64,000 nucleotides of DNA from Devosia nanyangense (lineage in GTDB: Bacteria > Pseudomonadota > Alphaproteobacteria > Rhizobiales > Devosiaceae). How positions within the stretch are numbered: position 1 is the stretch's first letter; each line of letters begins with the position of its first letter. The notes beneath the pieces are model-generated. The model was not told the origin of the DNA. It searched no databases and saw only the letters and a program-made list of their open reading frames with translations. A program made the position numbers and the translations under genes. Below, one piece after another: positions 1-64,000 of this stretch. The stretch lies in NCBI GenBank assembly GCA_016213505.1, contig JACRAF010000006.1, forward strand, positions 1 through 64,000, given 5' to 3'.

Positions 1-1
1 C

Positions 2-415
2 GGGGCGCTCAGTCTGGCGCGATATGCGCACCACACCACGGCGACGCCGTTCAGCGAGCGGCTGGTGGCGGTCGGGGACGCGGCGCATTCGACCAGTCCG
101 CAGCTCGGGCAGGGGGCCAACATGGCGCTCCTCGATGCGCGGGCGCTGACACTGGCGCTACGGATGGCCGATCCCGCTGCAGCGCTCGAGACCTATGCGT
201 GGCTGCGGCGCGGACACGTCCGGCTCTATCAGGCGCTGAGCCTGATGCTGACGCCGTTCTACCAGTCGGAGAGCCGCGCGCTGCCGGTTCTGCGCGACAT
301 CCTGGTGCCGATCGCGACGACCGTGCCGCCGCTGCCGCAGTTCCTGGCGGCGCTGGTGGCCGGCCGGCTGCTCGATCCGCTCAAGCGGCTGCGGCTCGAG
401 CCGGTGCGGCTGTAA
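2..415 (+). CDS. FAD-dependent monooxygenase, C-terminal part (5' end outside window)
   Basis: This is the C-terminal 137 residues of a protein that enters the window in frame from the left edge. The segment VGDAAHSTSPQLGQGANMAL is the GD motif of class A flavoprotein monooxygenases (PHBH/UbiH-like), where the aspartate binds the ribityl chain of FAD. The downstream helices and the end LDPLKRLRLE are also usual for this family. Such enzymes hydroxylate aromatic or related substrates with NAD(P)H and oxygen. The substrate cannot be told because the N-terminal Rossmann fold and most of the substrate domain are missing. The 271 bases that follow hold no gene I can support, so this gene and the next are probably separate units. 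Confidence 0.85.
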   Translation, partial: GALSLARYAHHTTATPFSERLVAVGDAAHSTSPQLGQGANMALLDARALTLALRMADPAAALETYAWLRRGHVRLYQALSLMLTPFYQSESRALPVLRDILVPIATTVPPLPQFLAALVAGRLLDPLKRLRLEPVRL

Positions 416-686
416 CATCCGCAGGTGCCTGTTGGTCACATCGGAGCGTGCGGCACGTCCGCATGGCAGCGATGCGAGAAAATGCGTGGCTCGCGATCTC
501 GCAGCGGCTATTATCGTCGTTCAACGATGGACAAGGGAGTGTCCTGACGTGATTCTCGAAGCCTAGGCATTCAAGCCTGTTTCGAGCGCCGGCGCGGGCC
601 GTGCTCGAACCATTTCACACAAATCAGACGCAGCCTTTCGGGTCACGACCGCATGGCTGCCTATTGCCAGAAAGGGACGTTTTCTC

Positions 687-1898
687 ATGAACGCCCAACT
701 TGTTCGTGCCGCTATTGTTCTGGGCCTGTTGTCCGTGATTGGACCGTTGGCCATCGATATGTACCTGCCGGCGCTGCCCGCCATCGGCGTCAGCCTCGGC
801 GCCAGCACCGCCGAGGTGCAGCAAAGCCTCATGGCCTACATGGCCGCCATTGCCATCTGCCAGCTCATCTATGGGCCGGTGAGCGATATGATCGGGCGCA
901 AGCCGCCGCTCTATTTCGGCATTTCCGTCTACATCATCGGCTCGCTCGGCGCCTCGTTCGCCCCGAGCGTGGGCTGGCTGATCTTCTTCCGCTTCATGCA
1001 GGGCGTCGGCGCGTGCGCCAGCATGTCGCTGCCGCGGGCGATCGTTCGCGACAACTACACCGGCGCGCCGGCGGCGCAGTTGATGAGCCTTTTGATGCTG
1101 GTGTTCTCGATCTCGCCGATCCTGGCGCCGCTGTCGGGCAGCGTGGTCATCGCCTTCGGCGACTGGCGGCTGTTGTTCTGGGTGATGGCGGCGGTCGGCG
1201 GGTTGTCGCTGATCCTGCTGGTCTTCGGGCTCAAGGAGACGCGGCCCAAGGAGGCGCGGCTCGACTCGAGCCTCGGGAGCGCGCTCGGCGCCTATTGGAA
1301 GCTGATCCGGGATGGCAGGTTCGTGGGGCTGAGCCTGATCGGCGCCTTCGGCATGTCGAGCTTCATGGCGTTCCTGGGCAATTCGAGCTTCGTCTACATC
1401 ACCCATTACGGGCTGACGCCGACGCAGTACTCGCTCGCCTTCTCGGTGAACGCGGTGAGCTTTTTCGCGGTGTCGCAGGCGACGGGATATCTGGTCGGCC
1501 GCTTCGGGCTCAACCGGGTGGTGCGGATCGCAGTGGGCGGCTACGTCACGGCGATGCTGACGCTGCTGGCGGTCCACTTTGCCGGGATCGACAGCGTCTG
1601 GGTGATGGGCGTGTTCATGTTCATCGCCTTCGGCTTCCTCGGGCTGGTGCTGCCCTCGACGAGCGTGCTCGCCATGGAGGAGCAGGGCGAGATCGCCGGC
1701 TCGGCCTCGGCGCTGATGGGCACGCTGCAGATGATCATCGCCGCCGGCATCATGGGCGTGGTCGGCGCGTTCGCCGACAACACGGCGCGGCCGATGGTGA
1801 TCGCGTTCGCAATCTGCGCGGTCACGGCGTTCGTCATCACGCAGGTGACGCTCGGTCGCGGCAAGGGGCGGCGGATGCAGGAAGTGCCGGCGGAGTAG
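687..1898 (+). CDS. Bcr/CflA family multidrug efflux MFS transporter
   Basis: A 403-residue integral inner-membrane protein with about 12 hydrophobic segments. Near the N terminus it carries GPLAIDMYLPALPAI, the signature start of the Bcr/CflA branch of the major facilitator superfamily (DHA1 drug:H+ antiporters). The loop GPVSDMIGRKPPLYF matches the MFS motif A (G-x-x-x-D-x-x-G-R-K/R). FRFMQGVGACASMSLPRAIVRD is the usual helix 4-5 region. A purine-rich AAAGGGA lies about 11 bases before the ATG. An intrinsic terminator follows the stop codon, so the gene is probably a single transcription unit. The natural substrate is unknown: family members export bicyclomycin, chloramphenicol, sulfonamides or dipeptides. 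Confidence 0.9.
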   Translation: MNAQLVRAAIVLGLLSVIGPLAIDMYLPALPAIGVSLGASTAEVQQSLMAYMAAIAICQLIYGPVSDMIGRKPPLYFGISVYIIGSLGASFAPSVGWLIFFRFMQGVGACASMSLPRAIVRDNYTGAPAAQLMSLLMLVFSISPILAPLSGSVVIAFGDWRLLFWVMAAVGGLSLILLVFGLKETRPKEARLDSSLGSALGAYWKLIRDGRFVGLSLIGAFGMSSFMAFLGNSSFVYITHYGLTPTQYSLAFSVNAVSFFAVSQATGYLVGRFGLNRVVRIAVGGYVTAMLTLLAVHFAGIDSVWVMGVFMFIAFGFLGLVLPSTSVLAMEEQGEIAGSASALMGTLQMIIAAGIMGVVGAFADNTARPMVIAFAICAVTAFVITQVTLGRGKGRRMQEVPAE

Positions 1899-1925
1899 CG
1901 CCGGCAGCGTCGACGAAAGGAACGA

Positions 1926-1953
1926 GGGCGCGGGAGCCGATCCCGCGCCTTTT
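1926..1953 (+). terminator. Rho-independent terminator after the MFS gene
   Basis: GGCGCGGGA and TCCCGCGCC form a perfect 9-bp GC-rich stem, plus one outer G-T pair, around the loop GCCGA. TTTTCGTTT follows. It lies 28 bases after the MFS stop and 10 bases before the 3' end of the convergent secreted-protein gene. Confidence 0.85.
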
Positions 1954-1963
1954 CGTTTGTGCG

Positions 1964-2407
1964 TCAGCCCTTGGGCATATCCGGGCAGACATAGGGAACG
2001 GTGGCGGGCGCGTAGCGCTCCTCGACGTCGCCGCCCTTGAGCTTCAGCGACAGCACCAGCTCGTTGGCGGTGAGGGTCACGATGTCGGCCTTCATGTCGA
2101 TGCCGTCCTCGTTCCAGCTGACCGAGGAGGCCGAGGTCATCAGCCAGGGCGAGAGCCGGTGCGTCTCCCAGCAGGAATCCTGCACGAGGGTGCCGTCGGA
2201 GAGAAAGATCTTGATGACGCCCGGAAGCGCGGCCTCGTCGCCGGCCTTGACCCAGACGCGGTCGGTGAGATCGTCCTCGGCGGCCGCGTCGTCGGTCTCC
2301 GACTGAGACTCCGAGGCGGTATTGTCGTCGGCCCACGCGGTGCACGGTACCGCCGTCCCGACTCCCCACAGGGTCAGCAAGGCGAAGATAGCGGCTTTGC
2401 TGGTCAT
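1964..2407 (-). CDS. Hypothetical secreted protein (147 aa)
   Basis: The protein starts MTSKAAIFALLTLWGVGTAV and has a clear Sec signal peptide that should be cut after ...TAWA, before DDNTASESQ. The first stretch of the mature protein is rich in Asp, Glu and Ser (about residues 28-50). A folded part follows containing VWVKAGDEAALPGVIKIFLS, two cysteines (SCWETH and YVCPDMP) and VSWNEDGIDMKADIVTL. The pattern resembles small periplasmic proteins with a lipocalin-like or META-like beta fold, but I do not recognise the family. The start was chosen because it gives a complete signal peptide; the same frame stays open further upstream but there overlaps the next gene. Its neighbour is another exported protein on the same strand. 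Confidence 0.7.
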   Translation of the reverse strand: MTSKAAIFALLTLWGVGTAVPCTAWADDNTASESQSETDDAAAEDDLTDRVWVKAGDEAALPGVIKIFLSDGTLVQDSCWETHRLSPWLMTSASSVSWNEDGIDMKADIVTLTANELVLSLKLKGGDVEERYAPATVPYVCPDMPKG

Positions 2408-2508
2408 CGTTCGGGCTCCCGCGAAAAAGACAATCCGCACGTGGGAGTGCCCACGCGCGGATGCAAGGTCAGCCTGCAAAGAAGGCCGATTTGAGTCTGG
2501 TATTCCGG

Positions 2509-3177
2509 TTAGTTCATCGCGATCGTGGTGAAGCCGTAGGCGTTGCCCAGTTCGGCATAGGCCGAGGCGACATCGGAGAAGCGGATTTCGATCTCGCCGC
2601 GACGCTGCAGGGTGACCGGATCGCCGCCGGCCAGATGCGGCTTGCCGTCGACGAAGACCTCGCCCGGATCGAGCGTCACCGAACCGGTGCCGTCGTTGTT
2701 GATGTGGAGGATGAACTTGGTCGGATCGAAATCGGTGGACATGCTGTTCTCGCTGGCGAGCGCCTTGACCACGTCGTCGATCGGCTTCAGCACGTGCAGG
2801 CTCAGCGCGACATTGCCGTCGGCGTCGGCGGGCGAGGCCTCGAGGGCGAAGAGGTTGGCGGCGTCGTAGGTCGAGTCGGGGGTGACGATCTGCAGGCCGA
2901 TCTCGATTTCGGCGAGCTGGTCGCCGTCCTTGCTGATGCACTGGCCCTTGCCGGTCACCGGGGCGAGGGTCTTGACCTTCTCGATGAGGGCGTCGAGGCC
3001 CTTCTTGCAGTCTTCCTCGCCGCCCTGCGGGATGCGGAGCAGCGCCGGGGTCTCGAGCGCCTGGCCGTCGGCCAGCACTTTCTGGACGTCGGCGAGATAG
3101 ATGGTCGACTCGACCTGCGGCGCGCAGGCGGCGAGCAGCGGCAGCGCGAGGAGGGTCGCGATGATTTTCGTGTTCAT
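2509..3177 (-). CDS. Hypothetical lipoprotein (222 aa)
   Basis: The N terminus MNTKIIATLLALPLLAACAP is a type II signal peptide with lipobox LAAC (Cys18), so the protein should be lipid-anchored in the envelope. The rest is soluble and mostly beta/alpha, with VESTIYLADVQKVL just after the anchor, a Cys near residue 60 (EDCKKGL), and a likely beta domain with EIEIGLQIVTPDS. I do not recognise a named family. It lies about 100 bases upstream of the secreted-protein gene on the same strand, so the two may be co-transcribed and both act in the periplasm. Confidence 0.75.
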   Translation of the reverse strand: MNTKIIATLLALPLLAACAPQVESTIYLADVQKVLADGQALETPALLRIPQGGEEDCKKGLDALIEKVKTLAPVTGKGQCISKDGDQLAEIEIGLQIVTPDSTYDAANLFALEASPADADGNVALSLHVLKPIDDVVKALASENSMSTDFDPTKFILHINNDGTGSVTLDPGEVFVDGKPHLAGGDPVTLQRRGEIEIRFSDVASAYAELGNAYGFTTIAMN

Positions 3178-3249
3178 GATGGAGCTCCCAAATGATGGAC
3201 GCTCATGCCATTTCGAAGATGAACGGAAGCTGAGCGCCGGTGCCGCAGC

Positions 3250-4380
3250 TTAGTCCTGCTTCTGCCGTATTCCGAGCACCCGATCCTTGCCACGGATACG
3301 CTCGCGCGCCTGGATCGGCCACAGCGAGTATTCGCCGCCGTCGAGCACGTGATGGGCATGGATGGCCCAGTTGGGGTCCTCCAGCGCACCGCGGGCGAGG
3401 GCGACGAGATCGGCCTCGCCGGTCGCGAGGATCGTCTCGGCGTCGCGCGGATCGTCGATCAGGCCGACGGCGATGGTCTTGATGCCGGCCTCGCGCACGG
3501 CCTTGGCGAGGGGGACCTGATAGAGCGGCCCCGGCTTCAGGCCGTAGCCGTCGAACCCACCCGACGAGCAGTGGACGGCGTCGACGCCGCGGGCCTCGAG
3601 CTCCTTGGCGAGGACGATGGAGTCCTCGATGCCCCAGCCGCCCTCGCTGCCGTCGGTGGCCGAGATGCGCACGAACAGGGGTTTTCCCGCCGGCCAGACG
3701 GCGCGGACGGCGTCGACCACTTCGAGCGCGAAGCGCATGCGGTTGTCGCGGCTGCCGCCGTAGCGGTCGGTGCGCTGATTGGCGATGGGGGAGAGGAACT
3801 GGTTGATGAGGTAGCCGTGGGCGGCGTGAATTTCCACCACGTCGAAGCCGGCCTGATCGGCGCGGCGGGCGGCATCGGCGAAAGCCTGAACGGTGGCCGC
3901 GATGTCCGCCTCGGTCATGGCGCGGGGCGTGGTGTAGCCGGGGTGCTTGTCGGAGTGGATGACGGCGCTCGGCGCCACGGGCGTCCACGATTCGAAGGCG
4001 ACGGCAGGCTTCTCGGCCTCGGTTTCGTCAAAGCCGTTGCGCCAGGCGATGGGCGTCGAGGCCTTTCGTCCGGCATGGGCGAGCTGGATGCCGGCCGCGG
4101 CGCCCTCGGCGTGGAGGAAATCGACGATGTGCCGGAGCGGCGCGATCTGCGCGTCGGTCCACAGCCCGAGGTCGCCGTAGGAGATGCGGCCTTCCGCCGT
4201 GATGCCGGTGGCCTCGAGGATGACGAGGCCGAAGCCGCCGATCGCGAAGCGGCCGAGATGGACGAAGTGCCAGTCATTGGCGAGGCCGTGCTGCGCCGAG
4301 TACTGGCACATCGGGGCGACGACGGCGCGATTGCGAAGGGTCACGTCGCGCAGGACGAGCGGGGAGAACAGGAGGGACAT
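3250..4380 (-). CDS. NADH:flavin oxidoreductase, Old Yellow Enzyme family (YqjM-like)
   Basis: A 376-residue FMN-dependent ene-reductase with a TIM-barrel fold. Visible family landmarks are RNAVVAPMCQYSAQ (the Cys in the APMC motif marks the YqjM/thermophilic-like class), IQLAHAGRKAS, the substrate-binding HAAHGYLINQFLSP, the following NQRTDRYGGS loop, and a phosphate-binding C-terminal stretch DLVALARGALEDPNWA. Enzymes of this type reduce C=C bonds of enones and maleimides with NAD(P)H and are linked to electrophile detoxification. The start MSLLFSPLVLRD was chosen over an upstream in-frame ATG because it fits the family N terminus and follows GGAGA-type bases. It lies 85 bases downstream of the alkylation-repair gene on the same strand and may share its transcript. 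Confidence 0.92.
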   Translation of the reverse strand: MSLLFSPLVLRDVTLRNRAVVAPMCQYSAQHGLANDWHFVHLGRFAIGGFGLVILEATGITAEGRISYGDLGLWTDAQIAPLRHIVDFLHAEGAAAGIQLAHAGRKASTPIAWRNGFDETEAEKPAVAFESWTPVAPSAVIHSDKHPGYTTPRAMTEADIAATVQAFADAARRADQAGFDVVEIHAAHGYLINQFLSPIANQRTDRYGGSRDNRMRFALEVVDAVRAVWPAGKPLFVRISATDGSEGGWGIEDSIVLAKELEARGVDAVHCSSGGFDGYGLKPGPLYQVPLAKAVREAGIKTIAVGLIDDPRDAETILATGEADLVALARGALEDPNWAIHAHHVLDGGEYSLWPIQARERIRGKDRVLGIRQKQD

Positions 4381-4465
4381 GGGCTGCTGGGTCGGAGGAT
4401 GAGGCAGCCATCCTGCCCCAACGGCCAATCATCGGCAAGAGACGATGAAGCAAAGGCGTTCCTGC

Positions 4466-5209
4466 TTACGGCGACCTTTGGAGATAGGGTTTCCGTTCGG
4501 CCGGCGTGAAGTGCTCCGTGGCATAGCGCAGCATGGTGCGCGGCATGGCGGCCGCGTGCGCATCGAGAAAGCCGGTGAGGGTCGCCCGGTTCTTGCCGCC
4601 GATGGCGCGGAGCATGCCGCCCACGGCCTTGTGGATGAGGTCCTCCCCGTCGTCGAGCAGCAGTTTAGCGATGGCCAGGGTGTCCTCGAACTCGCCGCGC
4701 TTGATGAAGGCGAAGGTGGCGAGGATTGCCGTGCGCCGTTCCCACAGGTTCTTCGATCTGGCCAGTCGGCGAAGTATGGCGCGCGGCTTGTCGACCAGCC
4801 ACGGACCGACGACGTGCCAGGCGGCGAGATCGACGAGATCCCAATTGTTGATGCGGTCGTGCCGCCGCAAGTAGAGATCGTAGAGTTCCTTGCGCCGGGC
4901 CTCGGGGGTGGTCTTCACTCCGAATTGCTTGGCCATGACGCTGAGCGCGCCCACTCGCAGCTCATGGATGTCGCTGTCGAGCAGCGTCTCGATGTCGGCG
5001 GGCGGCAGGTCGACGAACTCCTTGGCGAGATCGAAGATCGACCCCATGCGAACGCCGATGAAGCGGTCGCCCTCGCCGTACTGGCCCTCGCCCGACTTGA
5101 AGTAGCGCTGGATCTTGCGCAGCTCTTCGTCGGACTGGAGGGCCAGAAGGCGGGCGGTGAAGGCGCGCGCCGTCGATGCGGCGTGCGCCTCGGTCTTACG
5201 TGCCGGCAT
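4466..5209 (-). CDS. DNA alkylation repair protein, AlkD-like HEAT-repeat family
   Basis: A 247-residue all-helical protein. LQSDEELRKIQRYFKSGEGQ near the N terminus and NNWDLVDLAAWHVVGPWL in the middle are typical of the AlkC/AlkD family, DNA glycosylases built of HEAT-like repeats that remove N3- and N7-alkylated purines. The Trp-Asp pair in NWDLVD corresponds to the catalytic region in AlkD. Length fits the family (about 230-250 residues). The start overlaps the end of the upstream VOC gene by 14 bases, so translation is probably coupled. It lies in the leftward cluster that begins with an ArsR repressor. Confidence 0.88.
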   Translation of the reverse strand: MPARKTEAHAASTARAFTARLLALQSDEELRKIQRYFKSGEGQYGEGDRFIGVRMGSIFDLAKEFVDLPPADIETLLDSDIHELRVGALSVMAKQFGVKTTPEARRKELYDLYLRRHDRINNWDLVDLAAWHVVGPWLVDKPRAILRRLARSKNLWERRTAILATFAFIKRGEFEDTLAIAKLLLDDGEDLIHKAVGGMLRAIGGKNRATLTGFLDAHAAAMPRTMLRYATEHFTPAERKPYLQRSP

Positions 5210-5654
5210 AGGCCGTCTCGAGGTCGGCGACGACGAGCTTTTTCATTTTGAGCATGGCCTGCATGGCGCGGCCGGCGCCGGCCCGGTCGGGGCCGCCGAG
5301 GGTGCGGCCCATGGCCTCGGGGACGACCTGCCAGCTGAGGCCGTATTTGTCCTTGCACCAGCCGCACATGCTCTCGGCGCCGCCGTCACCGACAAAGGCG
5401 TTCCAGTAGTGATCGACCTCGGCCTGGTCCCTGCAGTCGATGAGGAAGGAGGTGGCCTCGGTGAACTTGAAGTCGGGGCCGCCATTGAGCAGCATGAAGA
5501 CGGTGCCGAGCATGTCGACATGGGCGGTCAGCACGCGGCCGTCGGGGTAGTGGGCGATGTTGGTGATTTTGCCCTTGAACACCCTGGCATAGTAGTTGGC
5601 GGCCTCTTCGATGCGGTCGTCGAACCACAGGCAGGGGGTGATCTTCTGAGACAT
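5196..5654 (-). CDS. VOC family protein (PhnB / 3-demethylubiquinone methyltransferase-like fold)
   Basis: A 152-residue protein beginning MSQKITPCLWFDDRIEEAAN. This opening and the segments YYARVFKGKI, MLGTVFMLLNGGPDFKF, SFLIDCRDQAEVDHYWNAF and CGWCKDKYGLSWQVVP define the PF06983 branch of the vicinal-oxygen-chelate fold. Members are often annotated as PhnB-like or 3-demethylubiquinone-9 3-methyltransferase-like, but most have no proven enzymatic role. They commonly sit beside ArsR/AHSA1 pairs, as here. It lies 25 bases after the membrane-protein gene and overlaps the AlkD-like gene by 14 bases, so it looks like an internal gene of one operon. Confidence 0.88.
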   Translation of the reverse strand: MSQKITPCLWFDDRIEEAANYYARVFKGKITNIAHYPDGRVLTAHVDMLGTVFMLLNGGPDFKFTEATSFLIDCRDQAEVDHYWNAFVGDGGAESMCGWCKDKYGLSWQVVPEAMGRTLGGPDRAGAGRAMQAMLKMKKLVVADLETAYAGT

Positions 5655-5679
5655 GGGAGTTCTCCGTGTTGGGGTGAGC

Positions 5680-6093
5680 TTAGCGCGAGGCGCGGGTGAA
5701 AAGCCAACCGCCGAGGGCGGTCGATGGGAGCGCGAGGGCCGCGAGGCTGATGGCATACCAGTGGTGGCCGATGCTCCACGCGGCAACGACACCCACCACG
5801 CCGGCGAGCGTGCCGAGTATGCCGAGGATAACGGCATGCCGCATGGCATTGGCGGGAGCGAGGCGCGCCGCGACCCAGCCGCCGAGCACGGTGATCGCCG
5901 TACGGTAGGCCAGGGCGACGGCGAGCTGGAGGTCGCTGCCGGGCGTGCCGTCATTGGGGTAATAGTTCACGGCATGGAGCACGGCATCCACCGCGCTCGA
6001 GAGGGCGAACACGGTGACAAAGCCGGCGAGGACGGCGCCGGTGCTGCGCAGCCAGCGGCGGGACGGGGCGGAGGTATTCATGATGAGGGTCAT
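5680..6093 (-). CDS. Small integral membrane protein (137 aa), unknown function
   Basis: Four likely membrane helices: about residues 18-40 (TGAVLAGFVTVFALSSAVDA), 58-80, 85-108 (HAVILGILGTLAGVVGVVAA) and 110-130. No motif is recognised. The start is set by a good ribosome-binding site, GGAGACTCAA directly before the ATG. The same 16-base string, GGAGACTCAAATGACC, starts the small gene whose start codon is near 18731. An alternative ATG is four codons downstream (MNTSAPS). It lies between the AHSA1 and VOC genes of the ArsR-led cluster. Confidence 0.75.
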   Translation of the reverse strand: MTLIMNTSAPSRRWLRSTGAVLAGFVTVFALSSAVDAVLHAVNYYPNDGTPGSDLQLAVALAYRTAITVLGGWVAARLAPANAMRHAVILGILGTLAGVVGVVAAWSIGHHWYAISLAALALPSTALGGWLFTRASR

Positions 6094-6185
6094 TTGAGTC
6101 TCCAGATTCCAGGGCGAGTTTTCTGGGTCGCCCTCCGCGTCAGGGCGAGGGGCGATGGTCAGATGGTTTAGAAGTCGGTTCTAGG

Positions 6186-6668
6186 TCAGGCCTTCTGCAG
6201 TTCGGCGAGGGCGGCATCGAGCCGCTTGAAGCCGATCTCCATCCCCACGGCCATGGGCGTCGCCACGGCGGCGGCGCGAGCCTCCGGCGAGGAGTAGGTG
6301 ACGGTCAAGGTCGAGATGGTGCGGCCGCCTGTCTCGGTGAACACCACCGAGTTCTCGCTGCCGCCCTTGGTCCAGTCATCGTCGTAGAATTCCGTCTGCT
6401 CGATGCGTTCGGGTTCGACGATGCCGGTGTAGATGCCCTGGCTGCCCATCTCGTAGCCGTCGGGCGAGCGGCTGACGAAGCGCCACTTGCCGCCGACGCG
6501 GAAATCCATGTCGCAGACCGGCATGGTCCAGTCGGGCAGGCCGTACCAGCGGCGCAGCAGTTCGGGCTTGCTGTAGCAGAGCCAGACGAGGTTGCGCGGC
6601 GCGTCGAACGAGCGGACGACGACGATCGCGCGGTCGCCCGGGGTGGTGATGACGAGGGGCTCAGGCAT
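6186..6668 (-). CDS. SRPBCC / AHSA1 domain protein
   Basis: A 160-residue START-like (helix-grip) domain protein. RSFDAPRNLVWLCYSKPELL, RRWYGLPDWTM, FRVGGKWRFVSRSPDG and the C-terminal GFKRLDAALAELQ are the usual AHSA1 landmarks: an edge strand, the W-x-P/D loop, the G-G-x-W/Y-R/E strand and the closing helix. These domains bind hydrophobic ligands in a cavity. Pairs of ArsR-type repressor plus AHSA1 protein are very common, though the ligand is rarely known. The gene overlaps the upstream ArsR gene by 8 bases, so translation is coupled. Confidence 0.9.
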   Translation of the reverse strand: MPEPLVITTPGDRAIVVVRSFDAPRNLVWLCYSKPELLRRWYGLPDWTMPVCDMDFRVGGKWRFVSRSPDGYEMGSQGIYTGIVEPERIEQTEFYDDDWTKGGSENSVVFTETGGRTISTLTVTYSSPEARAAAVATPMAVGMEIGFKRLDAALAELQKA

Positions 6669-7041
6669 CTTTGTCGCTCCGCTTGGTGGGGGTGGGTTTC
6701 TCAGACTGGTTGACCGGAGTCTGGAGGATTTCGAGCAGGGCATCGAGCCGCTTGTAGCTCTGCTCCCAGAACCGCCGGTATTTCTCCAGCCAGTCGGCAG
6801 CCTCCTTCATCGGGCCGGCCTCAATCTTGACGGGACGGCGCGTGCCATCCGCCGAGCGGCTGACGAGGCCGGCGCGCTCGAGGATCTTGAGGTGCTTCGA
6901 TACGGCCGGCTGGCTGATCGAGAACGGCTCGGCCAGTTCGTTGACCGAGGCCTCGCCGCCCATCAGCCGCGCGAGGATGGCGCGCCGGGTCGGATCGGCA
7001 AGGGCGATGAAGGTGGCATCGAGCTGTTCCGACGGCGTCAT
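6661..7041 (-). CDS. ArsR/SmtB family winged-helix repressor
   Basis: A 126-residue DNA-binding protein. FIALADPTRRAILARLMGGE and ELAEPFSISQPAVSKHLKIL form the helix-turn-helix core of the ArsR fold, and LVSRSADGTRRPVKIEAGPM is the beta-wing. There is no metal-binding Cys box (ELCVCDL) at the recognition helix, so it is probably not a classical arsenic or cadmium sensor. It belongs to the group paired with AHSA1 proteins. It heads a leftward cluster of five genes, and an imperfect palindrome lies directly upstream, suggesting autoregulation of the operon. Confidence 0.92.
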   Translation of the reverse strand: MTPSEQLDATFIALADPTRRAILARLMGGEASVNELAEPFSISQPAVSKHLKILERAGLVSRSADGTRRPVKIEAGPMKEAADWLEKYRRFWEQSYKRLDALLEILQTPVNQSEKPTPTKRSDKDA

Positions 7042-7044
7042 TTG

Positions 7045-7076
7045 ATAACCGAAGTGTTATAGAACGATTTGGTTAT
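7045..7076 (-). promoter_or_regulatory. Candidate ArsR operator upstream of the ArsR-AHSA1 operon
   Basis: ATAACCGAA and TTTGGTTAT form an inverted repeat (8 of 9 positions) separated by 14 bases, 4 bases upstream of the ArsR start codon. The ATAAC/GTTAT arms resemble sites bound by ArsR/SmtB proteins. Location and symmetry support autorepression. Binding itself is inferred. Confidence 0.5.
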
Positions 7077-7125
7077 GAACTGGATCGCGAGAGGAGTCAA
7101 GCGGACCGTTTCGACAGGGGCGCGA

Positions 7126-9135
7126 TCAGGATTTGGGGCTGGCGCTGGGCTGCGCCAGTGCGGCGATCCGGTTGATGGCGCTGAGGTGGCCCTGGGCGGC
7201 GGCGGGCCGGTAGAGCGACAGGGCTCTGTCGATATCGACGGGGACGCCGTCGCCGGTCTCGTAGATCCAGCCGGCCCAGAACTGGCCGTACATGTTGCCC
7301 TGCGCGGCCGAGGCTTCGAATGCCTGCAACGCCTTGGCCGGGTCGCGCATGCCGCCGAGGCCGTAGAAGTCGAAATAGCCGAGCGACGACTGGCACATGG
7401 CGTTGCCCGTGCCGGCGCATTGGGCGTAGAGACTGCCGGCCTGCTGCGGGTCGGCCGCCCGCAGGAAGCCGGTCTGGTAGAGTTCGCCGAGCATGCGCTG
7501 GCCGACGACGGAGCCGCTGGCGGCGAGCCATTCGATGTCGCGGTTGAGTCGCGCCGTGGCGTGCACGCCCGAGGTCGAATAGTTGGCAAGGAGCAGCGCG
7601 ATCAGGTCGCGGCGGATGCTGGCGGTCTCGTAGAGCTGGGCCGCGTGGTTGACGTCCTGCGGCACGCCCCAGCCGAGCTCGTAGCTGATGGCGAGGCGGC
7701 GGAGCGCCTCGGGATTGCCGGTTTCGGCGGCCTTGGAGTAGAGGCCGACGGCGCGCGCCTCGTCGCGATCGACGCCGAGCCCGCGCTGCAGCAGGCTGCC
7801 GAGCAGCATCTGCCCGTCGAGGCTGCCCTGGTCGGCGGCGCGGCGGTAGAACTCGGCGGCGCCGGCATAGTCCACCGAGCGGCCATTGAAGCCGGATTCG
7901 AACAGATAGCCCGAGGCGACCTGGCCGAGCGCATCACCGGCGTCCTTAGCCTTGTCGCAAAAGGCCGTGATCTGGTCGGGGGTCTCGGCGATCCCGGGCA
8001 CGCTGCCGTCGTCGATCGCCAGCAAGCAGAGGCGCGCCGAGGCGCGGGCCATGCCGAGGTCGGAGGCGGCCTTGAAGTAGCTGCCGGCGCGGGCCGCGTC
8101 GTAGGGGAGACTGACTCCCTTGTCGTACATGCTGGCCAAGGCGAAATTGGCCACCGCGCCGTTGCGATCGATGCCGCGATTGGCGAGCGCGATGGCTTCG
8201 TCGCCATGGCCGCCCTGCTCGATGCGAACCATCGCCAGCATGCCGAGATAATCGCCGCTGGCGGGGAATTTCTCGACCGCCAGGGCGCAGTCGCTGGCGG
8301 CGCTGCCTTCGAGCACAGGAAGGCCGGTGGCCCAATCGGTCCTGGCCGAGTTGGACCAGGCGGTGCAGCGCGCGGCGGCCTCCCTCACTTCGGCCGGCAC
8401 GAACATATCGGTGACCAAACGGAAGCTGCCGTCGCGCAGATAGAACCCGCCGATGAGTGCGGCGACGAGGACGACCGCGAGCAGCGGCAGGATTATCGCC
8501 GGGGACCAGGAGCGGCCGCGCTTTCTCGCCGGCCTGTCCTTTTTCTCGAGCCGGGCAATGCGCAGCTGCGCCAGCTCGGCGAAGCGCCCGTTCGGGCCGA
8601 AGCGCTTGAGATAGGCGCGGTATTCGTCCGCACTCTCGTTGGGGGCGGAGACGATGGCGGCCCAGACCTCGGCCTCGTCGACGGACTTGGCCAGCTTGGC
8701 CTCGGCCTGCGGCGCGCTGAGTTCCGGACCCTTGGCGGCGCCGAGCCGGTCGTGCAGCGCCTTCATCAGCTCGGTGTAGCCGGGGTGGTCCGGCTCGCCC
8801 TCCCAGCCGCTGAGGTAGGTGACATGGAGGCCACGGAACAGCAGCGGCAGGCCATCGATCGGCAGGTCGTCGATGACGGCGGGCAGGGCCTTCTTCTGCT
8901 GGCGGGCGGTCTCGGCCTCGGCCTTCACCCAGTCCGAGCCGACGGATTTCCGCGACCACAGGATGATCACGGCGCGCGAGTCCATCAGCACGGCAGCGAT
9001 CTCGTCTTCGAAGCGTTCGCCGGCGAGCAGCGCCGCATCCCACCAGACATCGTAGCCGGCCTCGGTCAGCCGGGTGGCGAGCTGGACGGCGACCGTCCGC
9101 TCCTCCTTCTTGTAGGAGATGAAGATATCCGGCAT
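7126..9135 (-). CDS. TIR domain - transmembrane - Sel1-repeat protein
   Basis: A 669-residue protein in three parts. Residues 1-115 are a TIR domain: PDIFISYKKEE (box 1), DVWWDAALLAGERF, RAVIILWSRKSV and SDWVKAEAETA. Glu73 is in the S-x-W-x-x-x-E position used as the catalytic glutamate by NAD-cleaving TIRs. Residues about 212-233 form a single membrane helix (AIILPLLAVVLVAALIGGFY) preceded by basic residues, suggesting a cytoplasmic TIR and an outward C-terminal half. The C-terminal part is a series of Sel1-like (TPR-like) repeats with repeated A-x-x-x-Y-x-x-A-A-x-x-G patterns. The role is unknown: bacterial TIR proteins include antiphage NADases and signalling scaffolds. It is divergent from a DUF763 gene. 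The start MPDIFISY was chosen as the normal TIR N terminus. Confidence 0.85.
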   Translation of the reverse strand: MPDIFISYKKEERTVAVQLATRLTEAGYDVWWDAALLAGERFEDEIAAVLMDSRAVIILWSRKSVGSDWVKAEAETARQQKKALPAVIDDLPIDGLPLLFRGLHVTYLSGWEGEPDHPGYTELMKALHDRLGAAKGPELSAPQAEAKLAKSVDEAEVWAAIVSAPNESADEYRAYLKRFGPNGRFAELAQLRIARLEKKDRPARKRGRSWSPAIILPLLAVVLVAALIGGFYLRDGSFRLVTDMFVPAEVREAAARCTAWSNSARTDWATGLPVLEGSAASDCALAVEKFPASGDYLGMLAMVRIEQGGHGDEAIALANRGIDRNGAVANFALASMYDKGVSLPYDAARAGSYFKAASDLGMARASARLCLLAIDDGSVPGIAETPDQITAFCDKAKDAGDALGQVASGYLFESGFNGRSVDYAGAAEFYRRAADQGSLDGQMLLGSLLQRGLGVDRDEARAVGLYSKAAETGNPEALRRLAISYELGWGVPQDVNHAAQLYETASIRRDLIALLLANYSTSGVHATARLNRDIEWLAASGSVVGQRMLGELYQTGFLRAADPQQAGSLYAQCAGTGNAMCQSSLGYFDFYGLGGMRDPAKALQAFEASAAQGNMYGQFWAGWIYETGDGVPVDIDRALSLYRPAAAQGHLSAINRIAALAQPSASPKS

Positions 9136-9265
9136 GCGCGCCCCTGCCGTCCCCAACACTCCGGCGCAAGTTTATGCGAATGCGCGGTGGCGTCGAGGGC
9201 GCTCTCTACGACTTTGTTTCTGGTTTGTTCTGTGGTAGCGTTTTCCGGTTCATGGAGACCCGAGC

Positions 9266-10543
9266 ATGGCCCAGCGCGCCGGAAGCGCCGATCTGCCGCT
9301 GCATGGCGGACGCGTGCCGGAGTGGCTGGCCGGACGGATGGCCAAGCTCGGGGCGATCATCGCCGAGGCGATCGTCAGCGAATATGGCCGCGACGAGTTT
9401 TTGAGCCGGCTGGCCAGCCCGTTCTGGTTCCAGTCGTTCGGCGCGGTGATGGGGATGGACTGGCATTCGTCCGGCATTACCACAAGCGTCGTCGGCGCGC
9501 TGAAGCGCGGGCTGACGCCGCTCGCGAAGGACCTCGGGCTGCATGTTTGCGGCGGACGCGGCCGGCACTCGCGGAAGACCCCGGAGGAACTGATCGCCAT
9601 CGGCAACCGGGTGGGGTTCGACGGCGCGGCGCTGGCGCGGGCAAGCCGGCTGGTGGCCAAGGTCGATAGCGCCGCGGTGCAGGACGGGTTCGAGCTCTAT
9701 CTCCACGGCTTCATCGTCGCCGACGACGGCAAATGGGTCGTCGTGCAGCAGGGGATGAAGGACGCAACCAGCACGGCGCGGCGTTATCACTGGCAGTCCG
9801 AAGGGCTGCGCAGTTTCGTCGAGGCGCCGCACAGCGCGATTGAGGGCGCTGGGCAGGGGACCATCGTCAATCTCACGGACGTGCGGGCGGAGGCATCGCG
9901 GGCGGCGCAGATCGATCTGCTCGGCGGGCTCGGTCCCGACCGGATCGTGCGCGAGGTCGGCCGGATCGAGGGCCGCGATGCGACGCCCGAGGGCGAGGAC
10001 GAGCCGCTGCTGCCGCATCTGGTGATGCCGGCGCATCACGATGTGCGGCCCAAGGATGTGATGCTACGCCGGCTGCACGGATCGCTCGCGGCCGCGGCCG
10101 ACAAGGGGCCATCCGATTTCGCCGAGCTGCTGCTGGTGCCCGGCGTCGGGGCGCGGACGGTGCGCTCGCTGGCGATGGTGGCCGAGGTGATCCACGGGGC
10201 GCCGCATAGGTTCGCCGATCCGGCGCGCTATTCGCTGTCGCATGGCGGCAAGGACGGGGCGCCGTTTCCGGTGCCGCTGAAAGTCTATGACGAGACCATA
10301 AGGGTGCTCAAATACGCGGTGGTCAAGGCGCGGCTCGGGGCGAGCGAGGAGAGCGCCGCGATCAAGCGGCTCGATGCACAGGCGCGGACGCTGGAGACGA
10401 CCGCGACCGGACCGTCGTTCCACGCGTACGTCGCCGAGGAATGGCGGCGATCGAAGGAATATGGCGGGCGCACGGTGATGGACGACGCGCGGGAGAAGGG
10501 GAAGCCGGCGCCGAAATGGGCGGGAACGGGCCATGAGGACTAG
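9266..10543 (+). CDS. DUF763 family protein
   Basis: A 425-residue protein. The opening SADLPLHGGRVPEWLAGRMA, FQSFGAVMGMDWHSSGITTS, the long middle part with VVVQQGMK and ARRYHW, and the helix-hairpin-helix-like LLLVPGVGARTVRSLAMVAE near residue 300 are hallmarks of DUF763, a family found in bacteria and archaea. HhH elements usually contact nucleic acid, so a DNA- or RNA-related role is plausible but unproven. The next gene is co-directional, 70 bases downstream. The TIR gene is divergent, 130 bases upstream. Confidence 0.85.
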   Translation: MAQRAGSADLPLHGGRVPEWLAGRMAKLGAIIAEAIVSEYGRDEFLSRLASPFWFQSFGAVMGMDWHSSGITTSVVGALKRGLTPLAKDLGLHVCGGRGRHSRKTPEELIAIGNRVGFDGAALARASRLVAKVDSAAVQDGFELYLHGFIVADDGKWVVVQQGMKDATSTARRYHWQSEGLRSFVEAPHSAIEGAGQGTIVNLTDVRAEASRAAQIDLLGGLGPDRIVREVGRIEGRDATPEGEDEPLLPHLVMPAHHDVRPKDVMLRRLHGSLAAAADKGPSDFAELLLVPGVGARTVRSLAMVAEVIHGAPHRFADPARYSLSHGGKDGAPFPVPLKVYDETIRVLKYAVVKARLGASEESAAIKRLDAQARTLETTATGPSFHAYVAEEWRRSKEYGGRTVMDDAREKGKPAPKWAGTGHED

Positions 10544-10613
10544 ACTTGCTGGAGACCGCAGCGGCTGTTAGCGTGACACGAGGGACTTTGTCTTCGCGCG
10601 GTCGGGTGAAGAT

Positions 10614-11738
10614 ATGGCAGAGACTTCCGACAATTCTAACGAGTTTTCAGACGAGTCTGTCGCCAAGCTTATTTCCGAAGTTCAGGAGCCGGCGCTCCAG
10701 GCGAGGATTCGCGCCCTCGTCGATACCCTGAAGCGGCGCTACGATGCGGCCGAGCATCTGGCGCGAGCCACCGACCGATTCTCGAAAATCTATAAGCTGG
10801 TCGATAAGCGCGCCCCACCCGGCGACGGGGTCACGCGGGTGCTCGACTACCTGCAGACACCGCCGACTTACATGTTCCTCGGCCTGATCCTGATCGCGCT
10901 GTCCTATGTGGGCACGATCACCTCGCTCAACAGCTCGCTCAATTTCATCGTGGTGATCCTTGGCATCGCGATCCTGCTCTACGGCACCGGCTCGCAGGCG
11001 GCGGCGACGCTGGGGGTCGACGCCAAGCAGGCCTCGGCGCTGCTGCAGGCCTACATCGCCGCGAGCCCCGGGCAGCGCAGCGACCAGTTGCTCGGCCAGG
11101 TGAAGGACTCGCTCGAAAAGCCGGCGGCGAATGGCGGCCTCAACATCGCCATAGCCGGCGGCGCGGCGGTGCTGGCGGCCGTGTTCGGCTACGGCATCAT
11201 CACGTTCCGCCAGGACATCCTGCTGACGCTGCGCGAGTGGGACCGCTATTCGGTGGTCAGCGTCGACCTCTGCTACCAGGAGGAGCTCAGCCAAAAATGC
11301 CTCGGCGCCAGCGAAATCGGCCAGGCTTCGGCCGATCTAGACAGTGCGATCCGGAACCAGCTGGTGCTCAAATCCGGCACGGGGCGAACCGTGTTCCGCC
11401 GGATCGTCGACGGCCGCCTGGAGTTCGTGGTGTTCGACGGCGACCTGGGAAAGGACCGCAGCGTCGAATTCGACCCCGTGAGCCAAGAGGTTGGTTCGGG
11501 GCGGAGCGGCGCCAGCTATGTGGTCGGCGCGCACTACGAATTTGCCGTTCCGGCGGATATCAACCTGGTTGAGGACGGAAAGTGCATCGACTACGTCGAT
11601 GCGGAGCAGAAGAACTGCGCTGTCACCTACCTCAACGACGAAAAGCACGAGCAGGGCGGCGTACCGTTTTACGACGTACAGGCGCACGTCTATGTCCTGA
11701 AGGACAAGGTGCGGGTCATTTCGGGGGACGACGCCTGA
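10614..11738 (+). CDS. Hypothetical membrane protein (374 aa)
   Basis: Residues about 1-75 are soluble and probably helical (ALQARIRALVDTLKRRYDAA). Two hydrophobic segments follow near residues 82-124 (YMFLGLILIALSYVGTITSL and FIVVILGIAILLYG). A third helix lies at about 176-198 (LNIAIAGGAAVLAAVFGYGI). The C-terminal 170 residues look like a soluble, beta-rich domain with several cysteines (DLCYQEELSQKCLG, GKCIDYVDAEQKNC), as expected for a periplasmic disulfide-bonded domain. I do not recognise a family. Its stop overlaps the start of the next, exported protein by one base, so the pair is very likely made together. Confidence 0.7.
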   Translation: MAETSDNSNEFSDESVAKLISEVQEPALQARIRALVDTLKRRYDAAEHLARATDRFSKIYKLVDKRAPPGDGVTRVLDYLQTPPTYMFLGLILIALSYVGTITSLNSSLNFIVVILGIAILLYGTGSQAAATLGVDAKQASALLQAYIAASPGQRSDQLLGQVKDSLEKPAANGGLNIAIAGGAAVLAAVFGYGIITFRQDILLTLREWDRYSVVSVDLCYQEELSQKCLGASEIGQASADLDSAIRNQLVLKSGTGRTVFRRIVDGRLEFVVFDGDLGKDRSVEFDPVSQEVGSGRSGASYVVGAHYEFAVPADINLVEDGKCIDYVDAEQKNCAVTYLNDEKHEQGGVPFYDVQAHVYVLKDKVRVISGDDA

Positions 11739-12448
11739 TGTTGCGATCCGGAGTCTTCACCGCGGCGGCGCTGGCGCTGGCACTGGGTCTTGGCGCGTGC
11801 GCAGCGGCGCGGGCGCAGGAAGCCCTCGATCCGGGGGCGATGACCTGCGACACCGTTACGAGCAAGGCCATCCCGACCTTCATCGATCCGTGGCTGCAGA
11901 AGTACCAGTCGCAGCTGTTCGGGACGGCGGGCGACGAGAAGTTCGACAAACTGGGAGCGCTGCTGGAGTTCAACGACCTGATCGTCACCGACAACGACGT
12001 GATCTGCATCCGGCGCTGGGAGGACGACGACAAGCTGGTCAACGTGCTCATCCCGCTGGCGGCCGGGCCGGACGTCCGCCTGCGCGTGCCGGCGACGCTC
12101 ATTCTCCAGAACATCGTCGACAACACCAATATCTGCCGGGTACTGGCGAGCCTGGCGGCGGGGGGTGTCGACCTCGATCCCGACGCGCGCTACGATCTGC
12201 TGCTGGTCGTGTGGCAGGTCGCGAACTATGCCTACTCCGATGTCGCGCAATGGATGCTGGCGGTGCTCGATCTGACCGACAAGGCTCTGCCGGGCGATTT
12301 CGCCAAGACGCAGGACCTGATCCAGTCGATCCGGGACACGCTCACGGGACGGCGGCTTGGCGTGGAGAAACTCTTGAGCGACAAGAACCAGCCGAAATAT
12401 CAGGAATGCCTCACGGCACTGGCGCCGTACATTCCGATTCCGTCGTGA
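11738..12448 (+). CDS. Hypothetical exported protein (236 aa)
   Basis: It begins MLRSGVFTAAALALALGLGA followed by CAAARAQ. This is a signal peptide that could be processed as a lipoprotein (LGAC) or by signal peptidase I after ARA. The mature part is helical and has at least four cysteines (MTCDTVTS, DVICIRRW, NICRVLAS, YQECLTAL). The start shares the A of the upstream TGA (TGATG). No family is recognised. Co-location with the membrane protein suggests a two-component envelope system. The gene ends 16 bases from the convergent methyltransferase gene. Confidence 0.7.
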   Translation: MLRSGVFTAAALALALGLGACAAARAQEALDPGAMTCDTVTSKAIPTFIDPWLQKYQSQLFGTAGDEKFDKLGALLEFNDLIVTDNDVICIRRWEDDDKLVNVLIPLAAGPDVRLRVPATLILQNIVDNTNICRVLASLAAGGVDLDPDARYDLLLVVWQVANYAYSDVAQWMLAVLDLTDKALPGDFAKTQDLIQSIRDTLTGRRLGVEKLLSDKNQPKYQECLTALAPYIPIPS

Positions 12449-12464
12449 GGCTGACCGGGCCCGC

Positions 12465-13229
12465 TCAGACGGCGCGGGCGGCGACGGCCAGGGTCACGTA
12501 GGGCACCACGATCTCGGCCTCGTTGGCGAACTCCGGCGTCGAGGCGGCGAGGCTGCGGATGCGTGCGGCCAGCGCCTGCTGTTCGGCGGCGGGCAGCGAG
12601 GCGATGTAGCTGACCGAGAGCATGCGATCGACCAGCACCTGTTCGGGCGGGCCGGCATGGGTGTGAGTGAAACGCTGTTCTTCGAGTGGCCCGAAACCGG
12701 GATGCGGGAATGCCTTGCGCCAGGCGCCGGAGCTGAAGCGGGGAGTGTCGCCTTCGTAGCGGGCGACGAGCGCAGTCAGGGCCGGACCCCAGGCCGGCGT
12801 TTCGTCGCGGGCGTTCCAGATCAGCCCGAGCCGGCCGCCGGGGCGCAGCACGCGGCGGATTTCGCTGAGCGCCGAAGCGGTCGCGAACCAGTGGAAGGCC
12901 TGGGCGCAGACCACGGCGTCGACACTGGCATCGGGAAGGGGGATCGCCTCGGCGGTGCCGGCGAGGGCGCGAACCGATGGCAGGTCCGCTGCAAGCCGCG
13001 CGCGCATCGCGTCGACCGGCTCGATGGCGATGATGTCCGCGCCGGTGGCGACCAGCCGGGCGGTGAACTTGCCGGTGCCGGCGCCGAGATCGACGACCAC
13101 GCTGCCCGGGCGGAGGCCGAGCGTGGCGGCGAGCCAGGTGTCGATCGCGGCAGGGTAGTCCGGCCGGCCGCGCGCATAGGCATCGGCGGCGGCCTCGAAG
13201 CCGGTGGCGGCGGCGGCGTGGATGGACAT
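12465..13229 (-). CDS. Class I SAM-dependent methyltransferase
   Basis: A 254-residue protein. VVVDLGAGTGKFTARLVATG near residue 45 is motif I (SAM binding), IAIEPVDAMRARL is motif post-I, and VDAVVCAQAFHWF with IRRVLRPGGRLGLIW are the later core motifs. The order matches the methyltransf_11 fold, and the start (FEAAADAYARGRPDYP) matches the subgroup often called class I SAM methyltransferase near UbiE. The substrate is unknown. Its ATG overlaps the stop of the upstream DUF2188 gene by one base. Confidence 0.88.
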   Translation of the reverse strand: MSIHAAAATGFEAAADAYARGRPDYPAAIDTWLAATLGLRPGSVVVDLGAGTGKFTARLVATGADIIAIEPVDAMRARLAADLPSVRALAGTAEAIPLPDASVDAVVCAQAFHWFATASALSEIRRVLRPGGRLGLIWNARDETPAWGPALTALVARYEGDTPRFSSGAWRKAFPHPGFGPLEEQRFTHTHAGPPEQVLVDRMLSVSYIASLPAAEQQALAARIRSLAASTPEFANEAEIVVPYVTLAVAARAV

Positions 13230-13468
13230 CAGTCGTCGAGCACGGTGTCGGGCCGGTCGCCACCCTCGGCGACCTCGCGGTGCCACTTGCCGCTGGCATC
13301 CTCGTATTCGATGCCGTCGGTGGCGCCGGCATGGCGCTGGCGTTCGGCCGCCGCGGCAGCTGCGGCATGGGCGGCGGCGTGGGAGGGGAACGGCTCGGAC
13401 AACACGTCGCCGACCTTGTAGGCCCAGCCGCCATCGTGCTCGACGACTTCGTAGATGACTTTGGTCAT
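13229..13468 (-). CDS. DUF2188 domain protein
   Basis: A 79-residue protein. VVEHDGGWAYKVGDVLSEPF, then an Ala-rich helix (HAAAHAAAAAAAERQRHA), then a short strand EYEDASGKWHRE match the DUF2188 pattern of two strands, a helix and a strand. Function is unknown for the family. It is translationally coupled (TGATG) to the methyltransferase. Confidence 0.8.
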   Translation of the reverse strand: MTKVIYEVVEHDGGWAYKVGDVLSEPFPSHAAAHAAAAAAAERQRHAGATDGIEYEDASGKWHREVAEGGDRPDTVLDD

Positions 13469-13717
13469 GTCGGCCTCGCAGCGTTCTTGCCGACAAATGT
13501 ACGAGGTCCGTGGTGCTGTGACCAGCCTGAGGCCGGGTCCGTTGATTTCGCCGGGCGTTGACCGGCTTGGCCGACCGGTGCGTCTGCAGGGGTCCACCGG
13601 GCAACTGGCGACGAGCGGTGTGATGGACTCGACCCCACGACGGCGATCGACCCTGCGGGTGACCTTGACCTGCCGGGACACAGCCCTATGGTCCCGATGG
13701 GGCGGCGGAGGGGCGGC

Positions 13718-14533
13718 ATGTCCGGGAGCAGTGACGATCGGGGGCTGGTCAGGCGTTTCCGGGCCGGACTGGTGGTCGGAGGGCCGTTCGCTCTGGCCGG
13801 AGCGCTGGCGTTTCTGCTGAAGGTCGATGCCGTCGTCCAGCTTTGGCCCTACCAGACGTACGGCCTCTCGCATGTCTTCATCGCCTCGCTGCTGGCGGCG
13901 ATCGGCGCGCCGGTCGTCTGGATCGGAGCGTCCGGCGAGTTGGCGTCGTTGCCGGGAGGTGCGGGGAATATCCTGGTCACCGGTGGCGGAATGGGCGCAT
14001 GGGCAGCCTGGCAATCGATCGGCGGCGCGCCGCCAAAGGTCCTCTTGTTCAGCCTGGTGTGCCTGCTCTTTGTGGTCGTGACCGCGGCCATGATCGTTCG
14101 GGCACGCAAGCTGGAGTTTGCCGATAGCCGGCCGACGCCAGGGCTGGTTCGATGGTCATTCATCCTGTTCTGCGTCCTGTTGCTCATCATCGGATCGCTG
14201 CTGGTCCTGCGGGTTCCGGGGATATTCCCGTGGCTTCTCGATGACAACGCCTCGGTGTCCTACGGCTTTGCGTTCCTTGGCGCGGCAGCGTATTTCGGAT
14301 TTGGTGCCTCGAGGCCGGTGTGGGGGAATGCGAAGGGCCAACTCCTGGCGTTTCTTGCTTACGATCTGGTGCTGATCGGTCCCTTCGTGCTGCATTTCTC
14401 CACGGTCAGCAGCCAGTTGCTGCTGAGCCTTTCCCTGTATGTCGGCGTGCTGGCGTACAGCGGAGCGCTGGCCATTTTCTTCCTGCTTCTCGATCGGCGG
14501 TTTCGGCTGGGTTCCGGTTTGGCGGCAGTCTGA
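13718..14533 (+). CDS. Hypothetical polytopic membrane protein (271 aa)
   Basis: About eight hydrophobic segments can be seen, including GGPFALAGALAFLLKV, HVFIASLLAAIGAPVVWIGA, KVLLFSLVCLLFVVVTAAMI, FILFCVLLLIIGSLLVLRV, GFAFLGAAAYFGFGA and SLYVGVLAYSGALAIFFLLL. I do not recognise the family. The ATG was chosen because GGAGGGG lies just upstream; an earlier in-frame ATG at 13688 has no ribosome-binding site. The gene is followed by the TetR regulator on the same strand, but a palindrome and promoter-like space separate them. Confidence 0.6.
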   Translation: MSGSSDDRGLVRRFRAGLVVGGPFALAGALAFLLKVDAVVQLWPYQTYGLSHVFIASLLAAIGAPVVWIGASGELASLPGGAGNILVTGGGMGAWAAWQSIGGAPPKVLLFSLVCLLFVVVTAAMIVRARKLEFADSRPTPGLVRWSFILFCVLLLIIGSLLVLRVPGIFPWLLDDNASVSYGFAFLGAAAYFGFGASRPVWGNAKGQLLAFLAYDLVLIGPFVLHFSTVSSQLLLSLSLYVGVLAYSGALAIFFLLLDRRFRLGSGLAAV

Positions 14534-14585
14534 CACCCTCGATCAACTTGGACCAGACACCGCAGAGGCACGCGGGTCTTGCATC

Positions 14586-14604
14586 GTACCGTAACGTACG
14601 GTAC
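14586..14604 (+). promoter_or_regulatory. Perfect palindrome upstream of the TetR gene (candidate operator)
   Basis: GTACCGT-AACGT-ACGGTAC is a perfect inverted repeat with 7-base arms and a 5-base centre. It lies 49 bases before the TetR start codon and 53 bases after the preceding stop. TetR regulators normally bind such sites in front of their own gene, so autoregulation is likely. Confidence 0.65.
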
Positions 14605-14652
14605 AGTCGCGCCATCATTGACCCTGGGGCCGAACAACAGTGCGACCCGTCA

Positions 14653-15318
14653 ATGATGGGAGCCAGCGTCATCATGACCGTCGCGATACGGCCAGCAACG
14701 GAGACGTTCACGCCGCGCCAGCAGGCGGTGCTGACGGCGGCGCTCGACCTGCTGGTCGAGGCGGGCGACGGGCTGACCATGACGGCGGTGGCGCGGCGGG
14801 CGAGTTGCTCGAAGGAGACGCTGTACAAATGGTTCGGCGACCGCGCCGGGCTGCTGACGGCGACGGTGCAGTGGCAGGCGGCGAAGGTGCGGGTGCCGCT
14901 GGTCGACCGCAAGACGCTCGATCCGGTGTCGCTCAGGACCAGCATTTATCAGTTCGCGCGCGACCTCCTCGCGACCATCGCCGGGCAGAATTCGGTGGCG
15001 CTCAACCGGCTGGCGATCACCCACGCCACTGAGGACAACGGGCTCGGCGCGATCGTCCTCGACAACGGCCGCTTCACCATGGGCAAGCGGTTGAAGCCGG
15101 TGCTCGAGGCGGGGCGCGATGCGCGGCTCCTGAAATTCGACAATTCCGAAACGGCGTTCCGGACGTTCTTCGGGCTGGTGGTGCGGGACGTGCAGATCCG
15201 GCTGCTGCTGGGCGACAAGTTCACCCCGACGCTCAAGGAGATCGAGGCCGACGCCGAGCGGGCGACGGAGCAGTTTCTGGCTTTGCACGGAGTGAAGGAA
15301 GCGCCGAAGGCGCGGTGA
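14653..15318 (+). CDS. TetR/AcrR family transcriptional regulator
   Basis: A protein of about 221 residues. The N-terminal part FTPRQQAVLTAALDLLVEAG, then LTMTAVARRASCSKETLYKW and FGDRAGLLTATVQWQ form the TetR helix-turn-helix, with the conserved T-x-x-x-I/V-A-x-x-A-x-x-S and K/T-x-Y-x-x-F patterns. The ligand domain (from about residue 70) ends RATEQFLALHGVKEA. The start is uncertain: two adjacent ATGs (14653, 14656) and another at 14674 are possible, and none has a strong ribosome-binding site. No transporter gene is adjacent, so the target may be itself or a distant gene. A palindrome lies upstream. Confidence 0.88.
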   Translation: MMGASVIMTVAIRPATETFTPRQQAVLTAALDLLVEAGDGLTMTAVARRASCSKETLYKWFGDRAGLLTATVQWQAAKVRVPLVDRKTLDPVSLRTSIYQFARDLLATIAGQNSVALNRLAITHATEDNGLGAIVLDNGRFTMGKRLKPVLEAGRDARLLKFDNSETAFRTFFGLVVRDVQIRLLLGDKFTPTLKEIEADAERATEQFLALHGVKEAPKAR

Positions 15319-15337
15319 TATCGAGGCTGGGGCAGGG

Positions 15338-15387
15338 CCCCCTCACCCGGCGCTGGCGCGCCGACCTCTCCCCCAGGGGAGAGGTGA
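15338..15387. repeat. Interspersed-repeat-like hairpin between tetR and ilvC
   Basis: The stretch CCCCCTCACCCGGCGCTG...CTCTCCCCCAGGGGAGAGGTGA has the look of a short repeat family widespread in rhizobial and related genomes. Its core ACCTCTCCCC-CA-GGGGAGAGGT is a perfect 10-bp stem. It lies between two co-directional genes and could also weaken read-through into ilvC. No second copy is in this window, so membership of the repeat family rests on memory of related genomes. Confidence 0.5.
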
Positions 15388-15424
15388 TCCAGACGGTCCG
15401 CTTCCTCGTGGGGAGCGGCCCTGA

Positions 15425-16587
<1,163 letters not shown>

Positions 16588-16613
16588 CGAGATCGACGCT
16601 CGAGCGAAACGCA

Positions 16614-16646
16614 GGGGCTCCGGAATTCCGGAGCCCCTTTGCTTTT
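16614..16646 (+). terminator. Rho-independent terminator of ilvC
   Basis: GGGGCTCCGG-AATT-CCGGAGCCCC is a perfect 10-bp stem with a 4-base loop, followed by TTTGCTTTT. It stands after the duplicated ilvC end. Confidence 0.88.
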
Positions 16647-16718
16647 GGCTTCGATTGATTTGGCGCAAAGCCCAGGAGGTCGCTCGGCTGCATTCTGACC
16701 GGAGACGAGGAGAGTCTC

Positions 16719-17687
16719 ATGTCCCGGTTTTCGGAAGTGGTCCGGTTTTTGTCCCTGGCGGGCGTTGCTCTTGCCGCAGCGCTGTGCGCGACGCCCGGTT
16801 CGTTCGCTGCAGAGGGGTACTGGCGATACGTCGATACCCAGTTCAGGCCGAGCGAGGCGGAGTTGCAGGTGCTTGGAAAGACGCCGGGACGAGTGGATGA
16901 AAAACACGTCAAGGGCGGGTTTCAACCCAAGTTCTCAGGTGAGGGGACACTGGAACTCTATTTCAAGAACGACGACGTGGACCGCCACATCTATATCTCG
17001 CGGCTGCTGGTGACCTACGGCGCATCAAAGGACATGTCCGTCCTCGTGCCGGGCGACGTCATCGACGTCGAGGGATCGGTGAGCTTCGAGAGCAACTTCC
17101 CCGCCGCCAACGGGCGGGGAACGGTCGCGGTCGACAATGGCGACTACTTCGTCGATGTAACCGTCGGAGGAAAGGGCCAGGCCAGCGGCAAGGGCTCGTT
17201 CAAAGTGCCCGGCGGCGGGCCGGGCTCGACGCTCCGGTATATCGCCGGCGGCTATATCGGCGCGTATGGCGGTCTCGGTGAGACCATGACGAACCTGTAC
17301 GAGTGGGTCGAAGGTGCACCGCCCGACACAAATCCGCCCGACCAGGGTTCGCCGCCAAGCGGCAAGGCGGGCGACTTCGGCGGCAAGTGGACAACCACCG
17401 AAGGCGATATGGACCTTGCTCAGTCGGGCTCCGACGTCACCGGAACCTATGTCCAGGACAATGGACGCGTGGCCGGAGATGTCTCGGACGGCAAGCTTGC
17501 CGGCTATTGGGGCGAGGACTCCTCCGGAGTACGTTGCGACACCGAGCGGCTGGGTACGTTCTACTGGGGCAGGATCGAGTGGACGCTGTCGGACGACGGC
17601 AACGGCTTCAGCGGCTCGTGGTCCTATTGCGATCAGGCCCCGGCAGGCGTCTGGAGCGGAAGCCGCAGCATCGAGGAGATGGAGTAG
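16719..17687 (+). CDS. Hypothetical exported protein (322 aa)
   Basis: A signal peptide (VVRFLSLAGVALAAALCATP, cleavage after SFA or FAA) is followed by a mature part with many Gly, Asp and aromatic residues. The first half contains FSGEGTLELYFKNDDVDRHI and DVEGSVSFESNFP, probably beta strands. A Pro-rich linker (PPDTNPPDQGSPPSGK) at about residues 204-219 leads to a second domain with repeated strands GGKWTTTEGDMDLAQSGSDV and AGYWGEDSSGVRCDT, resembling small beta-barrel domains that report as hypothetical. GGAGACGAGGAGAG before the ATG is a strong ribosome-binding site. Function is unknown; it is probably periplasmic or on the cell surface. Confidence 0.7.
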   Translation: MSRFSEVVRFLSLAGVALAAALCATPGSFAAEGYWRYVDTQFRPSEAELQVLGKTPGRVDEKHVKGGFQPKFSGEGTLELYFKNDDVDRHIYISRLLVTYGASKDMSVLVPGDVIDVEGSVSFESNFPAANGRGTVAVDNGDYFVDVTVGGKGQASGKGSFKVPGGGPGSTLRYIAGGYIGAYGGLGETMTNLYEWVEGAPPDTNPPDQGSPPSGKAGDFGGKWTTTEGDMDLAQSGSDVTGTYVQDNGRVAGDVSDGKLAGYWGEDSSGVRCDTERLGTFYWGRIEWTLSDDGNGFSGSWSYCDQAPAGVWSGSRSIEEME

Positions 17688-17694
17688 GGACCCG

Positions 17695-17719
17695 CCGCGA
17701 AGCCCTCAGGGTTTCGCGG
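17695..17719. terminator. Hairpin between convergent genes (possible bidirectional terminator)
   Basis: CCGCGAAGCCCT-C-AGGGTTTCGCGG is a nearly perfect stem of 11-12 pairs including one G-T. It overlaps the stop codon of the leftward DUF1003 gene and starts 8 bases after the rightward stop. There is no clear T-run on either side. Confidence 0.45.
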
Positions 17720-18188
17720 CCGCTTCGCCGGCAAGCCGCTCCCTGGTCAGCAACTCCAGCAAGCCGATCAGGCGGGCGATATCCTGCTCGCGCAGGAGGT
17801 CGAGCTTCTGGTGGAGGGCGGTGATATCGAGTTCGGCCCTGAGGTTCACGTCGTAATCGAGCTGCGCCTTGTGGCGGTCGATGTCGGATTGGCGATTCTG
17901 GGCCATCATGATGATCGGCGCGGTAAAAGCGGCCTGAAACGACAGCACGAGGTTGAGCAGGATGAACGGGTAGGGGTCCCAGTGCTGGACCCAGCCGGCC
18001 ACGTTCAGCACCAGCCAGAGGCCCAGAAGTCCCGACTGGATGAGGATGAACCGCCAGGAGCCGACGATGTCGGCGATCCGGTCGGAGGCGTATTCGCCCA
18101 GCGTCCGGGGGGCCAGATGGGGCGTTTGATCGCGCAGACTGAAGGTTGCGGCCGAATTCGGCACGCCGTCCGCGGATATGTTGCTCAT
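17706..18188 (-). CDS. DUF1003 family membrane protein
   Basis: A 160-residue protein with two membrane helices: SWRFILIQSGLLGLWLVLNV (about residues 44-63) and YPFILLNLVLSFQAAFTAPI (about 73-92). Directly after comes MMAQNRQSDIDRHKAQLDYD, the signature of DUF1003. A helical cytoplasmic tail with ELDITALHQKLDLLREQDIA completes the family pattern. Function is unknown. The downstream end is convergent with the exported-protein gene. Confidence 0.88.
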   Translation of the reverse strand: MSNISADGVPNSAATFSLRDQTPHLAPRTLGEYASDRIADIVGSWRFILIQSGLLGLWLVLNVAGWVQHWDPYPFILLNLVLSFQAAFTAPIIMMAQNRQSDIDRHKAQLDYDVNLRAELDITALHQKLDLLREQDIARLIGLLELLTRERLAGEAAAKP

Positions 18189-18265
18189 GGCTGGTCGTCT
18201 CCTCGATCGGTCGACGACGCTAGCACGGGGAAGTGAATCGGCGGTTTGCGGTCCCCGGATGCACG

Positions 18266-18292
18266 AAGGGCCCCGGTGGCCCCGGAGCCCTT
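18266..18292 (-). terminator. Hairpin downstream of the DUF1127 gene (weak terminator candidate)
   Basis: AAGGGCCCCGG and CCGGAGCCCTT form a stem of 11 positions with one mismatch and a 5-base loop. It lies 31 bases after the leftward DUF1127 stop. The T-run is poor on both strands, so the call is tentative. Confidence 0.4.
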
Positions 18293-18322
18293 CAGTTTCG
18301 GACGGCTATCGCAGCGGCCCGC

Positions 18323-18499
18323 TCACTCATGCGAGCGGATGCCTTTGGTGTGCGAGGTCCGCGAGCCGTCCATCATCTGATGAACGTCGGAGCGTGAGAG
18401 ACCAATGTCGCGCAGCAGGCGGTCGTCGAGCTGCAACAGGTTGGTGTAGGCGCGGCGCTTTTCCGAACGGCGGAATAGCGAAGAGAACAGAGAAGTCAT
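18323..18499 (-). CDS. DUF1127 (YjiS-like) microprotein, 58 aa
   Basis: The translation starts MTSLFSSLFRRSEKRRAYTN and continues with LLQLDDRLLRDIGLSRSDVH. The L-x-L-D-D-R-x-L-x-D-I-G-L-S-R-x-x-x core defines DUF1127. Small Arg-rich proteins of this family are stress- or growth-phase-regulated; in Agrobacterium and related bacteria they affect phosphate and carbon metabolism and bind RNA. The gene is followed by a GC-rich hairpin. The next leftward small gene starts 232 bases upstream and may be related. Confidence 0.85.
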   Translation of the reverse strand: MTSLFSSLFRRSEKRRAYTNLLQLDDRLLRDIGLSRSDVHQMMDGSRTSHTKGIRSHE

Positions 18500-18578
18500 T
18501 TCGCGTCGTCCTTGTCTGGGGTTGGGAAGCCGGATCGGCTTCGATGGCGCGGCTTATGCCGCCAACGGTGTGAACGGC

Positions 18579-18731
18579 TTATGAACGTCGGGCCTGACGT
18601 TTGCGCGCCGCACGGAGGTCCTCCGCGTCGAGGCCGGTATAGGCGAAAAGATCGTTGCGCTTGACCTGGGCGTCGAGGCTGCTGCGGCGGACGATCAGGG
18701 TGGCGAGAATGGCGTCGGCAAGGCTGGTCAT
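18579..18731 (-). CDS. Small basic protein, 50 aa (distant DUF1127-like)
   Basis: The translation is MTSLADAILATLIVRRSSLD followed by AQVKRNDLFAYTGLDAEDLR and a basic tail AARKRQARRS. The start MTSL and the Y-T-G-L-D-A-E-D-L-R end echo the DUF1127 protein next door, but the core is too different to be sure. AGGAGACTCAA precedes the ATG and is identical in 16 bases, together with the start codon, to the leader of the membrane-protein gene starting at 6093. A real small gene is likely; its function is unknown. Confidence 0.65.
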   Translation of the reverse strand: MTSLADAILATLIVRRSSLDAQVKRNDLFAYTGLDAEDLRAARKRQARRS

Positions 18732-18867
18732 TTGAGTCTCCTGGGTCGACGGACGTGCCGCCGGTTGAGGGGACGGCTTCTAGGGAGGCCAGGGTGAACC
18801 GCCTATGAACGGCCGCCGGGTCGCGTTTGACCTGCGGTGCGACGCCGCGGATGGCGGCGGCCCAGGG

Positions 18868-19587
18868 CTAGCTGCCAGGCTTCAGGCGCAAAGACGGCCC
18901 CCCAAGCTCACCGGCGAGGTGCAGCGCGAGGCACCGGACGGCCAGCACGAGGCCGGCGATCTCCAGCGATTCCTCGACCATCATGAGGATGAGGTAGGTC
19001 GGCGAATGCCCCTGGGCGCGGACGGCTGCGCCGCTAAGCATCTCGAAGCCCACGGCGCCGAGCACATAGACGGCGCCGGCCACCGCGAGCCGGGCAGCGG
19101 TCCGCCGGGGGAGCCGGAGCAGGAACGGCAGAAACGCTGCACCGGCGAGGACCGCCAGCAGCAGGCCGATCCACACCCAGCGGAAGGTGAAAAGCCCGAC
19201 CGGGTCGATCAGAGCAGGAAACGGATCGCCGAAATGCTCGTGGATCGACGACATCTCGTCGAGCGACATGTAGATGAAGGCGAGGCCGAGCAGCATCCAT
19301 CCCGGCGCAGTCGGCAAGCGGCGCCGGCGCTCGGCTATGGCCGCCCACAGCATCAGCAACGAGACGAGGGCGAGGAGCAGCGAGGCGAACCAGGCGCTGA
19401 GGGTCAGTTCCGCGTCCAGGTTGAACAGAGCGAAACCGAGCTTGGCGGAGGGGATGCCGCGGACGATGCCGATGACGTCCCGGACATAGCCGAGACCCAG
19501 TACGACGCTCGCCGCAATCGTGATCGTCACAGTCAAGCGGCGCGGCGAGAGGGTGATCCCCCCGGCCGCCGGCTCGGTCCCCGGCAT
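18868..19587 (-). CDS. Hypothetical polytopic membrane protein (239 aa)
   Basis: Six or so hydrophobic helices: VTITIAASVVLGLGYVRDVI, LSAWFASLLLALVSLLMLWA, PGWMLLGLAFIYMSLDEMSS, VWIGLLLAVLAGAAFLPFLL, LAVAGAVYVLGAVGFEMLSG and YLILMMVEESLEIAGLVLAV. The polar residues MSLDEMSSIHEHFGD and MVEESLE inside the membrane region are conspicuous and could bind a metal or a quinone. No family name is recognised. It is divergent from the UPF0303 genes. Confidence 0.7.
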   Translation of the reverse strand: MPGTEPAAGGITLSPRRLTVTITIAASVVLGLGYVRDVIGIVRGIPSAKLGFALFNLDAELTLSAWFASLLLALVSLLMLWAAIAERRRRLPTAPGWMLLGLAFIYMSLDEMSSIHEHFGDPFPALIDPVGLFTFRWVWIGLLLAVLAGAAFLPFLLRLPRRTAARLAVAGAVYVLGAVGFEMLSGAAVRAQGHSPTYLILMMVEESLEIAGLVLAVRCLALHLAGELGGPSLRLKPGS

Positions 19588-19720
19588 TACTACACCCCCA
19601 AGTGCCCGGCCATTGTGCCACGAAACAGCAACAAGGCAATCGCAACCGGCATTGAAAACTGCTGACAGGCGGACGCATGAACGTTAATACGGCGAAGCAA
19701 AACCTAACCTGGAGATGGGC

Positions 19721-20218
19721 ATGCCGGTCGAAGCAGACCTCGAGACGATCGCGGAGCAGGAGGCCAGGCTGGCTTTCGAGCGCTTCGACGAAGACACGGC
19801 ATTCGCCATCGGCGGCTATGTTCGCGACGCGGCCAAGGCGCTGGGCAAGGGCGTCGCGGTGGGGGTCTATCTGTGGGACCGGACGCTGTTTTACGGCGCG
19901 ACCGCGGGGGCCTCGGCGGGCAACAGAGGCTGGGTCGAGCGCAAGGTCAAACTGGTCCAGCTGCAGCTGAAGAGCAGCTACCGGATCGTGCTGGAGCGGG
20001 GCGACAAGCCTCGGCTGCTCGATGAGAACTGGGCGATCCCGGCGTCGGAATATGCGCTGGCGGGCGGGGCGTTTCCGATCACGATCAAGGGCGTCGGTCC
20101 GATCGGCGCCGCCGCGGCCTCGGGGCTCAATGAGCGCGACGACCATGAGATCGTGCGGGCGGCGATCTGCCGGGTGCTGGGCCGGGATGCGTCGTATCTG
20201 GCGCTGGCGCGGCCCTGA
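19721..20218 (+). CDS. UPF0303 family protein (HbpS/GlcG-like fold), copy 1
   Basis: A 165-residue protein. Its first half, ARLAFERFDEDTAFAIGGYV, and the middle VAVGVYLWDRTLFYGATAGA, VERKVKLVQLQLKSSYRI and EYALAGGAFPITIKGVGPIG are those of UPF0303, relatives of the HbpS/GlcG (PF03928) fold that in some members binds heme or small ligands. The start was placed at the second ATG because GGAG lies 6 bases before it and it makes the length equal to its paralogue. It is followed after 58 bases by a second copy of the family. Confidence 0.8.
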   Translation: MPVEADLETIAEQEARLAFERFDEDTAFAIGGYVRDAAKALGKGVAVGVYLWDRTLFYGATAGASAGNRGWVERKVKLVQLQLKSSYRIVLERGDKPRLLDENWAIPASEYALAGGAFPITIKGVGPIGAAAASGLNERDDHEIVRAAICRVLGRDASYLALARP

Positions 20219-20276
20219 CGGCGCTGTGATCCGCGATCCGGCATGGTAAGAGTGCGGTCGCAAAACAGGAGGGGGC

Positions 20277-20774
20277 ATGTCCGCAGAGGACGACATCAAG
20301 CTCATCATCGAGCAGGAAAAGGCGCTGGTGTTCGCCGAGTTCGACGAGGCGATCGCGTTCAGGATCGGCACGGCGATGCGCGAAGCGGCGCTCGCGGGTG
20401 GCTATGGCATCGCCATCGATGTGCGCACCTGGGAGCGCCCGTTGTTCTATGCGGCCATGGCCGGGACCACCGGCGACAATCCGAACTGGATCCGGCGCAA
20501 GGTGAACACCGTGCAGCGCCTGATGAAGAGCAGCTACCGGGTGGTCCTCGAAAAGAGCTGGGACGGCGACGTGTTCCCGCCGCGGCGCGGGCTCGACAAC
20601 ATGGACTTCGTGCTTGCCGGCGGGGCTTTTCCCATCCGCGTCCGGGGCGCGGGGATGATCGGGGCGATCACGGCCTCGGGTCTGCACGAACGCGACGACC
20701 ATGGCGTGGTGGTCGAGGCGCTCTGCGCGCATCTGGGGCTTGATAACAAAGCGCTGACTCTGCCGCCGCTTTGA
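20277..20774 (+). CDS. UPF0303 family protein, copy 2
   Basis: A 165-residue paralogue of the previous gene, with equivalent blocks EQEKALVFAEFDEAIAFRIG, GIAIDVRTWERPLFYAAMAG, RRKVNTVQRLMKSSYRVVL and MDFVLAGGAFPIRVRGAGMI. The HDDH-like end of each (LNERDDHEIV versus LHERDDHGVV) is conserved. The two have diverged a great deal, so the duplication is old. ACAGGAGGGGGC before the ATG is a strong ribosome-binding site. A paired (heterodimeric) role is possible, but nothing shows it. Confidence 0.85.
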   Translation: MSAEDDIKLIIEQEKALVFAEFDEAIAFRIGTAMREAALAGGYGIAIDVRTWERPLFYAAMAGTTGDNPNWIRRKVNTVQRLMKSSYRVVLEKSWDGDVFPPRRGLDNMDFVLAGGAFPIRVRGAGMIGAITASGLHERDDHGVVVEALCAHLGLDNKALTLPPL

Positions 20775-20847
20775 TCGCGCGGCAGCGCGGGATTTCTTGA
20801 CACCCCGGCCGATCTGCCGCAACCCAAAGACGCCTTGGGGGCAAGAG

Positions 20848-21735
20848 ATGAAGCTCGACTACATCCTGATGGACGTGTTCACCACCGAGCGGCTGAGCGG
20901 CAATCCGCTGGCGGTGGTGATGAAGGCCGATGGGCTGCTCGATGACCAGATGCAGGCGATCGCGGGCGAATTCAACCTCAGCGAGACGGTGTTCATCACC
21001 CGGCCGAAGACCGAGCGCCACAGCGCCGCCGTGCGGATCTTCACGCCGACGGTCGAACTGCCGTTTGCCGGGCACCCGACGGTCGGCGCGGCGGTGGCGC
21101 TTGGGCTCGAGCTCAGGACCACCGCTATCCGCCTCGAGGAGGCGGTCGGCGTCATCACCTGCGTCATCGAGAAAACCGACCGGCGGACCGGGTATGCCCG
21201 CTTTGCCCTGCCGCATTTACCGGCGGTCGCGGGCCAGCCGCCCGACCGGCTGCAGACGGCGCTGGCCCTCGGTCTCGACCCGGACGAGATCGGCTGCGGC
21301 CTCTACCAGCCCGCGGTCTTCTCGGCGGGCGTGATCTACTACCTCGTGCCGGTGCGCAATGCCGCGGCGCTTCGGCAAGCGAAGCCGCAGCAGCGCGCCT
21401 GGACGGAGGTGTTTCCGCTCGGGCACAGCGCCGTCTACGTCTACACCGAGACGCCCGACGAGGACGGCATCGATTTTGCCGCCCGCATGTTCGGGCCGGG
21501 ACTCAGCCTCGGCGAGGATCCGGCGACGGGCGGCGCCGCAGCGGCCCTGATCGGCGAACTCGCGCCGCATGCGCCGGACGGGCAGACCGAGTATGTGCTG
21601 CGCCAGGGCGTCGAGATGGGCCGGCCAAGCCGGATCATGGTCCAGATCCGCAAGCACGGCGACACGCTGATGCATGGCGGCATCGGCGGTCACGCGGTGA
21701 TCGTCGGGCAGGGGAGCCTCGATCTCGAGGACTGA
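20848..21735 (+). CDS. PhzF family isomerase-like protein
   Basis: A 295-residue protein. DYILMDVFTTERLSGNPLAV is the PhzF opening, with the conserved V-F-x-x-x-x-x-x-G-N-P-L/x-A-V. ARGINE-type loops follow: PFAGHPTVGAAVALG, and near the C terminus SLGEDPATGGAAAALIG, both standard for the phenazine biosynthesis PhzF / diaminopimelate epimerase-like fold. The catalytic Glu of PhzF corresponds to the Glu in FNLSETVFI. Most homologues outside phenazine clusters have unknown substrates, and no phenazine genes are near. The Met before KLDYIL was preferred over an upstream ATG. Confidence 0.9.
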   Translation: MKLDYILMDVFTTERLSGNPLAVVMKADGLLDDQMQAIAGEFNLSETVFITRPKTERHSAAVRIFTPTVELPFAGHPTVGAAVALGLELRTTAIRLEEAVGVITCVIEKTDRRTGYARFALPHLPAVAGQPPDRLQTALALGLDPDEIGCGLYQPAVFSAGVIYYLVPVRNAAALRQAKPQQRAWTEVFPLGHSAVYVYTETPDEDGIDFAARMFGPGLSLGEDPATGGAAAALIGELAPHAPDGQTEYVLRQGVEMGRPSRIMVQIRKHGDTLMHGGIGGHAVIVGQGSLDLED

Positions 21736-21829
21736 CGCACTTTTTGCTGGGCAAAGACGCGAGCAAATCGGCCGCCGGCGCTTGCCGCGTTACCGACCCG
21801 CGCGATAACGTCGCACCCTGGCCTTAGGC

Positions 21830-22270
21830 GTGGGGGAACGGGTCGTGGACATCGTCATCAAGCTCTTGTTCTGGATTCACATGGTGTCGCTGGCGCTTGG
21901 CGGCGTGGCGGCATTCGGCATTCCCGTCGTGGGTATGCGCATGCCCACGGCGACGGCCGAGACGCGGCCGCTGCTGTTCGGCATCGCCAACGCGCTCTCG
22001 AATATCGGCCGCGCGGGCATCGGGCTGCTGCTGGTCACCGGCCCGCTGATCTTCTGGCTGGATTTCGGCTGGGTGGCGCCCAATGCCTGGTTCTGGATCA
22101 AGATGATCCTGGTCGCCGCGCTGCTGGCGGGGGTCATCTACGCCGGGATCAACGCCAAGCGCGCCCAGGGCGGTGACATGGCGGCGGCAAAGCGGGGGCC
22201 GATGCTCGGGGTCGTTACCGCGACGCTCTTCGTCCTGGTCATGCTCTCGGCGGTTTTTGCCTTCGCCTAG
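21830..22270 (+). CDS. Small membrane protein (146 aa), unknown function
   Basis: Four likely membrane helices: IKLLFWIHMVSLALGGVAAF, AGIGLLLVTGPLIFWLDFG, WIKMILVAALLAGVIYAGIN and MLGVVTATLFVLVMLSAVFA. The spacing of the HMVSLALG and the WFWIKM segments recalls small cytochrome-b-like or DUF2269-type membrane proteins, but I cannot assign it. The start is GTG at 21830; a second GTG at 21845 (VDIVIK) with GGGGGAA before it is also plausible. It sits upstream of the leuA leader. Confidence 0.6.
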   Translation: MGERVVDIVIKLLFWIHMVSLALGGVAAFGIPVVGMRMPTATAETRPLLFGIANALSNIGRAGIGLLLVTGPLIFWLDFGWVAPNAWFWIKMILVAALLAGVIYAGINAKRAQGGDMAAAKRGPMLGVVTATLFVLVMLSAVFAFA

Positions 22271-22303
22271 AACAGGTTCCGGCGGCGCTTTTTGTTCGAG
22301 CGC

Positions 22304-22363
22304 TTGCACTTTTGTGCCGATTCGCGCATCATCGGGCCGAACTGGAAGCCCCCGATGATGCGC
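22304..22363 (+). promoter_or_regulatory. Candidate promoter and perfect 13-bp palindrome upstream of the leuA leader
   Basis: TTGCAC (22304-22309) and CATCAT (22327-22332), 17 bases apart, make a fair sigma-70 promoter with an expected start near 22339. GCGCATCATCGGG (22324-22336) and CCCGATGATGCGC (22351-22363) are perfect inverted repeats around a 14-base centre. The left arm covers the -10 and the right arm contains the leader's start codons. It could be an operator, or an RNA hairpin if transcription starts further upstream. Confidence 0.5.
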
Positions 22364-22480
22364 TCGCGCGCCATTGCCATCGCCGCCGCCGAACAGAAGG
22401 CCCGTGAGAGCCGGCTGGTGATTGCGGCCGGGCTGCTGCTGCTTCCGGCGCTCCTGCTTCTCCTTCTTATCAGCCCCTGA
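22355..22480 (+). CDS. leuL: Leucine-rich leader peptide upstream of leuA (41 aa)
   Basis: Reading from ATG-ATG, the peptide is MMRSRAIAIAAAEQKARESR followed by LVIAAG, LLLL, PA, LLLLLL, ISP and stop. Ten of the last sixteen residues are leucine, mostly encoded by CTG, CTT and CTC. GGAAG lies 6 bases before the ATG, and leuA starts 108 bases after the stop. A run of codons for the pathway's own end product just ahead of the structural gene is the hallmark of transcription attenuation. E. coli leuL has four Leu codons. The frame also stays open to an ATG at 22292, but that version would start before the likely promoter. A small membrane protein is an alternative reading. Confidence 0.65.
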   Translation: MMRSRAIAIAAAEQKARESRLVIAAGLLLLPALLLLLLISP

Positions 22481-22515
22481 GTACCGGCGGCCCTTAGCGG
22501 GCGGGTGGTCAGGGG
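22474..22515 (+). other. Candidate leuA attenuator stem overlapping the leader stop codon
   Basis: CCCCTGA (22474-22480, including the leader stop) pairs with TCAGGGG (22509-22515). Between them GCCC and GGGC give a smaller nested stem. A ribosome stalled in the Leu codons would free the left arm for other pairing. I see no clear run of U after the hairpin, so a classical intrinsic terminator is not evident. Confidence 0.35.
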
Positions 22516-22588
22516 GAACGACTGAGCCGAACAGAGGATTGTTTGGCCGCGCGGATTCATGCCCCGGCCGTTTGATAGGATTACCGAG

Positions 22589-24163
22589 ATGACCACCAAG
22601 CAAACGACCCAGAGCAACAGGGACCGGGTCTACATCTTCGACACCACGCTGCGCGACGGCGAGCAGAGCCCGGGCGCCACGATGACGCTCGAGGAGAAGC
22701 TGCAGGTCGCCGAGGCGCTCGACGAGATGGGCGTCGACATCATCGAAGCCGGTTTCCCGATCGCCAGCAACGGCGATTTCGAGGCCGTGGTGGCGGTGGC
22801 CAAGCAGGTCAAGAACGCCGTGGTCGCGGGGCTCGCCCGCGCCATTCCCGCCGATATCGCCCGGGCCGGCGAGGCGGTGCGCTATGCCAGGCAGGGACGC
22901 ATCCATACCTTCGTTTCGACCTCGCCCATTCATCTTGCGCACCAGATGAAAAAGACCGAAGACCAGGTGCTCGAGATCATCACCGCGACGGTGGCGCAGG
23001 CCCGCAACCTCATCGACAATGTCGAGTGGAGCGCGATGGACGCGACGCGCACGCCGATCGACTATCTGGCGCGCTGCGTGGAGCTGGCGATCAAGGCCGG
23101 CGCGACAACCATCAACCTGCCCGATACGGTCGGCTATGCCGTGCCCGAGGAGCACGCGGCGATGTTCCGCTCGATCATCGAGCGGGTGCCGGGCGCCGAC
23201 AGGGTGATCTTTTCCTCGCATTGCCACAACGACCTCGGCCTCGCGGTCGCCAATTCGCTGGCGGCGGTGCGGGCGGGGGCGCGGCAGGTCGAGTGCACCA
23301 TCAACGGGCTAGGCGAGCGGGCCGGCAACGCTGCGCTCGAGGAGGTGGTGATGGCGCTCAGGACCCGCGCCGACGCCATGCCGTATTACACCCAGATCGA
23401 GACGACGCATCTCAGCCGGGCCAGCAAGATCGTCTCGGCGGCGGCGAATTTCCCGGTGCAGTTCAACAAGGCGATCGTCGGCAAGAACGCCTTCGCGCAT
23501 GAAAGCGGCATCCACCAGGACGGCATGCTGAAGAATGCCGAGACCTACGAGATCATGACGCCGGCCAGCGTCGGGATCAAAGAGACGACGCTGGTGATGG
23601 GCAAGCATTCCGGCCGCGCCGCGTTCAAGGACAAGCTGCACGAGCTGGGCTACGACCTCGGCGACAACGCTTTCCAGGAGGCGTTCGTACGCTTCAAGGA
23701 TCTCGCCGACCGCAAGAAGCATATCTACGACGCCGACATCGTGGCTCTGGTCGACGACGAGGCCGGCTCGATCGATGACCGGATCAAGCTGGTCGACATG
23801 GAAGTGGTGAGCAAGACCGGCGGCGTGCACCGCTGCGACCTGACGCTGTCGATCGGCGGCGCCGAGGTCAAGGCGAGCTACGACGGCACCGGTTCGGTGG
23901 ATGCGATCTTCAACGCCATCAAGGCGGCGGTGGGCAAGGCACCGCATCTGGTGCTCTACGCCGTCGACGGCGTCACCGGCGGCACCGACGCGCAGGCGAG
24001 CGCCCATGTGCGGCTCGAGCTCAATGGCCGCATCGCCTCGGGCAACGCGGCGGAGCCCGATACGCTCGTCGCCTCGGCTCGTGCCTACCTCAATGCGGTC
24101 AACCGGCTGATGATCGAGCGCGGTGCGGCGGCGCAAGGCGCGATGGAGAGCGCGGCGGGTTGA
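22589..24163 (+). CDS. leuA: 2-isopropylmalate synthase
   Basis: A 524-residue enzyme, the first committed step of leucine synthesis (acetyl-CoA plus 2-oxoisovalerate). [20 protein letters not shown] is the catalytic start with the metal-binding Asp and Arg. The metal-binding H-x-H of [17 protein letters not shown] and the flexible-lid [15 protein letters not shown] follow. A long C-terminal leucine-feedback domain runs from about residue 395, with [40 protein letters not shown] and [12 protein letters not shown]. Length fits the long bacterial form. AGGA 8 bases before the ATG supports this start over an ATG 30 bases earlier. A leucine-rich leader peptide lies upstream, and the stop overlaps a likely TTG start of the next gene by four bases. 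Confidence 0.96.
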
Positions 24164-24933
24164 GCGGGGTTCCACCCAACCGGTTCAAGCGGCAGCTGGC
24201 CGAGCGCACACCGGCGCTCGGCATGTGGCTGTCGCTCAACAGCCTCGCCGCGACCGAGATTGCCGCGGGCGCCGGATTCGACTGGGTGCTGCTCGACATG
24301 GAGCACGGCCTCTACGACATCGAGAGCGTCGAGCACCATCTGCTGGCGGCGCGGCACGGCGGGGACGCCGAGTTCGTGGTGCGGGTGCCCAGCATCGATC
24401 CGGTGCTGGTCAAGCGGCTGCTCGACGGCGGCGTGCGCTCGTTCATGTTCCCGTTCGTCCAGACCGTGGCGGACGCAAGACTCGCGGTGGCGGCGACGCG
24501 CTATCCGCCGCACGGCATTCGCGGCGTATCGGGGATCAACCGGGCCAACCAGTATACACGCACGACCGATTACGGTCAGCGGTACCAGGACGACATCTGC
24601 GTCATCGTCCAGGTGGAGTCGCCGCAGGCGGTTGCGGCGATCCCGGAGTATGGCGGGATCGAGGGGATCGACGGCATCCTCGTCGGGCCGAACGATCTGG
24701 CGGCGAATATGGGGCTGTTCGGACAGACCGGGCATGCCGACGTGCTCGCCAAGATCGATGAGGCGCTCGGACTCATGCTCAAGACCGGTAGAGGTGCCGG
24801 CATCCTCGATTTCGACCCGACCGCTGCGGTGGCCAAGTTGAAACGCGGTTTCAGTTTCGCCGCGGTCGGCGGCGACACGACGATTCTGGTGCGCGGAATG
24901 GCAGAGCTGCTGGGCAAGTTCCGGCCGGCGTGA
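24160..24933 (+). CDS. HpcH/HpaI family aldolase
   Basis: A 257-residue class II pyruvate aldolase with a TIM-barrel fold. Landmarks are GMWLSLNSLAATEIAAGAGF, WVLLDMEHGLYDIESV (general acid/base region), FMFPFVQTVADARLAVAATR, GIRGVSGINRANQY, VIVQVESPQAV (metal-binding Glu) and GILVGPNDLAANMG (metal-binding Asp). The family cleaves 4-hydroxy-2-oxo acids such as 4-hydroxy-2-oxoheptanedioate; the natural substrate here is unknown. The only fitting start is TTG, which overlaps the leuA stop as TTGA, so translation is coupled to leuA. That is odd for an aromatic-degradation enzyme. Confidence 0.9.
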   Translation: MSGVPPNRFKRQLAERTPALGMWLSLNSLAATEIAAGAGFDWVLLDMEHGLYDIESVEHHLLAARHGGDAEFVVRVPSIDPVLVKRLLDGGVRSFMFPFVQTVADARLAVAATRYPPHGIRGVSGINRANQYTRTTDYGQRYQDDICVIVQVESPQAVAAIPEYGGIEGIDGILVGPNDLAANMGLFGQTGHADVLAKIDEALGLMLKTGRGAGILDFDPTAAVAKLKRGFSFAAVGGDTTILVRGMAELLGKFRPA

Positions 24934-25178
24934 TCTCGGGGTCGGGTCCGGTCCTGACGGAACCGGATTGTCGGTCTCACGCCTCCATGGCGGCGGTGCG
25001 GGCGTCCCGTTGACGCCGATCGTGGCTGCTTCGGCTCGAATCGGCCAACGACGGGGGCTGATTTACGCGGATTTCCGGGATTCTAGGCGCTTCTTGCTCA
25101 ACAACGCGAAGTGCGGCCAAAACTGCCAAGGCGCTGCTGGACAGGGGCGGGTGCCTCTGGTAGTCACCGCCCCGGATC

Positions 25179-25254
25179 GGGCGGCTAGCTCAGCTGGTAG
25201 AGCAGGCGACTCTTAATCGCCGGGTCCGGGGTTCGAGTCCCCGGCCGCCCACCA
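25179..25254 (+). tRNA. tRNA-Lys (anticodon CTT)
   Basis: A full cloverleaf: acceptor GGGCGGC/GCCGCCC, D arm GCTC-AGCTGGTA-GAGC, anticodon arm GGCGA-CTCTTAA-TCGCC with anticodon CTT, variable loop GGGTC, T arm CGGGG-TTCGAGT-CCCCG, discriminator A and encoded CCA (76 nt). The HpaI-like gene lies upstream at 246 bases, and no integrase is near. A 7-bp hairpin (TCGGCGG/CCGCCGA, near 25285-25305) follows. Confidence 0.98.
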
Positions 25255-25436
25255 ATCCTCAACGATATGACGACCTAATCGGACGTCGGCGGCGCGCGTC
25301 CGCCGATACCGGGGCAGCTATGGGGAATCGGCAGGATTGCTCGCTTTGGCCCGGGATTTTACCATCGCAGGGGGTGAAAGCGCAGCGGTGATCGACTAGA
25401 TAGCGGTCACGCGCACTCACCCGAAGGTCTCGAATT

Positions 25437-26144
25437 TTGGAACTGTTTACCGGCTCCGGCTTTGCCGCCTTCATCCAGGTCATCATGATCGATCTGGTGC
25501 TTGCGGGTGACAATGCGGTGGTGATCGGCCTCGCGGCAGCGGGCCTTGTGCCCGAACTGCGCCGGAAAGCCATCCTGATCGGCATCATTGCCGCGACGGT
25601 GCTGCGCATCTGTTTTGCGCTGGTGACCACGCAATTGCTGACGCTGGGCGGGGGCCTCCTGATCGCCGGCGGCGTGCTGCTGCTCTATGTCTGCTGGAAG
25701 ATGTATCGCGAGCTCAGCGTGACGCACGAGGCTGAGCAGGACGCTAACGAAGCCCTCTCCGGCACCGATCTCAATGCCGATGGCACCGTGGCCGGCCGGG
25801 CGGCGCCCAAGACACTCCGACAGGCGGTCATCCAGATCGTCATTGCCGACGTGTCGATGTCGCTCGACAACGTCCTCGCAGTTGCCGGCGCCGCGCAGAA
25901 TCACATGGAAGCCCTGATCTTCGGGCTCGGCCTGTCCGTCGTCCTGATGGGCGTTGCGGCCAGCTTCATCGCGCGGCTCCTCACCCGGTTCCGCTGGATC
26001 GCCTGGGTCGGGCTGCTGGTGATCCTCTATGTGGCGCTCAGGATGGTCTATGAGGGCGCCGACGTGCTGATGGGGCACGCACTGCCGGCGATCCCGCTGA
26101 TCAAGGGGCCGCTGCCGAGCGTGGGCTTGTTCGCGGCGGGCTGA
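25437..26144 (+). CDS. TerC family integral membrane protein (YjbE-type)
   Basis: A 235-residue protein with seven or so membrane helices. MIDLVLAGDNAVVIGLAAAG carries the TerC signature D-x-x-x-x-x-D-N-x-x-x-I/V-G, and its repeat in the second half is IADVSMSLDNVLAVAGAA. These intramembrane acidic and Asn residues are thought to bind metal. TerC proteins are implicated in Mn2+ export and tellurite resistance. A linker with acidic residues (HEAEQDANEALSGTD) separates the halves. The start is TTG with GAAGG 9 bases upstream. It is alone in its orientation group after the tRNA. The 182 bases before it contain a small hairpin but no riboswitch that I can confirm. Confidence 0.9.
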   Translation: MELFTGSGFAAFIQVIMIDLVLAGDNAVVIGLAAAGLVPELRRKAILIGIIAATVLRICFALVTTQLLTLGGGLLIAGGVLLLYVCWKMYRELSVTHEAEQDANEALSGTDLNADGTVAGRAAPKTLRQAVIQIVIADVSMSLDNVLAVAGAAQNHMEALIFGLGLSVVLMGVAASFIARLLTRFRWIAWVGLLVILYVALRMVYEGADVLMGHALPAIPLIKGPLPSVGLFAAG

Positions 26145-26251
26145 CTCCGATTTGGTAACCGTAGCGGGTTTTAGCTCGTATTTACCTTGTTTCTGAAGGG
26201 ATTTTGGCTCCTCGCGGGCGTAGTTTGCCGCCCGAATAGAGGAGTTTCGCC

Positions 26252-27430
26252 GTGTCGATCACCGCCGATGGCCTTGCCGCCAGTCTCAGCCGTTCCGCCG
26301 TCACGGGCGCCGCGTCGCGGAGCACGCTGACCGTCACCACGCAACTGGTGTCGCCGGAGCTGTGGGACCGGACCATCGCGCAGTTCGACGAGGTCTGCCA
26401 GGAGCAGCTCTACACCTTCGCCAAGAACCGCTGGCCGGCGGTGGAACACGAGCCGATGCTGTTCTGGCATGGCGGCGAAGTGGTCGGCGGCAGCCTGATG
26501 ATGATCCAGCCGCTGCCGCTCAAGACGGGGGCGCTGGCGGTGGCCAAATGGGGCCCGATGCAGGCCAGGGCCGACCATCCGCAAAAACTCGAGATCTACG
26601 GCGCGATGATCGACGCGCTGGCCGAGGACTATGCCGACAAGCGCCGGCTGATGCTGAGCGTGTTGCCGCGGGCCTCGCTGTCGCCATTCAATGCCGAATA
26701 CGACCACCTGATGCAACGCGGCTTCGCGCGCGGCTCGGAACTGGGCTTTCCCAACCGCTACATCGTCAATCTGAGGCTGGGCGATGCCGAGCAGCGCAAG
26801 AGCTTCCTGCAGAAATGGCGCTACCACCTCAACAAGTCGGAGAAGGCGGGGCTGACCTTCGAGTGGGCGCCGGCGTCGCGGCTGGGCGAGTTCGAGGCGC
26901 TCTACGAGACGATGCTCGACCGCAAGAAATTCCCCGATCACTCGGCCTATGAGACAGTGCCGGCGCTGATGGCGATGGGCAACGAGACGCTGAGGCCGGA
27001 ACTGTTTTTCGTGCGCCACGATGGCGTGGTCATCGCCGGCGCGATCATCTTCAAGGCCGGCGACCGGGCGGTCTACCTCTATGGCGCAACCGCCGAGACG
27101 GCGCTGCCGCTGAGGGCCGGCTACTTCCTCCACTGGAACATCATTCGCTGGCTGCGCGACAACACGCCGGCCAAGTGGTACGACCTGGGCGGCACGGACG
27201 GGTTCCATGGCCTCCACCAGTTCAAGAAGGGCATGGTCGGCGAGGCGGGCGTGATCCAGCCGGTGCCGCCGGTCGCGAACTATGCCTCCCACTGGTGGCC
27301 GCGCTTTGCCGGCAACGCCGCATTCTTCGCCCGCGACTCGGTGCAGAAGCTCAAGCGCGAGATCGACCGGCTGCGGGCCGACCGGGCCAAGCCCGACCAG
27401 AAACGTGAGGATGCCGAGGCGGCGGAATGA
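26252..27430 (+). CDS. FemAB-like GNAT-fold acyl/aminoacyl transferase
   Basis: A 392-residue cytoplasmic protein. It has two GNAT-like halves: LTVTTQLVSPELWDRTIAQF, AVAKWGPMQARAD and MIDALAEDYADKRRLMLSVL in the first, then SFLQKWRYHLNKSEKAGLTF and FEALYETMLDRKKFPDHSAY in the second. LFFVRHDGVVIAGAIIFKAG and AVYLYGATAETALPLRAGYF match the FemAB/BioF2 acetyltransferase-like family. KWYDLGGTDGFHGLHQFKKG is the standard ending that carries the conserved D-L-G-G. Family members transfer amino acids to peptidoglycan or act in polysaccharide clusters. GTG start, with AGGAG 7 bases before it. It overlaps the Wzx-like gene by four bases (ATGA), so the two act together. Confidence 0.85.
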   Translation: MSITADGLAASLSRSAVTGAASRSTLTVTTQLVSPELWDRTIAQFDEVCQEQLYTFAKNRWPAVEHEPMLFWHGGEVVGGSLMMIQPLPLKTGALAVAKWGPMQARADHPQKLEIYGAMIDALAEDYADKRRLMLSVLPRASLSPFNAEYDHLMQRGFARGSELGFPNRYIVNLRLGDAEQRKSFLQKWRYHLNKSEKAGLTFEWAPASRLGEFEALYETMLDRKKFPDHSAYETVPALMAMGNETLRPELFFVRHDGVVIAGAIIFKAGDRAVYLYGATAETALPLRAGYFLHWNIIRWLRDNTPAKWYDLGGTDGFHGLHQFKKGMVGEAGVIQPVPPVANYASHWWPRFAGNAAFFARDSVQKLKREIDRLRADRAKPDQKREDAEAAE

Positions 27431-28752
27431 ACCTCCGCACGCGCCTGCTCTCGCAATCGACATTGATCTTCGGGGCGCGGCTGTTCGGGGCCGGACTGAC
27501 CTTCCTGGTGCAGGTGGCGATCGCGCGCGCCTTCGGCAGCCAGGCGCTGGGCGAATACATCCTGGTGATGGCGACGGTGAACATCATCGCCGTAGTGATG
27601 CCGCTCGGCTTCGAAGCCACCGGTACCTATTTCGCCGCGGAGTATCGCGCCAAGGGCGAGGGCCGGCTGCTGCGCGGCTTCATGCGCCGCGCGTACCTCC
27701 ACATCGCGCTCTGCGGCGTGCTGCTGCTGGTCGCCGGCTATCCGGTCGCGACGCTGTTCGGCGAGCCGGGGAGGGTTTTGGCCTCGCACTGGCTGCCCGC
27801 CGCGATCCTCGCCATCGCGACGGCCATGGTGTTCGTTTCGGGCGCCATGCTGGTCGGCCTCAAGCGGCCGTTCGCGGGCTTTTTTGCCGAGACGCTGTTC
27901 CGGCCGCTGCTGGCGATCGCGGGCTTTGCCTTGGCGCTGACGGCGCTGAGCGAGGCCGAGAGCCTCAGCCGGCTGCTGTGGGTGCTGTCGCTCGGCTATG
28001 CGCTGGTGGCGCTCGGCCAGTTCGCGCTGCTGCTCCGCGCCACGCGGTCCATCCCGCTCGAGGATGAACCGCGCCCAGGCGAAGTTCGGCGCTGGTGGTA
28101 TTTCGCCGTGCCCTGGATCGCGCTGGTCGTCGCGGGGGATTTCTTCTTCGATATCGACCTCTTGCTCCTCGCGGGTCATCTCAGCCACGAGGAGCTGGCG
28201 ATCTTCGGCGTCTGCACGCGGGTGTTTTCGCTGGTGTCGTTCGGGGTCGGCGCGGTCTATGCCGTGACCATGCCCGACATGTTCGAGAGCGAAGCGCTCA
28301 AGGATCACGCCGGGTTCCACCGCAAGATCGGCGACGCCAATCTCGTGGCCTCGGGGCTGGCCCTGGTGTTGCTGGTCGGCGTATTGCTGCTCTCGCCATT
28401 CGCCTTCATGCTGTTTGGACCGGCGTTCCAGGCGGGCGTCGTTCCGCTGGTGATTCTCTGTGCCGGGCTGGTGGTCCGCTCGGTGCTGGGCCCGGCCTCG
28501 GTGGTGCTGTCGGTCTACAACCGCCCTTACACCAGCCTGCCGGCGGTGGCGACGTCGATGGTGACGCTGGTCGCCGCCAACCTGGCGCTGGTGCCGCCGC
28601 TCGGCCTGCTGGGCGCTTCGCTCGCCGCATTGATCGCCATGACCGTATGGTCGGGCGCGTTGTGGTTCACCGCGCTGCGCGTTGCCGGCGTCGACGTCTC
28701 GATCCGGGCGCGGTTGATCGAGCCGAAGCTGGTGGTGAAGGCGGCTGAATAG
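27427..28752 (+). CDS. Polysaccharide flippase, Wzx/MATE-like
   Basis: A 441-residue membrane protein with about 12 helices. QSTLIFGARLFGAGLTFLVQ and VAIARAFGSQALGEYILVM are the opening of the MOP-superfamily polysaccharide transporter fold (PF01943/PF13440). Later landmarks are FAVPWIALVVAGDFFFDIDL and VVRSVLGPASVVLSVYNRP. Family members flip undecaprenyl-linked sugar units across the inner membrane. The gene is translationally coupled to the FemAB-like gene (ATGA). No glycosyltransferases are adjacent in the window, so the pair is a small orphan module. Its stop codon lies at the start of the duplicated block described next. Confidence 0.88.
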   Translation: MNLRTRLLSQSTLIFGARLFGAGLTFLVQVAIARAFGSQALGEYILVMATVNIIAVVMPLGFEATGTYFAAEYRAKGEGRLLRGFMRRAYLHIALCGVLLLVAGYPVATLFGEPGRVLASHWLPAAILAIATAMVFVSGAMLVGLKRPFAGFFAETLFRPLLAIAGFALALTALSEAESLSRLLWVLSLGYALVALGQFALLLRATRSIPLEDEPRPGEVRRWWYFAVPWIALVVAGDFFFDIDLLLLAGHLSHEELAIFGVCTRVFSLVSFGVGAVYAVTMPDMFESEALKDHAGFHRKIGDANLVASGLALVLLVGVLLLSPFAFMLFGPAFQAGVVPLVILCAGLVVRSVLGPASVVLSVYNRPYTSLPAVATSMVTLVAANLALVPPLGLLGASLAALIAMTVWSGALWFTALRVAGVDVSIRARLIEPKLVVKAAE

Positions 28753-28800
28753 CGTCTGCCGGGGTTAGCAAGACCGTCCGATCGGTTGTAAGCTCCCGCC

Positions 28801-30333
28801 ATGGGGGTCGAACACACCAGCTTTGGGCCGTTCCAGTTCGATCGCGGCAACGGAACGCTGCTGCGGTCCGGGACGCCTGTTGCCGTCGGCCACCGCGGCC
28901 TCGCGCTGCTGGGGGCGCTCCTCGATCGCGATGGCGATGTTGGCAAAGCCGAACTGATAGAGGCGGCGTGGCCGGGGACGATTGTCGAGGAGGGCAACCT
29001 CACGGTGCAGATCGCGGCCCTGCGCAAGGCGCTGGGGCCGCGTCCCGACGGGCAGGAGTGGATCGTCACCGTGCCGCGGGTGGGCTATCGGATGATGCGG
29101 GGGACCGGGGGCCCGGAGGCGGTCGAGCCGAACTCGCCGCTCCCGTCGCTTGCCGTGCTGCCATTCCAGAATCTGAGTGGCGACCCCGAGCAGGAGTATT
29201 TTGCCGACGGCGTGGTCGAGGACATCATCACGGCTCTCAGCCGCTTCAAGAGCTTTGCGGTCGTGGCGCGGAACTCGTCTTTTGTTTATCGTGGACGGGC
29301 GGTTGATGTGCGCGCCGCGGCCAACGAAATGGGCGTCCGCTATGTTCTCGGAGGCAGCGTGCGGCGCTCGGGTTCGCGCCTGCGGGTCACGGCGCAGCTG
29401 GTCGAAGGCGGCAGTGGCGCGCATATCTGGGCCAGTAACTATGACGGTGCGATCGAAGACGTGTTCGATATGCAGGACCGCATCACCGAGCAGGTCGCCG
29501 GTATCGTTCATCCCAAAATAGAGCTGGCGGAAATCGAGCGGTCGCGCCGCAAGCGTCCCGAGCGACTGGATGCCTACGATCTCTACCTGCAGGGTGCTAT
29601 CAAGCACGCCGCCCGGCACATCAACGAGAACGCCGAGGCGTGCAGCTTGCTCGAGCGATCGGTCGAGCTCGATCCGCATTTCGCACCGGCGCTTGCCACC
29701 CTCGCTTGTGCGCTCGACGCGAGCGTCAGCATGGGCTGGGAGCCGTTCAGCCACGACGACCGCGCAAGGGCCGTGGATTATGCCCGCCGTGCCATCCGCG
29801 AAGGATCTGGTGACGGCGTCGTGTTAGCCAGGGCGGCGATCGTGCTGATGCATTGCGGCCGGGACTACCAACACGCGATGGAACTGGTGCGGACCGCCAG
29901 GCAGATCAACGCCAATGATGTGGTGGTGACTACCTTTGCGTCGCTGGTGGAACTGCATTGCGGCGACGTGCAGCAATCGTTGGCGTTGTCGCATCGGGCC
30001 ATCGAGCTGATGCCGACCGACCCAGGCGCGCACTGGGCGCTCACGGCGATCTCTCACGCTCACATGGCGCTCGGCAATTTCGAGGAAGCGATCCAATGGG
30101 CCGAACGCTCGCGGGCGATCAACCCGGAATATGATCCGTCGTTCTGGATGCTGACGGCAGGCAATGCGCAACTCGGGCGGATGGACGAGGCCCGAAAGTG
30201 GCTCGCGGCCTTCCTCGCAATGCACCCGGACATGACGGTCGAGCGGCTTCGGGCAGCCCAGCCGGATCGCTATCCCGATCGGATGGCCAATGTTCTCGAG
30301 GGCCTGCGGCTCGCGGGCCTGCCGGAAGTCTAG
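28801..30333 (+). CDS. Winged-helix (OmpR-type) plus TPR regulator, copy 1
   Basis: A 510-residue protein. Residues 1-100 are an OmpR/ToxR-type winged helix: FGPFQFDRGNGTLLRSGTPV, LIEAAWPGTIVEEGNLTVQI, AALRKALGPRPDGQEWIVTV and PRVGYRMM. Residues about 115-230 (LAVLPFQNLSGDPEQEYFAD, GVVEDIITALSRFKSFAVVA and YVLGGSVRRSGSRLRVTAQL) form the FlgO-like/adenylate-cyclase-associated domain common in CadC-like regulators. The rest is TPR repeats. No membrane helix is visible, so it is cytoplasmic. No sensor input is evident. Only about ten of the first 100 residues differ from copy 2. Confidence 0.85.
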   Translation: MGVEHTSFGPFQFDRGNGTLLRSGTPVAVGHRGLALLGALLDRDGDVGKAELIEAAWPGTIVEEGNLTVQIAALRKALGPRPDGQEWIVTVPRVGYRMMRGTGGPEAVEPNSPLPSLAVLPFQNLSGDPEQEYFADGVVEDIITALSRFKSFAVVARNSSFVYRGRAVDVRAAANEMGVRYVLGGSVRRSGSRLRVTAQLVEGGSGAHIWASNYDGAIEDVFDMQDRITEQVAGIVHPKIELAEIERSRRKRPERLDAYDLYLQGAIKHAARHINENAEACSLLERSVELDPHFAPALATLACALDASVSMGWEPFSHDDRARAVDYARRAIREGSGDGVVLARAAIVLMHCGRDYQHAMELVRTARQINANDVVVTTFASLVELHCGDVQQSLALSHRAIELMPTDPGAHWALTAISHAHMALGNFEEAIQWAERSRAINPEYDPSFWMLTAGNAQLGRMDEARKWLAAFLAMHPDMTVERLRAAQPDRYPDRMANVLEGLRLAGLPEV

Positions 30334-30405
30334 GGCGGCGCCAAAGCCGCCGGATAGCGTCTGCCGGGGTTAGCAAGACCGTCCGATCGGTTGTAAGCTC
30401 CCGCC

Positions 30406-31941
30406 ATGGGGGCCGAATACACCAGCTTTGGGCCGTTCCAGTTCGATCGCGGCAACGGAACGCTGCTGCGGTCCGGGACGCCTGTTGCCGTCGGCCAGCG
30501 CGGCATCGCGCTGCTCGCAGCGCTCCTCGACCGCGGTGGCAATGTTGGCAAGGCCGTCCTGATGGAGGCGGCCTGGCCGGGCACCATCGTCGAGGAGGGC
30601 AACCTCACGGTGCAGATCGCGGCCCTGCGCAAGGCGCTGGGGCCGCGTCCCGACGGGCAGGAGTGGATCGTCACCGTGCCGCGGGTGGGGTATCGGCTGG
30701 TCCGTGGCGAGATGCCGGTTGCACCCACGGCGACCGAAAAGCTGCGGCCGCCAGCGATTGCGGTGATGCCGTTCGCCAATTTGAGTGGCGACGCCGGACA
30801 GGACTATTTCGCCGACGGCGTCGTTGAGGATCTGATCACCGCGCTCAGTCGTTTTCGCAGCTTCGCGGTGGTCGGGCGTAACTCGACGTTCCGCTACAAG
30901 GGACAGGCGCTAGACCTCCGCGACGTGGCGCGTGAGTTGGGTGTCCGCTACGTGCTCGAGGGCAGCGTCCGCCGTTCCGGCAGCCGGCTCCGGATCACTG
31001 CGCACCTCGCCGACGGGGGGACCGGCGAGCACCTGTGGGGCCAGACCTTTGATGGCGTGGTGGCCGACATCTTCGACGTGCAGGACCACATCGCCGAGAA
31101 GGTGGTCGGGCTGATCGAACCACAGGTTCGCCGAGCCGAAATCGAACGGTCGCGTCGTAAGCGGCCGGAAAGCCTCGATGCCTATGATCTGGTGCTGCAG
31201 GCGTGGGCGGTGGGCCGCACCGTCGGGCCAGGTGACATCGAGAAGGCCCATGCGCTTGCCGTGGAAGCAGTGCGGCAGGCACCAACGTACGCGATGGCTT
31301 TTCGCGCGCTTGCGTGGGCTCTGCAGGTGAATCTCCTGTTCGACGGCCGGCCGCTGACCGATGACGATACTGCCAATTGTCTTGATGCCAGCCGTAAAGC
31401 GCTGCTCAATGCCGACGGCGACGCCGAGATCCTGATCGACCACGCCAATATTCTGATCCAGATCGGTCAAGACTACGACCAGGGCATGCACTATGTGCGC
31501 GCTGCAGTGGACGCGAACCCGAACAACTTCCTGGTGCAGCAGCAGGCTGCGACCTGCAACATCCATGCGGGCAGCCTGGAGGCGGCCCTGTCGCACGCCG
31601 AACGCGCAATGGAGTTGAGCCCGAACGATCCATGGTTACCGGTGCCGCTGACCTCGATCGCCCACGCGCGGCTTGCGCTCGGCGACTACGAGGCGGTGCT
31701 GGAGCCGGCGGAGCGGGCGATTGCGCTCAACCAGAATTTCCGTCCCCCGCATTGGATGGCGATCGCTGCAGACGTCCACTTGGGACGGATGGAGGACGCC
31801 CGGCGACGCCTCGCGATCTATCGGGCGCTGTATCCTGACGACACGATTGCGCGGATCGCTGCACGCCAGCATCCGAGGGACCCGGCTCGGGCGCTGGTCT
31901 TCATCGAGGCGCTGCGCGCCGCCGGCCTGCCGGAGGTCTAG
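30406..31941 (+). CDS. Winged-helix (OmpR-type) plus TPR regulator, copy 2
   Basis: A 511-residue paralogue of copy 1 with the same order of domains: winged helix (residues 1-100), FlgO-like domain (PPAIAVMPFANLSGDAGQDY, YVLEGSVRRSGSRLRITAHL) and TPR region (from about 260). Both proteins end AGLPEV. The winged helix is nearly identical, including the recognition helix EEGNLTVQIAALRKALG, so both should bind the same DNA. The TPR halves differ widely (AIKHAARHINENAEA in copy 1, AWAVGRTVGPGDIEKA here). The identical upstream regions suggest both are controlled by the same factor, perhaps themselves. Confidence 0.85.
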   Translation: MGAEYTSFGPFQFDRGNGTLLRSGTPVAVGQRGIALLAALLDRGGNVGKAVLMEAAWPGTIVEEGNLTVQIAALRKALGPRPDGQEWIVTVPRVGYRLVRGEMPVAPTATEKLRPPAIAVMPFANLSGDAGQDYFADGVVEDLITALSRFRSFAVVGRNSTFRYKGQALDLRDVARELGVRYVLEGSVRRSGSRLRITAHLADGGTGEHLWGQTFDGVVADIFDVQDHIAEKVVGLIEPQVRRAEIERSRRKRPESLDAYDLVLQAWAVGRTVGPGDIEKAHALAVEAVRQAPTYAMAFRALAWALQVNLLFDGRPLTDDDTANCLDASRKALLNADGDAEILIDHANILIQIGQDYDQGMHYVRAAVDANPNNFLVQQQAATCNIHAGSLEAALSHAERAMELSPNDPWLPVPLTSIAHARLALGDYEAVLEPAERAIALNQNFRPPHWMAIAADVHLGRMEDARRRLAIYRALYPDDTIARIAARQHPRDPARALVFIEALRAAGLPEV

Positions 31942-32063
31942 ACGGTTTTGCTCGCTTTTGGATCATTTAGGAACATTTAGGCGCCCGCTACAGGACCCAA
32001 AACGGTCCTCTGGGCGATGGTCTCCACACCGGCGCACGGAGCGCCTACCCACAGGAGACCGAA

Positions 32064-32237
32064 ATGCACACTCTCATGATCGTCTCGTCCAAGCAGGGCA
32101 TCGCGTTCAACGAGGCCGCGGCGGTCGCGCCCTTCGCCATCATCGAGAAGCTCTCGAGCTTGGCCGGCCAGGTGCTGAAGGCTGCCCGCTCGCCGAGCGC
32201 GCCGCGCAGCGCCGGCCCGGTTGCGGCTCAGGCATAA
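32064..32237 (+). CDS. Small hypothetical protein, 57 aa
   Basis: The translation is MHTLMIVSSKQGIAFNEAAA, then VAPFAIIEKLSSLAGQVLKA and a tail rich in Ala, Ser and Pro ending VAAQA. ACAGGAGACCGAA before the ATG is a strong ribosome-binding site. No family is recognised. It is not a signal peptide. Two short inverted repeats upstream, AGGACC-CAAAAC-GGTCCT (31992-32009) flanked by CGCCC/GGGCG, could be a hairpin or an operator. The gene stands alone between the regulator pair and the convergent bufferin operon. Confidence 0.6.
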   Translation: MHTLMIVSSKQGIAFNEAAAVAPFAIIEKLSSLAGQVLKAARSPSAPRSAGPVAAQA

Positions 32238-32290
32238 GGGAGGCCACAGCGTCCGCTCGGCGCACGCCTGATCCACCAGCGGCCCCCCGC

Positions 32291-32755
32291 TCAGCCCCTG
32301 AGCCTTCGCTCGATCAGATAGTCGAGGGACAAAACGCCTGCGCCCCTGGTCAACAGCGTCACGAGCACCGACGCCCAGAGCAGGCTTTCGACCCAGGACG
32401 CCGGGTAGACAAGCAGCACGATCACGGCGGACATGGCGAGGAGCGGCAGCGTCGCGAAGCGCGTGCCCAGCCCGACGAACAGCAGGATCGGCATTGCGAG
32501 TTCGACGCTCATGGCGAGCCGTGCGGCCAGCTCGGGGGCAATGAGCGGCAGCCTGTACTCTTCGGCAAACAGCTTCACGGCGAACTCGAAGGAGCGCAGT
32601 TTCAGCAAGCCGGCGTTGAAGAAGACAAAGCCGATGGCGACGCGCATCGCCAATTGGATGATCGAGAAGGGAACGCGCTCGAGCAGCGCGCGAGCCTCGG
32701 TGAAGAGCCGTCGCCACACCGGTTTCGTGGCGCCCATTGTCATGGCTTCAGTCAT
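32291..32755 (-). CDS. DoxX family membrane protein of the bufferin operon
   Basis: A 154-residue protein with about four helices. SIIQLAMRVAIGFVFFNAGL, KLRSFEFAVKLFAEEYRLPL, MSVELAMPILLFVGLGTRFA and MSAVIVLLVYPASW match the DoxX/DoxD family, and DoxX proteins are common partners in MNIO/bufferin operons. Its role there is not established; it may support electron transfer or membrane redox chemistry. It is the last gene of a four-gene leftward operon and overlaps bufC by 8 bases. GGGAGACACAAG before the ATG is a fair ribosome-binding site. Confidence 0.88.
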   Translation of the reverse strand: MTEAMTMGATKPVWRRLFTEARALLERVPFSIIQLAMRVAIGFVFFNAGLLKLRSFEFAVKLFAEEYRLPLIAPELAARLAMSVELAMPILLFVGLGTRFATLPLLAMSAVIVLLVYPASWVESLLWASVLVTLLTRGAGVLSLDYLIERRLRG

Positions 32756-33575
32756 CTTGTGTCTCCCTGTGAGGCGAGTGAATGGCCGTCGCCAGGCCTT
32801 CCGCAAAAAGGCGCGCGAGGGCCGCGGAAATATCGAACCCGGGGTCGTCGCAAAGCGCCTGCTCGGCTGCCGCCGCGAGAGGCCGATCGGCCTGCAAGGA
32901 CTGCCGAAAGAAGAACTCGCCGCCGCTCAGGCGCCGCCAGCCGAATTTGCCGCGGGCACCGCGCAGCTCGAGATGCACGGTCTCGGCCGCAAAGGCGAGC
33001 TGCTCGGGTGCCGTCTCGGTGACGCGAAGCTTGACGAGCTCGTCGACCGGCCAGGCCGAGCGCAGATAACTCAGGCCCGGCTGCAGATCGACACGGACAT
33101 CGCCGAGCCGATGGGGCGGGATCGCCGCCAGGTCCGTGATGGCAATCGCAGGTGCTTCGATCTCGACCGCGATAGAGCCGAGGCGCCAGTCGAGCCGGGC
33201 GATGTCGGCGACGTAGGGCGGCAGGTCGGCATAGTCCGGACCGGCGATGATCTCGGTCAGCTCCGCGCCGTATTCGGCGAGGCTCGGGGCGCGAGGCGGC
33301 CTGGCCTCCAGCACCGCGTCGGCGAGCGCGGTCATGCGGGGTGTGCCGATCAACCACTCCAGCGTGGGATAGCGCCCGCGCAGGTGGCGCCGGAAGCTCT
33401 CGCGATAGTGGCGGCGATAGATCGAGAGCCGCTCGATCGGATCGCGCGGTGCAACGAGCAGCCCAGCGACCGCAGACGACGGCTCGCCTGCGACCGCGTG
33501 CCGGAAGGTGGCCTGGGTTTCAGCCAGCGCGAGCACTGCGGACTCCGGATTTGAGGGCACTGGCGGCGACGGCAT
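32748..33575 (-). CDS. bufC: BufC-like DUF2063 protein (bufferin maturation partner)
   Basis: A 275-residue protein. LAETQATFRHAVAGEP near the N terminus, then APRDPIERLSIYRRHYRESF and RRHLRGRYPTLEWLIG are the DUF2063 landmarks (HvfC/BufC). The C-terminal half (RVDLQPGLSYLRSAWPVDEL) is a separate beta-rich domain. In characterised MNIO systems this protein partners the MNIO enzyme and presents the precursor peptide. The gene overlaps bufB by 56 bases, an unusually long overlap that supports tight coupling. An alternative GTG start 39 bases later would still overlap. Confidence 0.88.
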   Translation of the reverse strand: MPSPPVPSNPESAVLALAETQATFRHAVAGEPSSAVAGLLVAPRDPIERLSIYRRHYRESFRRHLRGRYPTLEWLIGTPRMTALADAVLEARPPRAPSLAEYGAELTEIIAGPDYADLPPYVADIARLDWRLGSIAVEIEAPAIAITDLAAIPPHRLGDVRVDLQPGLSYLRSAWPVDELVKLRVTETAPEQLAFAAETVHLELRGARGKFGWRRLSGGEFFFRQSLQADRPLAAAAEQALCDDPGFDISAALARLFAEGLATAIHSPHRETQDD

Positions 33576-34389
33576 CGGCCTTGGCCGCCTCGTCCAGCAG
33601 CGTCGTCAGCTCGGGGATGGCGTTGTCCCATTCGATGAGGGTGGGGCGGGCGCCGAAGCGGGCGACGGCATAGGCGTAGAGGTCCCAGGCGTGGCCGTCG
33701 ATCGGCCGGGAATGGGTGTCGATGATGACCTCGCCACCGTTGGCCTCAGCTTCGATTTCGAGGCCGCCCAGATGCATCTCGCCGATCGCCTCGCCCGGGA
33801 ACTCGTCGATGTAGCGATAGGGGTCGTAGCCGAGGTTGTGGGCGCTGACGTGAACGTTGGATACGTCGCACAGCAGGCGGCAGCCGGTCTTGTCGACCAC
33901 GGCGGCGAGGAACGCCGTTTCAGTCATGGTCGAGTCGGCAAAGCCGAGATAGGTGGACGGGTTTTCGAGGTGATAGGGGCGGCCCAGCGCGTCCTGGACC
34001 TGGTTGATGTGGTCCGCGACGATGGCGAGCGATTCGCGGTGGTAGGGCAGGGGCAGCAGATCGTTGAGGTAGTCGCCCTCGTGCGTCGACCATGCGAGGT
34101 GGCCCGACACCATGATGGGATCGAGCCGATCGATCAGGGCCTTCACCCGCGCCAGATGGGTGCGGTCGATGCCGCCGGCGCTGCCGACCGAGACCCCGAC
34201 ACTATGCACGGAGATGGGATAGCTGCGGGCGATCTCGAGCAGCAGTTCGGCAGCGTAGGGGTTGGCGAGATAGTTCTCGGGGTGGATTTCGAACCAGCTC
34301 GCATCGGGCCGATCCTTGATGACGGCGGCGAGGTGCTGCAGGCGCAGGCCGACGCCGGCACCCAGCGACGAAACCACTTGGCTGTGCAT
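33520..34389 (-). CDS. bufB: MNIO-family enzyme BufB (DUF692), bufferin-modifying oxidase
   Basis: A 289-residue TIM-barrel multinuclear iron enzyme of the DUF692/MbnB family. LGAGVGLRLQHLAAVI, WFEIHPENYLANPY, VGVSVGSAGG, PIMVSGHLAWSTHEGDYLND, YHLENPSTYLGFADS, LLCDVSNVHVSAHNLGYDPY, EMHLGGLEIE and DTHSRPIDGHAWDLY carry the His, Asp and Glu residues that bind the iron cluster. MNIOs oxidise cysteines of ribosomal peptides. In bufferins the product is a thiooxazole that binds copper. The start MHSQVVSSLGAG was chosen over upstream ATGs in the same frame because it matches the family. It lies 56 bases after bufA. Confidence 0.93.
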   Translation of the reverse strand: MHSQVVSSLGAGVGLRLQHLAAVIKDRPDASWFEIHPENYLANPYAAELLLEIARSYPISVHSVGVSVGSAGGIDRTHLARVKALIDRLDPIMVSGHLAWSTHEGDYLNDLLPLPYHRESLAIVADHINQVQDALGRPYHLENPSTYLGFADSTMTETAFLAAVVDKTGCRLLCDVSNVHVSAHNLGYDPYRYIDEFPGEAIGEMHLGGLEIEAEANGGEVIIDTHSRPIDGHAWDLYAYAVARFGARPTLIEWDNAIPELTTLLDEAAKADAVAASALKSGVRSARAG

Positions 34390-34445
34390 GGCAGGTCTCC
34401 CAAGGCGCCGGGGCGGCCGCGGAGCCGTCCCGGCGAGACGACAAA

Positions 34446-34709
34446 TCACATGACGGTCGTGTGGCCGCCGACGATGCGGTCGCAGTAGCCCGCCGGAACG
34501 TAGACCCACTCGGTGGGGTCGGCGTCGGCCTTGGACATGCCGGCACAGGAGTGGGCGCCGGTGGTCGAGGCGCAGTCATTGGCGCCGGCCTTGGCGATGC
34601 CGAAGCACTTCTCCGACGCGTAGGTCGGCACGGCTGCCGGGCCGGCAAGCGCGAGGGTCGGCAGAGAAATGGCGGCCGCGAGGGCCGAAGCGATGAGGGC
34701 GCGATTCAT
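34446..34709 (-). CDS. bufA: Bufferin precursor BufA (DUF2282), copper-binding RiPP
   Basis: An 87-residue precursor. A Sec signal peptide ([20 protein letters not shown]) is followed by a core with four cysteines: Cys35 in [13 protein letters not shown], Cys46 in ANDCAS, Cys55 in HSCAGMSK and Cys76 in AGYCDRI. The E-K-C-F/Y-G-x-A-K-A-G-x-N-D-C and H-S-C-A-G patterns are those of bufferins (DUF2282). In Caulobacter the related peptide is exported and, after modification, buffers copper in the periplasm. CAGGAGGACT precedes the ATG (strong). It is the first gene of the leftward operon and is divergent from sigF. Confidence 0.92.
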
Positions 34710-34762
34710 TGGGTAGTCCTCCTGAAGGAAAGGCGAGCGGTTTGTTGCTCGACATCAGGTGT

Positions 34763-34788
34763 TTCGCTTCGGGAGCGGGGGTTGTTAC
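34763..34788 (-). promoter_or_regulatory. SigF-type ECF promoter of bufA
   Basis: On the minus strand GTAAC (34788 to 34784) and CGAA (34766 to 34763) are separated by 17 bases. They match the GTAACC / CGAA pattern I recall for Caulobacter SigF promoters. Transcription would start near 34755, leaving a leader of about 45 bases for bufA. The divergent sigF promoter has the same pattern. Confidence 0.6.
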
Positions 34789-34852
34789 GCTCGGCAGGAC
34801 ACGAAAGCGTGATAGGGCAGTGTCCGCCGGGCATGAGAATTGTCGGCCGCAC

Positions 34853-34877
34853 GTAACAAATCCGCCGTCAGGACGAA
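34853..34877 (+). promoter_or_regulatory. SigF-type ECF promoter of sigF (autoregulated)
   Basis: GTAAC (34853-34857) and CGAA (34874-34877) are 16 bases apart. The predicted start of transcription, near 34884, is only about 4 bases before the annotated ATG. The mRNA would be leaderless or nearly so, unless the real start is the ATG at 34930. Confidence 0.6.
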
Positions 34878-34887
34878 TGAGGGGACA

Positions 34888-35442
34888 ATGGGGTCCGAAA
34901 CCTGCACCGAGGAAAGGCTGGCAGATCTGATGCGAGCGGCTTTGTCCGGCGACGACGCAGCGTACACGGCATTTCTGCGGTGCGCGGCCGATCTGGTGCG
35001 GCGGATGGCGCGGCGGCGGGTCGGCGAGGGGTCGACCATTCTACCAGAGGACATCGTGCAGGAGACGCTGCTGGCGGTTCATCTGAAGCGCCACACCTGG
35101 CGCGCCAAAGAGCCGATCCTGCCCTGGCTGATGAGTATCGCCCGCTACAAGATCGTGGATGCGTTTCGTCGTCGCGGCCAGCGCGTCTACGTGTCCGTCG
35201 ACGACCTGGCCGAGGTGCTGGCCGCGCCGGTCAAGGAAGGCGAGGTCGATGACGCAAGGCAAATCGAGCGCGCCGTTGCCGGCCTCAGTCACGGACAGCA
35301 AAGGGTTGTGCGCGCGATCGCCATCGAGGGCCGGTCGATCCCGGAGACTGCCAATGCGCTGCAGATGAAGGAGACGGCGGTGCGTGTCGCCTTCCATCGC
35401 GGGTTGGCGACGATAGCGGCGCGGATAGGACGCCAGACATGA
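34888..35442 (+). CDS. sigF: ECF sigma factor, SigF-like
   Basis: A 184-residue sigma-70 family factor without regions 1 and 3. Region 2: EDIVQETLLAVHLKRHTWRA and PWLMSIARYKIVDAFRRRGQ. Region 4: LSHGQQRVVRAIAIEGRSIP and AVRVAFHRGLATIAARIG, the HTH that reads the -35. The stop overlaps the start of the anti-sigma gene by four bases (ATGA). By analogy with Caulobacter SigF it directs genes for heavy-metal and oxidative stress. Two matching promoter motifs flank its divergent region, so it should control itself and the bufferin operon. The start is uncertain: ATG at 34930 is an alternative. Confidence 0.88.
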   Translation: MGSETCTEERLADLMRAALSGDDAAYTAFLRCAADLVRRMARRRVGEGSTILPEDIVQETLLAVHLKRHTWRAKEPILPWLMSIARYKIVDAFRRRGQRVYVSVDDLAEVLAAPVKEGEVDDARQIERAVAGLSHGQQRVVRAIAIEGRSIPETANALQMKETAVRVAFHRGLATIAARIGRQT

Positions 35443-36077
35443 AAACGGACGATCTCATCGCCAAGCTCGGCGCGGACAATTCACGACGGTCATGGTCGCC
35501 GGCGGCGACGCTGCTCATCGCTGTCGCCGTGAGCGCGATCGTCGCCGGGTCGATGCTGATGCTGACCATAGGCGTGCGCCCGGACATAGGGGCGGCGCTT
35601 ACGACCTGGCGTTTCGATTTCAAGTTCGTGGTGACGCTGACCGTCGTTGCATCGGCTTACAGCCTGCTGCATCGGGCGTTGTTTCCCCGATCGGGCACGC
35701 ACTTTCCGTTGTGGCTGCTGCTGGCGGGTCCGACATTGCTGCTTGCGGGGATTGGGGTCGAGTTGATCGGAATGCCCGAGGCCGGCTGGGCGATGGCGGC
35801 GATCGGCAAGAACGCCGTGTTTTGCCTGACCGTCATTCCGGCCCTCGGCATCGTTCCGCTCGGCCTGCTGGTGTGGGCGCTGCGGCAGGGCGCGCCAACC
35901 CGGCCGACGCTGGGCGGATTCTGTGCGGGTATCCTCGCGGGAGGCATTGCGGCGACGTTCTATGCCGCCAATTGCACCGACGACTCGCCGCTCTTCGTCG
36001 CGACCTGGTATCCGATCGGGGTCGTCGTGCTCGGCGCCGTCGGGGCGGTTCTGGGGCGTTACGCGGCGCGCTGGTAG
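35439..36077 (+). CDS. nrsF: NrsF-like anti-sigma factor (DUF1109)
   Basis: A 212-residue inner-membrane protein with six helices (AATLLIAVAVSAIVAGSMLM, FKFVVTLTVVASAYSLLHRA, LWLLLAGPTLLLAGIGVELI, FCLTVIPALGIVPLGLLVWA, FCAGILAGGIAATFYAANCT and GVVVLGAVGAVLGRYAA). Cys129 and Cys179 are 50 residues apart, the same spacing I recall for the two essential cysteines of Caulobacter NrsF (131 and 181). A third, Cys162, is extra. The opening MKTDDLIAKLGA is the cytoplasmic sigma-binding segment. Metal or oxidation at the cysteines is expected to free SigF. It overlaps sigF by four bases. Confidence 0.9.
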   Translation: MKTDDLIAKLGADNSRRSWSPAATLLIAVAVSAIVAGSMLMLTIGVRPDIGAALTTWRFDFKFVVTLTVVASAYSLLHRALFPRSGTHFPLWLLLAGPTLLLAGIGVELIGMPEAGWAMAAIGKNAVFCLTVIPALGIVPLGLLVWALRQGAPTRPTLGGFCAGILAGGIAATFYAANCTDDSPLFVATWYPIGVVVLGAVGAVLGRYAARW

Positions 36078-36094
36078 CCGCCGACCACGGCTGG

Positions 36095-36712
36095 TCAGCG
36101 TCCGAGCAGCCCGTTGAGGGCCTGGACCAAGCGCCCGAGCCGGCCGGTGCCGACGCCGTGGTCGTAGCCCACCGTCACCTTGGTGTAGGGCTTTTCCATC
36201 ACGCAATAGTCCTGCCCGAAGATGTGGGTCTTGAGCACGCAGGTCTCGGTGTAGCCGTAGCGGCGGAGCAGGGCGAGGGCGACCTCGTTCTCCGGCCGCA
36301 CATAGGTGTAGGCCTTGTGGAACTTGCCGTTGTCGAAATGCTCGTCGAAGGCGTGCATGCCGTGCATGCCCAGCCGGGTCTTGCGGAAGGCCGGGAAGAT
36401 CCAGCTCCAGTAGCGGAAGACGGCGCCGAATTCCGGGCCCGAGATCAGCGCACCGCCGACTTTGCCCTCCGAAAGCAGGCACATGACGTGCCAGGGGTCC
36501 TGGCGCTGCAGCATGCGCAGGTAGGATTTGGTCAGCCGGGCCTTCTCGTAGGCCTTGAATTCGGCGTTGTAGTGCGGGCTTTCATCGATCACCGCCATCA
36601 GTTCGGCATGGACGAGATCGAGGTCGGCGGCCGTCGCGGGACGAACCGCAAAGCGCGGCACGGCCCGCGCTTCGGCGGCGGGTGGAGCGGCTGTCAGGGT
36701 GGTGTCGGTCAT
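36095..36712 (-). CDS. GNAT family N-acetyltransferase
   Basis: A 205-residue protein. FAVRPATAADLDLVHAELMA is the N-terminal GNAT strand and helix. A core with PWHVMCLLSEGKVGGALISG and AFRKTRLGMHGMHAFDEHFD follows. KFHKAYTYVRPENEVALALL and RRYGYTETCVLKTHIFG contain the acetyl-CoA helix and the usual R-R-Y/F-G-F/Y pattern. The acceptor is unknown. It is convergent with nrsF (17 bases between stops) and divergent from acs. Confidence 0.85.
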   Translation of the reverse strand: MTDTTLTAAPPAAEARAVPRFAVRPATAADLDLVHAELMAVIDESPHYNAEFKAYEKARLTKSYLRMLQRQDPWHVMCLLSEGKVGGALISGPEFGAVFRYWSWIFPAFRKTRLGMHGMHAFDEHFDNGKFHKAYTYVRPENEVALALLRRYGYTETCVLKTHIFGQDYCVMEKPYTKVTVGYDHGVGTGRLGRLVQALNGLLGR

Positions 36713-36873
36713 GGCGAACCCCGTCTGGCGGATTGATCCGGGACAATACGCCTCGCCGCGCCGACGCCGTAGAACCGAGCGTGGTTGCGGTTAATGGCCG
36801 CTCACGAAATGGTCTTATTGCCCGGCGGCCAGCCAGTGGCTAGAACCCCTCAACCGAGTTCTGGGAGGAACCT

Positions 36874-38817
36874 ATGAGCGACAATCCGGTGTTCGAGCCG
36901 AGTGCCGAAGCCAAGGCGCGGACCCTGGTCAGCAAGGCGCAGTACGACGAGATTTATGCGCGCTCGGTCAGCGATCCCGAGGGTTTCTGGCGCGACGAGG
37001 CCAAGCGCCTCGACTGGATCAAGCCCCCGACCAAGATCAAGAACACCAGCTTTGCCTACCCCGACGTCTCGATCAAATGGTTCGAGGACGGGGTGCTCAA
37101 CATTTCGGCCAATTGCATCGACCGCCACCTCGATGAGCACGGCGACGACGTGGCGATCATCTGGGAGGGTGACACGCCGGGCACCCAGGAGCTCATCACC
37201 TACCGCAAGCTGCACGAGCGGGTCTGCCGCTGCGCCAACGTGCTGAAGGCGCTGGGGGTGAGGAAGGGCGACCGGGTCACCATCTACCTGCCGATGATCC
37301 CGCAGGCGGCCTACGCCATGCTGGCCTGCACCCGGATCGGGGCGGTGCATTCGGTGGTGTTCGGCGGCTTTTCGCCGGATTCGCTCGCCGGCCGCATCAA
37401 CGACTGCGACAGCCGGGTGGTGATAACGGCCGACGAAGGCCGGCGCGGCGGCAAGACCATTCCGCTCAAAAAGAACGTCGACGAGGCGCTGCAAAACGCG
37501 CCGGGCGTCGAGAAGGTGCTGGTCGTCCACAACACCGGCGCGGAGGTCCTGATGAAGGGCGCCCGCGACGTGTGGTGGCACGAGATCGCCAACGGCGTCG
37601 AGCCGTTCTGCGACCCCGAACCGATGAACGCCGAGGATCCGCTGTTCATCCTCTATACCTCGGGTTCGACCGGCCGGCCCAAGGGTGTGCTGCACACCAC
37701 CGCGGGCTATCTGCTGTGGGCCGCCTACACGCACGAGAAGGTGTTCGACTACAAGCGCGGCGAGACCTTCTGGTGCACGGCCGATGTCGGCTGGGTCACC
37801 GGCCACAGCTACATCGTCTACGGACCGCTCGCCAACGGCGCGACCACCCTGATGTTCGAGGGGGTGCCGAACTACCCCGATCCGACGCGCTTCTGGCAGG
37901 TCATCGAAAAGCACAAGGTCAACGTCTTCTACACCGCGCCGACGGCGATCCGGGCCCTGATGGGCGCCGGCGCCGAATTGCCGGACAAATACGCGATGCC
38001 CTCGCTCCGGCTGCTCGGCTCGGTGGGCGAGCCGATCAATCCGGAGGCATGGCTCTGGTACCATAAGCACGTGGGCAAGGAGCGCTGCGAGATCGTCGAC
38101 ACGTGGTGGCAGACCGAGACCGGCGGCATCCTGATTTCGCCGCTGCCCGGCGCAATCGCGACCAAGCCGGGCTCTGCGACCAAGCCGCTGCCGGGGGTAC
38201 AGCCGCTGGTGCTGTCGCCCGAGGGGCGGCTGCAGGAGCAGACCAAGGCAGAGGGCGTGCTGGTGCTCGCCGACAGCTGGCCGGGGCAGATGCGCACCGT
38301 CTATGGCGACCATCCGCGCTTCGTCGAAACCTACTTCTCGACCTACAAGGGCTATTACTTCACCGGCGACGGCTGCCGCCGCGACGAGGACGGCTACTAC
38401 TGGATCACCGGACGCGTCGACGACGTGCTCAACGTCTCGGGCCACCGGCTGGGGACCGCCGAGGTGGAGAGCGCGCTGGTCGCCCATCCAAAGGTATCGG
38501 AGGCGGCGGTTGTCGGCTATCCGCACTCGATCAAGGGGCAGGGCATCTACTGCTACGTGTCGCTGATGGCCGGCGAAAGCGGTGACGATGCGCTCAAGGG
38601 CGAATTGCGCAATTGGGTGCGCAAGGAGATCGGCGCCATCGCCTCGCCCGACCTGATCCAGTTCGCGCCCGGCCTGCCCAAGACGCGATCGGGCAAGATC
38701 ATGCGCCGCATCCTGCGCAAGATCGCCGAGAACGACTATGGCGCGCTCGGCGATACCTCGACGCTGGCCGACCCGGCGGTGGTCACCGACCTGATCGCCA
38801 ACCGGCAGAACACCTAA
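36874..38817 (+). CDS. acs: Acetyl-CoA synthetase
   Basis: A 647-residue AMP-forming acyl-CoA synthetase, cytoplasmic, that makes acetyl-CoA from acetate, ATP and CoA. Motifs are [20 protein letters not shown] (P-loop), [60 protein letters not shown] and, near the end, [17 protein letters not shown]. Lys608 in this last stretch is the lysine acetylated by protein acetyltransferases, which switches Acs off. Length and order are those of bacterial Acs. GGGAGGAACC before the ATG is a good ribosome-binding site. A GNAT gene, a candidate modifier by type only, is divergent upstream. Confidence 0.97.
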
Positions 38818-38897
38818 GCGCCGGGGCCCGCAGCCGTTAAGACTTCGTAACCGCGGCGGGCATAAGGTGAGCCGACGTTGCGACGGAACGGCGGCTC

Positions 38898-40616
38898 ATG
38901 GGGCTCAAAAGTCTGGCGTCGGCTATCGCCCTGCGGTTGCGGAAGGCCACTCCGGCCGGCCGGTCCGATGCGCTCGCGCAGGTCGTGACGGACAATTACG
39001 ACGGCGTCGTCATCGTCGACGCCGGCGGAACGATCATCGCGGCGAGCCTGGTGGCGCGCAAGCTGCTCCGGCACCCCGGTCCGCTCGAGGGCATCAGCAT
39101 CGACGCGGCGCTGCCGGCCGATATGCGAACCGCAGTTCTGCAGGCGCTGGCCGTCGGCCGCTCGGCCGAACCGCTGCCGCTGTCGCTGGCGGTTCTGCAC
39201 GGCGGCGACGAGCGCCAGGAGCGGCTGGTGGTGCAGTATGTGGCGACGGTCAGCGAAGTCGACGGCGCGGCGGTCGCCTGCCTCAATTTCTGGGATGTCA
39301 CCGAGCGGCGGCGGGCCGAGGAACGGCTGTCGTTCCTGGCCACGCACGATCCGCTGACCGGGGCGCTGTCGCGCACCGGGCTTACCAACGCCATCAACGA
39401 GCGGTTCGAGACCGAGCGCGGGCGAGCCGAGGGGCTGACGGTGCTCGCCATCGACCTGGCGCGGTTCAAGCCGGTTAACGACGCGCTCGGGCATGCCCAT
39501 GGCGACATGCTGCTGAAGCAGGCGGTGAGCCGGCTGCGCTCGACCGGCGCGGCGTATGTGGCGCGGCTGGGCGGGCACGGCTTTGCGGTCGCCCATCCCG
39601 GGTTGTCGCCCGAGGAGTCGGGGCAGTTCTGCGATCTGGTCCAGGCGCGGCTGGTCGAGCCCTATCAGCTCGGGCCGCACCGGGCGATCGTCGGCGCCGA
39701 TATCGGATTCAGCCATTCGAGCGTCTCGGGCTACGATCCGGACCGGTTGGTGAGCCACGCCGATATGGCGCTCAACGTTTCGCGCGAGGCCTCGGGCAAG
39801 AGCTACGCGGCGTTCTCGCCCGAGATGGACGAAAGCCTGCGCGCCCGGCAGGAACTCGAGACCGCCATGCAGCAGGCCATGGAGCGCGGCGAGATTTCGC
39901 TGATGTTCCAGCCGCAGGCGGCACTCGACGACGGCAGCACCGTCGGCGTCGAGGCGCTGATGCGATGGATGCACCCCACGCTCGGCGCGGTGTCGCCGGA
40001 GCGGTTCATCCCGGTCGCCGAGGAGACCGGCAAGATCGTCGAGCTCGGGCGCTGGATTCTCGAGGCGGCGTGCCGCGAGGTGGCGACCTGGCCGGGGCAT
40101 TTGCGGCTCTCGGTCAACGTCTCGCCGATCCAGTTCGAGCTGATCGATGTGGTGGCGGAAATCCGCGACACGCTGGGGCGGACGGGCTTTCCGGCGCATC
40201 GGCTCGACGTCGAGATCACCGAGGGCATCTTCATGTCGAACGCCCAGGCGGTGATCGAGGCGCTGCAGAAGCTCAGGCAGCTGGGGGTCGGCATCGCGCT
40301 CGACGATTTCGGCACCGGCTATTCGTCGCTCGGCTATCTCGGTCGGCTGCCGGTCGACAAGATCAAGATCGACCAGAGCTTTGTCAAACGGCTGCCGGGC
40401 GATCAGGAAGCCGGGGTCATCATCCGAGCCGTGATGATGCTGAGCGAAGCGCTCGACAAGGTGGTCATCGCCGAGGGCATCGAGACGGCCGACCAGGCCT
40501 GGATGCTCAGAATGATGGGCTGCAAGGTCGGGCAGGGTTACCATTTCGGGCGGCCCAAGACGGCGGCCGAGATGCGCGCGATGCTCGCTTCGCCGGACGC
40601 GCGGGCGGCGATCTAG
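38898..40616 (+). CDS. PAS-GGDEF(degenerate)-EAL c-di-GMP phosphodiesterase
   Basis: A 572-residue cytoplasmic signalling protein. Residues about 28-135 are a PAS-like domain (DNYDGVVIVDAGGTIIAASL, FWDVTERRRAEERLSFLATH). The GGDEF domain at about 145-300 has the usual HDPLTGALSRTGLTNAI, but the A-site reads RLGGHGFAV (GGHGF instead of GGDEF), so it should not make c-di-GMP. The EAL domain has VGVEALMRWMHP, VEITEGIFM, ALDDFGTGYSSLGYL, DKIKIDQSFV, IAEGIE and GQGYHFGRP, all present, so it is likely an active phosphodiesterase, probably GTP-modulated. No membrane helices are seen. Confidence 0.93.
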   Translation: MGLKSLASAIALRLRKATPAGRSDALAQVVTDNYDGVVIVDAGGTIIAASLVARKLLRHPGPLEGISIDAALPADMRTAVLQALAVGRSAEPLPLSLAVLHGGDERQERLVVQYVATVSEVDGAAVACLNFWDVTERRRAEERLSFLATHDPLTGALSRTGLTNAINERFETERGRAEGLTVLAIDLARFKPVNDALGHAHGDMLLKQAVSRLRSTGAAYVARLGGHGFAVAHPGLSPEESGQFCDLVQARLVEPYQLGPHRAIVGADIGFSHSSVSGYDPDRLVSHADMALNVSREASGKSYAAFSPEMDESLRARQELETAMQQAMERGEISLMFQPQAALDDGSTVGVEALMRWMHPTLGAVSPERFIPVAEETGKIVELGRWILEAACREVATWPGHLRLSVNVSPIQFELIDVVAEIRDTLGRTGFPAHRLDVEITEGIFMSNAQAVIEALQKLRQLGVGIALDDFGTGYSSLGYLGRLPVDKIKIDQSFVKRLPGDQEAGVIIRAVMMLSEALDKVVIAEGIETADQAWMLRMMGCKVGQGYHFGRPKTAAEMRAMLASPDARAAI

Positions 40617-40625
40617 AGCAAGAGT

Positions 40626-41894
40626 CTAGCCACCGAATTTGCGGACGGCATCGAGCGCCAGGCCGAGGCCGACGCTGCCGAAGGCATCGGTTTCGACGAA
40701 CCGGGCGCCCGGGAAGAGGGCGCGAAGCCGGGACATCACGGCCGGGATCTGGGTCGACCCGCCGGTGAGGATCAGCGTCTCGATGCGATCCGCCGCGACG
40801 CCGGCCATGGCAAGCGTCAGGCCGATGGTGGTTTCGATCCGCCCAATGGGAGCCGCGATGGCGGCGGTGAAGTCGGCGCGCGTGATCGGGGTCTGCAACG
40901 TCACTTCTTCGCCGGCGAAGGCGAGCCGCGTCGCCGCCTCGTGGGTCAGCGCGATCTTGGCCTCCTCGACCGCGCCCGCCAGCCTGTGGCCCTCGCGATG
41001 GGCGACGATCGAGATGAAATCAGCGACGCGTTCGGGGTCGCGCGCCTCGCGGCGAGTCTGCTTCAGCTCGCGCAGCAACTCGGGGGTGTAGAGCCGGTTG
41101 ATGCGGTGCCAGGTGGCGAGATCGACATAGGGGCCGGAGGGGAGCGGACGCTTGCCGTCGGCGGTGGGCGTCTGATAGCCGAGCGCCGGCATCACCCTTG
41201 CGAGCGACAGCAACCGGTCGAAATCGGTGCCGCCGATATGGACGCCGGCGGTCGCCAGAATATCGTTCGAGCGATCGGCGGCGCGGACGCGCTCGGGCGA
41301 AACACGGACGATCGAGAAATCCGAGGTGCCGCCGCCGAGATCGACGATGAGGCCGAGTTCTTCGCGCGAGACCTGTTGCTCGTAGTCGAGGGCCGCCGCG
41401 ATCGGCTCGTACTGGAAGGCGATGTGGCGAAAGCCCTGCGCCCGGACGGCGCTTTCCATCTGCTGCTGGGCCTCGCGGTCGGCGAGCGGATCGTCATCGA
41501 CGTAGTGGGCCGGCCGGCCCACGACGACGTGGTCGAGTTCGTGGCCGATCTCCGCTTCGGCACGGTGTTTCAATTCGCCGACGAAGGAACCGATGATCTC
41601 GAGAAACGGGATGACGCGCCGCTTGATGCGCACGGCCTCATCGGCGAGTGAACTGCCGAGGATGGATTTGAGCGAGCGCATCATCCGGCCGTCGGTGCCG
41701 GCGACGTATTCGGCCGTCGCGGCACGGCCGAACAGGGTCCGGTCCGCCTCGAAGTCGAAGAAGATCGTGCTCGGGATGGTCGGGCGGCCGGCCTCCAGAG
41801 GGATCAGGCGTGGCGACCCATTGCCGGGGGCGATCCCCAGGGTGGTGTTGGATGTGCCGAAATCGAGGCCGCAATGGCGCGCAGGGCTGGTCAT
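40626..41894 (-). CDS. Hsp70 family protein (YegD-like)
   Basis: A 422-residue protein consisting of the actin-like ATPase part only, with no substrate-binding domain. Phosphate loops are HCGLDFGTSNTTLGIAPGNG (phosphate 1), LGLIVDLGGGTSDFSIVRVS (phosphate 2) and TLILTGGSTQIPAVMSRLRA (adenosine). GGTDFDRLLSLARVMP and LYTPELLRELKQTRREARDP follow the YegD/HscC-like branch. Function is unclear for this branch, which lacks the chaperone lid. The start was placed at MTSPARHCG; an upstream in-frame ATG at 41939 is less likely. It is convergent with the EAL gene and divergent from the GH3 gene. Confidence 0.88.
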   Translation of the reverse strand: MTSPARHCGLDFGTSNTTLGIAPGNGSPRLIPLEAGRPTIPSTIFFDFEADRTLFGRAATAEYVAGTDGRMMRSLKSILGSSLADEAVRIKRRVIPFLEIIGSFVGELKHRAEAEIGHELDHVVVGRPAHYVDDDPLADREAQQQMESAVRAQGFRHIAFQYEPIAAALDYEQQVSREELGLIVDLGGGTSDFSIVRVSPERVRAADRSNDILATAGVHIGGTDFDRLLSLARVMPALGYQTPTADGKRPLPSGPYVDLATWHRINRLYTPELLRELKQTRREARDPERVADFISIVAHREGHRLAGAVEEAKIALTHEAATRLAFAGEEVTLQTPITRADFTAAIAAPIGRIETTIGLTLAMAGVAADRIETLILTGGSTQIPAVMSRLRALFPGARFVETDAFGSVGLGLALDAVRKFGG

Positions 41895-42023
41895 GTCAAA
41901 GCTCGGCGGTTTGCGGGGAGGCGGCTTATAGCGGCTCATTGGGCGGCAGGCAAATCGCGCAACGTTGCGATTCTGCCGCAAAGCGGTGACAAGCATTGCG
42001 CCGAATCCTGCCCGAGGTGATGT

Positions 42024-43115
42024 GTGATCCGATCTGGAGTCGTTGCGCTGCTGGCGCTGCTGTGTGTGGCGCCGGCCGAGGCGCAGACGCTCGAGCAGAT
42101 GGCGGGGCAGATGATCGTCGTCGGGTTCGCCGGCGACGAGGCCGGCGACAAGTCGGTAAAGGCGATCGCGGCCAAGATCGCGGCGGGCGACCTCGGGGGG
42201 GTGATGTACCTCAAACCCAACGTGAAGAGCCTCGCGGCGGTGAAGGCGATGAACGCGGCATTCCGCGCGGCGTCGCCGGATTTGCCACCGTTCATCACCC
42301 TCGACCAGGAGGGCGGGGCGGTCGAACGGTTGACCGCGGACGTCGGCTTCGCCGAGATTCCCAACGCGCAGACCATCGCGGCCAGGAACACGCCGGCCGA
42401 GGCCGGAGCGGTGTACGCCAAGATGGCGAAGGCCATTGCGGGGCTCGGCTTCACGGTGAATTTCGGGCCGGTGGCGGACCTCAACGTCAACCCGAAGAAC
42501 CAGGTCATCGCCAAGTTCGGGCGGGCCTTCGGCAAGAGCGCCAAGACCGTCGCGGCCTATGACGAGGCGTTCGTAACGGCGCACCATGCGGCGGGTCTGC
42601 TGACAGCGCTGAAGCACTTTCCGGGGCACGGCTCGAGCACGGCGGACAGCCACGAGGGCTTCGTGGACATTTCCAAAACCTGGAGCGCGGCGGAGCTCGA
42701 TCCCTACCGGATGCTGATCGGCGAGGGTTTCGCCGATTTCGTCATGATCGGGCACCTCTACAACAAGGACCACGCGGGCGAGGGCACCGTGAAGCTGCCG
42801 GCAAGCCTGTCGCCCGAGTGGATCGGCGGCGTGCTGCGCGGCGAGCTCAAATTCGCCGGCGCCGTGATCAGCGACGATCTCGAGATGGGGGCGATCCGCA
42901 AGCAGTTCGGTCTGCACGATACGGTGGTGAGGGCGGTGACGGCCGGCGTCGATGTGCTGCTGTTCTCCAACACTGCCGCCTACTCGCCGGACCTCGCCGA
43001 CAAGGTGCGCAAGATCCTCGTCGACGAAGCGGAGGCGGACCCGGCGTTCAAGGCGCGGATCGAGGAAAGCTACGCCCGGATCGTCGCGCTCAAGGGGCGC
43101 ATCGGAGCCTCTTGA
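42024..43115 (+). CDS. Glycoside hydrolase family 3 N-terminal protein (NagZ-like, exported)
   Basis: A 363-residue protein. The signal peptide SGVVALLALLCVAPAEA is followed by a GH3 barrel: DLGGVMYLKPNVKSLAAVKA, PFITLDQEGGAVERL, NFGPVADLNVNPKNQVI, KHFPGHGSSTADSHEGFVDI (the H-F-P-G-H and the Asp-His pair of NagZ-type catalysis) and SDDLEMGAIRKQFGL (nucleophile Asp). NagZ normally works in the cytoplasm on muropeptides; a signal peptide suggests a periplasmic beta-N-acetylhexosaminidase instead. GTG start with GAGG 5 bases upstream. It is divergent from the Hsp70-like gene. Confidence 0.88.
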   Translation: MIRSGVVALLALLCVAPAEAQTLEQMAGQMIVVGFAGDEAGDKSVKAIAAKIAAGDLGGVMYLKPNVKSLAAVKAMNAAFRAASPDLPPFITLDQEGGAVERLTADVGFAEIPNAQTIAARNTPAEAGAVYAKMAKAIAGLGFTVNFGPVADLNVNPKNQVIAKFGRAFGKSAKTVAAYDEAFVTAHHAAGLLTALKHFPGHGSSTADSHEGFVDISKTWSAAELDPYRMLIGEGFADFVMIGHLYNKDHAGEGTVKLPASLSPEWIGGVLRGELKFAGAVISDDLEMGAIRKQFGLHDTVVRAVTAGVDVLLFSNTAAYSPDLADKVRKILVDEAEADPAFKARIEESYARIVALKGRIGAS

Positions 43116-43140
43116 TATGTCAGTGGCACTGACCTAATAT
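43112..43140 (+). promoter_or_regulatory. Sigma-70 promoter with a palindrome in its spacer, upstream of lysE-like gene
   Basis: TTGATA (43112-43117) and TAATAT (43135-43140) are exactly 17 bases apart. The spacer contains GTCAGTG-G-CACTGAC (43119-43133), a perfect inverted repeat with 7-base arms. The expected transcription start is at the ATG of the next gene (43147), so the mRNA would be leaderless. The palindrome is well placed for a repressor. Confidence 0.6.
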
Positions 43141-43146
43141 CGCTCT

Positions 43147-43743
43147 ATGGACGCCACCCTGTTTGCCGCCTTCATTGCCGTTGCCATCCCGGCGTTCTTC
43201 ACGCCGGGGCCGAACAATCTGATGCTGATGGCGTCGGGGGCAAAGTTCGGGTTCGGCCGGACAATCCCGCACGGGCTCGGCGTGTCGATCGGCTTTGCCC
43301 TGATGGTGGTGGTCATCGGGCTCGGGCTCGGCGAGGTGTTCGAGGCGCTGCCGTGGCTGAAGACGGCGCTCAAGGTTGTTGCCGCCATTTATCTGCTCTA
43401 CCTCGCGTGGTCGCTGCTGGGGCTCAAGATCGACGACGAGGCGACCGCCAACGACCGGCCGATGACGTTCCTCCAGGCAGCGGCGTTCCAGTGGGTCAAT
43501 CCCAAGGCGTGGGCGATGGCGGTGTCGTTCGTGGCGCTGGTGGTCGATCCGGGGCCCGGCCGACTCATCGGCATCGCGCTGCTCGGGCTCGGCTGCCTGC
43601 TGCTCGGGCCGTTCTCGTCGGCGCTGTGGATGGGGTTCGGCGACCGGCTGCAGATCTTCCTGAAACGCACGGGCGGCGAGCGGTTTCTCGGCATCGTCCT
43701 CGCCGTTCTGGTGGTCGCGTCGGTGGTGCTGTTTCTTCTCTGA
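43147..43743 (+). CDS. LysE family amino-acid exporter
   Basis: A 198-residue membrane protein with six helices. FFTPGPNNLMLMASGAKFGF is the LysE/RhtB signature (P-G-P-N), and FQWVNPKAWAMAVSFVALV and FSSALWMGFGDRLQIFL are the other typical regions. Family members export lysine, homoserine, threonine or related amino acids by proton antiport. The substrate is not shown. A promoter with a palindrome lies upstream and could hold an operator for a repressor responding to the substrate; no regulator gene is adjacent. The gene is followed 46 bases downstream by an LpxH-like phosphatase gene. Confidence 0.9.
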   Translation: MDATLFAAFIAVAIPAFFTPGPNNLMLMASGAKFGFGRTIPHGLGVSIGFALMVVVIGLGLGEVFEALPWLKTALKVVAAIYLLYLAWSLLGLKIDDEATANDRPMTFLQAAAFQWVNPKAWAMAVSFVALVVDPGPGRLIGIALLGLGCLLLGPFSSALWMGFGDRLQIFLKRTGGERFLGIVLAVLVVASVVLFLL

Positions 43744-43789
43744 GCCAATCGGGGTAATGTCCGTCTCCCCCATCGCGGCTGGAGGATCG

Positions 43790-44635
43790 ATGCCCGACAA
43801 AGATGCCAACGGTGACGTGCGCCGTGTGCGCGCGCTGTTCCTCTCCGATGTGCATCTTGGCATGCGGCCGACCCGCATCGGGCAGCTGGTCGATTTCCTG
43901 AAACACCACGACGCCGAGACGATCTACCTGATCGGCGACATTATCGACGGCTGGCGGCTGGCGAAAAGCTGGTACTGGCCGGCGGTTTACAACGAGTTCG
44001 TCGAGGAGCTGATGAAGAAGGCCGAGCGCGGCACCCGCATGGTGGTGCTGCCCGGCAATCACGACGAATTCCTGCGCGAGTATCTCGGCACCTATTTCGG
44101 CGAGGTCGAGTTCGTCGACCGGACGGTGCACACGACCGCCATCGGGCGGACCTATCTGGTCATGCATGGCGACCAGTTCGATATCGTCGTCGCGCATGCC
44201 AAGTGGCTCGCTCATGTCGGCGACTGGGCCTACCGCATGGCGTTGCGCATCAACATCGGCATCAACTGGGTTCGCCGGCGCCTGCACCGGCCGTACTGGT
44301 CGCTGAGCGCGTGGGCCAAGCACAAGGTCAAGAACGCGGTGAGCGTCATCGGCCGCTTCGAAGAGGCGCTGACCCTCGAGGCGCGCGACACCGGCGTCGA
44401 CGGGGTGATCTGCGGACACATCCATTTCGCCGACATGCACGACCGGATGGGCATCCACTACATCAACACCGGCGACTGGGTGGAGAGCTGCACCGCCATC
44501 GCCGAAACGCCCGACGGGCGGTTCGAGCTGATCAAGTGGAGCGCGCAGCTGCCGCCTCCCGCGCCCAAGCCGCGCCGCCGCCTCAGCCTGAGGCGCGCCA
44601 AGACATCGCCCGACCTCGACGCCCCGGCCCCGTAG
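43790..44635 (+). CDS. LpxH-like metallophosphoesterase (UDP-2,3-diacylglucosamine diphosphatase family)
   Basis: A 281-residue calcineurin-like phosphatase. RVRALFLSDVHLGM (motif I), TIYLIGDIIDGWRL (motif II), VVLPGNHDEFLREYLG (motif III) and TYLVMHGDQFDIVVAHA and ICGHIHFADMHDRMGIHYIN (motifs IV-V) supply the di-metal site. The F-L-S-D-V-H-L-G and G-D-x-x-D-x-W sequences fit the LpxH-like branch common in alphaproteobacteria. Many of these cells also use LpxI for lipid A, so the true substrate may differ. GGAGGATCG before the ATG supports this start. A proline-rich, basic tail (PPPAPKPRRRLSLRR) follows the enzyme core. Confidence 0.88.
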   Translation: MPDKDANGDVRRVRALFLSDVHLGMRPTRIGQLVDFLKHHDAETIYLIGDIIDGWRLAKSWYWPAVYNEFVEELMKKAERGTRMVVLPGNHDEFLREYLGTYFGEVEFVDRTVHTTAIGRTYLVMHGDQFDIVVAHAKWLAHVGDWAYRMALRINIGINWVRRRLHRPYWSLSAWAKHKVKNAVSVIGRFEEALTLEARDTGVDGVICGHIHFADMHDRMGIHYINTGDWVESCTAIAETPDGRFELIKWSAQLPPPAPKPRRRLSLRRAKTSPDLDAPAP

Positions 44636-44733
44636 TCGCAGGCCGCCTGTCTCAGCGCTAATACTCTTGTGTTCGCGGGCGCTTCCCGGCATTTTCGGGA
44701 CGAGGCGGATTCTTGCCTCGGAGCATCCCGTTC

Positions 44734-45936
44734 ATGGCCTCGTCCGACCGCGCAGAGGGCTTTTCGCCTGAACTGCGCGCCTCGCTCTTTCATTTCACGG
44801 TGTTCGCGAGCACCGGGGCCGCGTCCGCCTATCTTGCCATCTGGCTGAGCGGGAAGGGGCTGAGTTCCGAGCAGATCGGCGTGGTCAACGCGCTGCCGGT
44901 GCTGCTGATGCTGTTCGTCACCATGCTGATCGGACGGCTCGCCGACCGGGCGAGCGACTGGCGCGTGGCGATCATCATTCTCGCCCTGATCGCCGGCGTT
45001 GCGCCGATCGGCTTTTTCTTCGTCAACGAGTTCTGGGGGTTGCTGCTGGTCTTCACGCTGTCGACGCTGCCGTCGGGCGCGCTGGTACCGGTGATCGACG
45101 CGGCAACGCTGCGGATGACGCAGCGGCGGGGCACCGATTTCGGCTCGGTGCGCGCTTGGGGAACCGTCGGCTACATGGTGACGGCGGCGCTCACCGGGGT
45201 GCTGATCGGCTGGCTCGGGGCGGTGGCGTTCGTGCCGATCTTCGTCGTCCTCTCGCTGCTCCGGTCCGGCCTGGCGTTTCCGCTGCCGCAGTTCCGCGCG
45301 CCTCCCGCGATCGACGCTCCGGTCAGAAAGCGCGACGGGGCAAAGCTCAAGGCGTTGATGAAGCCCTGGTTCCTGTTGCCATGCATCGCCTTTGCGTTGA
45401 TCCAGGCGACGCATTTCTTCCTTGGCGCGATGGGCGCGCTGGTGTGGAAGATCGATGGCATACCGGAAGGCTGGATCGGGCCGCTGATCGCCATCAGCGC
45501 CGCCGGCGAGGCGCTGATGATGTTCTTCTGGCGCCGTGTTGGCGGGCATCTGTCGGCGCGGATGATGCTGATCATCGCCGGCGTGGTCGGCTGCGTGCGC
45601 TGGGGGCTGATGGCGCTCAACCCGGCGCTGCCCCTGCTCATCGTGCTGCAGGCGCTGCACGCCATCACGCTGCCGTTCAGCTATTTCGGCATGATGCTCT
45701 TTATCGCCAACTGGGCGCCCGAGGAGATCGCCGCCGAGGCGCAGGGGTTTTCCGCCGCGCTGACGCAGGGCTTCGCGGTGGTGACGCTGCTGGCGTTCGG
45801 CTGGCTGATCGGCATCATGGGCGGGCAGGCGTATTTCGTCGCCGCGGCAATGGCGCTGGCCGGTGCCGGCGCGGCCTGGTGGTCGCTGCTGTTGAAGCCG
45901 GCGCACAGCCGGGACGAGGGTCTGGCGCATGCCTGA
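44734..45936 (+). CDS. MFS transporter, PPP/nucleoside-symporter-like branch, copy 1
   Basis: A 400-residue protein with about 12 membrane helices. LFHFTVFASTGAASAYLAIW is the family opening (the MFS_1_like, 3-phenylpropionate-transporter branch). RADRASDW-type motif A is LIGRLADRASDWRVA. FGSVRAWGTVGYMVTAALTG (R-x-W-G-x-x-G-Y) is highly characteristic. The start was put at ATG 44734, which has GGAG 10 bases upstream; a TTG 21 bases earlier is possible. It overlaps a paralogue downstream by 8 bases. Substrate unknown. Confidence 0.86.
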   Translation: MASSDRAEGFSPELRASLFHFTVFASTGAASAYLAIWLSGKGLSSEQIGVVNALPVLLMLFVTMLIGRLADRASDWRVAIIILALIAGVAPIGFFFVNEFWGLLLVFTLSTLPSGALVPVIDAATLRMTQRRGTDFGSVRAWGTVGYMVTAALTGVLIGWLGAVAFVPIFVVLSLLRSGLAFPLPQFRAPPAIDAPVRKRDGAKLKALMKPWFLLPCIAFALIQATHFFLGAMGALVWKIDGIPEGWIGPLIAISAAGEALMMFFWRRVGGHLSARMMLIIAGVVGCVRWGLMALNPALPLLIVLQALHAITLPFSYFGMMLFIANWAPEEIAAEAQGFSAALTQGFAVVTLLAFGWLIGIMGGQAYFVAAAMALAGAGAAWWSLLLKPAHSRDEGLAHA

Positions 45937-47125
45937 GGTGCGGGCGGCCTGGTTGACGCCGGAGCTGCGCGCCACCGCCTACTACTTCACCTTCTTCATG
46001 ACCGCCGGCGCAGCGACGGTCTATGCCGGCATCTGGTTCAGCGAGAAGGGGCTCGATGCCGGACAGATCGGCATCATCAACGCCCTGCCGGTGCTGGTGA
46101 TGCTGGTGCTCAACATGCTGGTCGGTCGCATCGCCGACAAAGCCAGCGACTGGCGGCAGGTGATCGTGATCGGCGCGGTGCTCGGCGCGGTCATCCCGAT
46201 CGGGCTGTTCTTCGTCAACGATTTCTGGGGGATTTTGCTGCTGTGGACGCTCGGCGCGATCCCGCTCGCGGCGGTCGGGCCGGTCGCCGATGCCGCCACG
46301 ATGCGGATGACGCGCCGCAACGGCACCGATTTCGGCGCCATCCGCGCCTGGGGCACCATCGGCTACATGGCGGTGATCTATCTGACCGGCCAGATCGTGA
46401 CCTGGCTCGGCGGCGGCGCGTTCCTGCCGTTCTTCGTCGGGCTGGCGATGCTGCGCGGCGTCGCCTCGCTCGGCCTGCCGAAATTTCGCGCGTCGCGCGA
46501 TGAGCAAACGCCGGCGGTCAAGCCCGGCGCCAGCCGGATGCGCGAGGTGATGAAGCCGTGGTTCCTGCTGCCGCTGGTGGGCTGGTCGATGGTGTTCGCG
46601 ACCCATCTCATCCTCAACGCTTTCCAGGGGCTGTTGTGGAAGGAGCAGGGCATCTCCGAACTGGTGATCGGCCTGCTGATCGCGCTCGGCGCGGCGTCGG
46701 AGGCGGCCATGATGTTCGTGTTCAAGCGCTTCGGTAAGCGCTTTCCGGCGCGCACGCTGATCCTCGCCTCGGCGGTGGTCTCGGTCGTCCGCTGGGCGCT
46801 GATGGGGCTGTCGCCGGCGGTTCCGTTCCTGATCGGGTTGCAGCTGCTGCACTCGGTGACGTTCGCGCTGGGCTATATGGGGTGCGTGCATTTCATCGCG
46901 AACTGGACCAGCGAAGACATCGCGGCGGAGGCGCAGAGTTTCTTCCAGGTCCTGCAGCAGGCCATGTCGGTGGGCGCGCTGCTGGTGTTCGGCTGGCTGA
47001 TCGGGATCATGGGCGCTCACGCCTATTTCGTGGCGTCTGCGTTTGCGGCGATCGGCGGCGTGCTGATCTGGTTGTCGATGCGGCTGATGCAACCCAAGGC
47101 GCATGGGGCCGAGGCGCACGCGTAG
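45929..47125 (+). CDS. MFS transporter, PPP/nucleoside-symporter-like branch, copy 2
   Basis: A 398-residue paralogue of the previous gene. Equivalent blocks are YYFTFFMTAGAATVYAGIWF, MLVGRIADKASDWRQVIVIG, TDFGAIRAWGTIGYMAVIYL and FLIGLQLLHSVTFALGYMGC. The start lies inside the end of copy 1, so the two are translated together. They could form a heterodimer or handle related substrates; nothing in the sequence decides. A strong terminator follows. Confidence 0.87.
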   Translation: MPEVRAAWLTPELRATAYYFTFFMTAGAATVYAGIWFSEKGLDAGQIGIINALPVLVMLVLNMLVGRIADKASDWRQVIVIGAVLGAVIPIGLFFVNDFWGILLLWTLGAIPLAAVGPVADAATMRMTRRNGTDFGAIRAWGTIGYMAVIYLTGQIVTWLGGGAFLPFFVGLAMLRGVASLGLPKFRASRDEQTPAVKPGASRMREVMKPWFLLPLVGWSMVFATHLILNAFQGLLWKEQGISELVIGLLIALGAASEAAMMFVFKRFGKRFPARTLILASAVVSVVRWALMGLSPAVPFLIGLQLLHSVTFALGYMGCVHFIANWTSEDIAAEAQSFFQVLQQAMSVGALLVFGWLIGIMGAHAYFVASAFAAIGGVLIWLSMRLMQPKAHGAEAHA

Positions 47126-47169
47126 GCGAGCGGTTGGTCTCCGCGCTCCCTCGCCTCCACAAAAGAAAA

Positions 47170-47198
47170 GGCCCCGCCGGAGCGGGGCCCAATTTTTT
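47170..47198. terminator. Bidirectional Rho-independent terminator
   Basis: GGCCCCGC-CGGA-GCGGGGCC is a perfect 8-bp stem with a 4-base loop, followed by CAATTTTTT on the plus strand. AAAAGAAAA just before it provides the U-run for transcription from the other side. It serves the MFS pair and the convergent GPR-like gene. Confidence 0.9.
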
Positions 47199-47228
47199 GG
47201 AGGTCGATGGTCTTGCTTTTGGAACCGA

Positions 47229-50200
47229 TCAGCCGAGGCGGCCGCTGGCATGGGCCAGCATGGTGTAGACCTTGCCGCGGTCCGAGGTGAGGATGGCGCG
47301 GGTTTCGCCGACCGGGTCGGCACCGCCGGCGGAGCGCTGCAGCAGCTGCTCGAACTCGCTCATATAGGCGGCGGCGTTCTTGGCGAAATCCACGTCGCGC
47401 TGCAGCCGGCGCTTGACCTCGTCATAGGTGGATTGGCCGGTGAGCGTGTAGATGCGGCGCGAGAAGACGTTCTGCTCGCCCGCCTGGTAGCGCTGCCAGG
47501 CTTCACCCAGACCCGCCGGGTCGATCGAACGGGCGATCTCGTCGGTCAGCGCGGTGAGGTTCTGCTGCGGCGCGGGAGCTGCGGCCGGCGTGTTGGCATT
47601 GCGCAGGACATCGCGCAGCCAGCCGCCACCGGCTTCCTCGGACTTGGCCGCAGGCTTTGCGGTTTCGGCGACCGGCGCCGCAGCGCGCGGGGCGGGAGCC
47701 TCGGCGACGGCAGCGGCGCGAGGCGCCGGCTGAGCTGCGGCGGGACGCGGCGGCTCGACGACACGGGCCGGCTCCTGACGCGGAGCGGGGCGGGCGGGTT
47801 CGGCGCGGACCGGGGCCTCGGCACGGGGGGCCGGCGGGCGGCGCTCGCTCAGGTCGTGGGTCGCCGACTGGGCGCGGACGATGGCGTTGAGTTCGCTCAG
47901 CGCCTCGATCTGCTCGGCCACGACGCGACGCATTGCGGCGGCGCTGGTCCGGGTTTCCTCCGGCAGCTCCATGACGCCGCGGGCGAGTTCGGATCGGGTC
48001 GCCTCGAGCTCGGTGCCGACGTCCTTGGCGGTCTCGCGCATTGCAGCGGCGGTCTCGTTGAAGCGGCGGGTCGCCTCTTCGAGCGCCTGCTGCATTTCGA
48101 GGATCATCGTCGCCTGCGTCTGGCGCAGCACGTCGGAGGCTTTTTCGGTTTCGCTGCCGGCCGCCTCGCGGAACTGCACGAGCTGCGCCGCGACGTCGCT
48201 GGAGGTCGAGGACAGCGCGCCGCTGACCTGCTCGGTCGCCGACGAGAGAGCGGTCTCGACCTGGCCGCCGGTGGTCGAGAGGATTGACTCCATCTGGGCG
48301 CGCGCATCGAGCAGGCGCCGCTCGGTCTCGTTGACCGCGGTGGCGATGGTCTGGGCGAAGCCGCGCATCCGCTCGTCGATCTCGTCGGCCCGGGTGGTGA
48401 AGCTCTGGGCCAGCGCGTCCATGGCGGAACGGCGTTCTTCGAGCTGCTCGAGCGACTGGCTGCCGGCCTGGTTGAGCGAGGCGGCCGACTGGTCGATGGC
48501 GTGGACTTCGGTGTTGAGGTTGCCGAGCAGCGAGCCGAACTCGTCGATCATGCTGCGGACGGTCGCCTGCAGGGCGTTGACCTGTTCGGCGACCAGCCGG
48601 CCGGCGTCCTCGGTCGAGCCGACCGCATCGCGGACGGAGGCCGCATAAGCTGCGGTCTGGCCGGCGACGCTGGTCTCGAGCTGAACGAGATTGCCGTTGG
48701 CGGATTCGAGGACCCGCTGCAGCATCACGTTGCTCTCGTTGAGCCGGCCGAGCGCCTCGTTGGCATCGGTGAGGATGCGGCCGCTGGTGGCCGACATGAG
48801 CCGTTCGGCCTCGCTGGCGCTGGCACCGAGCGCTTCCTGGAGGATATTGCCGTGCGACGACAGCATCTGCGCGAGCTGCTGCGAACGTTCGCCGACGATG
48901 GAGGCGAGGGTATCGACCTGGGCGCCGACCGCCGCGGTGAGGTCGTTCGACTGCCGGGCGACGGCGGCGGCCAGGTTCTCGGTCTGGCTGGCGACGACGG
49001 ACGCCAACGAATTGGTCTGGGCCGTCACCACGGAGGCGAGGCTGTCGGTCTGGTTGGCAACCACATTGGTGAAATTGTCGGTCTGGTTGGCGACCACGGA
49101 CGTGATGGTATCGGCCTGGCGAGAAACGATCGCGGCCAGATTGTCGGTCTGCTCCGTGACCGACCGGTTGAGGGCCGAGACGCGAGTCTCGATGGCGTCG
49201 GCGGCGGCCACGGCTTTGACCGAAATCAGCTGGTCGATGATGTTGGACGCGCCGGTGATCTGCTCCATGGCCTGGCGGACATGGGTGTCCATGCGGTCGG
49301 CGGTTTCGGCCACATCGAGGGTGATGTTGGCGGTCGCCTCGACGATGCGCTTGGAGATGGTCTCCTCGATGCGATCGGCGCCGGCTTCGAGATCGGCCAT
49401 CGACTGCACCAGGGCGGTGTTGATGGCGGTGTTGAGCGAGGCCAGGCGCTCGGCCGTGATGTCGGCACGGGCGGTGATCGCCTCGGGCAGGGTGCCGAGC
49501 CGCTGATCGACCATGTCGGTGATGGCCTTGCGGGCCGAATTGACGCCGGTCTCGATGATGTCGGCGGCCTTGCGGGCGCTGTCGCCCACCGTCGCGGCGG
49601 CGCCGTCGATGCGGGCGGTGACGCCGCTCTCGGCATCGGCGAGGCGGATGATGGCGTTGTCGACGCCGCGGCCGAGATTGTCGTTGACCTCGCCGACCTT
49701 GCTGGCGATGAGCGCGGACACCGAGGTGGCGCGGTCGGCCATGATGTCGGTGACCGAGCGGAGGCTCGCATCGATCTTGTCACGGGCCGCGGTGCCCTGT
49801 GCGTCGATGGTGCGGGCCAGCTCCATGGTGCGGTCGCCGATAGCGCCGGCGATGGCGGCGGTGTGGCTGCCGAGAACTTCGGCGAGCTGCTGGGTGCGGG
49901 TGTTGAGCGCTTCGCTGAGCTCGGACGAGCGGGTGCCGACGGTCGAAGCCAGGAGCTGCGTGCGCTGGTCGAGCGCGGCAGCCAGCGCGTTGGTGTGCTG
50001 CTGCAGGGTGCCGTCGACCGATTCGAGGCGCGTATCCATGGTCGAGGCGATCTGCGAGACGTGCTGAACCAGCGAATTGTCGAGCAGGGTCGTGCGGCCC
50101 GAGAGGATCTCGTTGATCTCGGTGGCCCGGCCGAGCAGGGTCTCGCTGAGCTCGCCGGTACGTGTCGAGAGCGTGTCGTTGAGCGCCTGGGTGCGGCCGT

Positions 50201-51992
50201 CGAGGGCGTCGGCGAGGATCTGCGAATGGCCCTCGAGAGCATCGGAGATTTCGCGCGAGCGGTTGCCGATGACTTCGGTGATCTGCTTGGAACGCTGTCC
50301 CAGAGTCTCGATCATTTCGCGGGTGCGCTGCGAAACGATGTCGTTGAAGTGACCCGACTTCTCGTCGAGCGACATTTCGAGGACGTTGGCACGGGCGGCG
50401 AAGCTCGCATTGTGCTTTTCGAGCGCGGCAACGAGGTGGTCGCCCTTTTCGCCGACGACGCCGTCGAGCGCCTGCAGCCGAGTATCGATGACGACCGCGA
50501 TCTCGTCGAGCCGCGCGTCGAATTGGGTGAGGTTCTGCGAGCCGGCGCCCATCAGGGTGACGCGGGCGCGCTCGGTGGTGTCGTCGAGGGCGCCGCTGAG
50601 CTCGATCATCGCGGTCTGGAGTTTTGACTCCATCGAGTTGACCTGGATCGAGATCGACTCGTCGAGCTGCTTGGTGAGGCTGCCCATCAGGGTTTCGGCT
50701 TCGCGGGTGCGGGCCTGGATGTCGGACGAGATGCGGCTGCCGATCATATCGAGCGCCGACGAAACTTCATGGCCACGATCACGCAACTGGTCGAGCAGCG
50801 TGATGCCGCCCTGGCTCAGGAGCTTGGCGAGCGAGGAGGTGCGGTTCTCGATGGCTTCCGAGAGCGTCGTGGCGCGGCTGTCGAGCGCGTCGGTCAGCGA
50901 GGCGGTGCGGGCGTCGATCGCCGACGAGAATTCGATCGTGCGGTTCTCGAAGGCCTGCGAAATCGTGGAGGAGCGATCCTCGAGCGTGATGTTGAGGCGG
51001 CTGGCGCTGTCGTCGAGCGCCGAGAGGAGGTGGCTGGTGCGCTGATCGATCAGCGACACGAAGCTCTCGGTACGCTCGCCGAAGGCGCCGTTGAGTGAAT
51101 TGCCGGCGGTCTCGAGCGCCTTGGTGAGATTGCCGCCGGACTCGACGATGGTGCCGGCGATGCGCTGGGAAATCATGTCGAGGTCGAAGACGAGGCCGGT
51201 GTGGCTCTCGGTGATCGCCTCGCGGACGCGCTCGGTGTTGGTGATGACCGCTTCGCGCTGGCTCGCCAGTTCCTGGATCAGCGCGCGCATGCGCGATTCG
51301 TTGTCGGAATAGGTACGCTCGAGCGCGGTGACCTCGTTGTGGATCATCACTTCGAGTTCGCCGGCGCGGCTCAGGGCGCGCTCGAGGCCATCGCCCAGCG
51401 CGTTGACCTCGCGGCGCACGGCCTGGCCGACCGAGGCGACCTTTTCGGACGCGGTGGTTTCGGGTTCGGCGAGGCGGATCGCAGCGTGCGTCACGGCGGT
51501 CGCCGCGTTGCGCAGGTCCTGGGCGCGGCGGATCAGCGTCGAGATGGCGAAAAAGCCCAGCACCGGAATCACGGCGAGGGCGACGAGGCCGATGAAATCG
51601 TTGGAGCCGAAGAAAGACGGGGTGCCGAAATCCTTGCCGTTGCGGATCAGGCCGACGGCGACGATGCCGACGACCCAGGCGGCGGCGACGAGCACCGCGA
51701 CCATGGTCGGGCCCTGGTTCGATTTCGACTGCAGACCATAGAGAATGCGCGAGCCCTGGAAGCGGTCGTCATTGGCGACGGAGCCCGAGAGGGCGGCCTG
51801 CTTGTCGTTGACGCGGGCACGATCGGAGCGGCCAGTGCCGGACCGCGGCATGGCCATCGGCTCGGGCTGATCCTGCGGTTCGGGGGCCGACGAGGGGCCG
51901 CCGAACACGGAGTCTTTGAGCGCATCCTCAACTGCCGAGAAGGCAAGGCTTGCGGGGTCGCTCTGCGTGCCGGTCGTGGATTTCTTCGCCAT
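47229..51992 (-). CDS. GPR/RgsE-like giant polar-growth coiled-coil membrane protein (1587 aa)
   Basis: A 1587-residue protein. Residues 1-95 are disordered and acidic. Two membrane helices lie near 97-117 ([20 protein letters not shown]) and 132-154 (DFIGLVALAVIPVLGFFAIS). From about 160 to 1400 there is a very long helical region of 11-residue repeats, for example IDARTASLTDA then LDSRATTLSEA, and later VVANQTDNFTN then VVANQTDSLAS. It would give a long periplasmic or cytoplasmic rod. A Pro/Ala-rich linker and a helical C-terminal domain (from about 1480) end the protein. The architecture fits the Growth Pole Ring protein of Agrobacterium (RgsE in Sinorhizobium), which organises polar growth. 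A CtrA site lies upstream. Confidence 0.8.
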   Translation of the reverse strand: MAKKSTTGTQSDPASLAFSAVEDALKDSVFGGPSSAPEPQDQPEPMAMPRSGTGRSDRARVNDKQAALSGSVANDDRFQGSRILYGLQSKSNQGPTMVAVLVAAAWVVGIVAVGLIRNGKDFGTPSFFGSNDFIGLVALAVIPVLGFFAISTLIRRAQDLRNAATAVTHAAIRLAEPETTASEKVASVGQAVRREVNALGDGLERALSRAGELEVMIHNEVTALERTYSDNESRMRALIQELASQREAVITNTERVREAITESHTGLVFDLDMISQRIAGTIVESGGNLTKALETAGNSLNGAFGERTESFVSLIDQRTSHLLSALDDSASRLNITLEDRSSTISQAFENRTIEFSSAIDARTASLTDALDSRATTLSEAIENRTSSLAKLLSQGGITLLDQLRDRGHEVSSALDMIGSRISSDIQARTREAETLMGSLTKQLDESISIQVNSMESKLQTAMIELSGALDDTTERARVTLMGAGSQNLTQFDARLDEIAVVIDTRLQALDGVVGEKGDHLVAALEKHNASFAARANVLEMSLDEKSGHFNDIVSQRTREMIETLGQRSKQITEVIGNRSREISDALEGHSQILADALDGRTQALNDTLSTRTGELSETLLGRATEINEILSGRTTLLDNSLVQHVSQIASTMDTRLESVDGTLQQHTNALAAALDQRTQLLASTVGTRSSELSEALNTRTQQLAEVLGSHTAAIAGAIGDRTMELARTIDAQGTAARDKIDASLRSVTDIMADRATSVSALIASKVGEVNDNLGRGVDNAIIRLADAESGVTARIDGAAATVGDSARKAADIIETGVNSARKAITDMVDQRLGTLPEAITARADITAERLASLNTAINTALVQSMADLEAGADRIEETISKRIVEATANITLDVAETADRMDTHVRQAMEQITGASNIIDQLISVKAVAAADAIETRVSALNRSVTEQTDNLAAIVSRQADTITSVVANQTDNFTNVVANQTDSLASVVTAQTNSLASVVASQTENLAAAVARQSNDLTAAVGAQVDTLASIVGERSQQLAQMLSSHGNILQEALGASASEAERLMSATSGRILTDANEALGRLNESNVMLQRVLESANGNLVQLETSVAGQTAAYAASVRDAVGSTEDAGRLVAEQVNALQATVRSMIDEFGSLLGNLNTEVHAIDQSAASLNQAGSQSLEQLEERRSAMDALAQSFTTRADEIDERMRGFAQTIATAVNETERRLLDARAQMESILSTTGGQVETALSSATEQVSGALSSTSSDVAAQLVQFREAAGSETEKASDVLRQTQATMILEMQQALEEATRRFNETAAAMRETAKDVGTELEATRSELARGVMELPEETRTSAAAMRRVVAEQIEALSELNAIVRAQSATHDLSERRPPAPRAEAPVRAEPARPAPRQEPARVVEPPRPAAAQPAPRAAAVAEAPAPRAAAPVAETAKPAAKSEEAGGGWLRDVLRNANTPAAAPAPQQNLTALTDEIARSIDPAGLGEAWQRYQAGEQNVFSRRIYTLTGQSTYDEVKRRLQRDVDFAKNAAAYMSEFEQLLQRSAGGADPVGETRAILTSDRGKVYTMLAHASGRLG

Positions 51993-52337
51993 ACTCTTTA
52001 CAACTCTCGCGTCGATCGATTGCGACAAAGGCGGTCGTACGAGTTGTCATGGACCGGGCCCCCTTTCGGGTTTCCCGACCATTTGGGTAAAAAGCGAATC
52101 AAATGCCCCGCCCAGACCCCAACCCCACGCCGCCGCGCGTCGGATTGCCTCAGGTATACATTCAATTTGAGGCAAACCGACCGGTTTCTTAAGCAAAGGT
52201 TAATTTGGGGCGGATTGGTGGCGGGTTACCATATTGGAGAGAGTGCGACAGGCCCGCTTAAGAGGCTGTTCATCCGGCCGGCCTAGGGTCTCGAGGCAAG
52301 CCGGACTGGCATGCTGTACGACGTGCGTGAGGCCAAA
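51993..52337. other. Divergent intergenic region (345 bases) between the GPR-like and Hpt genes
   Basis: No gene is supported here. The region is AT-richer than its neighbours. It contains a full CtrA site (52189-52203) and an inverted repeat TTGCCTCA/TGAGGCAA (52145-52152 and 52168-52175, 15-base spacing). A run CCCCAACCCCACGCCG lies near 52120. Promoters for both divergent genes must be here, but no -10/-35 pair is convincing by eye. Confidence 0.7.
52189..52203. promoter_or_regulatory. Consensus CtrA binding site (TTAA-N7-TTAA)
   Basis: TTAA-GCAAAGG-TTAA matches the full palindromic CtrA box exactly. CtrA is the master cell-cycle response regulator of alphaproteobacteria. The site lies about 200 bases from the GPR-like start and 135 bases from the Hpt start. 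No other full site was noticed in the window. Confidence 0.7.
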
Positions 52338-53106
<769 letters not shown>

Positions 53107-53208
53107 CGTTCCGGTTCCAATGCCGGCGACGGACGAGGAACAGTTTGGCGGCGCAGACCCATCGATGCCGTGGCACGTTCCACGCGCATGGCTGCTAGGG
53201 AAAAATAA

Positions 53209-53259
53209 AAGCTATTGGATTTCAATAGCTTGTGCAAAATCCCAAATGTCGACTATAGG
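53209..53259 (+). promoter_or_regulatory. Promoter region with perfect palindrome ahead of the cysteine operon
   Basis: AAGCTATTG-GATTT-CAATAGCTT (53209-53231) is a perfect inverted repeat with 9-base arms in a short AT-rich island. The right arm runs into TTGTGC (53230-53235), a possible -35, with TATAGG (53254-53259) 18 bases on as -10. The position suits a regulator of sulfur assimilation. I cannot name the regulator. Confidence 0.6.
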
Positions 53260-53278
53260 TCCGCTCGAAAGGCTTCGA

Positions 53279-54631
53279 ATGGGTGAGCTCAACACATTCC
53301 CGGTTAGCTACAGAGTCGAGGGTCAGCGCATCGTCATCGTCGGCGGTGGAGAAGACGCCCTCAACAAGGCTCGGCTGGTTGTTAAGACGACTGCTTCAGT
53401 CGTCATTATTTCCCGGAAAATCGAAGCCGATTTCAGCACTCTGGCCGTGACATTGGCCGAGCGGCCGTTCGAGGCGCGCGATCTCGACAACGTCGCCCTC
53501 CTCTTCGTCGCCGAGTCGGGGCCGGACGGCGCGGCGGCTCAGGCCGAGGCTCGGGCGCGGAAGATTCCGGTCAATGTCGTCGACGTTCCCGAGGCCTGCG
53601 ATTTCTATACGCCGTCGATCATCGACCGCGCCCCGCTGACGGTCGCGGTGTCGACCGAGGGCGATGCGCCGGTCCTGGCGCGGCTGGTGCGGGCCAGGAT
53701 CGAGGCACTGCTGTCGCCGGAGCTGGGGCCGCTGGCGCGGCTCGCCGGATCGTTGCGCGCGCGGGTGGCGGCGACGCTGACCAAGCTGCAGGCGCGGCGG
53801 TTCTACGAGGAACTGCTGACCACGACCGAGCCGGACGTCGAAACGCTGATCGAGGCGCATGCGTCCGAAAATGCCGGCGAGGTCTGGCTGATCGGGGCCG
53901 GGCCGGGGGCCGAGGATCTGCTGACGCTGCGCGCCCAGCGGCTGCTGCAGGCGGCGGACGTGATCGTCCACGACCAATTGGTGCCCGACGCCGTCGTCGA
54001 GATGGGCCGGCGCGACGCCGAGCGCATTCCGGTGGGCAAGAAGAAGGGCCACCACTCCTTCACCCAGGCGCAGATCAATGCGCTCTTGGTGCGGCTGGCC
54101 AAACAGGGCAAGCGCGTGGCGCGGCTCAAATCGGGCGACCCGATGGTGTTCGGCCGCGCTGGCGAAGAGCTGACGGCGCTGCGCAAAGCCGGCATCGCTT
54201 ACCGTATCGTCCCCGGGATCAGCGCGGCCCTGGCCGCGGCGGCCGATACGGCGACTCCGGTGACGCTGCGCAAGGTCTCGACCGGCCTGATCTTCGCCAC
54301 CGCGCACGGTGCCGATGATGGCGAACTGGATCACTGGGCGGCCCTCGCGTCGTCCGGGCTGACGCTGGCACTCTACATGGGCAAATCGATCGCCGCGACG
54401 ACGGCGGGCCGGCTGCTCGGCCGCGGCATGAACCCTTCGTTACCCATCGGCATCGTCGTCAACGCCGGCCGCAGGAATCGTTCATTCCACCGCGGCACAT
54501 TGGGCGCGCTGGCGTCGGGCGCCCTCGAGATGGCGAACGGCCCGGCGATCATCTTCGTCGGCGAGACGGTGGCCCATGGCGATTGGGCCGACGCACCGGC
54601 GATTACGTGGAAGAAGGTCATGGTGGCGTGA
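53279..54631 (+). CDS. cysG: Siroheme synthase CysG (precorrin-2 dehydrogenase/ferrochelatase plus uroporphyrinogen methyltransferase)
   Basis: A 450-residue protein with two parts. Residues about 1-200 are the SirC domain: GQRIVIVGGGEDALNKARLV and FEARDLDNVALLFVAESG, and DFYTPSIIDRAPLTVAVSTE. Residues from about 205 are the SUMT domain: VWLIGAGPGAEDLLTLRAQR, LLQAADVIVHDQLVPDAVVE, VARLKSGDPMVFGRAGEELT, YRIVPGISAALAAAADTATP and FATAHGADDGELDHWAALA. It makes siroheme, the cofactor of CysI two genes downstream. The start MGELNTF was chosen because AAAGG precedes it and family N termini agree. It overlaps the next gene by one base. Confidence 0.94.
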   Translation: MGELNTFPVSYRVEGQRIVIVGGGEDALNKARLVVKTTASVVIISRKIEADFSTLAVTLAERPFEARDLDNVALLFVAESGPDGAAAQAEARARKIPVNVVDVPEACDFYTPSIIDRAPLTVAVSTEGDAPVLARLVRARIEALLSPELGPLARLAGSLRARVAATLTKLQARRFYEELLTTTEPDVETLIEAHASENAGEVWLIGAGPGAEDLLTLRAQRLLQAADVIVHDQLVPDAVVEMGRRDAERIPVGKKKGHHSFTQAQINALLVRLAKQGKRVARLKSGDPMVFGRAGEELTALRKAGIAYRIVPGISAALAAAADTATPVTLRKVSTGLIFATAHGADDGELDHWAALASSGLTLALYMGKSIAATTAGRLLGRGMNPSLPIGIVVNAGRRNRSFHRGTLGALASGALEMANGPAIIFVGETVAHGDWADAPAITWKKVMVA

Positions 54632-54936
54632 TGGAAATCCTCACCGGCAACGAGTTGATGAGCGGCGCCACGGTCTACCTCGACCGCGACGGCAACTGGG
54701 TCGAGGACCTGCAGCGGGCCCGCGTCTTCCTCAAGGAAGAGACGGAAGTGCGCGACGCCGCCATCGCTGCGACCAAGAAGACGCTGCGCATCAACAGCCT
54801 CGAGATCGAGGCGGTGACGCTGCGCGACGGGCTGATCCTTCCCGATCGCATCCGCGAGCGCATCCGTGCCGACGGCCCGACCGCGCCGCGCTTCGATCGG
54901 CAGCATCTCGACAGGGACGGTCATGTATCGATATGA
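54631..54936 (+). CDS. DUF2849 protein of the sulfite-reduction operon
   Basis: A 101-residue protein. MEILTGNELMSGATVYLDRD (small beta start), WVEDLQRARVFLKEETEVRD and AAIAATKKTLRINSLEIEAV are the DUF2849 pattern. Homologues lie between cysG and cysI in many alphaproteobacteria and are suspected to help sulfite reductase, but the function is unproven. The ATG overlaps the cysG stop by one base (TGATG), and the stop lies 14 bases inside cysI, so it is firmly inside the operon. Confidence 0.88.
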   Translation: MEILTGNELMSGATVYLDRDGNWVEDLQRARVFLKEETEVRDAAIAATKKTLRINSLEIEAVTLRDGLILPDRIRERIRADGPTAPRFDRQHLDRDGHVSI

Positions 54937-56578
54937 CGAGTTCGACGCGGCGTTCGTGCGCGAGCGCACCGCGCAGTTCAGCGACCAGGTGAACCGCCGG
55001 CTCGCCGGCGAGATCAACGAGGACCAGTTCCGGCCGCTCAGGCTGATGAACGGGCTCTACCTGCAGCTGCATGCCTATATGCTGCGGATCGCCGTTCCAT
55101 ATGGCACGCTGGCGTCGCGGCAGTTGCGCATGCTGGCGCATATCGCCCGCAAATATGACCGTGGCTACGGCCATTTCACCACGCGGCAGAACATCCAGTT
55201 CAACTGGCCGAAGCTGCGCGATATTCCCGAGATCCTCGCCGATCTCGCCTCGGTCGAAATGCACGCCATCCAGACCTCGGGCAACTGCATCCGCAATATC
55301 ACGACGGACCAGTTCGCAGGCGCCGCGGCCGACGAGATCGTCGACCCCCGACCGGTGGCGGAAATTCTGCGCCAGTGGTCGAGCCTCCATCCGGAGTTCT
55401 CGTACCTGCCGCGGAAATTCAAGATCGCCATGAGCGGCGGGCCGCACGACCGTGCGGCGATCCGCTTCCACGATATCGGGCTGCAGGCCAAGGTCGACGA
55501 CCGCGGCATTGTCGGCTGGGAGGTCTGGGTCGGTGGTGGCCTCGGGCGCACGCCGATGATCGCCAAGCGGATCAACGAGTACGTGCCCAACGAGCACCTG
55601 CTCGCCTATCTCGAGAGCATTCTGCGGGTCTACAACCGCTATGGCCGGCGCGACAACAAGTACAAGGCGCGGATCAAGATCCTGGTGCACGAGACCGGCA
55701 TCGACAAGATCCGCGACGAGGTTGCCGAGGAGTTCCGCGCCATCGCCAATGGCGTGCTGACCTTGCCGCAGGCCGAGGTCGACCGGATCGGCGCCTACTT
55801 TGCAGCGCCCGAGTTCGAGCGGGTGAATGCCACGGTGGATGTGGCGAAGGAGAGGATTGCCGAGCCGGCCTATGGCGAGTGGCTGGACCGGAACCTGCAT
55901 CCGCACCGCCAGCCGGGATATGCCTCAGTCACGATCTCCCTCAAGCCGATCGGCGGCGCGCCCGGCGACGCCACGGCCGAACAAATGGAGGCGGTCGCCG
56001 ATCTCGCCGAGCGCTACTCGTTCGACGAGCTCCGGGTGACGCACGAACAGAACCTCGTTCTACCGCACGTGCGGGTCAGCGATTTGCGCGAGGTCTACGA
56101 CGCGCTGGTTGAGGCCAGGCTCGCCACCGGTAATGCCGGGCTGATCACCGACATGATCACCTGCCCGGGGATGGATTTCTGCGCGCTCGCCACCGCCCGG
56201 TCGATCCCGATCGCGCAGGAAATCTCGCGCAAGTTCTCGGCCCCCGAGCGGCAGAAGGAAATCGGCGACCTCAAGATCAAGATTTCGGGCTGCATCAATG
56301 CCTGCGGTCACCACCATGTCGGCCACATCGGTATTCTCGGGCTCGAGAAGAAGGGTGTCGAGAACTACCAGATCACCATCGGCGGCAACGCCACCGAGGA
56401 CGCCTCGGTCGGCGATACGCTGGGGCATGGATTTGCCGCCGAGGAGGTGCCCGACGCCATCGAGCGGCTGATCGACACCTACATCGCCCGGCGCGAGACC
56501 CCCGACGAGCCGTTCATCGCGGCGTTCAAGCGGCTCGGCGAAGCGCCGTTCAAGGAGGCGCTCTATGGCAATGGCTAG
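54923..56578 (+). CDS. cysI: Assimilatory sulfite reductase hemoprotein (ferredoxin-linked type)
   Basis: A 551-residue siroheme- and [4Fe-4S]-protein that reduces sulfite to sulfide with six electrons. RKYDRGYGHFTTRQNIQFNW is the substrate/siroheme region of the first half, and the second repeat is RYSFDELRVTHEQNLVLPHV. The cluster ligands are Cys414, Cys420, Cys457 and Cys461 in TCPGMDFCALATARS and ISGCINACGHHHVGH. No cysJ flavoprotein is near, so electrons probably come from ferredoxin by way of the ferredoxin-NADP reductase downstream. The start overlaps the previous gene by 14 bases, and the end overlaps cysH by 14. Confidence 0.94.
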   Translation: MYRYDEFDAAFVRERTAQFSDQVNRRLAGEINEDQFRPLRLMNGLYLQLHAYMLRIAVPYGTLASRQLRMLAHIARKYDRGYGHFTTRQNIQFNWPKLRDIPEILADLASVEMHAIQTSGNCIRNITTDQFAGAAADEIVDPRPVAEILRQWSSLHPEFSYLPRKFKIAMSGGPHDRAAIRFHDIGLQAKVDDRGIVGWEVWVGGGLGRTPMIAKRINEYVPNEHLLAYLESILRVYNRYGRRDNKYKARIKILVHETGIDKIRDEVAEEFRAIANGVLTLPQAEVDRIGAYFAAPEFERVNATVDVAKERIAEPAYGEWLDRNLHPHRQPGYASVTISLKPIGGAPGDATAEQMEAVADLAERYSFDELRVTHEQNLVLPHVRVSDLREVYDALVEARLATGNAGLITDMITCPGMDFCALATARSIPIAQEISRKFSAPERQKEIGDLKIKISGCINACGHHHVGHIGILGLEKKGVENYQITIGGNATEDASVGDTLGHGFAAEEVPDAIERLIDTYIARRETPDEPFIAAFKRLGEAPFKEALYGNG

Positions 56579-57851
56579 TCTCGCCTTCGCCCCGCCCAAG
56601 CACGACAAGCTGCGGGCGCTGGGGATCATGGCGCTCAATGGCATGTTCGACGAGATGGACGGCGTCGCGGTGCTGCGCCAGGCGGTTGCCGATCTGCTGC
56701 CGGGCGACATCGCCATCGTTTCCTCGTTCGGCGCGGATTCCTCGGTGCTGCTGCATATGGTGGCGGAAGTCGACCGGGCATTGCCGGTGTATTTCCTCGA
56801 GACCGGCAAGCATTTTGCCGAGACGCTCGCTTATGTCGAGACTCTGAAGGCGCATCTCGGCCTCAGCAACATCCGCTGGCTCAGGCCCGACCCCAAGGAC
56901 ATCGCGCGCTTCGATCCGCGCGGCGACCTGTGGGAGACCGATCCGGACAGCTGCTGCCACATCCGCAAGACCGAGCCGCTCGATGCCGAGCTCACGGGCT
57001 ATGGCGGCTGGATCACCGGCAGGAAGCGCTACCAGACGTCCGAGCGTGGCGTGCTGCCGCATTTCGAGTTGACCAGCGACGACCGCATCAAGGTCAATCC
57101 GCTGGCGTATTTCTCGGACACCGACGTCAACGCCTACAAGGTCGCGCACGGGTTGCCCGAGCATCCGCTCTTCGCTAAGGGCTACAAGTCGATCGGCTGC
57201 GCCCCGTGCACGACGATCGTCGCCGAGGGCGAGGACCCGCGCGCCGGCCGCTGGCGCGGACTCAACAAGAAAGAGTGCGGCATTCATTTCGACTTCAACG
57301 GAGCGATCGCAAAGCCGGTGGCCACGGTGGAAAAAAACCTGTTCAGGGACGGCGCATTCATCGCCGATCCGTTCCGTGCCTGGAGCGAGGGCGACGATCT
57401 GGCGAGCGTCCGCTACACGCACATCCCGCTAAAACTGTTCCTCGAGAACCGCGACGCGGTGCTCGGCAATCCGCATCCCAACGGGCTGCTGGTGTCGCCC
57501 GGCGACCGGATCGAGGATGCGGCAGCGGACCTCGGCCGCTTCGCCTCGATCGCGGTCAGCTTCCCCGGCTTCAACGATGGGCGCGGCTATTCGACGGCGC
57601 GGCTTATCGCCGAGCGTTACCGGTATCAGGGCGAACTGCGGGCCGTCGGCGATGTGCTGATGGACCAGGTGCCGCTGATGCGGCGTTGCGGCATCACCGC
57701 GTTCGTGGTGACCCATGCGGCGACGCGGAAGGCGCTCGAGTCGGGTCATTTGACGACGGTCAATCTGTTCTACCAGCCGGTGGGTGTAACAGAGGTGCCG
57801 GTCGGTACCCGGCCGTTCCTGCGCAGGGCGGCCGAAGCCGAAACGGTCTAG
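56565..57851 (+). CDS. cysH: Adenylylsulfate reductase CysH fused to DUF934
   Basis: A 428-residue fusion. Residues 1-250 are CysH: IAIVSSFGADSSVLLHMVAE (P-loop), VYFLETGKHFAETLAYVETL, GGWITGRKRYQTSERGVLPH and the cysteines Cys130-Cys131 (DPDSCCHIRK) and Cys212/Cys215 (SIGCAPCTTI), which bind a [4Fe-4S] cluster in APS-type reductases. Catalytic Cys238 is in KKECGIHFD. Residues about 258-428 are DUF934: LFRDGAFIADPFRAWSEGDD, ISFP-like SFPGFNDGRGYSTARLIAER and MDQVPLMRRCGITAFVV. The two are normally separate neighbouring genes in this order. The reading frame is unbroken through the junction (PVATVEKNLFRDGAF), so it is a true fusion unless the sequence has an error there. Confidence 0.93.
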   Translation: MAMASLAFAPPKHDKLRALGIMALNGMFDEMDGVAVLRQAVADLLPGDIAIVSSFGADSSVLLHMVAEVDRALPVYFLETGKHFAETLAYVETLKAHLGLSNIRWLRPDPKDIARFDPRGDLWETDPDSCCHIRKTEPLDAELTGYGGWITGRKRYQTSERGVLPHFELTSDDRIKVNPLAYFSDTDVNAYKVAHGLPEHPLFAKGYKSIGCAPCTTIVAEGEDPRAGRWRGLNKKECGIHFDFNGAIAKPVATVEKNLFRDGAFIADPFRAWSEGDDLASVRYTHIPLKLFLENRDAVLGNPHPNGLLVSPGDRIEDAAADLGRFASIAVSFPGFNDGRGYSTARLIAERYRYQGELRAVGDVLMDQVPLMRRCGITAFVVTHAATRKALESGHLTTVNLFYQPVGVTEVPVGTRPFLRRAAEAETV

Positions 57852-57923
57852 AAGCTCCACATCCACCTGGGAGAGGGCGAGCGCCGGTGTGCGGCGTGCC
57901 GCCAAGCTGAACTGAGAGCGTGA

Positions 57924-58949
<1,026 letters not shown>

Positions 58950-58953
58950 TGAG

Positions 58954-59027
58954 GGCAGTCGGCAATCGGCAATCGGCAGTCGCGGTCGGTAGTACCTACG
59001 ACTGCCTACTGCCCACTGCCGACTGCC
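58954..59027. repeat. Nested inverted-repeat element between the reductase and ferredoxin genes
   Basis: GGCAGTCGGCA (58954-58964) and TGCCGACTGCC (59017-59027) are a perfect 11-bp pair. Inside, GCAGTC and GACTGC flank GGTAG-TA-CCTAC, giving a long compound hairpin. GGCAATCGGCAATCGGCAGTCG also contains short tandem repeats. The style resembles interspersed palindromic repeats of rhizobia. It lies within the likely transcript of the two genes. Confidence 0.7.
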
Positions 59028-59040
59028 GGGTCATTCTCCA

Positions 59041-59373
59041 ATGAAGATCGTCGTCACCGACCAGGCGGGCGAGTCGCACGAGCTCGAGGGGCTCGATGGC
59101 TGGCGGGTCATGGAGGTGATCCGCGACTGGGGGCTCAACATCAAGGCCGAGTGCGGCGGCTCGTGCACCTGCGCGACCTGCCATGTGTGGGTGGACCCCG
59201 AGTGGTTCGACAGGCTTCCCGCCATGGAGGATTGCGAGGAGGACCTGATCTTCTCGACGCTCGACCAGAAACCGACCTCGCGATTGAGCTGCCAGATCAT
59301 CCTCAGCGACGCGCTCGACGGGCTGAAGCTGACGCTGACCCCGAGCGCGGCGAAGGACTCGGTGCCGGCCTAG
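59041..59373 (+). CDS. [2Fe-2S] ferredoxin, adrenodoxin type (partner of reductase)
   Basis: A 110-residue ferredoxin. Cluster cysteines are Cys38, Cys44, Cys47 and Cys84 (C-x5-C-x2-C-x36-C) in IKAECGGSCTCATCHVWVDP and SRLSCQII. It shares nearly the same plan as the ferredoxin at 52786 and differs in the loop around DRLPAMEDCEED, which has an extra cysteine (Cys65). Being right after the ferredoxin-NADP reductase, it is the likely electron carrier to CysI. Its stop is followed by a convergent ycjF gene 40 bases on. Confidence 0.92.
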   Translation: MKIVVTDQAGESHELEGLDGWRVMEVIRDWGLNIKAECGGSCTCATCHVWVDPEWFDRLPAMEDCEEDLIFSTLDQKPTSRLSCQIILSDALDGLKLTLTPSAAKDSVPA

Positions 59374-59413
59374 CAGCACGGCCACTCACGCCGAGGACCG
59401 AGACGGCGACCGC

Positions 59414-60439
59414 CTAGGGCTTGGCGGTGGTCTTCAGGACGTTGGCGAGTTCGGGCAGAAAATCCTTCACCATCGGCTGCGGCTCGGTGGTGAAGGGCAG
59501 GGGCCGCACGACGCGCATCGCGGCGATGCCGACGCGCACCGTCATCAGCCCGTTGACGACGCCTTCGCCGAGCCGCTGCGACAGGCGGGCGGCGAGGCCC
59601 TGGCCAACGAGTTGCTCGACGACGCCGTCGGTCAGCACCAGCCCGCCGGTCACCGCGAGGTGGCCGAGGATGGCGCCGAGCAGCCGCCAGGTGCCGAAGA
59701 AGCCGGGCCGGGCGCCATAGAGCCGGGCGATGGCACCGCCGAGACGCACGCTCTCCCAGACCACATAGGCGATGTCGACCAGGGCGCGCGGCGAGATGGC
59801 GGTGACCAGCGCGACGCGGCGGGCCGAGGCGGCGGTGAGGCTGCGGGCGCGCGCATCGAGCGGCGCCATCAGCGTGCGTTCGCCGAACTTCAGCAGTTCG
59901 CCGCCGTCGAAGATCTGCCTTTCGCTCTCGCCGAGGCGGGTGAGGGCACCGGCGAGATCGGGGCGGGGCGCGTAGATCGCCTTGAGTTCGCCGAGGATCG
60001 GCTGGGCGTCCTTGAGGCGATCGCTGGCAATGGCGACTGTGGTTTGCGCCTTGAGATGGTCGAGGGTGCGCAGGCGCCACAGCGAGGCCACCTCGCGGAT
60101 GACGACAGCGATCAGGGCGAGCACGAACAGGCCGAGGATCGTCAGCCCGACCCAGCCCAGCCAGGGATTGGTGTCGAACAGGTCTCGGATCAGATTGTCG
60201 GCAGCGAGGCCGAGGCCGAGCGAGATCAAGAGGCCCGCGGTGGTCCAGAGCACCCGACCGAGCCAGCCGAGGCGCGGGATGGGGACGGCAATCGTCTCGG
60301 GGTCGGTCGCCGGATCGGAATAAGACTCCACTGTCGTGGGCGCGTCGACGACCTCGTGCGCTGCGAACGCACGCGGGGTTCGCGCTTCGGCGGAAGCCGC
60401 GGCTTCCCCATTCAGCGGGATAGCGACGGGGCGCTTCAT
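59414..60439 (-). CDS. ycjF: YcjF family membrane protein (UPF0283, DUF697)
   Basis: A 341-residue protein. Residues about 1-70 are disordered, with IAVPIPRLGWLGRVLWTTAG leading to helix 1 (about 75-95); helix 2 is at about 106-127 (WVGLTILGLFVLALIAVVIR). A DUF697-type hydrophobic region with SARRVALVTAISPRALVDIA, TWRLLGAILGHLAVTGGLVL and TVRVGIAAMRVVRPLPF is the UPF0283 signature. It pairs with YcjX, an operon seen in most proteobacteria and linked to envelope stress and phage-shock responses. It overlaps ycjX by four bases (ATGA). Confidence 0.9.
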   Translation of the reverse strand: MKRPVAIPLNGEAAASAEARTPRAFAAHEVVDAPTTVESYSDPATDPETIAVPIPRLGWLGRVLWTTAGLLISLGLGLAADNLIRDLFDTNPWLGWVGLTILGLFVLALIAVVIREVASLWRLRTLDHLKAQTTVAIASDRLKDAQPILGELKAIYAPRPDLAGALTRLGESERQIFDGGELLKFGERTLMAPLDARARSLTAASARRVALVTAISPRALVDIAYVVWESVRLGGAIARLYGARPGFFGTWRLLGAILGHLAVTGGLVLTDGVVEQLVGQGLAARLSQRLGEGVVNGLMTVRVGIAAMRVVRPLPFTTEPQPMVKDFLPELANVLKTTAKP

Positions 60440-61890
60440 GCGAGCCGGTCTCCGATCAGGAAATCGAGCGCACGGTCGAAACGGATGTGCGGCAGCACGG
60501 CGGCGCCTTCGGCGTTGCACTCGAGTTTCTGCGGCGGCAGGAAGCGGAGGAAGTTGAGATGCACCGGGGCGCCGGCTTCAAAGACCGATTCCGGAAGCTC
60601 CGGCAAGTCGCCGGGGAACAAGGCGATTTCCGTCTTGCCGTCATAAGTGGTGCCGTCGAGCGCTTCGCCTGGTTCGGGGGTGCCGATGATAACGTCGAGG
60701 GGCTGCCCGTCCTGCTTGATGGTGCCCTCGCGGGTGGCGCGAATGGCGGCGAGCGCGATCGAGGCGGTCTCGGCGCCGGCGAATTTGGCGCGCCGCGTGG
60801 CCCGCGCGACGAGGCGGTTGAGGATCGCCTCCAGCCGATCATGGCTCGAGGTGCTGAGGTGATCGGCCTTGGTCGCCGCGAACAGGATGCGGTCGATCCG
60901 CCGCGCGATCAGCTGCAGGAACGGGTTGGTATCGCCCTGCCGGAAGCAGGCGAGGATATCGGTGAGCGCGGTTTCGAGGTCGGCGACAGCGGCCGGTCCG
61001 GCGTTGAGCGCGCGCAGCGTATCGACGAGGACGATCTGGCGGTCGAGGCGCGCGAAGTGATCGCGGAAGAACGGGCGGACGACGATGTCCTTGTAAGCCT
61101 CATAACGCCGTTCCAGCATGGCATAGAGGCTCTGGCTGCGCACCGGGCCGGGCGGTGGCGGCAGCGGGGCGAAGGTCAGGGCCGGCGAATCCTCGAGGTC
61201 GCCCGGCATCAGGAAGCGGCCGGGCGGCAGGGTCGAGAGGGCGCGCGCGTCGGTGCGGCTCGAGCGGAGATATGCGGTGAAGGCCTTCGCCAGGGTCTCG
61301 GCATCGGGGTCGTTGGCATCCTTCGACGGATCGATCGAGCCGAGCGCCTCGAGGAACGGTTTTGCTTCATCCTGCGAGGTCGGCCGCCGCGCCCGCTCCA
61401 GCGCCTGTGCCGACCACTCGGCGAAACTGAGCGATAGCAGCGGCAGATCGAGCAGCCATTCGCCCGGATAGTCGACGATGTCGAGGTTGAGCACCGACGG
61501 TCCGGCCCAGCCGGACCACCAGCGATTGGATTGAAACTTCAGCGTCAGCCGGAGCTGGCTGATGCGCCTGGTCGATTCCGGCCAATGGGGCGCCCTGCCG
61601 GTCAGCGCCTCGAGGTGCTGCTCGTAGGCGAAGCGCGGGATCGACGCGTCCGGATATTCGGCGAGCCGGGCGCCGATGAAGCGGCCGTCGGCCATCGGTG
61701 CGAAGCCGGGCAGGCGGCCGCCGGTCAGGAGGTTGTGGACCAGCGCGGTGATGAAGATGGTCTTGCCGGCGCGGCTGAGGCCGGTGACGCCGAGCCGCAA
61801 TGTCGGCGTGAGGGTACCGGCGGCGGCGTCGGCGAGATTGCCCAGGGCGATGCCGATCTCATCGGTGATGGTGGTCGGCGGTTGCGGCAT
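60436..61890 (-). CDS. ycjX: YcjX family GTPase-like protein (DUF463)
   Basis: A 484-residue protein. LRLGVTGLSRAGKTIFITAL (P-loop GxxxxGKT) is at about residues 33-52, and LNLDIVDYPGEWLLDLPLLS is the DxxG-like switch II. SGWAGPSVLNLDIVDYPGEW and CFRQGDTNPFLQLIARRIDR are family-typical, and RILFAATKADHLSTSSHD carries the TKAD guanine-binding loop. YcjX is a cytoplasmic GTPase of unknown function. It acts with the membrane protein YcjF, which is encoded immediately downstream. The start MPQPPTT was preferred over much longer in-frame extensions that lack family features. Confidence 0.92.
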   Translation of the reverse strand: MPQPPTTITDEIGIALGNLADAAAGTLTPTLRLGVTGLSRAGKTIFITALVHNLLTGGRLPGFAPMADGRFIGARLAEYPDASIPRFAYEQHLEALTGRAPHWPESTRRISQLRLTLKFQSNRWWSGWAGPSVLNLDIVDYPGEWLLDLPLLSLSFAEWSAQALERARRPTSQDEAKPFLEALGSIDPSKDANDPDAETLAKAFTAYLRSSRTDARALSTLPPGRFLMPGDLEDSPALTFAPLPPPPGPVRSQSLYAMLERRYEAYKDIVVRPFFRDHFARLDRQIVLVDTLRALNAGPAAVADLETALTDILACFRQGDTNPFLQLIARRIDRILFAATKADHLSTSSHDRLEAILNRLVARATRRAKFAGAETASIALAAIRATREGTIKQDGQPLDVIIGTPEPGEALDGTTYDGKTEIALFPGDLPELPESVFEAGAPVHLNFLRFLPPQKLECNAEGAAVLPHIRFDRALDFLIGDRLA

Positions 61891-61995
61891 CGGCCCCTCG
61901 TTGCGAGCGAAACGTAGGGGGTTGCGGCGCGATTGCAAGGCAGTGAGGCTCGGAACCTCGGAGTCGGGGGCGCGTTCCTCGTAGTGGAGGATGCC

Positions 61996-62424
61996 ATGGA
62001 AAAGCAGATCGTCGATATCGAGACCATGATCGCCGCCGACGCGGCCAGGGTCTGGCTTGCGCTGACCGGGCCGGGCGCCACGGTGATGCCGATGACCAAG
62101 GTCGAAACCGACTGGATCGTTGGCCATCCCATCGTCTTTTCCGGCGAATGGCAGGGCAAGGCGTTCGAGGATCACGGCGAGATCCGAAAAGTGGTCGAGC
62201 GTAAGGAGGTCATCTTCACGCACTGGAGCGGCAACCGCCCGCAACCCGACGATTATCACGTCGTCCGCTACGCGCTGTCGCCCGAGGGCGGCTCGACGAA
62301 GGTCCGGCTGACGCAGTCCAATATCGGACCCAAGGCAGAAGTCGACGAAAAAACCAAGTCGGAATTCGCCAGGACGTTCGGACTAATGCTCGACAATCTT
62401 AAAGTATCTGCCGAAGGCAAGTGA
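61996..62424 (+). CDS. SRPBCC / AHSA1-like domain protein
   Basis: A 142-residue START-like protein. The start is EKQIVDIETMIAADAARVWL, followed by GPGATVMPMTKVETDWIVGH, FSGEWQGKAFEDHGEIRKVV and KTKSEFARTFGLMLDNLKVS (closing helix). The order matches the SRPBCC fold used for hydrophobic ligands. GTGGAGG lies just before the ATG. It is divergent from ycjX and has no related gene adjacent, so its ligand is unknown. Confidence 0.83.
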   Translation: MEKQIVDIETMIAADAARVWLALTGPGATVMPMTKVETDWIVGHPIVFSGEWQGKAFEDHGEIRKVVERKEVIFTHWSGNRPQPDDYHVVRYALSPEGGSTKVRLTQSNIGPKAEVDEKTKSEFARTFGLMLDNLKVSAEGK

Positions 62425-62479
62425 GAATCTTTCCGACCGGTTTATTTGTATCTTTATTGTTTTGGCGCCTTTCTGGCCG

Positions 62480-64000
62480 ATGGCCCATGCAGTTGCGCGC
62501 CCACTAGACCCCGACAAGCCCAGCGCCACCCCCTTGCTTCGCGACCGGGTGGAGGGAGACGCCTTTCACCTCGCAGTCGCCAAGGTCCTCCTCCATCGGA
62601 AGAAGCTGAGCCTGTCCGGGTTTGCCGCCGCGCTGCGCCAGCAGGCCGAGACGGGCTCGGACCTCGCCCACATCATTATCGCGGGCGGGCTGGTGCGACC
62701 GATGGACTATTACAAGGCCGTGGCGAGCGTCTATCAGCTGCCGTTCGTCAATTTGCAGCTCGATCCGATCGACGACACGCTCGCTGATATCCACGACCGC
62801 GTCGACTACTCGGACCGCAACCTGATCCCGTGGCGGATGCAGGCGGGGCGGCTCTGCATCGCGACGACCAGCATCACACCAGAGCAGTTCGAGTGGGCCG
62901 ATGCCCGCTACGGTGCAAACACGTACGACTTCGTCATCACGTCGCCCTTCGACATCCTGTGGCAGACCGGCAAGCTGTTTCGCGCATGGGACACGTTCTT
63001 CGCGCGCGAGGCGCTGAACAGCTGGAAACCGGAGCACTCAGCCAAGGAGACGCTCAACAAGCCGCAGGTGCTGGGATTGATCGGCATCCTGATCGCGCTG
63101 ACCGCCGGTCTGGTGTTCGCCGCCTCGGCGACGCTGGTGACGCTGATGGCGGTGGCGACGACGATCTACACGCTGACCTTCCTGTTCAAGTTCATCTTGA
63201 CCTTCGTCGGCTCGAGCCGGCGCGCCGATATGCAAATCTCGCCCGAGGCGATCGCGGAGATCGACGACCGGAGCCTTCCCATCTACACCGTGCTGGTGCC
63301 CATGTATCGCGAGGCCAATGTCCTCGCGCTCCTCGTCAGCGCGCTCAAGAAGCTCGACTATCCTGCCTCGAAGCTCGAGGTGAAGCTGGTGCTCGAGGAA
63401 GACGACCACGAGACGATCGATGTGGCCAAGGGCCTGCGCCTGCCGGGGAGCTTCGAAATCGTGCGGGTGCCGCCATCGGAACCGCGGACCAAGCCCAAAG
63501 CCTGCAACTACGCGCTGCAGTTCTGCCGCGGCGAATTCATCACCATCTACGATGCCGAGGACCAACCGGAGCCCGACCAGATGAAGAAGGCCGTTCTGGC
63601 CTTCCGCACATCGGGCGAACGGCTGGCCTGCGTCCAGGCCCGACTCAACTATTTCAACCGATCGGAGAACTGGCTGACCGGGATGTTCACGCTCGAATAC
63701 TCGCAGTGGTTCGACTTCCTGCTGCCGGGTCTCGACTGGATGAAAGTCCCGATCCCGCTGGGTGGCACCTCGAACCATTTCAAGCTCGCGGCGCTCAGGC
63801 AGGTTGGCGCCTGGGATCCCTATAACGTCACGGAGGATGCCGATCTCGGCATCCGGTTGGCGCAGGAGGGGTTCACGGTGGGCATCATTAACTCCACAAC
63901 CTACGAGGAGGCCAATGGCTTCCTGCCCAGCTGGGTGTACCAGCGGTCGCGCTGGATCAAGGGCTACATGCAGACCTGGCTGGTGCACATGCGCCATCCG
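62480..64000 (+). CDS. Membrane glycosyltransferase family 2 with N-terminal GspE-like domain (3' end outside window)
   Basis: The first 507 residues of a protein that runs off the right edge without a stop. Residues about 25-180 resemble the GspE N-terminal domain (KLSLSGFAAALRQQAETGSD, IIIAGGLVRPMDYYKAVASV). Membrane helices follow near 197-237 (VLGLIGILIALTAGLVFAAS, VTLMAVATTIYTLTFLFKFI). From about 260 comes the GT2 domain: YTVLVPMYREANVLALLVSA, FITIYDAEDQPEPDQMKKAV (D-x-D), LGGTSNHFKLAALRQVG, VTEDADLGIRLAQEG and YQRSRWIKGYMQTW (Q-x-x-R-W). This is the plan of processive or membrane GT2 enzymes such as NfrB-like proteins. The product is unknown. A TTG at 62462 is another possible start. 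Confidence 0.9.
   Translation, partial: MAHAVARPLDPDKPSATPLLRDRVEGDAFHLAVAKVLLHRKKLSLSGFAAALRQQAETGSDLAHIIIAGGLVRPMDYYKAVASVYQLPFVNLQLDPIDDTLADIHDRVDYSDRNLIPWRMQAGRLCIATTSITPEQFEWADARYGANTYDFVITSPFDILWQTGKLFRAWDTFFAREALNSWKPEHSAKETLNKPQVLGLIGILIALTAGLVFAASATLVTLMAVATTIYTLTFLFKFILTFVGSSRRADMQISPEAIAEIDDRSLPIYTVLVPMYREANVLALLVSALKKLDYPASKLEVKLVLEEDDHETIDVAKGLRLPGSFEIVRVPPSEPRTKPKACNYALQFCRGEFITIYDAEDQPEPDQMKKAVLAFRTSGERLACVQARLNYFNRSENWLTGMFTLEYSQWFDFLLPGLDWMKVPIPLGGTSNHFKLAALRQVGAWDPYNVTEDADLGIRLAQEGFTVGIINSTTYEEANGFLPSWVYQRSRWIKGYMQTWLVHMRHP

Follow-up and report, generated by a model that had tools for sequence, protein, structure and literature searches.

Six genes within a 64,000-nucleotide stretch of Devosia nanyangense DNA (hereafter, the window) raise the question of whether a bufferin-type peptide, its modifying enzymes, and a sigma/anti-sigma pair together constitute one sensing-to-effector circuit, and which known system is the proper model for it. 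A first-pass annotation had proposed such a circuit, and its outline is probably right, yet not new; papers on Caulobacter (PMC3511200, PMC8224329) and on Sinorhizobium meliloti (PMC6180224) already describe the six-gene layout. A literature search joining Devosia, copper, and DUF692 found nothing. We consider it quite likely that the locus as a whole combines a Buf1 bufferin cluster with its own ECF16 sigma/anti-sigma pair, of the RpoE7–EcfR7 type, acting as a copper/thiol-stress circuit; a copper-peptide circuit already known elsewhere would then extend to a lineage of Devosia.

Gene content of the locus

The arrangement given in the first-pass annotation, with bufA, bufB, bufC, and doxX leftward and sigF and nrsF divergent, agrees with the confirmed coordinates and Pfam matches of all six genes (Table 1), the two units being separated by 178 bases (34710–34887). 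The family searches that it had suggested also bore out its assignments of bufA to DUF2282 and bufB to the MNIO enzymes.

Table 1 Genes and predicted promoters of the bufferin locus (positions in the window).
Feature	Position	Strand	Description
doxX	32291..32755	(-)	154-aa DoxX/HvfX-like membrane protein; PF07681 3.6e-14
bufC	32748..33575	(-)	DUF2063 partner protein; PF09836 4.4e-14
bufB	33520..34389	(-)	289-aa MNIO enzyme; PF05114 1.7e-94; NF050167 MNIO_BufB
bufA	34446..34709	(-)	87-aa Buf1 (DUF2282) bufferin precursor; PF10048 4.2e-25
bufA promoter (predicted)	34763..34788	(-)	GTAACA-N16-CGAA
sigF promoter (predicted)	34853..34877	(+)	GTAACA-N15-CGAA
sigF	34888..35442	(+)	184-aa ECF sigma factor, RpoE7 type; Sigma70_r2 2.8e-11; PRK12512
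nrsF	35439..36077	(+)	six-helix membrane anti-sigma factor; PF06532 4e-48

In the NCBIfam comparison, bufB exceeded the cut-off for 'MNIO family bufferin maturase' (NF050167; 336.5 vs 310 bits) and sigF that of PRK12512 (212 vs 198 bits), while bufC (HvfC; 24.5 vs 142), doxX (HvfX; 60 vs 80 bits), and nrsF (98.2 vs 300) passed Pfam but stayed under their NCBIfam cut-offs, and bufA had no NCBIfam match. BufB has relatives of solved structure (3bww, 8hci, and MbnB); a PDB sequence search with BufC gave no match at 0.001. The start codon of bufC may be either ATG at 33575 or GTG at 33536, and that of sigF is ATG 34888, the next in-frame ATG being at 34930. Because bufB overlaps with bufC and bufC with doxX, a single transcript is likely. 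The identical six-gene set, annotated and in identical order, is present on a Chelatococcus plasmid.

The BufA precursor retains all four Buf1 cysteines (Cys35, Cys46, Cys55, and Cys76) behind an N-terminal signal peptide, as judged by eye, in accordance with its earlier description as a four-cysteine bufferin, and is accompanied by a BufB-kind MNIO enzyme, a DUF2063 partner, and DoxX. The locus shares its core genes with Buf1 clusters in general, within which sigma-factor and NrsF genes are also listed (PMC12452194), and does not differ from them in kind.

Identity of the switch and its likely signal

An ECF sigma gene followed by a gene for a six-helix NrsF (DUF1109) and preceded by a GTAAC...CGAA element marks the pair as ECF16. 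The switch had been modeled on Caulobacter SigF; in a 33-row tree, however, the window's SigF clusters with S. meliloti RpoE7 (support 97/94), and it has Arg at position 166 and a promoter of the GTAACA/GTAACG kind, neither grouping with Caulobacter SigF nor having its GTAACC element. An orthologue of Caulobacter SigF is thus ruled out by the tree, in which the Caulobacter row derives from a MAG named C. vibrioides (L051). The first SigF tree was built without L088, L093, and L094 (copies of L005, L004, and L003) and L105–L118 (longer copies), and L098 has no SigF row since its contig ends there.

The closest system is S. meliloti RpoE7–EcfR7 with SMb20530–SMb20527 (PMC6180224; L139), which has the same six genes, divergent layout, and GTAACA promoters on both sides; its SigF and NrsF are 54.9% and 41.5% identical to those of the window, whereas its buf proteins (BufA 36.6%, BufB 45.9%, BufC 26.6%, and DoxX 36.5%) represent another bufferin lineage. 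The Caulobacter SigF–NrsF system with CC3254–CC3257 (PMC3511200, PMC8224329) has the same content (DUF2282, DUF692, DUF2063, DoxX, SigF, and NrsF), and sigma-F control, a Cu response, and two conserved NrsF cysteines have been shown there; Cu induces the SigF regulon, and a sigF::Tn5 mutant is Cu sensitive (PMC8224329). It differs in its sigma clade and GTAACC promoters, and also in that a single SigF additionally controls msrPQ and another bufferin operon, whereas the whole Devosia assembly contains one DUF2282 and one MNIO match. Taking S. meliloti RpoE7 rather than Caulobacter SigF as the model alters both the inducers to be expected and the reading of the two NrsF cysteines. The heavy-metal response anticipated from Caulobacter SigF may not carry over: Cd, chromate, and H2O2 all failed to induce RpoE7 in S. 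meliloti, copper not being mentioned among the tests (PMC6180224).

NrsF contains three cysteines, at positions 129, 162, and 179, two of which (Cys129 and Cys179) had been proposed as sensors. Among 27 rows, with L098 and L119 representing one locus, Cys129 is present in 27 and Cys179 in 26. The predicted NrsF model (pLDDT 87.4) consists of long helices, and a PDB fold search with it gave 262 hits with E values up to 10, of which none reached 0.001. In Bradyrhizobium OsrA, the C129S mutant is constitutive and has lost sigma binding, and C179S blocks the H2O2 response (PMC3420878), while in Caulobacter NrsF each single Cys mutant shows raised basal expression with inducibility retained (PMC3511200). 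By analogy with OsrA, Cys179 remains a candidate for sensing, but Cys129 is more likely structural.

The inducing signal is where the main alternative arises, namely, that an otherwise similar circuit responds to oxidant or chlorine stress, as in Bradyrhizobium EcfF–OsrA and Brucella BcrS–AbcS, the bufferin guarding against copper thereby mobilized. ECF16 relatives indeed answer to H2O2, through Cys179 (PMC3420878), or to HOCl (PMC8315932), and Caulobacter SigF was first linked to stationary-phase oxidative stress (cited within PMC8224329). EcfF–OsrA resembles the Devosia pair in its GTAAC(g,a)-N14-15 promoters and in the equal positions of Cys129 and Cys179, whose roles were tested there by mutation; this likeness rests on the published promoters and cysteines, as the EcfF sequence is absent from our sigma tree. 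It is unlike the Devosia pair in being H2O2-induced and in its regulon, Table 3 of PMC3420878 giving methionine sulfoxide reductases and naming no bufferin genes. Against an oxidant signal stand the lack of induction of S. meliloti RpoE7 by H2O2 noted above and the different sensor loops, the residues at and after Cys179 being C-[TP]-D-D in buf-linked NrsF and mostly C-[TG]-E in the Msr-linked proteins. We regard this alternative as rather unlikely; the loop difference itself may help to reveal which signals ECF16 anti-sigma factors perceive.

In the copper/thiol-stress circuit that we favor, the six-helix NrsF would bind the sigma factor at rest, with Cys129 holding NrsF in the binding form, and a signal in the envelope, perceived via periplasmic Cys179 and most likely consisting of excess copper or of thiol-active stress, would release it. 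The freed sigma factor would then fire both outward promoters, giving more of sigF–nrsF and bufABC–doxX.

Predicted maturation and metal of BufA

The first-pass annotation had the MNIO enzyme converting the BufA cysteines without distinction. Probably only two of the four are modified, given that Buf1 bufferins carry the modification on their two central cysteines, the outer pair being joined by a disulphide (PMC12452194, section 14). BufB and BufC would accordingly act on Cys46 and Cys55, yielding thiooxazoles as in relatives, and BufA would be exported by Sec, with Cys35 and Cys76 paired, and bind copper in the periplasm. Since bufferins sequester copper in the periplasm, the secretion of BufA suggested earlier is not expected, and the product is predicted to be periplasmic.

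A main metal other than copper (gold, mercury, or zinc) appears improbable; Cupriavidus gig genes respond to gold and silver besides copper, and MerC–bufferin fusions exist, but in the available text of the cited work copper alone has a demonstrated benefit.

Promoters and the pairing of switch with effector genes

Both predicted sigma-F-type promoters, absent from the first-pass annotation, sit in the 178-base gap and point outward, the −10 element of the sigF promoter ending 10 bases ahead of the start codon. They resemble the sigma-F consensus GTAACC-N16-CGAA (PMC3511200), and the pattern GTAAC-N15-18-CGAA has three matches in the window where 0.43 would be expected, this pair accounting for two of them. 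The third lies at 16109–16135. A promoter survey covered 73 bufA windows, including the one studied here (L002), with four rows (L033, L069, L072, and L077) anchored on a wrong cysteine. RpoE7-type loci carry the motif on the bufA side in 12/12 cases and on the sigma side in 10/12, the window included.

The proposal that sigF drives both itself and bufA gains from these results. As matching promoters face both ways and S. meliloti RpoE7, when overexpressed, raised both the unit it belongs to and the buf operon that diverges from it (PMC6180224, section 9), the sigma factor very probably drives its own unit and bufABC–doxX. The strict motif GTAACA-N14-17-CGAA shows no enrichment across the genome (5 matches vs 10 for the pattern read backwards). 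A wider regulon in the same genome, as judged by the strict motif, was considered and rejected: two of the five matches are the bufA/sigF pair, L101 and L104 lie inside coding frames, and L100, although it directly precedes an FMN-reductase gene, is on the other strand and faces no visible gene. The assembly has two Oxidored_molyb genes, with no strict-motif match on either contig. That the cluster is constitutive or under another factor, the sigma pair mainly controlling itself and genes elsewhere, is very doubtful: the bufA and sigF promoters are consensus matches, as are those other sites, but a scan of 31900–36200 revealed nothing resembling a sigma-70 promoter, and the bufA-side motif is retained throughout the RpoE7-type loci.

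What seems new here, by comparison, is that the sigma factor and the bufferin genes appear to have different histories: each of the four effector proteins resembles its counterpart in a Xanthobacteraceae set more than that of S. meliloti, and the sigma factor is RpoE7-like. The sixth base of the −35 element and residue 166 of the sigma factor (Arg or Lys) track the clade of the sigma factor rather than that of BufB; the match of base and residue is not statistically independent, because the labels A and C were assigned after the promoters were seen and the tree holds a single transition. We judge it about evenly balanced that bufferin operons and ECF16 switches are separable, an operon of the Xanthobacteraceae kind having been placed under an RpoE7-type sigma factor in the Devosia lineage and its promoter adapted by a change of the sixth −35 base from C to A. 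One recognition-helix residue (Arg166 vs Lys) may set promoter choice between the two sigma clades. This proposed re-pairing, with its linked promoter base and sigma residue, allows a straightforward test of the way in which paralogous ECF16 switches avoid cross-talk within one genome. A methionine-sulfoxide-repair paralogue is also present in two genomes of the genus (G002 and G014), and the choice between Arg166 and Lys would, if the above holds, insulate bufferin control from it.

Gene set and published relatives

The layout proposed in the first-pass annotation, with bufA, bufB, bufC and doxX divergent from sigF and nrsF across a 178-base gap, is borne out by the coordinates; its family assignments of bufA and bufB are confirmed by Pfam, and that of bufB by NCBIfam MNIO_BufB as well. 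bufA is the first gene of the minus-strand series, the reading frames of bufB, bufC and doxX overlap, and sigF and nrsF share 4 bases. The source assembly has 69 contigs, 4,191,025 bases and a completeness of 91.75%.

Features of the bufferin locus and their support
Feature	Position	Strand	Support
doxX	32291-32755	minus	Pfam match; under NCBIfam cut-off
bufC	32748-33575 (alternative start GTG 33536)	minus	Pfam match; under NCBIfam cut-off
bufB	33520-34389	minus	Pfam match; above NCBIfam MNIO_BufB cut-off
bufA	34446-34709	minus	Pfam family match; no NCBIfam match
bufA-side promoter, GTAACA-N16-CGAA	34763-34788	minus	motif match
sigF-side promoter, GTAACA-N15-CGAA	34853-34877	plus	motif match
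sigF	34888-35442	plus	Pfam match; above PRK12512 cut-off
nrsF	35439-36077	plus	Pfam match; under NCBIfam cut-off

The window locus is a complete, ordinary example of an already published circuit type. Its gene set is that of Caulobacter SigF-NrsF with CC3254-CC3257, which are under SigF control from a promoter GTAACC-N16-CGAA (PMC3511200); copper induces the SigF-controlled set, and a mutant carrying sigF::Tn5 shows copper sensitivity (PMC8224329). In S. meliloti, overexpression of RpoE7 increases both its own unit and the four genes divergent from it (SMb20530-SMb20527), and H2O2, CdCl2 and K2CrO4 gave no induction of that system (PMC6180224). The bufferin survey lists a sigma factor and NrsF for Buf1 clusters, not for Buf2, and specifies which cysteines undergo modification (PMC12452194); thiooxazole chemistry is described in PMC13097082.

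Two winged-helix/TPR regulators (28801-30333 and 30406-31941), 55% identical over 512 columns and almost the same in their first 100 residues, are fairly clearly a tandem duplication. A 57-aa open frame (32064-32237, plus), without Pfam or NCBIfam match, lies between the second of these and doxX.

The sigma factor and its promoters

A SigF tree of 33 rows places the window SigF within an 11-row clade including S. meliloti RpoE7 (97/94), with the Caulobacter-type and Msr-linked sigma factors outside it, and the split between RpoE7 and the others is reproduced without plasmid rows. As a model, the S. meliloti RpoE7 system fits the window better than Caulobacter SigF, which the first-pass annotation had taken as its template. 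Pfam confirms the Msr-linked type at a single locus, L105, through Oxidored_molyb and cytochrome b561, and it is presumed from the clade elsewhere; two genomes (G002, G014) each carry both it and the RpoE7 type. Adjoining one Msr-linked SigF-NrsF pair (L109, 2971-3360, minus), a methionine-rich frame, exported-looking by eye, resembles BcrX/MrpX peptides.

The window contains 3 copies of GTAAC-N15-18-CGAA against 0.43 expected from shuffles, a count reached in 0 of 100 shuffles. GTAACA-N14-17-CGAA shows no enrichment across the assembly as a whole (5 matches against 10 for the reversed control), so the promoter evidence lies in position and conservation, not in number. The coding-strand motif is found in 12 of 73 bufA upstream stretches (window counted in, 4 anchored wrongly), with 0.4 expected from the remainder of the loci. 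The first in-frame sigF start codon stands 7-18 bases past the -10 box in seven RpoE7-type loci (L092, L003, L004, L005, L097, L087, L089), where the sigF transcript may have next to no leader or translation may begin further downstream.

The sixth -35 base tracks sigma type: 19 A, 3 G and 0 C at 22 sites of 12 RpoE7-type loci, against 20 C, 3 G, 1 T and 0 A at 24 sites of 15 SigF-type loci (6 buf, 9 Msr). It is C in all three loci of the L008 type (L008 being a Xanthobacteraceae MAG locus), and also in L006, which has a BufB of the window's type and no sigma gene found nearby. Recognition-helix residue 166 is Arg in 13/13 RpoE7-side rows and Lys in 20/20 others; from its place in region 4, it would contact the -35 box directly. 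Since both traits change only once on the tree, we put forward a link between base and residue as a hypothesis.

Cysteines of NrsF

Among 27 NrsF rows (phmmer matches to the window protein, two from one locus), Cys129 is present in all, Cys179 in 26 (exception L095) and Cys162 in 3. Cys179 is followed by C-[TP]-D-D in buf-linked RpoE7-type rows and mostly by C-[TG]-E in Msr-linked rows. Work on OsrA, the Bradyrhizobium NrsF-family anti-sigma factor, assigns Cys129 a structural and Cys179 a signal role (PMC3420878), whereas Caulobacter NrsF single Cys mutants are still inducible (PMC3511200). Because these studies partly disagree, the sensing by Cys129 and Cys179 suggested in the first-pass annotation stays a putative step. 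At L008, an NrsF-family protein (3054-3752, minus; PF06532, 4.1e-26) next to the bufferin operon has, by eye, no cysteine at the Cys179 place, which makes it a naturally occurring test case for what this cysteine does.

Possible re-pairing and distribution

We regard the apparent modularity of switch and effector genes, read from sequence comparison, as a modest new observation. The window's effector proteins are closer to those of L008 than to those of S. meliloti L139 (BufA 63.3% vs 36.6% identity, BufB 64.0% vs 45.9%, BufC 42.1% vs 26.6%, DoxX 58.8% vs 36.5%), whereas SigF is reversed (32.0% vs 54.9%). BufB phylogeny places the window protein among 11 rows that form a clade (100/100) and include L006-L010 and L026; the rows of S. 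meliloti, Chelatococcus and Rhizobium fall elsewhere in the tree. A single grouping of the 12 BufB with RpoE7-type partners was rejected (p-AU 2.09e-25).

A SigF match lies near BufB in 12 of 75 genome-contig loci found with BufB, several interrupted by contig ends, and is divergent from bufA in 10 of the 12. DUF2282 occurs in 30/61 genomes and NrsF in 19/61 (own genome counted); NrsF is present in 10 of 18 other same-genus genomes and adjoins bufA in five (G002, G008, G010, G013, G014). Plasmid relatives number 337 records for BufB (E 1e-30), each below 60% identity, and 203 for SigF (E 1e-20); the annotation of Chelatococcus plasmid pCO-6 shows the window's six genes in identical order. Close BufB relatives (59-64%) at L007, L009 and L010 come from MAGs labelled Gemmatimonadetes and Acidobacteria, reflecting either transfer or misbinning. 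L059 and L061 are two bufB-like genes on one stretch, ~5 kb apart, one without an adjacent bufA.
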